The position numbers and the translations under genes are program-made. The notes beneath the pieces were generated by a model, which saw only the letters and a program-made list of their open reading frames with translations, ran no database searches and was not told the DNA's origin. DNA of 35,659 bases from Candidatus Hydrogenedentota bacterium (GTDB taxonomy: Bacteria; Hydrogenedentota; Hydrogenedentia; Hydrogenedentales; SLHB01): contig JACRLJ010000109.1 of the NCBI GenBank assembly GCA_016215105.1, positions 1 through 35,659 of the forward strand, read 5' to 3'. How positions within the stretch are numbered: position 1 is the first letter of the stretch; the number at the start of each line of letters is the position of its first letter. Shown one piece after another: positions 1 through 35,659 of this stretch.

Positions 1-1
1 C

Positions 2-688
2 CCGACACCCGACCTGCGGAAGCGCGTGGGCGACATGTTTTTTGACGCGAAGAAGTATGACCGCGCCATGAAGGAGTATGAGGCGGTGCTGGCGGCGGAA
101 CCTGGCCGGCGCGACGTAATGGAGCGGATCGCGGCCTACTACATCACCCAGGGGGACGCCGCCACCAAGGAAGACAAGCTCGAAGACGCGCTGGCGGCGT
201 ACGGCAAGGCCGCGCAGGCGGATCAACTGAACGCGAACGCGCAGACGCTGCGAATCGCGGCGGAGAAACGCGTTGCGGAGCGTGACGCGCGTCTGGCGAA
301 CGATCAAGCTACGCTCGAGAAGGCCATCGATTTCGAGAATCAGGCCGAAAAGCAGGCAGCGCAAAATGGACTCGTTCCGGCAATGCATTTCCTGCGGCTA
401 GCGAAAGAGCAGTATCAAAGTGTGACGGACGAATTTCCGACGGAGCGCCTTGCGAAGTCCGCGGGTATCAATAACGTGGAGAAGAAGATGCAGGAGTTGC
501 AGGTGAAGCTGGGCGCAAACGCGCAAAGCTTCAGCGGAAGCGGCTTTGGCGCGGACGCGTATTATCAAGCTTCATCCGCCGCGAAATTGCTGGGAGCCCA
601 AACTTTGCGGGCAATGGCATCGGCCGAGTACAAGGCGGAAGCTAAGAAGTCGCGCGACGAGATCATCAAGCCTGGCGGGGGGAACTAG
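2..688 (+). CDS. TPR-repeat protein, 5'-truncated
   Basis: The frame is open from the first bases of the window, so the start lies upstream; the GTG at 26 is only an internal codon. The visible part begins with a tetratricopeptide-like helix pair (FDAKKYDRAMKEYEAVL, then a second unit around LEDALAAYGKAAQAD), followed by a long charged helical stretch rich in Ala, Glu, Lys and Gln that looks like a coiled coil. The C-terminal 60 residues are Ala/Ser/Gly-rich (SFSGSGFGADAYYQASS) and end in PGGGN. TPR proteins are protein-protein scaffolds; no enzymatic motif is visible. It is the only + strand gene in the first 17 kb and converges on the minus-strand cluster. Its partner and exact role are unknown. 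Confidence 0.7.
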   Translation, partial: PTPDLRKRVGDMFFDAKKYDRAMKEYEAVLAAEPGRRDVMERIAAYYITQGDAATKEDKLEDALAAYGKAAQADQLNANAQTLRIAAEKRVAERDARLANDQATLEKAIDFENQAEKQAAQNGLVPAMHFLRLAKEQYQSVTDEFPTERLAKSAGINNVEKKMQELQVKLGANAQSFSGSGFGADAYYQASSAAKLLGAQTLRAMASAEYKAEAKKSRDEIIKPGGGN

Positions 689-693
689 AGATT

Positions 694-714
694 TGAGATC
701 TGAGATCTGAGATT
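694..714. repeat. 7-bp tandem repeat (TGAGATC x3)
   Basis: Three head-to-tail copies of TGAGATC, the last ending in T, follow the TPR stop codon. They lie in the 132-bp convergent gap 689-820. The same gap holds two direct copies of GGCCGGTT (756-763 and 815-822). No gene is visible in the gap. Confidence 0.7.
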
Positions 715-820
715 AAGAACTAAGAATGCCAACGAGGGGGCTGGGAGCGGCGGGGGGCCGGTTGCAGGAGGTGTCTTGCTACTCGCGCTGACTGGGGAAC
801 GAGGACATTCGCCCGGCCGG

Positions 821-2272
821 TTACGGCTGGATGTTTGGCCGCCTGGATAGGCGGCCTCTTAGTTTGGGGAGGGCGGCGCGGCTGATGAAGAAACCGAGGC
901 ACGCTGCCGAGAGCGCGTCGGTCATGAAGCGGTAGCGGTTCGTTTCCATGACATCAAATGAGTTCCCGATGACGGCGACGTATCCGATCGTCAGCACACA
1001 GAAGGCGAGCGCGATTCGTTGCTCGCGAGTCAACGCGTTCGCGCCGGCTTTCCCCTTGACAGCGCAACGCGCCGCGTAGAACGCGATTAACGGCAGCCCC
1101 ACGAGCAGGAAGATACAGGGCGAATTGCCGACGCCCCCGCCAGGAAGGCGCACAGCGAGTCTGGCCGGAATCTTGCCGTAGAACACGGTGTCGTAGAACG
1201 CGCTTAATCCGAGGCGCGAGACCACCGGCGCGTTCTCCGATACGTAGAGCTCGCTCGACGTGAAATACGTGCACCAGGCAAGCGCCGATGTGCGGACGAA
1301 GGCTTGCGGATAGCGCTTTAGCACGTACACGGCGTCGGTGAGGTATTGCCGGGAAATGGGCACCTGGCCGATGTGGTTGAAGTTGTGCGCGCCGTCCGTC
1401 TTGTTCTCCTGGCGCAGCGCCGGTATCTGCTCGAAGCCGGGGGTCTCGCGATACTCTTTCGGGTATCGATCCAGCGTGTCGAAGCGGTTGATCAGTGATA
1501 CGGGGGACAACTTCCCTTCCTGGACAAGGCGGGTTCGCTCGACGCCATTCATATTTCCCGCGGTCATGATCCAGAGGTCCTTGCCCATGACCGTACTTGT
1601 GGAGAAGGTGTCGAACAGGATCCAGTTCTTGACGTAGATCGACACCAACAACACAAACGGCAATACCGCCGCGAACACGACTGCTTTGCGCCGCTCCGGA
1701 AGGAACGCAAACAACAAGGCGGCAACGAGCAGGAAGTAGAGCAGGTGAAACAGGCTGCACATTCCGCATAGAACAAAGAGGAGTGTGAAGAGAACTGGAA
1801 GCGGCCACCTCGAAGGGGTGCGCGCGGCCTCATAAACGAGCAGCACGGAAACCGACAGGATGGCCGCGCAGGGAAACGTGTAGAACATCCAATGCTCGTA
1901 GAGGAGAAAGGAGGGGCTCAGCAGGAAGAGTGTCGCGATGGTCACCGCGACGATTTTGGAGACGCCGAGGCGAAGCTGCAGAACGACCAACGCGATGTAG
2001 AACACACCGCCGGTCACTAGAAAGATGGCGTAGAACAGCCACGTTCCGGTTGGCGTCAATTTTAGAACCAACCCCGCAAACAGATTGAACAAGGGCGGCT
2101 GAATGTGCATGTAGAAGACGCTCTCGAGGAGCCGGGTCCGCAGCAGCTCCGGATCGAGGAAATGCAGGAACCATCGGAGAGGATAGGTCTCAAAACGAAA
2201 GCCCAGGGCATGGGCCGCCGCTTGAGTGGCCGCAAACACGGCCACCAAACCGAGCAGCATGCGTCTGGTCAT
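821..2272 (-). CDS. Polytopic membrane protein, GT-C-like
   Basis: This 483-residue protein is strongly hydrophobic, with about ten membrane segments (for example LLGLVAVFAATQAAAHALG at the N-terminus). A long soluble loop lies at about residues 225-330, and the ending has a polar ETNRYRF motif before the last membrane helix. Such an arrangement, including the ENRYRF-like motif before the last helices, occurs in GT-C-fold membrane glycosyltransferases of the GT39/PMT/ArnT type, which use lipid-linked sugars. I do not see the paired acidic residues of the first extracytoplasmic loop clearly, so the enzyme class is a guess. A good ribosome site (AGGGAGG, four bases before ATG) supports the start. 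It lies 22 bp downstream of the sugar-isomerase gene and is probably the last gene of the cluster. A perfect 8-bp hairpin (837-856) lies within its last codons. Confidence 0.55.
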   Translation of the reverse strand: MTRRMLLGLVAVFAATQAAAHALGFRFETYPLRWFLHFLDPELLRTRLLESVFYMHIQPPLFNLFAGLVLKLTPTGTWLFYAIFLVTGGVFYIALVVLQLRLGVSKIVAVTIATLFLLSPSFLLYEHWMFYTFPCAAILSVSVLLVYEAARTPSRWPLPVLFTLLFVLCGMCSLFHLLYFLLVAALLFAFLPERRKAVVFAAVLPFVLLVSIYVKNWILFDTFSTSTVMGKDLWIMTAGNMNGVERTRLVQEGKLSPVSLINRFDTLDRYPKEYRETPGFEQIPALRQENKTDGAHNFNHIGQVPISRQYLTDAVYVLKRYPQAFVRTSALAWCTYFTSSELYVSENAPVVSRLGLSAFYDTVFYGKIPARLAVRLPGGGVGNSPCIFLLVGLPLIAFYAARCAVKGKAGANALTREQRIALAFCVLTIGYVAVIGNSFDVMETNRYRFMTDALSAACLGFFISRAALPKLRGRLSRRPNIQP

Positions 2273-2294
2273 TTCGCCTCCCTGACGAGACGGA

Positions 2295-3071
2295 TCAGGC
2301 GTCCACCCCTTCTTGTTTCTTGAGGAACTGGACGGCCTCGACGATATCCTTCACGGGGTCATCGCCGCATTCCCGCTCGATGGTGAGATAGCCGGTGTAG
2401 CCAATCCCGCGCAACACCTCGAGGTATTCGGGAAAATTCACGTCGCCCGCGCCCAGCGGCACTTCCTTGGGTTGCTTCGCGATTCCGTCTTTGGCGTGTG
2501 TGTGAACGATGAAACGGCCCAGCACGCGAACGTCGTTCAGGTGATCGAATCCGGCCATGCACAAGTTGGCGGGATCGTAGTTCACCTTGGCGCCAGCGCT
2601 GCCGACGGCGTCGAGGAACCGCGCCAGGCTCTCGCCCGACTCGGGGCCCGTCTCGGTGGCGAAACAACACCCGTGCGCCGCGGCGTAACCCGCGACTTCC
2701 CGAACGGAATCTACCAGACTGGCGTAGGCGCGTGACGCGGTGTCTTCCGGAACGACCCCGATGTGCGTGGTCAGAATCGGCGTCTTGAGTTGCACGCACA
2801 GATCGAACATCTGTTTCGTTCGCGCGATGCGCTCGTCGACGGTGGCTGGGTCGGTGAATCCGCCGATATCACCGCACAGCGCGGAGCGCTCGAGGCCGAG
2901 CGATTCCATGTAGGATTCGAGATCCTCGACGCCACTGCGCGTCAGCGTCCGCGGATCGAGATCGTTGTCCACGATCCACAACTGGACGCCGTGTGCGCCA
3001 ATTTCCTTGGCGCGCCGAAGGTCCCCCTTGAGACCCTGCCCGAGTGAACCTAAAATGATGCCGACTTTCAT
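2295..3071 (-). CDS. Sugar phosphate isomerase/epimerase family TIM barrel
   Basis: The 258-residue protein belongs to the xylose isomerase-like/AP-endonuclease 2 TIM-barrel superfamily, whose members isomerise or epimerise sugars and cyclitols using a divalent metal. Candidate metal ligands are in the expected order: Glu140 (FATETGPE), Asp166 (VNYDPANL), His190/His192 (IVHTHAKD) and Glu232 (LTIEREC). The family length is usually 250-300, so it is complete. The ribosome site GAGGAGA precedes the ATG at a normal distance. There is no signal peptide, so it should be cytoplasmic. It is 34 bp downstream of the DUF4091 gene and 22 bp upstream of the membrane-protein gene, consistent with one transcript. 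The exact substrate cannot be read from the sequence. Confidence 0.85.
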   Translation of the reverse strand: MKVGIILGSLGQGLKGDLRRAKEIGAHGVQLWIVDNDLDPRTLTRSGVEDLESYMESLGLERSALCGDIGGFTDPATVDERIARTKQMFDLCVQLKTPILTTHIGVVPEDTASRAYASLVDSVREVAGYAAAHGCCFATETGPESGESLARFLDAVGSAGAKVNYDPANLCMAGFDHLNDVRVLGRFIVHTHAKDGIAKQPKEVPLGAGDVNFPEYLEVLRGIGYTGYLTIERECGDDPVKDIVEAVQFLKKQEGVDA

Positions 3072-3105
3072 ACCCGAAATCTCCTCTTTCCATGCGGCGC
3101 ACGGT

Positions 3106-6100
3106 CTACGACTGTGGTCCTGCTACTCCGCGCAAGGAAATCGTCTCCTGCGCGATTCGAGTCCGAAATTCGGACAAGAGTGTGAAATCGATTTCTTCGT
3201 CCTTGGTGAAGCGGGTGATCTCGTCGATATTTCGGAGATGCCAACCGATGACCTTCTCAATCGCCTCGGCTAGCAGGGCCTGGGCGCGATCGGCCTCGAC
3301 GGTCTTGCCAGCTGCGCGCGCGCGCTCAATCTCCTTCGACAACACATAGAAAGCGCGGTAATCTTCCACGCCGTCGCGGGACGCCTCCCAACGCCGCGAA
3401 GGAATGACCTCGTTTCCGGTCTGATATACGGCGCCGTAATCGGTCTCACGAATCGGCCAGCACTGGTCCAGATCCCGGTAGACCCAGTATCCGGCTCCCG
3501 AACATCCGAAGTTCCAGGCGTACCACGCGAAGGCGCGGTAGTGGCCCAGGGGCGGCATGTCTTTGGCGGGTCCCGGCGCCTCGTAGGCCCAGAACTCGCC
3601 GGCGTTCTTTCGGAACCATTCGGCCAGTTTGGGATCGCGTTTCAGCACGTTCATCTCGGGCTGCCACACGTCGATGAGGTCCTTGAACTCTTCCACGTAC
3701 TCGACACGAACCAAGCCGGGCGGATCGGCGTAATTTCGCGCCTTGGGGTCGGCTTCTTTGACCAAGGTACAGAACGCACGAAGACGTGGAATCTCGGAGA
3801 AGCCCGTGTTCCAGGGCTCGTCGATGGGATAGAACGCCCAGCGGTTGTAATCAAACCCTTTCTCGACCAAGTGCTTCGCGAACTCGCGCACCGACGTTTT
3901 GAACGCCGTCTTTTGCTCTTCAGTGCCCTCCTGCGGAGGCGTGACGCCGTCTGGCCATTTTTGCGGAGGCGGACCGGTAAACAGGAGTTTGAAATAGGGC
4001 GGCACGCGCTGAATCACCGCATCCACGGCCGACCAGTCGATGGGGCCTGAAAGATTGCCTTTGGCATCCACAGGAACGCTGGCGGCCGGCGAACCATACG
4101 CCACACTCTCGCCGTGCTCGAGCATGTCCTTCATAACCTGATCTGACGTAGCGGACTTGTCTACGGTGTTCCAATTCATTTTGGCGTAGATGTCGTCCGG
4201 CAGGGCAACGGGCCACACCTGAATCTGGATAGGAATTTCGCGGTACGTCGGCGAGAGCGAGAGAGAGCCTACGTACAAGGTCAGCGCATGCGTCCCAGGC
4301 TCGAGTCCGTGCGTGTCCACCGCGAGCCAGAGTTGGCTTGCCTCACCGGGGGCCAGTGTCATGGTGCGTGAACGGTCCAACTCGGGCAAAGCGTCGAGGA
4401 TCATCCCGTGATATTGAGTCGGCACACGCACGCCTCGGCGGAGGGTGACGTGTTTCGCGAGATCCGGATCCTTGTTCGGCGGCTTGTTGGAGAGCATGGG
4501 CGGCGCGAAGGTACAGCGGACCTCAAGCGATTCGGGCGAAATATTGAGCAGCGAAATCGCGACGTCCTCGAATTCATTCCCGTAGGCGGCAACCCGGATG
4601 GGGTCCTTGGGCACGACGGTTCCTGGCATTTCCAGGGGGTCAAACGTGTCCCACGGGTTGTCGTCGCGCCACCACACGAACGAGCCGGACTGGCCGCTCG
4701 CCCAAAACCGCTCGAGAGACGTTGCAGCCCCACGCGCGGCGTCCGCGGAATCACGAAGACGTGTGGCGCTTTCCGCGGTTTTCGACGGATCTCCGGCGCC
4801 GCCGGACGACGCGAGCGCCTGCCGGGCGGCTTCGACGAGGTTGAGACGCGCGAGGACGCCACGGGTGTCGGCGTGGGCCTTTCGTCCGGCCTCGACGGCA
4901 CGCTGACATGCCGCCTGGAGTTCCTCGATATTGCAGTAATCCACCGGTTTCGCCTTGACGCTGCGTACGGCTGCAAACAACGGCGCGACGCGCCCCGACG
5001 CAATAAGGCGCAGCGTGATGGTAGCGGGGCTCGCGCTTGTCAGATTCCACTCGATATCGGCGTGTTTGGCGCCCGCGTTGACTTCGGCGGCGCGCGTTTC
5101 GCGCGTACCGTCGTCCAAAGTTACGGCGAGTTCGAGGCACGTCTTTTCCGGCGCAGGCTCAGGCCAATCGAGCCGCCATACATTGCGGCCCCAGACGACG
5201 GCGCCGGGCTGAATGTCCACCGTGCTTGCGTCGGCGATTGGCAATTCCGGCGACGGCGTTCCGGGCGGTACCCGCGTCGCGGCGGTCATCGCAGAATTGC
5301 CACGCATGGATGGCCATGCGACGCGTCCCGAGGCGCCCCAGGTAAGGACGTGGATTTGGTTCGGGCCCTCCGTCGTGATGATTGCTTCCAGTTTTCCGTC
5401 GCCGTCTACGTCGCCAATGGCGGGGCTCGCGTTTGCGCCGGAGCCGAGCGGCAGGCGCTCGTCAATGGTACCGTCCTGTCCGACGACATAGGCGCACGCA
5501 TTGTCCGCGGGATCGTTTCCACGCAGGCCAACAACTGTTTCCAAGTGACCGTCACCATCGATATCGGCGACCGCGGGCGCCCAGAACAGGCCTTTGCCGC
5601 CGAGTTCCTTGCGCCACACTTCGCTGCCGTCACCGCGCACGCGATAAATCCAATTCCCTTTATCGCCGTGAAGCACGTCGAGCTTCCCGCTGCCGCTGAA
5701 GTCGGCGATGGCGTTTGACACGTAGCCCTGCATTACGTCTTTGGTGCGCCACAGGAAGGCGCCGGTCTTTCCGTCGAGCGCCATCAAACACGTGGCGTTG
5801 CCCACGTTGCTCCTGGTGATGAGGACTTCGCATTTGCCGTCGCCATCGAGGTCGGCGAGGTTGGGGCCGGAACGACCGAAAGGGGCCATCTCATTGTAGC
5901 GCCATTTGATCCGTCCGAATCCGTCCAGACAGTAGACGTCGCCGTTGTCCGTGCCGTACACAATCTCCGGTGCTCCATCCGCATCCGCATCGCCCACTGC
6001 TACCGGACTGACGCGGAATTTCGCCCCGTGGAAACGCCACAGGAGCCGTCCGTCCGCGCTCAAGCACTTGAGCCAGCCGTCGTCGTGACCGGCGAGCAAT

Positions 6101-6606
6101 TCCAGTCCTTTCGACGGATGGACGTCCGCCGCGGTAATGATCTTGAAGCCACCGGGAATGGCCGCGGCGTCGTAGCGCCACCGGACTTGGCCGGTTCCGT
6201 CCAAACACACGGTCACGCCAGAGGCGAGCCCTACGATCGTTTTCACGGCGCCATCGCCATCAAGGTCGGCGACTGTCACCGCGGGGCTAACGTCGCTGTC
6301 CAGTTTCGCAACCCAGCGCATCGAGCCGTCGCCATTGAAGCAGAAGACTTGTTTTCCGGCCGCCACGGCGACTCCCGCCGGATGCGTCTCGTTGGGATAG
6401 AGCGTGGGTGCGCTCGGCGCCGCATCGAAGGTATGCGACCACTTTTGGGTGGGCGCGGCAGAGGCCGAGTTGAGTACCGCTAGAGAAGCCAAGACCATAG
6501 CCCAAGAACAAATGAATCGCAGGGACTGGCCGGACGTGGTGGTGACCTTCACCGGTATACGGAAGCGTACTGGTCGAAATCTGGAGACCGTGGACAGAGG
6601 CGCCAT
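3106..6606 (-). CDS. Secreted FG-GAP propeller plus DUF4091 (GH123-like) protein
   Basis: The 1166-residue protein has an N-terminal signal segment (hydrophobic core about 31-46, cleavage likely after SASA at 50). Residues about 55-440 form an FG-GAP/VCBS-type beta-propeller with at least six calcium-loop motifs such as ADLDGDG, DADADGA, ADIDGDG and GDVDGDG. A linker with helical and beta-sandwich parts follows. The C-terminal third, from about 790, matches DUF4091, the catalytic barrel related to GH123 beta-N-acetylgalactosaminidases. It contains the motif FYPIDEPW, in which Asp929 and Glu930 correspond to the adjacent Asp-Glu pair used by GH123 in substrate-assisted catalysis. Activity on a hexosaminide is therefore plausible but unproven. 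The start is supported by AAGGA eight bases before ATG. The regulator gene ends 81 bp upstream. Confidence 0.85.
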   Translation of the reverse strand: MAPLSTVSRFRPVRFRIPVKVTTTSGQSLRFICSWAMVLASLAVLNSASAAPTQKWSHTFDAAPSAPTLYPNETHPAGVAVAAGKQVFCFNGDGSMRWVAKLDSDVSPAVTVADLDGDGAVKTIVGLASGVTVCLDGTGQVRWRYDAAAIPGGFKIITAADVHPSKGLELLAGHDDGWLKCLSADGRLLWRFHGAKFRVSPVAVGDADADGAPEIVYGTDNGDVYCLDGFGRIKWRYNEMAPFGRSGPNLADLDGDGKCEVLITRSNVGNATCLMALDGKTGAFLWRTKDVMQGYVSNAIADFSGSGKLDVLHGDKGNWIYRVRGDGSEVWRKELGGKGLFWAPAVADIDGDGHLETVVGLRGNDPADNACAYVVGQDGTIDERLPLGSGANASPAIGDVDGDGKLEAIITTEGPNQIHVLTWGASGRVAWPSMRGNSAMTAATRVPPGTPSPELPIADASTVDIQPGAVVWGRNVWRLDWPEPAPEKTCLELAVTLDDGTRETRAAEVNAGAKHADIEWNLTSASPATITLRLIASGRVAPLFAAVRSVKAKPVDYCNIEELQAACQRAVEAGRKAHADTRGVLARLNLVEAARQALASSGGAGDPSKTAESATRLRDSADAARGAATSLERFWASGQSGSFVWWRDDNPWDTFDPLEMPGTVVPKDPIRVAAYGNEFEDVAISLLNISPESLEVRCTFAPPMLSNKPPNKDPDLAKHVTLRRGVRVPTQYHGMILDALPELDRSRTMTLAPGEASQLWLAVDTHGLEPGTHALTLYVGSLSLSPTYREIPIQIQVWPVALPDDIYAKMNWNTVDKSATSDQVMKDMLEHGESVAYGSPAASVPVDAKGNLSGPIDWSAVDAVIQRVPPYFKLLFTGPPPQKWPDGVTPPQEGTEEQKTAFKTSVREFAKHLVEKGFDYNRWAFYPIDEPWNTGFSEIPRLRAFCTLVKEADPKARNYADPPGLVRVEYVEEFKDLIDVWQPEMNVLKRDPKLAEWFRKNAGEFWAYEAPGPAKDMPPLGHYRAFAWYAWNFGCSGAGYWVYRDLDQCWPIRETDYGAVYQTGNEVIPSRRWEASRDGVEDYRAFYVLSKEIERARAAGKTVEADRAQALLAEAIEKVIGWHLRNIDEITRFTKDEEIDFTLLSEFRTRIAQETISLRGVAGPQS

Positions 6607-6687
6607 TCTATTGATCCTTATCGCGTCCAGAGAATATCTCGAGTGTGACTGAAGTCCGTGACCGGGGCGGTAGACGGGGCCGACTGG

Positions 6688-7670
6688 CTAGACGGAGCCG
6701 TTCTCATTTGCCGCGACTTCCGGCCGGCTGTCGATGCGGTCCAGTGTCAGCTTGGCGTCCATATACCGTTGCTGAGGCGGCAGGTCCGGGCTTGCCACGC
6801 GCGCCAACAGAATCTCGGCGCACTCGCGCCCCATCTCATATCCGGTCTGCTCGGCGGTCAGCATCGGAATTCCGAGCGTCTCGGCGAGGCGGTTGTCATC
6901 GATCACGGCCAATTCCACCTCGCCGGGAACGGTGAAACCGAGAGCATTCAATTCCTCCAGCAACTTCGACGCAATGCCTTCGTTCACGCAGAAGAACGCG
7001 GTCGGACGGTTTCGGCGGGCCATGAATCGCGTGACCACGGTGTGCGGTGGCTCGCCGGCGGGGGGAAATACGCCGACCAACTCCTTGTTGAACGAGAATT
7101 CCGCTTCGAGCAGCGCGCGCCGGTAGCCGCTGAGGCGGTCTTCGGTTGCATGACGAAGGGAAATGAGGCGCGCTTGAACTTGGTGAGCAACTGCAATGTG
7201 CGCTCGGAGGCGTGCTGGAGCCACACGGCAATTCCTTCGATTCCGCTGTTACGAATATCCGACAAGAATTCGAGCTCCGCCTCGTCGCTGAAGCGGAGGA
7301 AATAGACCATCGTGTGGAATTCCTTTTCCGCGGCGGCCTGGATGAATCCCTGGATGACGGACCGGGTGTAGTGACACTCGAGGTGCGGGCAGGCCACGGC
7401 GAGGGTACGCCAGTTGCCGAGCTTGAAGAGTTTCTGACGCCCTGACTTGGGGGCCACGAACGATCCTCGGCCCGGGGTGCGGGTGATGTAGCCTTCGAGT
7501 TCGAGGTCGCGCAGGGCCTGGCGGGTGGGGTTTCGGCTGACACCGTAGGCGCGGGCCAATTCGAACTCCGATGGCACACGGGCGCCTTCCTCGAGTTCAC
7601 CGCTCTCGATCTGGTTCTTCAACTCCCGTTTAATCTGGGCGTAGATGGGTATATCAGGCACAATATCCAA
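6688..7670 (-). pseudogene. GntR-LacI hybrid transcription regulator, internally deleted
   Basis: The first frame (TTG at 7670) encodes a GntR winged helix (IYAQIKRELKNQIESGELEE, RVPSEFELARAYGVSRN). It continues into the first half of a LacI/GalR-type sugar-binding domain and is normal up to FKRASFPFVM at about 7150. The family motif EDRLSGYRRALLEAE then resumes in another frame and runs properly to the stop at 6688 (AIDDNRLAETLGIP is AVIDDNRLAETLGIP with one more Val). Compared with AraR-type regulators, about 40-50 residues between these points are missing, along with the reading frame. As written, the product would be a DNA-binding head with half an effector domain and an aberrant tail. 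Regulators of this class repress carbohydrate genes and are released by sugars; the adjacent DUF4091 cluster is the likely target. An assembly error is possible. Confidence 0.8.
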
Positions 7671-7818
7671 GAGGTCGTTACCCCGTCAAAACCAAGTTTG
7701 CATCAATCCGCGCGATACGCACACACCGGCGACGCCGCGGCCACACCAATCCCCGAGCGTCACCACATTGCTCCTACACACACGTAGTACACCGACAGGG
7801 TTTAGCTCGCTTACAGTC

Positions 7819-7847
7819 AGCGTAGCAGGGGCGCCGGGTTCGGTCAA
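7819..7847 (-). promoter_or_regulatory. Sigma70-type promoter for the GntR regulator
   Basis: Read on the minus strand: TTGACC, a 17-base spacer, then TACGCT. The -10 hexamer is preceded by TGC, giving an extended -10 (TGCTACGCT). Transcription would start near 7812, about 140 bases before the regulator start. A short inverted repeat (CTAC, six bases, GTAG near 7783-7796) lies in the leader and could be an operator, but that is weak. Confidence 0.55.
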
Positions 7848-7943
7848 GTTTCCGGTTTCTGCGCAGGAGGGACGCAAGTTGCCGGAGGCGTGTCGTGATA
7901 TTTCCGTGTGTCCAGTCAGATGGAAAGAAGCAGAAGATCTAAC

Positions 7944-8024
7944 GCCCCTCCGGGGCTGGCGCTTGGACATGGTCTGTTCCCACGGCTCACGCCGTGGGCT
8001 ATCATCTGCCGCCCCTGCCGGGGC
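7944..8024. repeat. Three-palindrome intergenic element, variant A
   Basis: Three perfect palindromes follow one another. The first is GCCCC-TCC-GGGGC (7944-7956). The second is CCCACGGC-TCAC-GCCGTGGG (7979-7998). The third is GCCCC-TGCC-GGGGC (8011-8024). The layout matches that of the element at 16507-16588, although the palindrome sequences differ. It sits between the 3' end of the minus-strand gene at 8201 and the promoter of the next minus-strand gene. In RNA it would form three hairpins. It looks like a REP/BIME-type dispersed element; no REP transposase is in the window. Confidence 0.75.
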
Positions 8025-8083
8025 TAATCACGCACCTCGCGCGACGAGATGCGCAGACGCAATCACTAATCACTGCCCTAAAG

Positions 8084-8113
8084 ATCCGGTCAGGAAGTCG
8101 GCTTTTTGACGCG
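8084..8113. repeat. 30-bp dispersed repeat, copy 1
   Basis: This stretch matches 25682-25711 at 25 of 30 positions, with all five differences being transitions. It contains a CCGG...TCGG stem (one G-T wobble) around an eight-base loop and ends in TTGACGCG. Like the second copy it lies just downstream of a minus-strand gene stop. Confidence 0.7.
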
Positions 8114-8200
8114 GAGCGGCCAGAAAGCGTCTGAAAGTTGTTCAATACCAGCGCTGGCTTGTGCGAAGTCTTGCTATGCGGAGGCTTCTTGGCCACGCAT

Positions 8201-9076
8201 CTAGATCGTCTGCGCCATGGCGCTCTTGAGCGCATCGGGGTCGATGGACTTCTTGCTTCGGGTTCGCTGAAGATCGAATTCCGGCATACGGCGCTCGAGC
8301 AGCGCGAGGGAGAGCTCGATCACCTCGGCGGCTTCGTCGGGCGTGAGCGTGCCGATGGTGACCATGTCCTGGTCACGCAGCGTGCCCCATGCGAAACCGA
8401 GCCCTGCAATGGGCATAAGCCGTCCCGCTGCGAGCGGTTTGATGGTCATGACGGGCTTCTTGGCTTTCCAAATGACACGATGGACCCAGTCCACCTCGAC
8501 CTGCATGAGGAAGCCAATGGCGTTGTAGATCTGGATATACGTGGCGACATCGAGGCCGGTTTCGTCGGCGTAGAGAATCGCCTCGGGCATGTGCGTCGAG
8601 AGTCCGGGAATCATGCCACGCTCGCGGACCATGGCGAGGTATTTGTCCATGCCGGTGATGCGGCGATTCACGCGGTCAATCAGGGCGTCCGTCGTGGCTT
8701 GGTGCGGCATGCAAAAGTCCGCGCCAATCGCGGCATGGGCGTCGAGGGTGCGCGCGGCGTTCGACATCGCGTCGGGCGCGCTGGACAGATCGAGGTGAGG
8801 TGTGGCGATGCGAATGCAGCGGCGTCCCGTGCGATCCTCGGCGTCCTTGATGGCGTCATCCATGTGGGGAAAGTTGGTCGAGATGCCGCAAAACGTATTG
8901 ACGCCGGCATTGAAAAAGACCTCGAGCACGTCGGCGATGCGCTCTGCGGTCATCGTATCTCGGATGAAACGGTCCCGCGCCTGGCTGGTGTGGGAAAAAC
9001 CCGCGAACCAGTTGGAGCCGATAATCAAGCGCGATACCGAAAGATGCTCAATTGGAGTCGCTGGAAAGTCGGGCAT
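8201..9076 (-). CDS. TIM-barrel protein, aldo/keto reductase-like, function unknown
   Basis: The start at 9076 is chosen because AGGAGA stands just before this ATG; the frame is open further upstream but without a ribosome site. The 291-residue product has no signal peptide. Its layout recalls aldo/keto reductases: an early IIGSNWFAG, then VLEVFFNAGVNTF where those enzymes have the GINFFDTA motif, and a late KPLAAGRL followed by TLTPDEAAEVIELSLALLE, like their C-terminal helices. The catalytic Asp and Tyr of the reductases are not at the expected places (the sequence there is NTFCGIST). Several His-containing turns (NFPHMDD, TPHLDL, MPHQATTD, STHMPE) might form a different site. It may be a conserved TIM-barrel hypothetical rather than a redox enzyme. 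It lies downstream of the alpha-mannosidase, separated by a strong hairpin. Confidence 0.7.
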   Translation of the reverse strand: MPDFPATPIEHLSVSRLIIGSNWFAGFSHTSQARDRFIRDTMTAERIADVLEVFFNAGVNTFCGISTNFPHMDDAIKDAEDRTGRRCIRIATPHLDLSSAPDAMSNAARTLDAHAAIGADFCMPHQATTDALIDRVNRRITGMDKYLAMVRERGMIPGLSTHMPEAILYADETGLDVATYIQIYNAIGFLMQVEVDWVHRVIWKAKKPVMTIKPLAAGRLMPIAGLGFAWGTLRDQDMVTIGTLTPDEAAEVIELSLALLERRMPEFDLQRTRSKKSIDPDALKSAMAQTI

Positions 9077-9192
9077 AACTTTCTCCTGAGTACGCTGGCG
9101 TTCATGTGGGCCAGCGCCGAACACATCGCCGCACCCGTATGGCAGTATGGTAGAGCGAATGCGCGAGGGTGTCAATTCGGCGGTGCGGGGAA

Positions 9193-9246
9193 AGGACAAA
9201 TAGGACCGATAAGACGTATAGCACCTATAAGACCCATGGGGCCTAT
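9193..9246. repeat. Degenerate 9-bp tandem repeat, six units
   Basis: Six consecutive 9-base units fit aRGaCCyAT (AGGACAAAT, AGGACCGAT, AAGACGTAT, AGCACCTAT, AAGACCCAT, GGGGCCTAT). They lie in the gap 9077-9348 between the TIM-barrel gene and the mannosidase terminator. No gene is visible in that gap. Confidence 0.75.
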
Positions 9247-9298
9247 GAAAAACACGGAACGCGGCGCGGGCGCGAAGATTGGGTGCGTGGAATTGAAT

Positions 9299-9331
9299 GG
9301 CCCCGCCGGTCTGGTTGGGACCGGCGGGGCC
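9299..9331 (-). terminator. Strong hairpin downstream of the alpha-mannosidase
   Basis: A perfect 13-bp inverted repeat (GGCCCCGCCGGTC and its complement) encloses a seven-base loop, 18 bp after the mannosidase stop. On the minus strand it is followed by ATTCAATTCC, so it lacks a full T-run. It should at least stall RNA polymerase or protect the transcript end. Confidence 0.65.
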
Positions 9332-9348
9332 GATGGATTAGGCTGGAC

Positions 9349-12300
9349 TTAGAAAACTACTTTGAAGGTTCGAATTTCATAAGGCGTTACATGCAACGAA
9401 ATTGTCGACGCCGATACCTTGACCGGGGTGTCGTTTTCTTCCATGAGGTCGCATTCCGTCACCTTCACGGGTTTGCGCCCGAAGGTGAGCTTCACGTCGC
9501 CGCGCTGGCCGTAGGCCTCGTATAGCCGGACGATGATGGCGTTGGAGTCTTCGGCTTTCTTGACGGTGTCAATGATGACGTTCTCGGCGTCCACACTGGC
9601 AAACGCGTACGCTGCGGGCAGCGTACCGCGCGAGGCCGCCGCAGGAACCGCGATCAAGGGTTCGTTGAGTTGCAGTCCTTGCTGGACCGTGCCGTTGCGC
9701 CAGCTCCAGGCGTGCGGATAGATCGAATAGGTAAAGTTGTGTTTGCCCTCGTCCGCAGTCGGATCTGGATCGACCGATGAACGCAGAAGCGACAGACGCA
9801 GTACGTTCCCTTTGATATCCGAACCGTACTTGCTGTCATTCAGCAAGCTGACGCCGTAATCGCCTTCCGAGAGGTCGGTCCAGCGCTGGTGAGCCGCCTC
9901 GAAACGGGCGCGGTCGTAGGGGTTGTTGTTGTGCGTGGAGCGCTCGATGGTGGCGAACTGAATTTCGTAGGTGGCGCGGGACGTGCGCACTTCCACGGGA
10001 AACGCTACTTTGAGCAGGGTGCGTTTTTCCCACCAATCCACGTGGGTCACGAAGTCCACGCGCGGCTGGCTCGCGTACATGGTCACGTCCTGCGTGATGA
10101 CACTCTTCTCGGTGCGGCGCACGATGCGCACCACTGCGCGCACCGGTCCCGTTTCCACGACCTCGATCGATTCGGCGGGCTTCGGCTCCCACATGTTCGC
10201 CTCGAAATTGTGGTCGATATCCCACGCGTCATGACAGAAGGGCCGGTCGTCGAACAACTGGAGGACGTTTCCTTTTGACCCCTTCGCAAGGGTCTCGCGG
10301 CCCTCGGTCTTGTCATAGATACTCGAGAGGCGGCCTTCCTTGTCGAAGCGGATGCGGATGAACTCGTTTTCCATGCCGTTCGGAGTAACGCTCAAGAGGC
10401 CGCTCGCGGACGCGGCGCGGGCGCCGGACGCAACTCGGTATACGCTATAGCCGAGCGGGGGAACCGCGTCCGCCTCGAACAGAAGTTCGTCTTTTCCGAT
10501 GACCTGATGCGTAACCACTTCGCCGTCCGGACCAATGACGCTGAATTTTCCCTTGGGGAGTTTCACATACGCGTGGGCCGCATCGCTTCGCACCCAGGAC
10601 AGCGGATTGAACACCACGACCGGCGTCCCCGCGCCGGCGGTGTCAATCTTAGCGGCAAGGTGCTTCAAGGCCGCGTCGCGCGCGTCGGCGATATAGGTCT
10701 TGGCAGTCGCGTAATCAATGTCGGCCTGCGTGTACACTTCGGTTATGGACGAACCGGGAAGAATGTCGTGGAATTGATTCGTCATGACGATCTTCCAGGC
10801 TTCGTACAGGGCTTTCTGATCGTATTTTCCGCCGCCGAGCAATGCCAGACTGCCAATAAACTCGGCGTCTCTCAACATCACTTCGCACTTGCGATTATTG
10901 CGCTTGGTGCGAGCTTGAGTGGTCTGGCAACCGCGGTGCAGCTCCAAATAGAGTTCGCCGTTGTACACCGGAAGCGCTTCCGGGTCGCACTGGTCGGCGA
11001 TACGATCGATGCAGTCCTGGTTGCGTCCAAACTCGCATTTGGGCATGCCGACGATATTCGAGTACCGTTTTCCGTGCTCGATCATGGTCATGGTGGAACC
11101 GCCGCCCCCGTCACCCCAGCCGAACGAGAACGGTAGTTCCTCGACATGCTCCTTCTGCTTGAACAGGGTCCACTGCGCGAGGACATCCTTCGGCGTCGGA
11201 TTGCCGTTGTAGTTGAGCGGCGGCATCAAGGTCATCACTTTCGAGCCGTCCGCGCCCTCCCACTGGAAGAGCGAATAGGGAAACTGCGTGAATTGACCCC
11301 AGTCGATTTTGGTGGTTACGAACGCGTCCAATTGGGCCTTGCGCATGATTTGCGGGAGCGACCACGTGTATCCGAAGGCGTCGGGTTGCCACGCCAGCCG
11401 GGAACGCTTCCCGAATTCTTTCTGGAAGAACCGGTTGCCATAGAGGAACTGACGCACCAATGATTCACCCGAGGGAACGTTGCAGTCCGGCTCGACCCAC
11501 GGCGCGCCGCACAATTCCCAGCGGCCCTCCTTTACGCGTTGCTTGATTCGGGCGTACAGCTCCGGGTAGTGATTCTTAACCCATTCGTATTGCGCGGGCT
11601 GACTGCACGAGAAGTGGAATTCCGGATACCGGTCCATCAGGTTCAGCATGGTCGAGAAGGTGCGTCCGCATTTGCGCTGGGTTTCGCGCAATGGCCAGAG
11701 CCAAGCGGTGTCAATGTGGGAGTGGCCGGACAAGACGAGCCGGCCAAGGCCGTGGCTGGTCTGGAAGCGTTTGATGCCCTGGCGGAATGCCTTCTGAGCT
11801 TTCGCGATGGACGCGAAATAGGCCGGCTCATCCTTGTGCTGCAGGTCAACGCTCTTGACCACCGTGTTGAGGAAATCGGCAAGTTGGCGCGTCTCGGTCT
11901 GGTCGTAGCCGAGGGTCTCGATGATTTCGTAGACCACTTGGCAATCCCAGTAGAAGTCCCATACTTCAGGATTCATCACCGCGATATCGGCGTACGAAAA
12001 GACGTGATAGATATCGAAGCGCGCGCTGGGGCAGGCCTCGATGACAAGCTCGTAGGTCTCGGCGCCCTTCGCCTTCTCAGCCAGATACAATTCGTCGCGG
12101 TTGCGGTCGAGACCTTGGAAGGGTTTTCCGTCGAGGTATACGAGCGAATCTCCGCCTTCGCTCATTCCCGGATTGCCCATCATGAACGACGCTTCGGCGA
12201 TACGCACCAGCGCAACGACACGGCGCCCCTTCATTGACTGCGGCACGCGGACCTTCAACTTGAACCAGGTCGTCTGGTCGTACCCGCCCCATCGGCCCAA

Positions 12301-12480
12301 CACGTCGAATGGCTTCCACCCGGTCTTGGGCATGCGCTCCGGGCCTTTGCCTTTTCCGGTAACACAGTAGCTGAGGTTACCGATAGGCTGCCGCTGGCTG
12401 TAAATGGTCTGTTGAATTTCGCGGAGCCGGTTACGGGTCTGGTCGGCTTCGATCCGGCGTTCGGCGTCAAAATGCGGCAT
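9349..12480 (-). CDS. Alpha-mannosidase, GH38
   Basis: The 1043-residue protein is a class II alpha-mannosidase that cleaves terminal alpha-mannose with a zinc-dependent retaining mechanism. The zinc-site motif GHSHIDTAWLWPLRET lies at about residues 250-265. The catalytic nucleophile Asp is in WQPDAFGYTWSLP at about 366. A further conserved MTNQFHDILPGSSI motif and the long C-terminal beta-sandwich domains are present, giving the normal length of the bacterial and lysosomal-type enzymes. The ATG at 12480 is preferred over the upstream extension because AAAGGAAAG precedes it. No signal peptide is visible, so it is probably cytoplasmic and acts on imported oligosaccharides. It is flanked by a terminator-like hairpin at the 3' end. 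Confidence 0.93.
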   Translation of the reverse strand: MPHFDAERRIEADQTRNRLREIQQTIYSQRQPIGNLSYCVTGKGKGPERMPKTGWKPFDVLGRWGGYDQTTWFKLKVRVPQSMKGRRVVALVRIAEASFMMGNPGMSEGGDSLVYLDGKPFQGLDRNRDELYLAEKAKGAETYELVIEACPSARFDIYHVFSYADIAVMNPEVWDFYWDCQVVYEIIETLGYDQTETRQLADFLNTVVKSVDLQHKDEPAYFASIAKAQKAFRQGIKRFQTSHGLGRLVLSGHSHIDTAWLWPLRETQRKCGRTFSTMLNLMDRYPEFHFSCSQPAQYEWVKNHYPELYARIKQRVKEGRWELCGAPWVEPDCNVPSGESLVRQFLYGNRFFQKEFGKRSRLAWQPDAFGYTWSLPQIMRKAQLDAFVTTKIDWGQFTQFPYSLFQWEGADGSKVMTLMPPLNYNGNPTPKDVLAQWTLFKQKEHVEELPFSFGWGDGGGGSTMTMIEHGKRYSNIVGMPKCEFGRNQDCIDRIADQCDPEALPVYNGELYLELHRGCQTTQARTKRNNRKCEVMLRDAEFIGSLALLGGGKYDQKALYEAWKIVMTNQFHDILPGSSITEVYTQADIDYATAKTYIADARDAALKHLAAKIDTAGAGTPVVVFNPLSWVRSDAAHAYVKLPKGKFSVIGPDGEVVTHQVIGKDELLFEADAVPPLGYSVYRVASGARAASASGLLSVTPNGMENEFIRIRFDKEGRLSSIYDKTEGRETLAKGSKGNVLQLFDDRPFCHDAWDIDHNFEANMWEPKPAESIEVVETGPVRAVVRIVRRTEKSVITQDVTMYASQPRVDFVTHVDWWEKRTLLKVAFPVEVRTSRATYEIQFATIERSTHNNNPYDRARFEAAHQRWTDLSEGDYGVSLLNDSKYGSDIKGNVLRLSLLRSSVDPDPTADEGKHNFTYSIYPHAWSWRNGTVQQGLQLNEPLIAVPAAASRGTLPAAYAFASVDAENVIIDTVKKAEDSNAIIVRLYEAYGQRGDVKLTFGRKPVKVTECDLMEENDTPVKVSASTISLHVTPYEIRTFKVVF

Positions 12481-12620
12481 CGCGTCTTTCCTTTTTCTGC
12501 GGGCGGCGCACAGTGGCCGCCGGGTCATCATGGATGGTCCAGTCGGTTTTCCGGATTGCGGACAAACGAGCGAGAGTATAGCGGGATAGGGCGATCGGAA
12601 CCAAGAACTAATGTAGACAC

Positions 12621-12670
12621 GGACATTCACGGACCAGCACGGACTAGCACGGACTAGCACGGACTGGCAT
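12621..12670. repeat. 10-bp tandem repeat, five units
   Basis: Five consecutive 10-base units fit GGACtaGCAC: GGACATTCAC, GGACCAGCAC, GGACTAGCAC twice, GGACTGGCAT. They sit upstream of the mannosidase start in the gap 12481-12743, in which no gene is visible. Confidence 0.85.
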
Positions 12671-12743
12671 GGGCGGATAGTGACGAGTTTTCAGGGTGGA
12701 GAACGGGGTCCTAACCTTAAGGAATCGAGGTCACCTTAAGCTC

Positions 12744-12784
12744 AAAAAAGACGGTGGCCAATGCAGTGCATTGACCACCGTCTT
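12744..12784 (-). terminator. Rho-independent terminator of the lipoprotein gene
   Basis: Read on the minus strand, a 10-bp stem AAGACGGTGG/CCACCGTCTT is extended past one mismatch by a 6-bp inner stem closing a three-base loop, and then runs into six T residues. It lies about 120 bp beyond the lipoprotein stop. A second smaller hairpin (GGTTCC, eight bases, GGAACC at 12800-12819) lies between. Confidence 0.9.
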
Positions 12785-12903
12785 GCTTTACTACTTACCG
12801 GTTCCGAAAAAAAGGAACCCATACCGACTAGCTGCGATTCGCGCGCGCCGGTAGCCCCGTCATTGGGTTCAACAGCCGCGCAACGCGTTGTCGTTCAGTT
12901 GCC

Positions 12904-13188
12904 TTACTTCGCGGCAGGCGCGGGAGCCGCAGGCGCAGGCGCGGGCGCGGGCGCAGGAGCCGGGGCCGGAGCGGGCGCGGGAGCCGGAGCGGCGGGCGCG
13001 GGAGCCGCAGGAGCAGGCGCAGGAGCCGGAGCGGCTTCCTTCTTAACTTCGACCTTCTTCTCTTCCTTCTTCTCGGTCGTCGTTGTCGTCTTGTTCTCAC
13101 CAGGCTTCGCCGGCGTCGTACCGGAATCGCAACCCACTACCGCAAGTGCAAATGCGAACGCAAAAACCAATCCCAACAACTTCTTCAT
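12904..13188 (-). CDS. Small Ala-Pro-rich lipoprotein
   Basis: The ATG at 13188 has a strong ribosome site (GGAGGAG). The 94-residue product starts with a lysine pair and a hydrophobic stretch ending in a lipobox (AVVGCDSG), so Cys20 should be lipidated and the protein membrane-anchored. A short Thr-rich and Lys/Glu-rich segment (TEKKEEKKVEVKKEA) follows. The C-terminal half is nearly pure Ala-Pro, broken by Ala-Ala pairs, a rigid spacer-like design. No enzymatic domain exists. Such proteins are often abundant envelope components; a wall-spanning spacer role is inference only. It forms its own transcription unit, with an extended -10 promoter and a clear terminator. The DNA of the Ala-Pro tract is itself a GC-rich repeat, so copy number could vary between strains. 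Confidence 0.85.
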   Translation of the reverse strand: MKKLLGLVFAFAFALAVVGCDSGTTPAKPGENKTTTTTEKKEEKKVEVKKEAAPAPAPAPAAPAPAAPAPAPAPAPAPAPAPAPAPAAPAPAAK

Positions 13189-13255
13189 GACTGTCTCCTC
13201 CTGCTTTTTGTTGTTTTCCCAAGAACCGGTACAAACACAAGATACTAACCGGTCC

Positions 13256-13284
13256 AGTATAGCATTAGTCCGCCTCAATTCCAA
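13256..13284 (-). promoter_or_regulatory. Extended -10 promoter of the lipoprotein gene
   Basis: On the minus strand: TTGGAA, 17 bases, TATACT, with TGC directly before the -10. It is among the best sigma70 matches in the window. Two ACCGGT boxes, 23 bp apart (13225-13230 and 13248-13253), lie at and just after the expected transcription start and could bind a regulator. Confidence 0.75.
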
Positions 13285-13371
13285 CAGGTCATTAAGGCGC
13301 GCCAAACTCACGGAATGCAGGCGCCAACGGTGGCCCAAACGATTCCCCGCGTCCGGCAGTACAACCAGCGG

Positions 13372-14586
13372 CTACAAACTACCCCGAAGTAAACCTACAA
13401 CTTGGTCCATTATGCGCTCTGCCAGGGCATCTTTGTCAATATGACCGATATCCGCGGAATTCCCACGTTTGTCCACAATTGCCGCGCGCAACGCGTCCAT
13501 CCCGAATCCGGCGTCATCCCCGCCCACCAGATTGGCGACGATCAGGTCGAGGTTTTTCGCCGCGATTTTGGACTTGGCGTTCTCCATGACGTCGCGCGTC
13601 TCGGCGGCGAAACCGACGATAACCTGTCCTGGACGCCGCTCGCGGCTGACTGTTGCAAGGATGTCCGGGTTTTCCGTCAACGCCAGCGTCAGCGGGCTTC
13701 CGGTCTTCTTGCGCTTATCCTGACTCGCTTGCTCGGGGCGATAGTCCGCGACGGCGGCCGCGCCAATAATCACGTCCGCGTTCCGCGAACACTCCACAAC
13801 GGCATCCGCCATTTGGCGCGCCGTTTCGACCTCGACCAGTTCCGCGTTAAGGGGATAGTCCACGCTCGATGGGCCATACACCACCGTCACGTGCGCGCCA
13901 CGGCCGAGCGCCTCGAGCGCGAGAGCCCGGCCCATCTTGCCGGAGGAGCGATTGCCGAGGAAGCGCACCGGGTCAATGGGTTCGTGGGTGGCGCCGCTCG
14001 TGATGAGCACCCGTTTGCCGGCCAAGTCTGTGCGTCCGGACAGAAGCGGTAATGCCGCGTCGAGTATCTCCGCTGGCTCGCTCATGCGCCCTGGCCCGAC
14101 CGTCCTGCAAGCGAGGCGGCCCACGCCCGGCCCCACGAAGTGACACCCCCGAGCTCTTAAGAGCTCGATGTTGGCTTGTGTCGCGGGATGGGTGTACATG
14201 GCGGTGTTCATGGCGGGAGCGAACAGGATCGGCGCGCGCGTCGCCAGCAGAGTCGTGCTGAGCCAGTCGTCCGCGACGCCGTGGGCGGCTCTGGCAATGA
14301 TGTTGGCGGTGGCGGGTGCGACAAGGAAGAGATGGGCGCGCTGAGCGACGGCGATGTGCTCGACGTCGGTGTTTTGGAGCGGTTCGAACATGCCGGTGAT
14401 CGCGCGCCGCCCGGTGATTGCCTCGAAGCTGACGGCTCCGACAAACTCCTGGGCGGCACGGGTAAGCACAGGCAAGACGTTCACGCCCAATTCAACAAGG
14501 CGGGACGCCAAATCGCAGGCCTTGTAGGCCGCGATGGACCCGGTGACGCCGAGGACGACTTCCTTATTCGATATACTCGTCTTCAT
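13372..14586 (-). CDS. coaBC: Bifunctional phosphopantothenoylcysteine decarboxylase/synthase
   Basis: The 404-residue protein makes 4'-phosphopantetheine for coenzyme A by joining cysteine to phosphopantothenate (CoaB) and decarboxylating the product with FMN (CoaC). The CoaC part shows the N-terminal GSIAAYKACDLASRL, His77 in VEHIAV, the PAMNTAM motif at 124-130 and catalytic Cys160 in GRLACRTVGPGRM. The CoaB part starts at about 190 with LITSGATHEPIDPVRFLGNR and SSGKMG, followed by the NPDILATV and FAAET motifs. The length equals the usual 400 residues. It starts within the end of rpoZ, overlapping it by 23 bases in another frame, so translation is likely coupled. It is the last gene of the yicC-gmk-rpoZ-coaBC operon. 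Confidence 0.97.
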   Translation of the reverse strand: MKTSISNKEVVLGVTGSIAAYKACDLASRLVELGVNVLPVLTRAAQEFVGAVSFEAITGRRAITGMFEPLQNTDVEHIAVAQRAHLFLVAPATANIIARAAHGVADDWLSTTLLATRAPILFAPAMNTAMYTHPATQANIELLRARGCHFVGPGVGRLACRTVGPGRMSEPAEILDAALPLLSGRTDLAGKRVLITSGATHEPIDPVRFLGNRSSGKMGRALALEALGRGAHVTVVYGPSSVDYPLNAELVEVETARQMADAVVECSRNADVIIGAAAVADYRPEQASQDKRKKTGSPLTLALTENPDILATVSRERRPGQVIVGFAAETRDVMENAKSKIAAKNLDLIVANLVGGDDAGFGMDALRAAIVDKRGNSADIGHIDKDALAERIMDQVVGLLRGSL

Positions 14587-14794
14587 CCTGCAAGCCGGTC
14601 TTGTACTTCACCTTGCCCTGAAGGATCTCGTCGAGGGCGGTCATCGTTGGACGCCGCGACCGCGTCGGAACCAATGCCCGCGAATCCGGACGCGCAAGTT
14701 GACGCGCGCGCTGCGACGCGACGATCACCAGCCGGTAAAGGCTGTCGATCTTGTCCTTGAAGTCTTCCACTGAAACGGGGTACTTGTTCGACAT
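14564..14794 (-). CDS. rpoZ: RNA polymerase omega subunit
   Basis: The 76-residue product resembles the omega/Rpb6 family: an N-terminal VSVEDFKDKI, the conserved helix VIVASQRARQLA, and then PTMTALDEILQGKV, which matches the family PTxxALEEI motif. Omega helps assemble and stabilise RNA polymerase and contributes to ppGpp response. The ATG at 14794 was chosen because similarity starts there and AGGAG lies 12 bases upstream; a longer form from 14851 is less likely. The gmk-rpoZ-coaBC order, common in bacteria, supports the call. The Arg-rich insert between helices (SRALVPTRSRRPT) is slightly longer than usual. Confidence 0.85.
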   Translation of the reverse strand: MSNKYPVSVEDFKDKIDSLYRLVIVASQRARQLARPDSRALVPTRSRRPTMTALDEILQGKVKYKTGLQDEDEYIE

Positions 14795-14857
14795 CGTTCG
14801 TTTGTGCTCCTGGGTTTCGATCTCGGCGCCAAAAGCGCCGTATTCCTGCATCTGACA

Positions 14858-15463
14858 CTAGGGTTGCCGGGCGGATTCCAAGCGGCGCGCCCGGACTATG
14901 GCTTCCACATCGGCTACGGCGGTATCCACATCGTCATTTATGACGACATAATCGAATTCTTTACGCGCGTCCAGTTCGGCCTCTGCGTTCCGCATGCGCA
15001 CGGCGATGTCGCGTTCGTCGTTCGTACCGCGGCCCCGCAACCGGGCCTCGAGCGCATCGAGCGAAGGCGGCATGATAAAAATCGAGACGGCGTCAATGCC
15101 CGCGTTGCGCAGATTGCGCATGCCCTGCACATCCAACTCGAGAAAGACGTCTCGGCCGCTAGCCGTGACGCGCTTCAACTCGGACCGCAATGTGCCGTAC
15201 AGGTTCCCGTGGACATCAGCCCATTCCACGAATTCGCCCGCCTTGATCCGGCGCTGGAATTCGTCCTGCGACAAGAAGAAATAGTCCTGTCCCTCGACTT
15301 CGCCGGGCCGCGGCGGCCGTGTCGTGGCGGAAACACCGTACTCCGCCTTGCCGTCGCGATCGAGAACCTTGCGCAACACGGTGCGTTTGCCACCGCCGGA
15401 AGGCGCGGATACCACAAACAGGGAACCGTGTACCGCTGGTTTTTCACCGTCGCGCATCGTCAT
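14858..15463 (-). CDS. gmk: Guanylate kinase
   Basis: The 201-residue enzyme transfers phosphate from ATP to GMP. Family signatures are SATTRPPRPGEVEGQDYFF (GMP-binding segment), FVEWADVHGNLYGT, FLELDVQGMRNL and the lid region LRGRGTNDERDIAVRM. The P-loop reads SAPSGGGKRTVL: Lys26 is present, but the following Ser/Thr, which coordinates magnesium, is Arg27 (codon CGC; one base from AGC Ser). That is unusual for an active enzyme and might be an error or a real change. The start overlaps the yicC stop as ATGA; a second ATG two codons later could also serve. Its place in the yicC-gmk-rpoZ-coaBC operon fits nucleotide metabolism and stringent control. Confidence 0.93.
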   Translation of the reverse strand: MTMRDGEKPAVHGSLFVVSAPSGGGKRTVLRKVLDRDGKAEYGVSATTRPPRPGEVEGQDYFFLSQDEFQRRIKAGEFVEWADVHGNLYGTLRSELKRVTASGRDVFLELDVQGMRNLRNAGIDAVSIFIMPPSLDALEARLRGRGTNDERDIAVRMRNAEAELDARKEFDYVVINDDVDTAVADVEAIVRARRLESARQP

Positions 15464-16338
15464 TCAATATTCTGAACTTGCTCTTTAATCTTTTCGAGTT
15501 CAGCCTTGAGATTCAGGACATCTTTGGCGACATCGGCGTCGCGCGTCTTCACGCCAAGGGTATTGATCTCACGCTGAACTTCCTGCGCCAGGAAATCCAA
15601 TCGCCGTCCCACGGGTTCTTTCGACTCCAACATCTCGAGCATATGGTCCAGGTGCGCCTTGAACCGGACCACTTCTTCGGTCACATCGCCCTTTTCAGCC
15701 ATCAGCGCCACTTCGATGGCGATGCGCTCTTCGGTCAGCCCGGCGTCCAGGTTCAGTTCGGCGATGCGGGCCTTCAACCGCGCGCAGTAAAACTCGTTCA
15801 ACTGGGGCAGCCGCTGTTCGACGGTGGCAAGCGTCTGGCGCATCAGGTCGACGCGCTGCCGCAGATCGTCGGCCAGCGCGCGGCCTTCGGTGACGCGCAT
15901 TCCGTCCAATTGGGTCAACGCCTTGTTCACGATATCCGTGAGCACATCCTTGACGCGATCCAGGTCTTCTTCCGCTTCCTCATGGTAGAAGACGCCTTCC
16001 AATTGCGCCAAGACGTTCAGGGACAGGGTCTCGTAGCTGCCCAGCAGCACGTTCAATTCCTTGGAGGCCTCGATGTACTTGCGGGCGAGGTGGGTGTCAA
16101 AGCGCACTTCTCCGCCGGAGCCAGGGCCGCGTTTGCGCGTAACGGTAATATGCACGCGCCCGCGCGTCAGGTGGTTCTTAACTGTTTCCTTGACAACGGG
16201 TTCGAGCACCGACCACGCCATGGGCAATCGCACGCTGCAATCTAAATACCGGTGATTGACCGAACTGAGTTCGACGGAGACGACATCGCCGTCAAAGTCA
16301 CAACTCGCCTTGCCAAAACCGGTCATACTCCGGGTCAT
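15460..16338 (-). CDS. yicC: YicC-family endoribonuclease
   Basis: The start was placed at the ATG encoding MTRSMTGFGKASC, the family's hallmark N-terminus; the frame continues upstream without support. The 292-residue length is typical. The central ELSSVNHRYLDCSVRLP and LTRGRVHITV motifs are followed by a long helical region and the conserved C-terminal end with RLDFLAQEVQREINTLGVK. YicC proteins are RNases that cut near RNA structures and take part in small-RNA decay in E. coli. The gene opens the operon with gmk, rpoZ and coaBC, a frequent neighbourhood, and its stop overlaps the gmk start. Confidence 0.95.
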   Translation of the reverse strand: MTRSMTGFGKASCDFDGDVVSVELSSVNHRYLDCSVRLPMAWSVLEPVVKETVKNHLTRGRVHITVTRKRGPGSGGEVRFDTHLARKYIEASKELNVLLGSYETLSLNVLAQLEGVFYHEEAEEDLDRVKDVLTDIVNKALTQLDGMRVTEGRALADDLRQRVDLMRQTLATVEQRLPQLNEFYCARLKARIAELNLDAGLTEERIAIEVALMAEKGDVTEEVVRFKAHLDHMLEMLESKEPVGRRLDFLAQEVQREINTLGVKTRDADVAKDVLNLKAELEKIKEQVQNIE

Positions 16339-16369
16339 AGGGGATCCTCGTGGTGGATGACAAGACGGT

Positions 16370-16399
16370 AATATAGCGTAAATCCATGCCGGAAGACAA
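16370..16399 (-). promoter_or_regulatory. Promoter of the yicC-gmk-rpoZ-coaBC operon
   Basis: On the minus strand: TTGTCT, 18 bases, TATATT, placing the transcription start about 25 bases before the yicC ATG. Confidence 0.6.
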
Positions 16400-16506
16400 C
16401 TTTCGCGGTCCAGGAGGTCCATCGTATGCTCGGGGTGAACGTGATTCGGGCGGACGGGCCGAATGGCCGACGATCATTCTCGGACGTTATGCCGCCATCA
16501 ATAGGA

Positions 16507-16588
16507 CGCCCTTTCAGGGCGCACATGACTCCGATGTCCTATTCCCAGGGCGTTGCCCTGGGCTGACGTAGAATCGCCCTTTCAGGGC
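16507..16588. repeat. Three-palindrome intergenic element, variant B
   Basis: Three perfect palindromes: CGCCCT-TTC-AGGGCG (16507-16521), CCCAGGGC-GTT-GCCCTGGG (16544-16562) and GCCCT-TTC-AGGGC (16576-16588). Order and spacing match variant A at 7944-8024, but the arm sequences differ in a compensating way. It occupies most of the 332-bp gap 16339-16670 between the pilT stop and the yicC promoter, which holds no gene. From memory, elements of this GCCCTTTCAGGGC/CCCAGGGC kind are frequent in some PVC genomes; this could not be checked here. Confidence 0.8.
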
Positions 16589-16670
16589 TGGAGAATACGA
16601 TCGTCTAATCTGTTATCACCATTGCGGCTATATGACGTGTCCAGAATGTTCGAGATTCTTCGCCCGCTAT

Positions 16671-17759
16671 CTAGTCGGGTGGCCGGGTAAAGTTGATACC
16701 GACGGACTCGAACTGCTTCATGAGATCGTCCTTGTCCATGGCCTTGCGATAGGCTTCCTCTGGCTCGACCACGTCCGTCTTGACCAAGAGCGCCAATTGT
16801 TCGTTGAGCAGCGTCATGCCTTCTTTTTTCGCGGTCTGCATGATACTCATGATCTGGCTGGTCTTGCCTTCGCGGATCAGCGAGGCGACCGCCGCGTTGA
16901 CGACCATCACCTCGAGCGCGGCGACGCGTCCACCGCCTTTCTTCTTCAAGAGGTTTTGGGCAATCACGCCTTTCAGACCGGCGGAAAGCATAATCCGAAT
17001 CTGCTGCTGCTCGTCTACCGGAAACTGGTCAATCAATCGGTCCACGGTCGAGATGGCGGTGGTAGTATGCAGCGTGCCAAACACCAGGTGCCCGGTTTCC
17101 GCGGTTTCAATGGCAATGTGGGTGGTTTCGAGGTCGCGCATTTCGCCGACGAGCACGATATCCGGGTCTTCGCGCAGGGCCGCGCGCAAGGCGGCTTTGA
17201 AGCTCTTGGTGTGCGTATGCACTTCCCGCTGATTCACGAGGCAGCGCTTGTTCTTGTGTACGAACTCGATCGGGTCTTCAATGGTAATAATGTGGTCGTT
17301 GCGGGTGGTATTGATGTAATCGATCAGCGCCGCGAGCGTGGTGGATTTCCCGCTCCCGGTGGGGCCGGTCACGAGAATGAGTCCTTTGTTCAGCGAGCAG
17401 AACTTTTTTACGGTCTCGGGCAGATTAAGCTGCTCGACGGTAAGAATATCGGTGGGTATGAGCCTGAATACGCCCCCGATGCCCTTGTGATCACGAAAGA
17501 TGTTGCAGCGGAACCGGCCAAACCCCTCGAGTTCGTAGGCGAAGTCGGTGTCATTGACCGTGTTGAATTCCTCTTCCTTGTCCTTGGGCATGATTTCGTA
17601 GAGCAGGGTCTTGGCGGCCTGAGGGTCGAGGATCTCCTCGTTGCGAAAACTGACCATCCCCCCATCCTTGCGCAGGGATGGCTTGGCCCCAGTGGAGATG
17701 TGCAAGTCGGATGCCTTGTGTTCAACGACCAACTTGAAGTACTTGTCTATCTGTGCCAT
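16671..17759 (-). CDS. pilT: PilT-type twitching/retraction ATPase
   Basis: The 362-residue protein is the hexameric ATPase that depolymerises type IV pili at the inner membrane. Motifs in order: an N-terminal ASDLHISTGAKPSLRKDG, Walker A TGPTGSGKST at about 131-140, the Asp box HIITIEDPIEFVH, Walker B region EDPDIVLVGEMRDLET, and the His box TAETGHLVFGTLHTTTA. The start is the ATG preceded by AAGGAG seven bases upstream; the longer open frame would extend through the promoter. No other pilus gene is in the window, so assembly genes must be elsewhere. It is divergent from the GH30 gene, whose earliest possible ATG overlaps this start codon on the other strand. Confidence 0.95.
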   Translation of the reverse strand: MAQIDKYFKLVVEHKASDLHISTGAKPSLRKDGGMVSFRNEEILDPQAAKTLLYEIMPKDKEEEFNTVNDTDFAYELEGFGRFRCNIFRDHKGIGGVFRLIPTDILTVEQLNLPETVKKFCSLNKGLILVTGPTGSGKSTTLAALIDYINTTRNDHIITIEDPIEFVHKNKRCLVNQREVHTHTKSFKAALRAALREDPDIVLVGEMRDLETTHIAIETAETGHLVFGTLHTTTAISTVDRLIDQFPVDEQQQIRIMLSAGLKGVIAQNLLKKKGGGRVAALEVMVVNAAVASLIREGKTSQIMSIMQTAKKEGMTLLNEQLALLVKTDVVEPEEAYRKAMDKDDLMKQFESVGINFTRPPD

Positions 17760-19236
17760 GGTGGACTCCTTCAGCATCGATGCCGACGACGATATCGCTA
17801 CGCAAGAGCGTAGCACGAGATTCGCTCGGAAACAATTTGGAAAGGGTCTCGAAATCCTTACGGTACCACGCGCCAGTTTCCCCTTAGGAGCGTGCTGGGC
17901 CGCACTCCTGATGGCGGCGGCGGTTCCAGCCGTTTCTGCCGGCGAAGCTGCTGAGACTGTCGTACACGTCGACGCATCCAAGGAGTACCAAGTCATCCAG
18001 GGGTTCGGCGCGGCGTGCAGCTTCTGGCGGCGGGAGAACGAGGTCGCCTATCGCAGCCCCGAGTTTCAGAAGCTCCTGATCAATGATCTCGGATTGTCGA
18101 TCCTCCGCTTCGAGGTAAACCCGGGCCTGCAGCAGGAGCCGGATCTCGACGCAGATGCGCTGGATCTGAGCCGCTTTGATTTCAATGCGCTGAAGACCGC
18201 GGGGCAGCTTGCGCAGGCGCTGAGTCAGCGCGCGCCGGGGCAAGTGAAGGTCATCTGCTCGATCTGGAGCCCGCCGGCGTGGATGAAGACGAATAACGCG
18301 ACGCGCGGCGGCGGCAACCTGCGAACGGACCGCTATGCGCAGTTCGCCAAGTATTGCGCCGGTCTGTGTCTCGGATTCGAAAAGACCTACGGCGTCCCTG
18401 TCTACGCAATGAGCCTGCAAAACGAGTTGGTGTTCGTGGAGCCTTACGACTCGTGTGTGTATTCGCCCGAGACGATACGGGACGTTACCCGAACGGTGGG
18501 CGAGGCGTTCAAGAAGTGGAAGGTCTCGACCAAGCTCATGGGCAATGAGGACGTGGGGTGCGGGACTTGGTTCCGCTACATGCAGTACGCCAAGCCTACG
18601 CTGGACGACGCGGGCCAGTATTTGTCCTTCCTCTGCATCCACGGGTATGCGGGCGATGGCAAGACCCCGAGCACGAACCGGGATAATTGGACGGCGTTGC
18701 GCCGGAAGCTCGAGCCATACCGCCGGGAGTTGTGGATGACGGAGACCTCGGGTGACCCGCCGGATACGTGGGCAGGAGGCATCAACGTCGCCACCCACAT
18801 TCACGAGGCGCTGGTGTATGGCGGGTGTTCCGCATGGGTGTATTGGCAATTGACCAACCCATTCGACGCGGGTAAGGAATCGCTCTGCGTGGACGGCGCA
18901 CCAACGCCCAAGTACTACGCGGTGAAACACTACGCGCGATTCGTGCGGCCCGGCGCGATCCAGGTAAGCGCCGCGCCGGACAGTCCCGGCCTCGGCGTAA
19001 GCGCGTTTGTCCACAAGAAGGATAGGACGATTACGGTCGTGCTTATCAACTCGCCAGACTCCGAGCGTCCGGTCCAGTTGGATATTCAGGCGCCGTGGGA
19101 GGTCGCATCGTTCGAACGATACGTCTCCTCGGCGCGCGAGATGTGCGCAACGCAGCCGCCGCTCAAGGCCGCGCAACACACGGTCACGCTTACCCTTCCC
19201 CGGCGTTCCATCGTCACGCTGGTCGGCCGAGGATAA
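17758..19236 (+). CDS. Secreted glycoside hydrolase GH30, start uncertain
   Basis: The mature protein is a clear GH30 enzyme (glucosylceramidase/xylanase-type retaining beta-glycosidase): YQVIQGFGAACSFWR at the barrel entrance, ICSIWSPPAWMKTN, the acid/base Glu223 in AMSLQNEL, nucleophile Glu329 in LWMTETSG, then VYWQLTNP and a C-terminal beta-sandwich (TITVVLINSPDS to SIVTLVG). A signal-peptide core (ACWAALLMAAAVPAVSAGEA) precedes it. The only in-frame start before that core is ATG 17758 (or GTG 17761), which gives a 40-residue N-terminal extension, has no ribosome site and overlaps the pilT start. A lost base in 17830-17890 would instead give a normal basic signal-peptide start in another frame. 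Substrate is unknown. It converges on the dockerin gene. Confidence 0.9.
   Translation: MVDSFSIDADDDIATQERSTRFARKQFGKGLEILTVPRASFPLGACWAALLMAAAVPAVSAGEAAETVVHVDASKEYQVIQGFGAACSFWRRENEVAYRSPEFQKLLINDLGLSILRFEVNPGLQQEPDLDADALDLSRFDFNALKTAGQLAQALSQRAPGQVKVICSIWSPPAWMKTNNATRGGGNLRTDRYAQFAKYCAGLCLGFEKTYGVPVYAMSLQNELVFVEPYDSCVYSPETIRDVTRTVGEAFKKWKVSTKLMGNEDVGCGTWFRYMQYAKPTLDDAGQYLSFLCIHGYAGDGKTPSTNRDNWTALRRKLEPYRRELWMTETSGDPPDTWAGGINVATHIHEALVYGGCSAWVYWQLTNPFDAGKESLCVDGAPTPKYYAVKHYARFVRPGAIQVSAAPDSPGLGVSAFVHKKDRTITVVLINSPDSERPVQLDIQAPWEVASFERYVSSAREMCATQPPLKAAQHTVTLTLPRRSIVTLVGRG
17797..17835 (-). promoter_or_regulatory. pilT promoter with overlapping perfect inverted repeat
   Basis: On the minus strand: TTGTTT, 17 bases, TACGCT, with TGC before the -10, the same TGCTACGCT nonamer as in the GntR promoter. 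A perfect inverted repeat GCTACGC-AAGA-GCGTAGC (17797-17814) covers the -10 and the transcription start, making it a good candidate operator. Confidence 0.6.
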
Positions 19237-19386
19237 GTCAGCGGCTACGTGTGGAGGCGGTGGCTTCGCACGCTGGCTGGAGTTTCTCTTCTATCGCTCC
19301 CAAAGACACACTTGACGAAGGGCCAGTCCACGTGCTCCGACCGGTGGATGAGGACATCCGCCCTGCCGATCTCGTCAAGACTGCCC
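19237..19386. other. Convergent gap between GH30 and dockerin genes
   Basis: There is no gene. An 8-bp inverted repeat, CTTGACGA (19311-19318) and TCGTCAAG (19372-19379), spans about 53 bases and could act as a weak bidirectional end signal. No T-run follows. Confidence 0.35.
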
Positions 19387-22300
19387 TCACAGTCCCAAGG
19401 CGGCGTTGATCACCAGTTGCACATCTACCGCGTCGATGCTGCCGTTATGGTCGATGTCGGCGTCAAGTCCTGCAATACTCAGGCTCAACGCGGCGTTGAT
19501 CACCAACTGCACGTCCACCGCGTCCACTGCGCCGGTGCGATCTATGTCGCCTTTCGTACCGAGCGGGTCGCTGCCGGACGCGACTTCCTGGCCGTCACTG
19601 ACACCGTCCCCGTCCGTGTCCGCCTTGGCCGGATCGGTGTGGTACACGAGGGCTTCTTCGCCATCGGTGAGACCATCTGCGTCCGTATCCGAAAGGGCTG
19701 GGTCCGTGCCGTAGCGTAATTCCGCCTTCGTGTCCAGTCCATCCAAGTCCACGTCGGGCGCGGGAGGCAGCGCGACAATAAGCGTGAACTCCTGCGTGTC
19801 GATCGCGGCATGGGTATCGGCCGCGGTCACAGCTATGTGATACGTGCCTTGTTGATCCTGCGCGGGCTGCCACGATATTTGGCCGGTGGCAGCGCTGATG
19901 ATCATGCCGGACGGCCCGGCTGCCAACGCGTAGGTAAGCGCGTTCCCGTCGAGGTCTTGCGCATCAACGTCGTAGAGGTATGTCATGGCCGCTTGGCCGG
20001 TGGTCACCGGCGCACTCACGATCTGGGGCGGGTTGTTGGCGCTGCCCGCCGCCACCGGCGTGACTACTTGCTCGTTGGAGGGCGCGCTCTCGACCCCGGT
20101 GTCGTCCACAGCCGTGACCCACATTCGGTAGGTTCGGCCGGTCACGAAGGTGCGTGTGTGCGTGGTTGTCTTGCCGACGGCCTCTGCGCTGGCCGTGGCA
20201 TTGGCGACACCTTCTTCACGCCAATGGACGCGGTACGACGCCAGGTTGGGTCCGCCGCCATCTGTCCACTGAGCCGTGACGTCTGCGCCGTTAAGGGTCG
20301 TGAGGAAATTGGCCGGCGCGGGCACGGCGGTCGCGTGGGAGACGAGGACGGGATTGTCGAGATAGGCGCACTGTGGCGCATTTTTGCCGTCGTCCACCTT
20401 GACATACACATAGTAGGTACCAGGAGCTACGGCGCGAGTGTCCCAAATGTATTCCATGTACTCGTCGTTCTCCGTCAGGCCGGTCACGATGGTCAGCCCG
20501 TCGAAACCCAACCGGTCGGTGTCGTAGTACAAGCTGACCGAGGCGTCGCCGTCGGGGTCGCTTGCCACAAAACCGATGGCCACGTAATCGGTACCGATGG
20601 TCTTTTTCTTGGACGGCACGGTGGACACCGTTGGCGGCATGTCGACGTGGCAGACCGCGACGTCAACTGTGCCGAGCGCGGCAGGGTTCGCAATCTCCAC
20701 TTTCCACGCGCCTGATTCGGGGTAGTTGAGGATATAGAACGCGAGGTTTGCGGACGGATTCGAGATGTACGAGTACTTGACTCCATCGGCTTCGCCGGGG
20801 GTGTAGCGCGTCGTTCCGGGCGCGATGAGGTCGAACTCGGGCGCGGCGTCGGTCGTACGAACCGTCACTATGACTTGGCGCTGGTTGCTCGGAATGTCGA
20901 GGGTACCCTGAATTGCCTTACCGGGATAAAGGGCCGCGAACGCTTTGGTATCCGCGCGCTTGAAATCGAACCAGTCCAATGGATTTCCGATATCAATGTT
21001 GGCGCCGATGTCGGGAAGTTCACCGGGCTTGATGGTAACGGTAACTTCCATGGATTCAACGCCCACCGACCCTTTGAAGCCGTCGTTGGTAAGGGAGGTG
21101 GTCAGGCTGACGGAATAGGGAATCCAGTTGACCAGATCACAATCCGTATCGGACAGGCTGATGTCGCCGGTGGCGGTCGCTTCGAAGCGATTATCGAAGC
21201 CGAGCGTAAAGGAAATACCGGGCTCGTACACGTTCTCCCACAAGTATGCAGTGGCGCCAAAGCGGAAACCGGGGTCACCGCTCGAGGGCATGCCGAAGTG
21301 GGCGACGATCTGCGCCATTTCGTATCCCTCGTTAGGTCCGCCGAATAGATAGATGGTTCCGGTGGCGTCGAACATGCCGGAGGTGTCGTAGATCAGTTCA
21401 GGGACGCCCGTGATCAGGCGTTGGCCGAAGACTTCCGGTCCAATGGTCAGTTCGCAACTGGCCTTAATCTTGAGCGGTGGCGGGCCGGGCGCCATATCCA
21501 TCAACCCGCCGGAGACGGATTGCAGCCAGACCACGCCAGACCCGTCGAGATTGATTCCGGGGTCGGGAAAGCCAATCCCGAGCAGGACGGTTTCGAGGCG
21601 GCCCTGGCGAATCGTGATTTGCTCGATGATCACGTCAAACTTGGGTGTGGTCAGCGTGCCCCCGCCGCCAAATTCCTGCTCGATGGTGTTGAGGTCAATG
21701 TGCGCGTCCTCGAGGCCCCAGGGGAAACTCGCGAACTTGATATCGGGCAAGTTGATCTGTCCGGCGAATTCGACGCCTTCGGTAGATGTGACCTGTAGCG
21801 TTGTCACATCGACGCTGCCGCCAATTTCTTCCGGTAGCTCCAGCTTGCCTCCGATCTGGATGCCGTGCGCGACAAACTGGAATGACGCGATTTCGACATT
21901 CAGACCTACGACCTCGAGCAGCGACGCAGCGGCATTCAAGCCTTGGACCGCCGCGGCTGAGGCATCAATGGAAATGTTCCCCTGGTAAATGTCGAGTTCG
22001 CCGCCCGGAACATACGGGACGTGGGTCGCAAACCATTTTCCCGAACCGCCCACAGTCAATGCGGCGCCGTCGAGCGTCAGCGCCCCATCGAAATGAAGGA
22101 AGCCGTTGATAGTGACGTGTCCGGACGCCTGCCACTGATTCGTTCCCGTGCTTGCGATCACGTCCGCGCGGATGGTGAGTAATCCGATGGTCTTTTCGGT
22201 TTGGTTCGGAGGCAGATCCTGGTCGTCGTTTGGATCATTCCCCGCGTCCACTTCTTCACCGTCTGAATGACCATCGCCATCGGAGTCGCCCAGCAGCGGA

Positions 22301-25300
22301 TTTGATCCGCTGGACACTTCCTGGCCGTCGGTAAGGCCGTCCCCATCGCTGTCGGCGTTGCCGGGATCGGTCTCTCCGGTATCCACGACGCCGTTCGCGT
22401 TGGCGTCTTCGACACTGTCGAGCAAACCGTCACCGTCCGTGTCTGGAATCGGGGGAACCGTAAATTGATAGGGACGGACGCCATAATTGGTGTGCAAGGT
22501 CACGGTAATGGCCGTGCCCGGCGCGGGAATCGGATTGAAGACCAGATGCACGATGTATCCGGCGCCGGCGAGCCCCTGCGCGACGCTATCGTAGATGTTC
22601 GCCAGCCCATCGGCCGTCCCCGTGCCAACGTAGAGTCCGCGCGTTTCGCCGGCCAGCGTGTGCAGCGCCTCCGCCGCGACGGAGCCGGGAACGGCTGCCG
22701 GGCCGAGTCCTACGGTCACAATAGGAATGCGCAGGTCTTTGGCCTTCTGAATCGCCTCGTCTCGATGAGTGTCGGTGTTCGGCTGGCCATCGGAGAACAA
22801 CACCAATACACGCTGCCAAACGTCCGTGGTCTTTTGCGCGTCAAACCAGGTGAGCGATTCGGAGACCGATTCGTAGAGTGGCGTACCTCCGGTATCCGAC
22901 AATAAGTCCATGGCAGCTTTCAGCGCTACGTTGTCGGAAGTGAAATCCTGGTGGAGCGTGGTGTAGTGGAACCCAAGGCCAGGACGTTGAAACTCGAGTA
23001 CGGCCGCTTGGTCGCCAGCGCCTAAACGATCCACGAAAGCCTTCCCCGCGTCAATCCGGACGTCGTGCGGATCGGTGCTGTCGAGGCTGCCGCTGCCATC
23101 GAAGAGTAGCGCGGCGGCGAGTGGTTTTGGCGCGCTGCCGGCGCTCTCGACAGTGGCGGAGATACCCAGGCTGCCGGGATCCACATCGGTCTGCGTCAAG
23201 ACCAGCACGGGCAAGTCCTTTTCCATGTCCTTCGCGGGTGGCACAATGAATGAGATCGCGGCGAGGATGAGGTCCACTTTGCCGTCGCGCCAAAAGCTGT
23301 GCGATATCCGGTCTTCGAGGATTACGGTATCGACCGGTATGCTCGAGGGGTCATAGGGATCGAAGCCGCTCCGGTATTCGTCACCGTCGTTGAATCCGTC
23401 GTTATCGGAATCTGTATCGAGACGGTTTGGAATGGTGTCGCCGTCCGGATCGGCGTCGCCTTCGATGTAATCCGGGACGGTGTCGGCGTCCGCGTCCGGC
23501 CACAGTTCGTTGGCCATAGTCAGATAGGAATCCTCGAGCACAAGTAACGTTTCAGCCTTCGTATTTCCGTTGTTGAGGAATTCGATGACGAAGGTGTTGT
23601 CGCCCTGCGCCGCGAATCCGGCAGGGATCGTCAGCACGCTGTTGGCGGCGCCCTGAACTGCCGTGGCGCCGTTGATCTTGAGCGCGTAGTTGAGCGTTGT
23701 GACGCCGTTTCCAACGCCGCCGCGGTTAGCGGTATGTACCTTGATGGTTCCGGCGGAGTTAGGCGCGGACAGCTTCACGGCAAAGGTCAGTGTTTGCCCT
23801 TCGCCACTCACCACGGGCCCTTGCCGCCGCATCTTGAAACTGCCGTACGGTAACGCGGCCTCGGTGAGCTGTATGTAGGAATCCTCGATCACGAGCGTCG
23901 TGTCGGCGGAGGAATCGCCGTCGCTCTGGAACTCGAAGACGAACGCATTGTCACCCTTCTGGATTACGCCGCTCGGAATGGTGATGGCGCTCGATGTGCC
24001 TTTGGCCACGGGCTCACCGTTGATCTTCACCACATACGGGAGGTAATCCTGTCCGTTTTCAAGGTTGCCGCGGTCTGTGCTGTGTACCAAGACCTTGGCG
24101 CTAGCGCAGTCGAATGCAGAGTTAACGGTGAAGCTTAGGGTGTCGCCCTCGGCCTTTACGACCGAGGTCTGCCCTCGCGAGAGGAAACTTCCGGCTGGTA
24201 AGGCGGCCGGTTTCAATTGGATATACGAATCTTCGAGGACGAGCGTGGTTTCGTTTTTCACGTCGCCGTCGTCGATGAAATCAAACAACAACGTATTGTC
24301 GCCCTGCTGCAAGATACCGCTGGGTACCGTAAGGGCTCCGCTAGTCCCGGTGACGATCGGTACGGTATTGATGCGCAAGACGTAACGCAGGTAGTCGAGA
24401 CCGTTGCCATCGCCGCCCCGATCCGTGCTGTGAATCTTAACGGTAGCGGAGGCGCATTCATAGGGACTGTTCAGGACAAACGCAAGCGACTCGCCTTCGG
24501 CCTTCACGATGGGCGCTTGGCCCATTGAACGGAAACTACCTGCGGGCAGGGTGACCTGACGCACCTGAATGTAAGAGTCGTCCAGCACAAGAATGGATTC
24601 GGCCTTGGCGTCGCCATCGTCCCGGAACTCGAAGGTAAACGTGTTATCGCCGGGCTGGATGACGCCGCTCGGAACGGAGAGCGTTCCCGTGGAGGCGCCA
24701 ACGGAGGTCCCATTTATCTTCAACACATACCGCATCGCGGTGATACCATTGCCGACGCCGCCGCGATCCGTATTGTGAATCCGAACGGTGGCGGCGGCGC
24801 ACTCGAAGGCCGAGTTCACCGTGAACGTGAAAGACTCACCTTCCGTGCGAACAACGGGGCCTTGTCCGCGCGAAATGAAGCTTCCGGCGGGCAGGACGGC
24901 TTCTTCGATTTTGAGGTATGCGTCTTCGAGGACTTGGGTGGTCTCCGTGTAGGCGTCGGTGTCGGGGGGGAACTCAATCGTGATCGCGTTCGTGCCCTGG
25001 AGTAACGCGCCTGCGGGCACGGTCAGGGTTGCCGTTCCGCTCGTGCCGGAATATCGAACGACGTCCAGCCCGTTTACCTTGACACGATAGGGAAGGGCTG
25101 CTCGGCCGAAAGCGCCGCCATCGCTCATTGAGTGAAGATAGATCTTGGCAGATGCGCAGGTATACGGGACTTCAACTGAAGTGGAACGACTATCACCCTC
25201 GGTAACGACTCCACTAAACCCGATGGGTTGTTGGAAACTGTTCAGTTTCAGCGCTAGTTCGTCGGAAGACTGCGGTGGAGAAAGTGAATCGTCCAAGTTG

Positions 25301-25404
25301 TCGTCCGGTGGCAAAGCGACTTCGGCGATCGCGCGGCACGTCAGGACGATTGCAATAAGAATGAACAGCCAGAAACAGCGCGCCCCGGGAAAACGGGTTC
25401 CCAT
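19387..25404 (-). CDS. Giant secreted VWA/dockerin multidomain protein
   Basis: About 2005 residues. The ATG at 25404 has GGAGG five bases upstream; a GTG two codons earlier is less likely. A signal peptide (WLFILIAIVLTCRAIAE) is followed by five repeats of about 116 residues (51-635), each with LPAGSF, a CASA-type Cys, GDNTFxFEF and VLEDSYI motifs. Next come a calcium-binding thrombospondin type 3 stretch (DADADTVPDYIEGDADPD), a VWA domain (about 765-950) with MIDAS motif LFDGSGSLDS, a second calcium stretch, and about 440 residues of beta-rich sequence I do not recognise. An Ig-like region, an FN3 domain (about 1690-1785), an Ig/cadherin-like He_PIG domain and more calcium repeats follow. 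The end is a type I dockerin (GDIDRTGAVDAVDVQLVIN and a second copy). It is probably cell-surface or extracellular; a cohesin partner must lie elsewhere. Confidence 0.88.
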   Translation of the reverse strand: MGTRFPGARCFWLFILIAIVLTCRAIAEVALPPDDNLDDSLSPPQSSDELALKLNSFQQPIGFSGVVTEGDSRSTSVEVPYTCASAKIYLHSMSDGGAFGRAALPYRVKVNGLDVVRYSGTSGTATLTVPAGALLQGTNAITIEFPPDTDAYTETTQVLEDAYLKIEEAVLPAGSFISRGQGPVVRTEGESFTFTVNSAFECAAATVRIHNTDRGGVGNGITAMRYVLKINGTSVGASTGTLSVPSGVIQPGDNTFTFEFRDDGDAKAESILVLDDSYIQVRQVTLPAGSFRSMGQAPIVKAEGESLAFVLNSPYECASATVKIHSTDRGGDGNGLDYLRYVLRINTVPIVTGTSGALTVPSGILQQGDNTLLFDFIDDGDVKNETTLVLEDSYIQLKPAALPAGSFLSRGQTSVVKAEGDTLSFTVNSAFDCASAKVLVHSTDRGNLENGQDYLPYVVKINGEPVAKGTSSAITIPSGVIQKGDNAFVFEFQSDGDSSADTTLVIEDSYIQLTEAALPYGSFKMRRQGPVVSGEGQTLTFAVKLSAPNSAGTIKVHTANRGGVGNGVTTLNYALKINGATAVQGAANSVLTIPAGFAAQGDNTFVIEFLNNGNTKAETLLVLEDSYLTMANELWPDADADTVPDYIEGDADPDGDTIPNRLDTDSDNDGFNDGDEYRSGFDPYDPSSIPVDTVILEDRISHSFWRDGKVDLILAAISFIVPPAKDMEKDLPVLVLTQTDVDPGSLGISATVESAGSAPKPLAAALLFDGSGSLDSTDPHDVRIDAGKAFVDRLGAGDQAAVLEFQRPGLGFHYTTLHQDFTSDNVALKAAMDLLSDTGGTPLYESVSESLTWFDAQKTTDVWQRVLVLFSDGQPNTDTHRDEAIQKAKDLRIPIVTVGLGPAAVPGSVAAEALHTLAGETRGLYVGTGTADGLANIYDSVAQGLAGAGYIVHLVFNPIPAPGTAITVTLHTNYGVRPYQFTVPPIPDTDGDGLLDSVEDANANGVVDTGETDPGNADSDGDGLTDGQEVSSGSNPLLGDSDGDGHSDGEEVDAGNDPNDDQDLPPNQTEKTIGLLTIRADVIASTGTNQWQASGHVTINGFLHFDGALTLDGAALTVGGSGKWFATHVPYVPGGELDIYQGNISIDASAAAVQGLNAAASLLEVVGLNVEIASFQFVAHGIQIGGKLELPEEIGGSVDVTTLQVTSTEGVEFAGQINLPDIKFASFPWGLEDAHIDLNTIEQEFGGGGTLTTPKFDVIIEQITIRQGRLETVLLGIGFPDPGINLDGSGVVWLQSVSGGLMDMAPGPPPLKIKASCELTIGPEVFGQRLITGVPELIYDTSGMFDATGTIYLFGGPNEGYEMAQIVAHFGMPSSGDPGFRFGATAYLWENVYEPGISFTLGFDNRFEATATGDISLSDTDCDLVNWIPYSVSLTTSLTNDGFKGSVGVESMEVTVTIKPGELPDIGANIDIGNPLDWFDFKRADTKAFAALYPGKAIQGTLDIPSNQRQVIVTVRTTDAAPEFDLIAPGTTRYTPGEADGVKYSYISNPSANLAFYILNYPESGAWKVEIANPAALGTVDVAVCHVDMPPTVSTVPSKKKTIGTDYVAIGFVASDPDGDASVSLYYDTDRLGFDGLTIVTGLTENDEYMEYIWDTRAVAPGTYYVYVKVDDGKNAPQCAYLDNPVLVSHATAVPAPANFLTTLNGADVTAQWTDGGGPNLASYRVHWREEGVANATASAEAVGKTTTHTRTFVTGRTYRMWVTAVDDTGVESAPSNEQVVTPVAAGSANNPPQIVSAPVTTGQAAMTYLYDVDAQDLDGNALTYALAAGPSGMIISAATGQISWQPAQDQQGTYHIAVTAADTHAAIDTQEFTLIVALPPAPDVDLDGLDTKAELRYGTDPALSDTDADGLTDGEEALVYHTDPAKADTDGDGVSDGQEVASGSDPLGTKGDIDRTGAVDAVDVQLVINAALSLSIAGLDADIDHNGSIDAVDVQLVINAALGL
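23505..25260 (-). repeat. Five coding repeats of about 348 bp
   Basis: Inside the dockerin gene, five successive 116-residue units are readable. The first is the most divergent; units 2-4 share near-identical motifs (TDRGG, INGxxV, VPSGVIQ, DNTFxFEF). Each carries a single Cys in units 1-4 and looks like an all-beta domain. The fifth has lost the Cys (APNSAGTIKV). Confidence 0.85.
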
Positions 25405-25410
25405 GTCCAC

Positions 25411-25716
25411 CTCCCCCGAACTACTGACCCCGTGGCGGAAGCTCTCTCGCTTATGTGCTGGGAACTGCTCTTATATTCACGTGAACTGCACGGTTGCGTC
25501 GCTGAACCAGATTCTCACTGGCGCGTCTTTAGATCGAACCCTCCCCGCGCGTTGTCGAACAGTTCCGATGGCTATGGTTCCATGTTCCGCGAACGGACCC
25601 AATCGTTCGTAGTAACGTACATCCGAGTTCATTGTACACCTAAAGAGATTTGTGCGATAGGGGGTACACAATTGTCTGGGAATCCGGCCAGAAAACCGGC
25701 TTCTTGACGCGCCGCG
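25411..25716. other. Intergenic region upstream of the dockerin gene
   Basis: This 306-bp gap should hold the dockerin promoter, but I see no hexamer pair at good spacing; the best -10-like sequence is TACAAT (minus strand, 25630-25635). An imperfect inverted repeat, ATTGTACACC (25631-25640) and GGGGTACACAAT (25661-25672), may be an operator. A 51-codon minus-strand frame starting near 25629 has no strong ribosome site and is probably not a gene. The second 30-bp repeat copy lies at its GH36 end. Confidence 0.4.
25682..25711. repeat. 30-bp dispersed repeat, copy 2
   Basis: This is the partner of 8084-8113. A perfect CCGG...CCGG stem encloses eight bases, and the copy ends in TTGACGCG. It lies 5 bp past the GH36 stop. 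Confidence 0.7.
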
Positions 25717-28482
25717 TTACTCCGCCTGCATCATAATCAATTCCGATTGGCCAACGGATTCTAGCCGCAGGGGCAGGCCGTCCCGCATCAACTGGACGCC
25801 ATCCATCACCAGCGACTCGCCGGTGTTATCGAGCGTGAGGCGGTACTTGCGCGAAATGCTCAGGCCGCGGGGCCGGAAGAGGCACGTGTCGTCGCCGCGG
25901 CTGGCGATGCGCACGATGGTGGCCCAGCCCCGGTCGCGCTCGGGCGAGGCAAACTCCGTGGCAAACCACCCGCCGGACTCGACGCCGCCCCGGGCGTTGA
26001 CAGGGGCGTGGTGGTATACGCGGCAGGTGGGCAGCAGCGGGCGGATGAACTCCTTGTACACCTTGCCGTAGTGCAGAAAACGTTCCCGGCGCTCAGGGCT
26101 CAGCTCGCGAACGCTTGGCGCCACCATGCCGGCGAAGATCCACGGTGTGCCGAGGGTGTAGGTAACCCGCAAGTAGGTCTCAAAGTTCTCGACGTGTCCC
26201 AGTCCCCCTCCCGCGTCGGCGCCGTGCGCGATGACCATAATCTCCGGGGGCAGGTGAAGCGTTTGGCCGCTGTAGTTCTGGATTTCGTAGGGCACGCGCA
26301 ACCCGTCGGTGAGGTAGGCCTCGTGGAAAAGTCCCACGGTACCGAGGTCGTTGCGTCCGCCGCCGCAGGCCGCTTGCTGCAGAACGACTTTCGGGTACTT
26401 CTCATGTATGCGCCGGAAGATGGCGCCGAACGTCTCGTAGTAGCGCCACCAGCGGTTTTCAGAAACGCCGTCACGCGCTATGGGAGCGCCCTCAAGGGGT
26501 ACTTCGGAGGGAATGTTGTAGTCGAGGCGGAACAGGTCGAGCTTGTAGCGATCGATCAGGCTCGTTAGTTGCGCCTCCATCCACGCCGCGGGTTCCGGCT
26601 GCGCGAGGTCCAGTATGGGCCAAGGCTTGAGCCACTCGAGCCAATCGGGGTGCTCCGTAGCGACACGGCTCCCCGGGCTCGCCTTTTCGATTTCGCCGTA
26701 GAGGCCGAACAGCATGCCCTTGCTGTGAACATAGGCGACAAGCGGCTCGAGGCCCTGCGGAAAGCGCTCCTTGGACGCCGACCAATCACCCTGCTGATCC
26801 CACCACCAGGCATCCATGATGAACAATTCGGCGCCTAACGCGGCGGCGATATCCGCGTTTTCCATCAGCGCCTTTTCGGTACATCCGGCGGGATTGCCGA
26901 AGTTCGGCGAGAGATAGCCCTGGTCGCCGGGCACGGCGTATTGGATGCGGTAAGCCCGCTCAGGATCGCGCGCCGGCAGTACAGAGTGACGAACATGATC
27001 GTGCATGGCCTGCGCGGTTGAATCGAGATCGCCCGCCACGCGTCCCATATGAACCGCCGGAGTATTCACACCTTCTCCAGGCGCCACCACGCGCAGGGCT
27101 TCGCTTGCCGACGGGCCAATACCGAATCGGAGCACGCCAAGATCGCCGGGCTGGTAATCGAGTTCCATGCGCCAGTTCGCAGACCACGCGAGGTCGCCGA
27201 TGAGGTACTCGCCTGTACCGTCGTTGCGAACGACGAAGAAGGGATCATCGAAGCATTGTCCCTTGTCACAGCCCAGCGCCGTCTTCCCGGGCTGCACCGG
27301 CTTCCAGTCGAACCAGCCTTCCCAGCAATGGCTCGACTTGGTGAAGTAGCCGAGGGTAAAGGGGTGGTCGAAGTAGCGCGGAGGCGAAGTATCGCCCCAG
27401 AAAGTTCCGCCGGCGCCGAACCAACTCGTCCACGGACGGACCTCCGTGATGGCCATCGTTTTGGGGCTTTGGTTTGTGATTTCGAGCCAGCGCGTGAGCA
27501 CGGGAGTGTCGTCGAGCACCGTGTGAACTTTGACGCCGATCGACTGAGCCTGATGCGCGAGTTCGACCACAAAATGCTTCATTCCGGCTTGTGAGGGCGC
27601 CTCCGCAGCGGAGACGAACTGCCATCCGTCGGACAACTCGCGTCCGTCGATAGCAAGATGGAAAGCCGGCTCGGCCACGCGTTCGTACGCCACGTTAAGG
27701 CGTCCATCCACCGACCAGTAGCGGCCAACCCAGCTCCCATCGACGAGGCCTTCCAGTAAGACGGTACGCCCTGTCGTGTAGCGCACCTCCGGCCTCACGC
27801 CGCTCTTGCCCCCGCTCTTCATCATCGAGCAGAACCAAGGGAGGTCCTTTCCGCACCACGCGCTCTGACCGTGCTTTTCGAAATCGGCCGGGTCAAAATC
27901 GGCGACACGAGTGTCGAAAGCCTTGATGTGCGCGGCGCCGTTCGCGTCTACGGACACCTGACCGTAGCGCCAGGGACCGGAAGGATTGCGCTCATCACTG
28001 AAATCCTTGGCGAGGTCCCAGGCCTCGGCTGCGCTCTCTATCGTCAGGTCAATCCCGGCGAAGTTGTTTCCGGCGATCTGCACCAGGATTTCGTCACCAG
28101 AGCGGACCGCTATGTCCCGCAGTGAATTGGGGTCGCCTCCCTTTTCGGAAATGATTTGCGCAGCGGAAAACGGCGCAGCGGAAGTACCGCGCACTCCGGC
28201 GCCGTCAATAAGTTTGCGGCCCTTTATCCATAGCGACACTTCCGTTGGCGGCCCAGAGCGCACCCGCCACACAGCGCATCGAACGGTAACGGTCGCGTCT
28301 TTGGGCGCGGTCCATGCCACACCCGTCTCGGCGTGGCCTCCGCAGCGTCCCGCCGGAAAATCGAGGCCTGGATGCTCGACGACATTGAAGCTAACGGCGC
28401 CTTCTCCCCACGCGCCGCCGAGGGCGCAGGCTGCCCATGCGCCCATCAGAAGGCATCGCGTCAGAGCCGCACCATGTATCAC
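25717..28482 (-). CDS. Secreted alpha-galactosidase-like protein, GH36/clan GH-D
   Basis: The 921-residue protein starts with GTG (GGAG eight bases upstream) and a signal peptide (LLMGAWAACALGGAWG). A beta-sandwich accessory domain (about 30-160) is followed by the supersandwich domain of GH36 and then the TIM barrel. In the barrel are FIMDAWWWDQQGDW, LDLAQPEPAAW, the nucleophile Asp654 in DLFRLDYNIP (family KWDxN), the QAACGGGRND motif (family SGGGRxD) and the probable acid/base Asp near 725 in EAYLTDG. It should release terminal alpha-galactose or a related sugar with retention. The nucleophile motif differs from standard raffinases, so specificity may differ. It starts 39 bp after the yacP-like gene on the same strand and could be read from the same transcript. 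Confidence 0.88.
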   Translation of the reverse strand: MIHGAALTRCLLMGAWAACALGGAWGEGAVSFNVVEHPGLDFPAGRCGGHAETGVAWTAPKDATVTVRCAVWRVRSGPPTEVSLWIKGRKLIDGAGVRGTSAAPFSAAQIISEKGGDPNSLRDIAVRSGDEILVQIAGNNFAGIDLTIESAAEAWDLAKDFSDERNPSGPWRYGQVSVDANGAAHIKAFDTRVADFDPADFEKHGQSAWCGKDLPWFCSMMKSGGKSGVRPEVRYTTGRTVLLEGLVDGSWVGRYWSVDGRLNVAYERVAEPAFHLAIDGRELSDGWQFVSAAEAPSQAGMKHFVVELAHQAQSIGVKVHTVLDDTPVLTRWLEITNQSPKTMAITEVRPWTSWFGAGGTFWGDTSPPRYFDHPFTLGYFTKSSHCWEGWFDWKPVQPGKTALGCDKGQCFDDPFFVVRNDGTGEYLIGDLAWSANWRMELDYQPGDLGVLRFGIGPSASEALRVVAPGEGVNTPAVHMGRVAGDLDSTAQAMHDHVRHSVLPARDPERAYRIQYAVPGDQGYLSPNFGNPAGCTEKALMENADIAAALGAELFIMDAWWWDQQGDWSASKERFPQGLEPLVAYVHSKGMLFGLYGEIEKASPGSRVATEHPDWLEWLKPWPILDLAQPEPAAWMEAQLTSLIDRYKLDLFRLDYNIPSEVPLEGAPIARDGVSENRWWRYYETFGAIFRRIHEKYPKVVLQQAACGGGRNDLGTVGLFHEAYLTDGLRVPYEIQNYSGQTLHLPPEIMVIAHGADAGGGLGHVENFETYLRVTYTLGTPWIFAGMVAPSVRELSPERRERFLHYGKVYKEFIRPLLPTCRVYHHAPVNARGGVESGGWFATEFASPERDRGWATIVRIASRGDDTCLFRPRGLSISRKYRLTLDNTGESLVMDGVQLMRDGLPLRLESVGQSELIMMQAE

Positions 28483-28521
28483 GGACTTTTCTCCCGTGTG
28501 AGGTTGCGCCGGCCGCCGCGT

Positions 28522-29058
28522 TCAGGGAACTTTCGGCAGCTTGCTTTTCAGTTCATTCAAGCGGCTAAGCGCGCCCGCGTCAAGGCGGTCTTCCACTCGG
28601 CTATCCAGCTTTGACGGCTGGCTGCTGTGGCGCACGTCACGCGCTTCTTTGACGGCTTCGCGAACGGTGGTGAGAAAGTTTTCGGGGTCCATTACAAGGG
28701 CGCCGAGGTTGTAGCAGGTATTGCGCAGGCCGCGGTCACCGCTCACCACAATGAGGTCAGCCCGTTTGGGCGCGTTATACACCGCGCGCTCGATGTACGA
28801 GTCGGCGTTCTGGTGCCCGGGAGAGTAGACCACTTCGAGACCGGCCCCGGCGCGAAGGGGGAAATCGCTGTCGGGCCGCCGCCCACGGCCGTCGAACACA
28901 ATTTTGGCGTGACGATGCGCGGTGCTGCAGAACATGGATACCTGCTCGATCAGCGCGTCGCGCGCCCCTTCGAAATTGTTCTCCGCGATCGGCCGCAGGT
29001 ACGACGAATGGTGAATAATGTTGTAGCCGTCTATGTAATAGATATTGCCCACGTTCAC
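28522..29058 (-). CDS. yacP: YacP/Rae1-like NYN-domain ribonuclease
   Basis: The 178-residue protein has the NYN (PIN-like) fold: IYYIDGYNIIHH with a first catalytic Asp at the N-terminus, IVFDGRG, the NADSYIER motif and LIVVSGDRGLRN, together supplying the acidic metal-binding residues. The homologue Rae1/YacP of Bacillus cuts mRNA on the ribosome. The C-terminal 40 residues are polar and helical. A start at the first GTG (29058) is annotated; a second GTG two codons later has a better-spaced GGAAG site. It follows alr by 30 bp and was probably co-transcribed with it. Confidence 0.85.
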   Translation of the reverse strand: MNVGNIYYIDGYNIIHHSSYLRPIAENNFEGARDALIEQVSMFCSTAHRHAKIVFDGRGRRPDSDFPLRAGAGLEVVYSPGHQNADSYIERAVYNAPKRADLIVVSGDRGLRNTCYNLGALVMDPENFLTTVREAVKEARDVRHSSQPSKLDSRVEDRLDAGALSRLNELKSKLPKVP

Positions 29059-29088
29059 TTCCAGAGCGGCGCGCAGGTAGGGTAACTG

Positions 29089-30210
29089 TTATTCGACGTA
29101 CTCGCGCGTTACGCGGCGCCCGATCCCAGTCAAGATGTCGTAGGGTATAGTTTGCGCATGGACCGCCAACTCCGCGGCGGTGATAGCGTCATTGCCGTCC
29201 GCGCCGATCAAGATTGCCGTATCCCCCAGCGCGGCCTCGGGCACTTCGCTGAGATCGACCACCGTCTGATCCATCGAAATGGTCCCGCGCACGGGACAGC
29301 GTTTTCCCCGAATCAACACGTCGGCGCGGTTGCTTAATCCGTATTTGTATCCGTCGGCGTATCCCACGGGAAGGACGCCAACGCGCGCCCGATCGCGCGT
29401 GGTGTAGGTGCGTCCATACCCGATGCTCGCGCCGGCGTCGAGGCGCTTCACGAGAACGACGCGCGTCTCCCAGCGGAGCACCGGCCGCAAGGGGCTGACG
29501 GCGGGCGGGCTGTCCGTTGGCCACACGCCGTAGGTCATGAGGCCGGGACGAACCATATCGAACACGCTGTTTGGATGATTTACCACGGCTGAGCTGTTGG
29601 CCGCATGAACGATGTTGTACGGAATCCCTTCCTTTTCCAACTGCTTGAGCAACTGCTTGAGCGCGCGCACCTGATTCGAGGTAAACGGCTCGCGCGACGA
29701 GTCCGCGACGGGGAAATGGGTGCAGATGGCCTCGATATCGATATTCGAGATTCGTGTTAGAAACAGCATTTCAGCAGCAGCCGTGTCCAGCCAGAATCCT
29801 TGGCGGCCCATACCGGTGTCCACTTTGCAGTGAACAGGAACGACCTTGTTCGCTCTGCGCGCCTGGTCTCCCACCCGCTCAGCGGTGTCGGCATCGGAAA
29901 TCGTCAAACGCAAGCCGTGTTCGATAACGGCTCCGATCTGGTCATCGGTAATTTGCACCATCACGAGGATTGGGGTCTCAATCCCGGCTTCGCGCAGCTC
30001 GACTCCCTCGGACACGGTGGCGACACCCAGCATGGATGCGCCTTGCGAAACCGCGGCCCGCGCAATCTGGACAGCGCCGTGACCATAGGCGTCGGCTTTG
30101 ACAACCGCAAGTATCCGGCACGAATTGGGAATCATCTCTTTGACTATGCCGAGATTGTGCGCGTAGGCGCTAAGGCTGATGATAGCTCTCGAAGGCGCCA
30201 ATGAAGACAT
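29089..30210 (-). CDS. alr: Alanine racemase
   Basis: The 373-residue PLP enzyme makes D-alanine for peptidoglycan. The PLP lysine is Lys38 in AVVKADAYGHGA; the second catalytic residue is Tyr265 in GASIGYGRTY. RPGLMTYG, NSSAVVNHP and the C-terminal GTISMDQTVVDLSEVP are further family motifs. I place the start at the ATG at 30210 because GGGGAG of the pgsA end lies six bases upstream. The ATG at 30216 overlaps the pgsA stop and is too close to that site. The start is thus two bases after pgsA, and translation is probably coupled. Confidence 0.96.
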   Translation of the reverse strand: MSSLAPSRAIISLSAYAHNLGIVKEMIPNSCRILAVVKADAYGHGAVQIARAAVSQGASMLGVATVSEGVELREAGIETPILVMVQITDDQIGAVIEHGLRLTISDADTAERVGDQARRANKVVPVHCKVDTGMGRQGFWLDTAAAEMLFLTRISNIDIEAICTHFPVADSSREPFTSNQVRALKQLLKQLEKEGIPYNIVHAANSSAVVNHPNSVFDMVRPGLMTYGVWPTDSPPAVSPLRPVLRWETRVVLVKRLDAGASIGYGRTYTTRDRARVGVLPVGYADGYKYGLSNRADVLIRGKRCPVRGTISMDQTVVDLSEVPEAALGDTAILIGADGNDAITAAELAVHAQTIPYDILTGIGRRVTREYVE

Positions 30211-30212
30211 CG

Positions 30213-30803
30213 TCATCTCCCCAACTGCATCGCGCGCCAATTCAGCCGGACAAATTGCGCGCCGGAGTATGCGGTAAACACCGCCACAAAAAAGATCGCC
30301 CAGAACGACGCGAGCGACAGAGCGCGTTGATACCAGTCAATGCCGTCTGGGACCCAGTAGCGCGTTCCCCGTTCGACGATTATGAAGAACAGAAACGTCA
30401 AGATGTAGACCATCTGGATGACCGTTTTTGTTTTGCCCCATACGTTGGCGCCGATGATATTGCCGTCGCCCGCGGCGAGGGAACGCGCCCCGGTAACGAG
30501 GAACTCCCGCGACAGGATAACGATCACGGTCCAGCCGGGAACGTCGAGCCCCGGCACGTGCATCAGCATCACGAAGGCGGCCGCCATCAGGACTTTATCC
30601 GCAATAGGATCGAACAGCTTGCCGAAATTGGTGACGAGATTCCGGGTTCGGGCAATCTTGCCGTCGTAGTAGTCCGTTACCACGGCGGCAATGAAGATGA
30701 GGTAGGCCACTCCGAACGACACGGCATGATCGTAGGACATGAATCCTACGAAGACAGGAACCATGAGAACGCGCGCCAAGGTCAGTTGATTAGGTACGTT
30801 CAT
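30213..30803 (-). CDS. pgsA: CDP-diacylglycerol-glycerol-3-phosphate phosphatidyltransferase
   Basis: The 196-residue membrane enzyme makes phosphatidylglycerophosphate. The full CDP-alcohol phosphotransferase signature is present: Asp44, then DGKIAR at 47-52, Gly61, Asp65 and Asp69 (LFDPIADK). The N-terminal MNVPNQLTLARVLMVPVFV and about five membrane helices fit the family. A pgsA assignment over a cardiolipin- or choline-type relative rests on length and this N-terminus. AAGG lies eight bases before the ATG. It sits upstream of alr in a cell-envelope operon. Confidence 0.93.
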   Translation of the reverse strand: MNVPNQLTLARVLMVPVFVGFMSYDHAVSFGVAYLIFIAAVVTDYYDGKIARTRNLVTNFGKLFDPIADKVLMAAAFVMLMHVPGLDVPGWTVIVILSREFLVTGARSLAAGDGNIIGANVWGKTKTVIQMVYILTFLFFIIVERGTRYWVPDGIDWYQRALSLASFWAIFFVAVFTAYSGAQFVRLNWRAMQLGR

Positions 30804-30823
30804 AGCAGCAGCCTTGAATCCCG

Positions 30824-31082
30824 CTACGGTATGGCATCAAAGAACCGTGTCGGAAACGAAGTAAACTCGAAGACAACCTTTTTGTCAGTGTCCACCGCCC
30901 GCCACGTGTCGACGATGGCGCCTTGAACGCCGCACTCGCCGTTCGTATGTCGCGGTCACGCCGCCATAAGAATCGAGATCGCATATGCTGGCATTGTAGC
31001 CCATCCGCAGTGACGGATGCACCCGCTGCGGCGCGTCGTTCAGAAAGTCATCTGGTGAGTTATTGATGACAAAATCAACGCG
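30824..31082 (-). pseudogene. Broken coding fragment of unknown protein
   Basis: Between the rodZ-like stop and pgsA, the minus strand has two abutting frames with natural protein composition. One covers 31082 to about 30940 (VDFVINNSPDDFL, then LRMGYNASICDLDSYGG). The other covers about 30940 to the TAG at 30824 (NGECGVQGAIVDTW, DTDKKVVFEFTSF, ending FFDAIP). The first becomes Arg-rich nonsense where the second begins, so a frameshift near 30940 would join them to about 85 codons. No in-frame start exists before the upstream TAG, so the 5' end is missing too. I do not recognise the family. It may be a gene remnant or a region with sequence errors; a chance open frame is the alternative. Confidence 0.45.
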
Positions 31083-31100
31083 CTAAGGGGCAAGAGGGTA

Positions 31101-31113
31101 GCGGCTCTGCCGC
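31101..31113 (-). terminator. Hairpin downstream of the rodZ-like gene
   Basis: GCGGC-TCT-GCCGC forms a 5-bp stem 22 bp beyond the stop. On the minus strand it is followed by TACCCTCTTG, not a proper T-run, so any terminator function is weak. A 6-bp inverted repeat (CATCCG/CGGATG, 31002-31019) lies further on, inside the broken fragment. Confidence 0.3.
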
Positions 31114-31135
31114 AGCGAAACCGGGCGTTCAGCGG

Positions 31136-31600
31136 TTACTCGCCGTTGGAGGCTGTATCCGATGGAAGCTTCAGTTCGAGGGTTCCGGCCTGCACGCGCC
31201 CCTGACCGAAGTCGCCCTGTGGCTGAAACACCAGGCTATACGTAAACCAAACCAACGCCAGGACGGCGCAAATCCCGCACCACGTAACCGCTTCCCCGAC
31301 CCATTGCGGAAGCGCCTTTGCTTTGTCCCGCCGTATGCCGAGAAACCTCCCCGCGCTGGGCCGCACGCACGCGCGAAACGAGTCCATGAAGCGCGGCGCG
31401 TCCAACTCCAGGAATTCACAGTAGGTCTTCAAGAAGCCCACCGTGTAACTTGCGGCCGGCAAGACTCGGAAATCCGCGTCCTCGAGGGCGTTCAAGTAGT
31501 GCGAGGGAATACGAATTTTTCGGAAAACGTCATCAACAGTCAATCCCAACGCCTCGCGGCGTTCACGCAATTCATGTCCGGGAAATGCGTTCGGATTCAT
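31136..31600 (-). CDS. RodZ-like HTH membrane protein, short form
   Basis: The 154-residue protein has an N-terminal Cro-type helix-turn-helix of the RodZ kind (residues about 9-68: LRERREALGLTVDDV, IPSHYLNALEDADF, SYTVGFLKTYCEFLEL). A basic juxtamembrane stretch (RRDKAK) and one membrane helix (about 104-125) follow, with only about 30 residues outside. RodZ links MreB to the membrane and normally carries a longer periplasmic domain, which is absent here. The start ATG overlaps the ftsK stop as ATGA, with GAGG ahead of it, so the two are translationally coupled. A role in cell shape or envelope control is inferred from family. Confidence 0.8.
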   Translation of the reverse strand: MNPNAFPGHELRERREALGLTVDDVFRKIRIPSHYLNALEDADFRVLPAASYTVGFLKTYCEFLELDAPRFMDSFRACVRPSAGRFLGIRRDKAKALPQWVGEAVTWCGICAVLALVWFTYSLVFQPQGDFGQGRVQAGTLELKLPSDTASNGE

Positions 31601-34120
31601 GCTACCTCATCGTTCTTGCGCGGAACATCCACCAGGATTTCCCGCGCTTTACTCCCCGTGTGTGGACCCACAATTCCCTTGAGCTCCATCATATCGATGA
31701 GCCGCGCCGCTCTAGTATAGCCTACCCGCAACCGGCGCTGCACCATCGAAATCGAGGCCTGGCCTGTCTCCAGCACCACCCGCACCGCGTCGTCAAACAA
31801 CTCGTCGCTTTCGTTGGCCAAGTCCTCGGTGCTGTCCTTATTGGCTTTGCCGAAATTCGCGATTTCATCCCGGTACTGCGGCGGCGCCTGCGTCTTCAAA
31901 TATGCAATCAGGGCATTCATCTCGGCGTCGCTCACAAACGCGCTTTGAATGCGGGTCGGCTTCGACTGCCCTGCGGGAAGGTACAACATGTCGCCCTTGC
32001 CGATCAAGCGTTCCGCGCCTATCTCATCCAAAATACAGCGTGAGTCCACCCGTGATGACACCTGGAAGGACATTCGGGCCGGGAAATTCGCCTTAATCAC
32101 ACCGGTCAAGACATCCACCGACGGCCGTTGCGTGGCGATAACGACGTGAATCCCCACCGCACGGGCCAGTTGCGCCAGGCGCGCTATCGCGTCTTCCACC
32201 TCGGCGCGCGCCAGCATCATCAGGTCAGCTAGCTCGCAGTTTGCGGATGACGTCCATAGTCTCACCCGCCTTCTCGTCGGAGGACTCAGACATCTCGATT
32301 TCGCCGTTTTCAACGCTCTCGTTGTACACGTCGATGTTCCGGACCCGCAGGTGCGCGAAGAGCCGGTAGCGCTCCTCCATTTCAACAATGAGCCAATTGA
32401 GCGCGGCGGCGGCTTTCTTCGGGTCGATCACGACGGGCGTAATCAAATGGGGAATGTCGTTGAAAATTGAGAGTTCGACCATTTTCGGGTCGATCAGCAT
32501 CATCTGAAGCTCTTCGGGAGTCTTCGTGAACAAGAGGCTTGCCAGCAGCGTCTTCACACAGACCGTCTTACCGGCCCCGGTTGCGCCCGCCACAAGCAGG
32601 TGCGGCATAGTGGTGAGATCCGCCACGCTGACATCTCCGGCAATGTCCTTGCCCAACGCCAGCGTTAGCCTCCCTTGATTTCTCCGGAAGACTTTCGATT
32701 CGAGGAGTTCGCGAAGCGCTACAGGTTCACGGTGCTCGTTCGGAATCTCGATTCCAATCCGGCCCTTGCCCGGAATAGGCGCTTCCACGCGCACCCGGTA
32801 CGCCTTCAAGGCCAGCGCGATATCGTCAGCGAGAGATTGGAAGCGGCTCACTTTGACGCCGGGCGCCGGCTCGAGTTCGAATCGAGTAATCGTGGGTCCG
32901 CGGGTCACATCCGTCACGCGCGCCTCGACGCCAAACGTCTGCAGCGTTTCCTCCAGTAGAGCGCTGGTCGCGCGGAGTTGATCGCTCAGATCGGGATGGT
33001 CGTGCTCTTCGACGGGATCGAGGATATCCAGCGAGGGGCGTTTGTATCGCTTCGGATACACATAGTCGGGCGGCAGTTCCGCTTCGGGAGCCGCCTTGCG
33101 GCGCGGCATCGGAGGCCTCTTCGGAACGGACGGCGCCGGACGCACGGGACGCGCATCGGGGTCGGGTGTGACCAATTCCAATTGTCCTTCACCCTGAGCC
33201 GCTTTTGCCCTTCGCGCCGGAACGGATGGCGCCGTGACCAGCTCGTCCTCAACAAAGGGCGCCACGTCCTCGTCATCCACGCTATCCGCCTGGGGCGGTG
33301 CGGCAAAGAGCGAGACGGGCTCCACTTCTTCCTCGTCCATGCCGGCGTCAAAATCAAGGTCGGCTTCGACCGGCTGCGGAACGGCCCGAATCCGGATACG
33401 ATCAATCGGTTCAGACGCCTTCGGCCCCGCGGGAACAGACGTCGCCGCATGCAGCAGCGCGGGAGATCGCTCAGCCGATGACGAACGTCTCGATGGGCGG
33501 ACGCGCTCCGGCGCTGCGGCTTCGGGCGTTGGAGCGCCGCGGAAAAGCCGGATTGCCAAACGAACGGCAAATGAGGCGCCGCACCATACCATCGCCACGA
33601 GTCGAATGAACAGAAACTCCGTTGCCAGCAACACTCCAATCACGCCCAGCGTCACCGCGACAACATTGAATCCCGCCACCCCTAGATAGCCAATCCCGTA
33701 CTTGCCTGCGAACGCGCCGAGCGCCCCTCCGGGCAGATCCCCAAACTGCGCGGACGGCATGTCGGCCTGAAGCAAGCCGGCCACCGCCGCCGTCAAGAGC
33801 AGCATTCCCAGCATCCGGGTGGGCACACGATCAAAGGGCCGGGAGCGAAGAAGCATAATGGACCACACGCCCGTCAGGAAATACACCACGTGGGACCCTT
33901 GACCGAGGAGCATGTACATGAGGCCGGCAATAATCGCGCCCGGCATGCTGAGCAGATTTGGAACCCTGGCTAGTTCCTTGATCGGGCTCAACGGGCGATG
34001 AACATCGCCCTGATAACCGTCTGTAACTAACGCAAGGAAAAGGGTTATCGTGAAAACCAGCATGAGCGCGCCCACACCCCGGCGCCGCCAACCGCTTTGA
34101 TCCTTGGCCAGAAATATCAT
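31597..34120 (-). pseudogene. ftsK: FtsK/SpoIIIE DNA translocase with out-of-frame internal deletion
   Basis: FtsK pumps chromosomal DNA at the division septum. The N-terminal part has about four membrane helices, then an acidic/Pro-rich linker (about 210-370) and the motor core. Walker A GATGAGKT (about residue 515) and MLIDPKMVELSIFNDIPHL are normal. At about 32236 the frame breaks: ETMDVIRKL runs into RAS and stop, while the next base series continues in another frame as ELADLMM, then IHVVIATQRPSVDVLTGVIK and a complete gamma winged helix (MVQRRLRVGYTRAARLIDMM). Normal FtsK has a hydrophobic Walker B strand plus Asp between RKL and ELADLMM, so about 23 bases are missing. The start (ATG 34120) has GGAG nine bases upstream. 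FtsK is usually important for growth, so a sequence or assembly error is a serious option. Confidence 0.9.
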
Positions 34121-34165
34121 TTTGCGCATCTCCGCCAACTAAATTCTGCAATTACGACCATTGCG

Positions 34166-34194
34166 ATTGTAACAAAGGTGTTGGAATAATGCAA
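34166..34194 (-). promoter_or_regulatory. ftsK operon promoter
   Basis: On the minus strand: TTGCAT, exactly 17 bases, TACAAT, about 45 bases before the ftsK start. It lies in the AT-rich divergent gap 34139-34454, which contains no gene. Confidence 0.65.
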
Positions 34195-34292
34195 CTAAAT
34201 ATTGTAGGTGGTCCCGCGGCGAAACGCTACAAGTAGATAAATGAATCTGGCTTGCTGTCGTGTATAATAGGGAAAGCGCCACGAGAGATCGT

Positions 34293-34320
34293 TTGACAGA
34301 TACTAACTTTTCAATAAAAT
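34293..34320 (+). promoter_or_regulatory. Promoter of the HDOD gene
   Basis: TTGACA, 16 bases, TAAAAT, giving a leader of about 128 bases before the ATG. A TATAAT at 34263-34268 lacks a -35 partner. The leader contains CGGTC-GAGGTT-GACCG, a small hairpin. Confidence 0.6.
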
Positions 34321-34454
34321 CAATTATTCTTGTTCTTACACCGCGCCGCGTTGCGAACCGCGCAGGATTCTTGACGGTCGAGGTTGACCGACGATCTCTC
34401 CTGCTGACCCTTCGCATGGTTTTCTCGCGGCGGCAAAAAGGGTATGCTAGACGC

Positions 34455-35659
34455 ATGGCTGGATCTTCTGCGACAAACGCCGACCTGGACCACTCCATCG
34501 CGGAATTGGGAATCGGCGACGAGTTTCCCGGAATGCCGCAGTCGTTCGCCACGTTTCTCCAAATCAACCCGGCCGAGGAAGGCGCATTCGAACGCTATCT
34601 GCTCTGCCTGAAGAGTGAGCCGGGCATCGCCGCCAAGGTTCTGAAGGTAGCCAACTCCGCTTTCATGGGAGGCGCGTCCGAGATCACCAATCTCCGTACC
34701 GCGCTGGTCCGGCTGGGAACGACTGCGACACATAGCGTGATCATGAGCGTGCTCGTGATGGATGTGATGAAGGATAGCGTGGGTCTGCTGACCCACAGCG
34801 TCGCCACGGGCGTGTTTGCTTCGCGCGTTGCGGCCGCCGCGGATCTGGGGAATCCCGACGACGCGTTTGCGGCGGGGATGTTGCACGATATCGGAAAGAT
34901 ATTTCTGATGCTCGTGCATCGAAAGCGAGGGGACAGGGGTCATATGGCGCCCGGTTGCGGCGACAACGGCTTGGAAGCCGAGCGCGCCGAATTTGGCGTT
35001 GACCACACGCAAGTGGGCTGTTGGCTCGCCACGCGATGGAACTTCCCCGAATCGCTGCGCCGCGTGATTCGCGACCACCATGCGCCGCCCGCCGACGCGA
35101 GCTTGGCGACACGGCTCGTCGGGAAGGCCAATGAGTGGACCCGCAGCTACTATCAAACGACCGTCGACAAGGCCCCCGACACCGAACACATCATTGGCTG
35201 GATCGAACGCAACCTCAATCTTGCGCGGCCCCGTTTTCTCGAAGTCATACAGCATGTACCGGGAGACGTAGCGGCGCTGGTAGATCATTTCGTGGAACGC
35301 CCCGTGGGCAGCCAGGAGGTCCTTCGCCTGCTGCAACGGGCCAACATTGCGCTTGGCGAAATGAATTTCCGCCACGAGTTTCTTCACCGCCGCATGACGC
35401 GCCAATTGCGCAACCTGACCTTGCTCCAGGGACTGAACAGCGAAGTAAGCGCGTGTGTTGGCCAGCGGGCGATGTGTGACAAGGTGGTCGAGTTGATATC
35501 CGCGCGCCTGCAGCTGGGCGTCGTGTCCATACTGCTGCCCGCGCCGGGCGGCAGACTCTTCGTACAGTCCGCGGTGGGTTTGCCGAAAGAAATCGTCGGA
35601 GATCCCAACGCGACTTGCGAAGGCAGCATCGGACGCTGGGTCTTCGAGCACGGTCATCC
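34455..35659 (+). CDS. HDOD-GAF signalling protein, 3'-truncated
   Basis: My translation from ATG 34455 stays open to the window end (401 codons). Residues about 20-210 form an HDOD domain: EFPGMPQSFATFLQI, EPGIAAKVLKVANSAFMGG, SEITNLRTALVRLG and the HD-type motif GMLHDIGK with His144 and Asp145, followed by His-containing AEFGVDHTQVGCWLA and VIRDHHAPP. HDOD domains are non-catalytic relatives of HD phosphohydrolases that act in signalling and regulation; here more of the HD-like His residues are retained than usual. A helical linker leads to a second domain from about 330 (VVELISARLQLGVVSILLP), which looks like the start of a GAF sensor. An output domain may follow beyond the edge. No clear ribosome site is seen. 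Confidence 0.85.
   Translation, partial: MAGSSATNADLDHSIAELGIGDEFPGMPQSFATFLQINPAEEGAFERYLLCLKSEPGIAAKVLKVANSAFMGGASEITNLRTALVRLGTTATHSVIMSVLVMDVMKDSVGLLTHSVATGVFASRVAAAADLGNPDDAFAAGMLHDIGKIFLMLVHRKRGDRGHMAPGCGDNGLEAERAEFGVDHTQVGCWLATRWNFPESLRRVIRDHHAPPADASLATRLVGKANEWTRSYYQTTVDKAPDTEHIIGWIERNLNLARPRFLEVIQHVPGDVAALVDHFVERPVGSQEVLRLLQRANIALGEMNFRHEFLHRRMTRQLRNLTLLQGLNSEVSACVGQRAMCDKVVELISARLQLGVVSILLPAPGGRLFVQSAVGLPKEIVGDPNATCEGSIGRWVFEHGH

Follow-up and report, generated by a model that had tools for sequence, protein, structure and literature searches.

The window, the whole stretch of 35,659 nucleotides analysed here, contains two intergenic elements in which a layout of three palindromes is repeated with different bases in the arms, and the question is what such elements are and why pairing and layout are kept when the sequence is not. 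The first-pass annotation placed these elements at 7944-8024 (element A) and 16507-16588 (element B), and they are present there: A consists of GCCCCtccGGGGC (7944-7956), CCCACGGCtcacGCCGTGGG (7979-7998), and GCCCCtgccGGGGC (8011-8024), B consists of CGCCCTttcAGGGCG (16507-16521), CCCAGGGCgttGCCCTGGG (16544-16562), and GCCCTttcAGGGC (16576-16588), and all six stems are perfect. Our analysis suggests that A and B quite probably belong to two families of extragenic, REP-like DNA elements, which would be recognised as single-stranded hairpins and spread by TnpA transposases of subclass 1.2.

Architecture of elements A and B

Read on the minus strand, a unit consists of a small hairpin H1 (13-15 nt) with a tag on its 3' side, a few bases, (T/C)AG at the 5' foot of a large hairpin H2 (8-bp stem), a spacer, and a second small hairpin H3 followed by a tag of the same kind. 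The spacer between H2 and H3 is typically about 23 nt (about 20-35 nt over the copies) and is unconserved, and the tag common to H1 and H3 is GNAAGA in the A family and GNNCTAT in the B family. The earlier description of A and B was accurate; it had overlooked the 3' tag of the small hairpins, the (T/C)AG foot of H2, and the Rfam identity of A. The features are as follows.

7936-8028, minus strand: whole unit of element A with its three hairpins (H1-tag, AG-H2, spacer, H3-tag), from the sequence and a match to covariance model R1 (97.9 bits, E = 1.6e-21) that is partly by construction, the window copy being among the 25 sequences behind R1
7979-8025, plus strand: match to RF01687, Acido-Lenti-1 (cmscan, 49.7 bits, gathering cut-off 37, E = 1.8e-8), spanning H2 and H1 of A on the opposite strand
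8011-8024, minus strand: H1 of A, GCCCCGGCAGGGGC, from the sequence, kept in 25 copies, then tag GGCAGA (8005-8010) on the minus strand
7979-8002, minus strand: H2 of A with its ATAG foot (hairpin 7979-7998, foot 7999-8002; 8-bp stem, 4-nt loop), from the sequence
7944-7956, minus strand: H3 of A, GCCCCGGAGGGGC, from the sequence and the alignment, then tag GTTAGA (7938-7943) on the minus strand
8065-8081, minus strand: degenerate copy, weak here (6 mismatches in 17), of an inverted repeat that frames other A copies (see below)
16499-16592, minus strand: whole unit of element B, with the three hairpins of the second family, from the sequence and from its H2, which is one of the exact genome copies counted below
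16576-16588, minus strand: H1 of B, GCCCTGAAAGGGC, from the sequence, with 3' tag GATTCTA (16569-16575)
16544-16565, minus strand: H2 of B with its CAG foot (foot 16563-16565, hairpin 16544-16562; 8-bp stem, 3-nt loop), from the sequence and pattern copies
16507-16521, minus strand: H3 of B, CGCCCTGAAAGGGCG, from the sequence, with 3' tag (G)TCCTAT (16501-16506)

When folded as single-stranded DNA, A and B were more stable than shuffled sequences (z of -3.5 to -4.7). A loose three-hairpin test gave about eight further matches within the 35-kb window besides A and B. The plan alone is not rare under loose rules in G+C-rich DNA, and therefore only repeated or gene-linked copies were counted as evidence.

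Element A is above the gathering cut-off of RF01687 (Acido-Lenti-1; PMC2864571), with which it has both hairpins (H2 and H1) and the linker in common. No match to element B was found in the window at this cut-off, and B copies are mostly just under it, other copies scoring 36.8, 35.6, and 33 bits. Rfam describes a 46-nt RNA, whereas the repeated unit here has three hairpins and is inverted around a transposase gene, which is better explained as DNA.

Copies in the genome

The genome (6.68 Mb in 171 contigs) contains about 41 covariance matches to RF01687 and 18 exact variant-B hairpins (0 for the reversed-pattern control), and a covariance model built from 25 A copies found 71 elements, B-type elements being picked up as well. 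It is because of this recurrence, and not the plan by itself, that A and B are beyond chance. In the alignment of the 25 A copies, the TAG of H2 is invariant and its stem is paired in 99% of the cells. Three pairs of the A family vary on both sides, with 17 double-sided compensatory cells compared with 5.5 in shuffles. Both the further copies with pairing kept and the selection on structure that had been proposed from the window alone are therefore borne out. The compensatory changes, along with the Rfam type (sRNA), also speak for the view that Acido-Lenti-1 is a true small RNA or cis-acting RNA gene, as filed in Rfam, with an incidental transposase neighbourhood. However, covariation would be just as expected if a Y1 enzyme read the hairpins as DNA, and the distribution of the elements, described below, bears on this view as well.

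None of the 40 A and B copies overlapped an inferred ORF in this genome, and their gene contexts were tandem in 21 cases, convergent in 14, and divergent in only 3 (ORF inference used a simple codon model with the window as its training set). The placement from which a function at the ends of transcripts had been proposed is thus confirmed, but it is typical of REPs and does not prove such a function. The elements might be terminators, 3'-end stabilisers, or attenuators that are retained for that role, as they are extragenic in mostly tandem or convergent contexts, they form strong hairpins, and REPs have known side roles (PMC3733652). We consider this very unlikely, since the elements are absent at the orthologous gene ends of a congener (see below), and the link to a transposase and the paralogue-specific element type would be left unexplained. 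The interpretation of A and B as intrinsic terminators was rejected because, from inspection of the sequence, neither strand has a run of T after any of the six stems. By analogy with REPs, a secondary role of the elements in transcripts is possible. In tandem contexts, 10 of 12 A copies and 5 of 9 B copies were on the same strand as the gene; these are too few to judge, and an orientation bias relative to genes was set aside as a mark of RNA function.

Apart from single units, the REP-like elements occur as inverted doublets, with H3 facing H3. In one genome, the distance between the two units was 129-134 bp for 11 of 12 close pairs; in the genome of the window it was about 115-146 bp for 7 of 7 pairs, compiled by hand from B copies and copies of the type found on contig C137. 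In addition, about a dozen of 30 A copies (e.g., L149, L151, L153, and L156) are framed by an imperfect 17-nt inverted repeat, CTAGTGTAGTGATTCAC, which lies at near-constant distances, 36 nt from H1 on its outer side and about 46 nt beyond H3. Copies of this kind may have been moved within a larger unit, perhaps by another enzyme. The constant distance could also mean that the A family is a larger MITE of about 210 bp, with 17-nt terminal inverted repeats and an unrelated transposase, in which the hairpins are passengers. This is quite improbable, because many A copies do not have these inverted repeats, and the units beside TnpA in other phyla have the hairpin plan in common but no outer sequence. 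A MITE would account for no more than some of the A copies, the A family being the one scanned for inverted-repeat ends.

Two further repeats adjoin the elements in the window. A separate dispersed repeat of about 120 bp (8084-8204) is found with 74-86% identity at seven other sites of the genome, in the neighbourhood of A elements as well as B elements. The sequence on the outer side of H1 in element B (16589-16672) recurs with 74-79% similarity at four other B copies (L044, L045, L060, and L061), and on this basis the B repeat unit may reach about 75 nt past the hairpins.

Association with TnpA genes in the same genome

The first-pass annotation had suspected a link to a Y1 transposase, and the gene neighbourhoods support one. 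The genome contains 13 Y1 (PF01797) genes, five of which encode proteins of about 150 residues with an HuH motif, WQ, and Y-x3-Q-x2-HH; two of the five are shorter, one having an in-frame stop and one being cut by the contig end. These proteins were assigned to subclass 1.2 of TnpA by the motifs published for it (about 148 aa; HuH motif DH[IV]H; WQ; Y-x3-Q-x2-HH; an extra C-terminal domain; PMC6006769). The motifs are invariant or nearly so in 24 aligned proteins and in the five proteins of this genome, of which P0001 has NHVH and P0002 has DHLH. Hairpin elements adjoin all five subclass-1.2 genes, and no unit was found on any of the 14 flanks of the seven other Y1 genes tested in this genome. 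Furthermore, the type of element depends on the TnpA paralogue: A elements are found at C49 and C86, B elements at C77, a long-stemmed third type at C67, and a fourth type at C137. Complete units were found by the detector at four of the five genes; at C77, only H2 and H3 are left, and the sequence upstream of H2 is also found at C67, where it too abuts the large hairpin. The arm bases of A and B therefore differ most likely because A and B belong to different enzyme-repeat pairs. A single element with neutral changes in its arms was considered and rejected, as two REP-like families lie beside two different TnpA paralogues.

Two observations at these loci are reported separately. The TnpA gene beside A elements at C49:71774-72223 (L033) has an in-frame TAA about 19 codons ahead of the usual end, and the frame goes on beyond it. 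Contigs C67 (L034) and C77 (L032) start with the same sequence, which joins the large hairpin at one and the same position in two different element types. A frame in this sequence ends with AILLAQNATIQQLNPKAA and a stop, and an insertion sequence with these repeats as its target perhaps ends here.

In the TnpA proteins of this genome, Pfam finds Y1_Tnp only, and profile comparison matches the solved TnpA of ISDra2 and ISHp608. Their scores against the NCBIfam model REP_Tyr_transpos are at most 29.8 bits (cut-off 80), and P0001, P0002, P0003, and P0005 are above the IS200 family cut-off of 55 bits, with P0004 below it at 48.7. As the enzyme is nearest to those of IS200/IS605 and belongs by sequence to the same Y1 fold family, and as hairpins lie near the ends in both systems, the elements could be the ends of ordinary IS200-like insertion sequences, in which TnpA and its two flanking units move jointly and the dispersed copies are internal-deletion derivatives. 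The inverted units closely embrace the gene, and the dispersed inverted doublets resemble the same arrangement minus the gene. The close relationship of the TnpA genes at C49 and C86 leaves room for a degree of joint movement or duplication. In contrast, the TnpA copies of a genome are mostly divergent paralogues with different ends (mostly 32-54% identity to P0002 here) instead of near-identical copies, single units are common, and the units, inverted on both sides of the gene, are also dispersed alone. We therefore consider this explanation unlikely.

The three-hairpin plan in other phyla

Outside this genome, units were searched for beside 80 TnpA relatives, which are the best protein matches listed from a scan of named genomes and not a random sample, many being from metagenome assemblies; they come from Verrucomicrobia, Planctomycetes, Bacteroidetes, Acidobacteria, Ignavibacteria, Calditrichota, and other phyla. 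Among these best 80 loci, an automatic detector found the three-hairpin plan on 45 of 80 upstream flanks and 38 of 78 downstream flanks, that is, on at least one side of 55 genes and on both sides of 28, with the units pointing inward. Under identical limits, shuffled flanks gave 0-2 (about 1) and regions 800 bp away gave 1 of 71 and 1 of 75; the limits were fixed after the first loci had been seen, so the counts are not fully blind. Reading the same flanks on the wrong strand gave 10, as expected of partly palindromic units.

The 83 flank units among the listed loci contain 69 different H2 sequences. The foot of H2 is AG in 62 of them (CAG in 33, TAG in 21), and H3 lies at a median of 21 nt ahead of the tnpA start codon and 11 nt past the stop codon. 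The tags of H1 and H3, and those of the two sides of one gene, agree above all 1000 permutations. RF01687 is at or above its cut-off in nine of the 80 listed loci. Across lineages, the stem bases vary and the plan is kept. Exact H2 patterns confirmed dispersal in some genomes outside the phylum, often with few copies, which is an undercount as loops and stems drift; the exact pattern had no match in two Algoriphagus genomes, one Chryseobacterium genome, and one Zavarzinella genome.

Presence and absence between related genomes

RF01687 and subclass-1.2 TnpA (counted at E < ~1e-24) were compared in 68 genomes of the phylum of the window. Both were present in 38 genomes and neither in 17, with RF01687 alone in 8 and TnpA alone in 5 (odds ratio 16, rank correlation 0.60, and P = 2.7e-6, a value that is too small because relatedness was ignored). 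The eight genomes with RF01687 copies and no subclass-1.2 match contain up to 61 copies (G085), and explaining them requires loss or assembly gaps. Two congeners were compared at sites where the flanks are 85-93% identical, and the element-bearing intergenic regions were about 690, 787, and 737 nt long, compared with about 111, 23, and 100 nt in the other genome. The shorter site of 111 nt is still weakly alignable with repeat sequence, and one further locus was left out because its site is not spanned by a single contig. The differences comprise whole repeat mosaics, in which the alignments do not delimit single units, and loss instead of gain is possible.

These distributions bear on the view of Acido-Lenti-1 as an RNA gene. 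Its copy number ranges from 0 to over 70 among related genomes, the arrays are absent from orthologous sites, and in many phyla one transposase subclass is flanked on either side by inverted units, the stem sequences of which change. An RNA gene beside TnpA by coincidence is therefore highly improbable.

Comparison with known systems

The elements share with REPs, REPINs, and the REPtrons of RAYT transposases (PMC2817692, PMC3116915, PMC6006769) the short extragenic palindromes in many copies, paralogue-specific types, doublets, and inverted units around a Y1 gene. They differ from them in having three hairpins per unit, a foot that is mostly (T/C)AG and not GT[AG]G, and a class 1 (IS200-like) enzyme instead of a RAYT. 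GT[AG]G is not general here, GTAG being found only in some A copies. The elements behave like REPtrons, yet they have neither the RAYT protein nor, in general, the GT[AG]G foot.

TnpA of subclass 1.2 has been reported to be without REPs, generally without IS200-type terminal structures, and mostly from Cyanobacteria and Bacteroidetes (PMC6006769). The proteins here agree with this subclass in length, DH[IV]H, WQ, and Y-x3-Q-x2-HH. In contrast to the published description, three-hairpin units lie beside 55 of the best 80 genes, and the range of phyla is wider. The Bacteroidetes cases with units (Algoriphagus and Chryseobacterium) speak against the published listing of no repeat for this subclass.

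Two other systems were considered and rejected. In TIRtrons (PMC3733652), a Y1 gene is likewise enclosed by inverted repeats, and some of these repeats also occur dispersed in the genome. The published TIRYTs belong to subclasses 2.1, 2.2, and 2.5, with none in 1.2, and most of their repeats share GGGGWSAS (PMC6006769). The protein here is of subclass 1.2 by motif and has only Y1_Tnp in Pfam, unlike the subclass 2.1-type protein with its HTH. Class 3 TnpA, with atypical high-copy structures of CnGA foot around a Y1 gene in Acidobacteria and Planctomycetes, was suspected first, from the Acidobacteria and the high copy number. This class has YV[VI]xEQ (Q at +5), NHVH, and W[TA] (PMC6006769), whereas all aligned proteins here have Q at +4, with DHVH/DHLH or NHVH and WQ, and the foot is not CnGA.

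In the parts of the open-access literature available to us, no tie of Acido-Lenti-1/RF01687 to any transposase was found. Two reports give it as an ncRNA, beside Tannerella forsythia proteases (PMC13298647) and in Vibrio anguillarum (PMC10059132).

Proposed mechanism and its implications

TnpA of IS200/IS605 elements such as ISDra2 and ISHp608 reads the end hairpins as single-stranded DNA and cuts through one tyrosine. In a similar manner, the single-domain Y1 (HuH) TnpA of subclass 1.2 would recognise H1-H2-H3 as single-stranded DNA, cleave beside the hairpins via its catalytic tyrosine, and copy or move the units from one intergenic site to another, with the tag and (T/C)AG serving as guide or cleavage positions. 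Each TnpA paralogue carries an element type of its own, which flanks the gene in inverted orientation such that H3 lies next to the start codon on one side and next to the stop codon on the other; the H3 near the start codon may also curb translation of tnpA. We propose that stem bases differ between families while pairing and layout are fixed because hairpins and enzyme co-evolve. The recurrence, the architecture, the inverted flanking of TnpA across phyla, the paralogue-specific type, the co-occurrence, and the presence and absence in congeners were all observed here; binding, cleavage, and mobilisation by TnpA are predicted from them.

More broadly, we think it likely that these elements form an unrecognised superfamily of mobile repeats, the defining feature of which is the layout (H1-tag, AG-H2, spacer, H3-tag) rather than the sequence, and which is spread across many phyla by subclass-1.2 TnpA co-evolving with its hairpins. 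Acido-Lenti-1 would be a sequence class of this superfamily, as might other orphan hairpin RNA families. Elements of the REP/REPtron kind and the RF01687 family are already known. What appears to be new, from sequence comparison, is the pairing of three-hairpin units with subclass-1.2 TnpA and the assignment of RF01687 to these DNA elements as one of their sequence classes, although transcripts containing it may still fold. A TnpA subclass said to be without cognate repeats would thereby gain a cognate DNA element, and an Rfam "sRNA" of obscure function would gain a likely identity. Annotations that count Acido-Lenti-1 as a regulatory RNA, e.g., beside the Tannerella proteases (PMC13298647), need re-examination. 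Furthermore, a fixed plan with free stem sequence would provide a natural experiment on the co-evolution of HuH enzymes and hairpins, which is testable with small proteins and short oligonucleotides.

Other repeats in the window

Two other repeats were noticed in coding parts of the window. At 23525-24653, there are four 82-nt repeats with a spacing of 348-351 nt; they lie inside a long minus-strand ORF (19387-25410, 2007 aa) and therefore represent a repeated protein module. At 12910-13044, within the region of ORF 12761-13444, there is a G+C-rich tandem repeat of short period, with steps of 9 and 12 nt.
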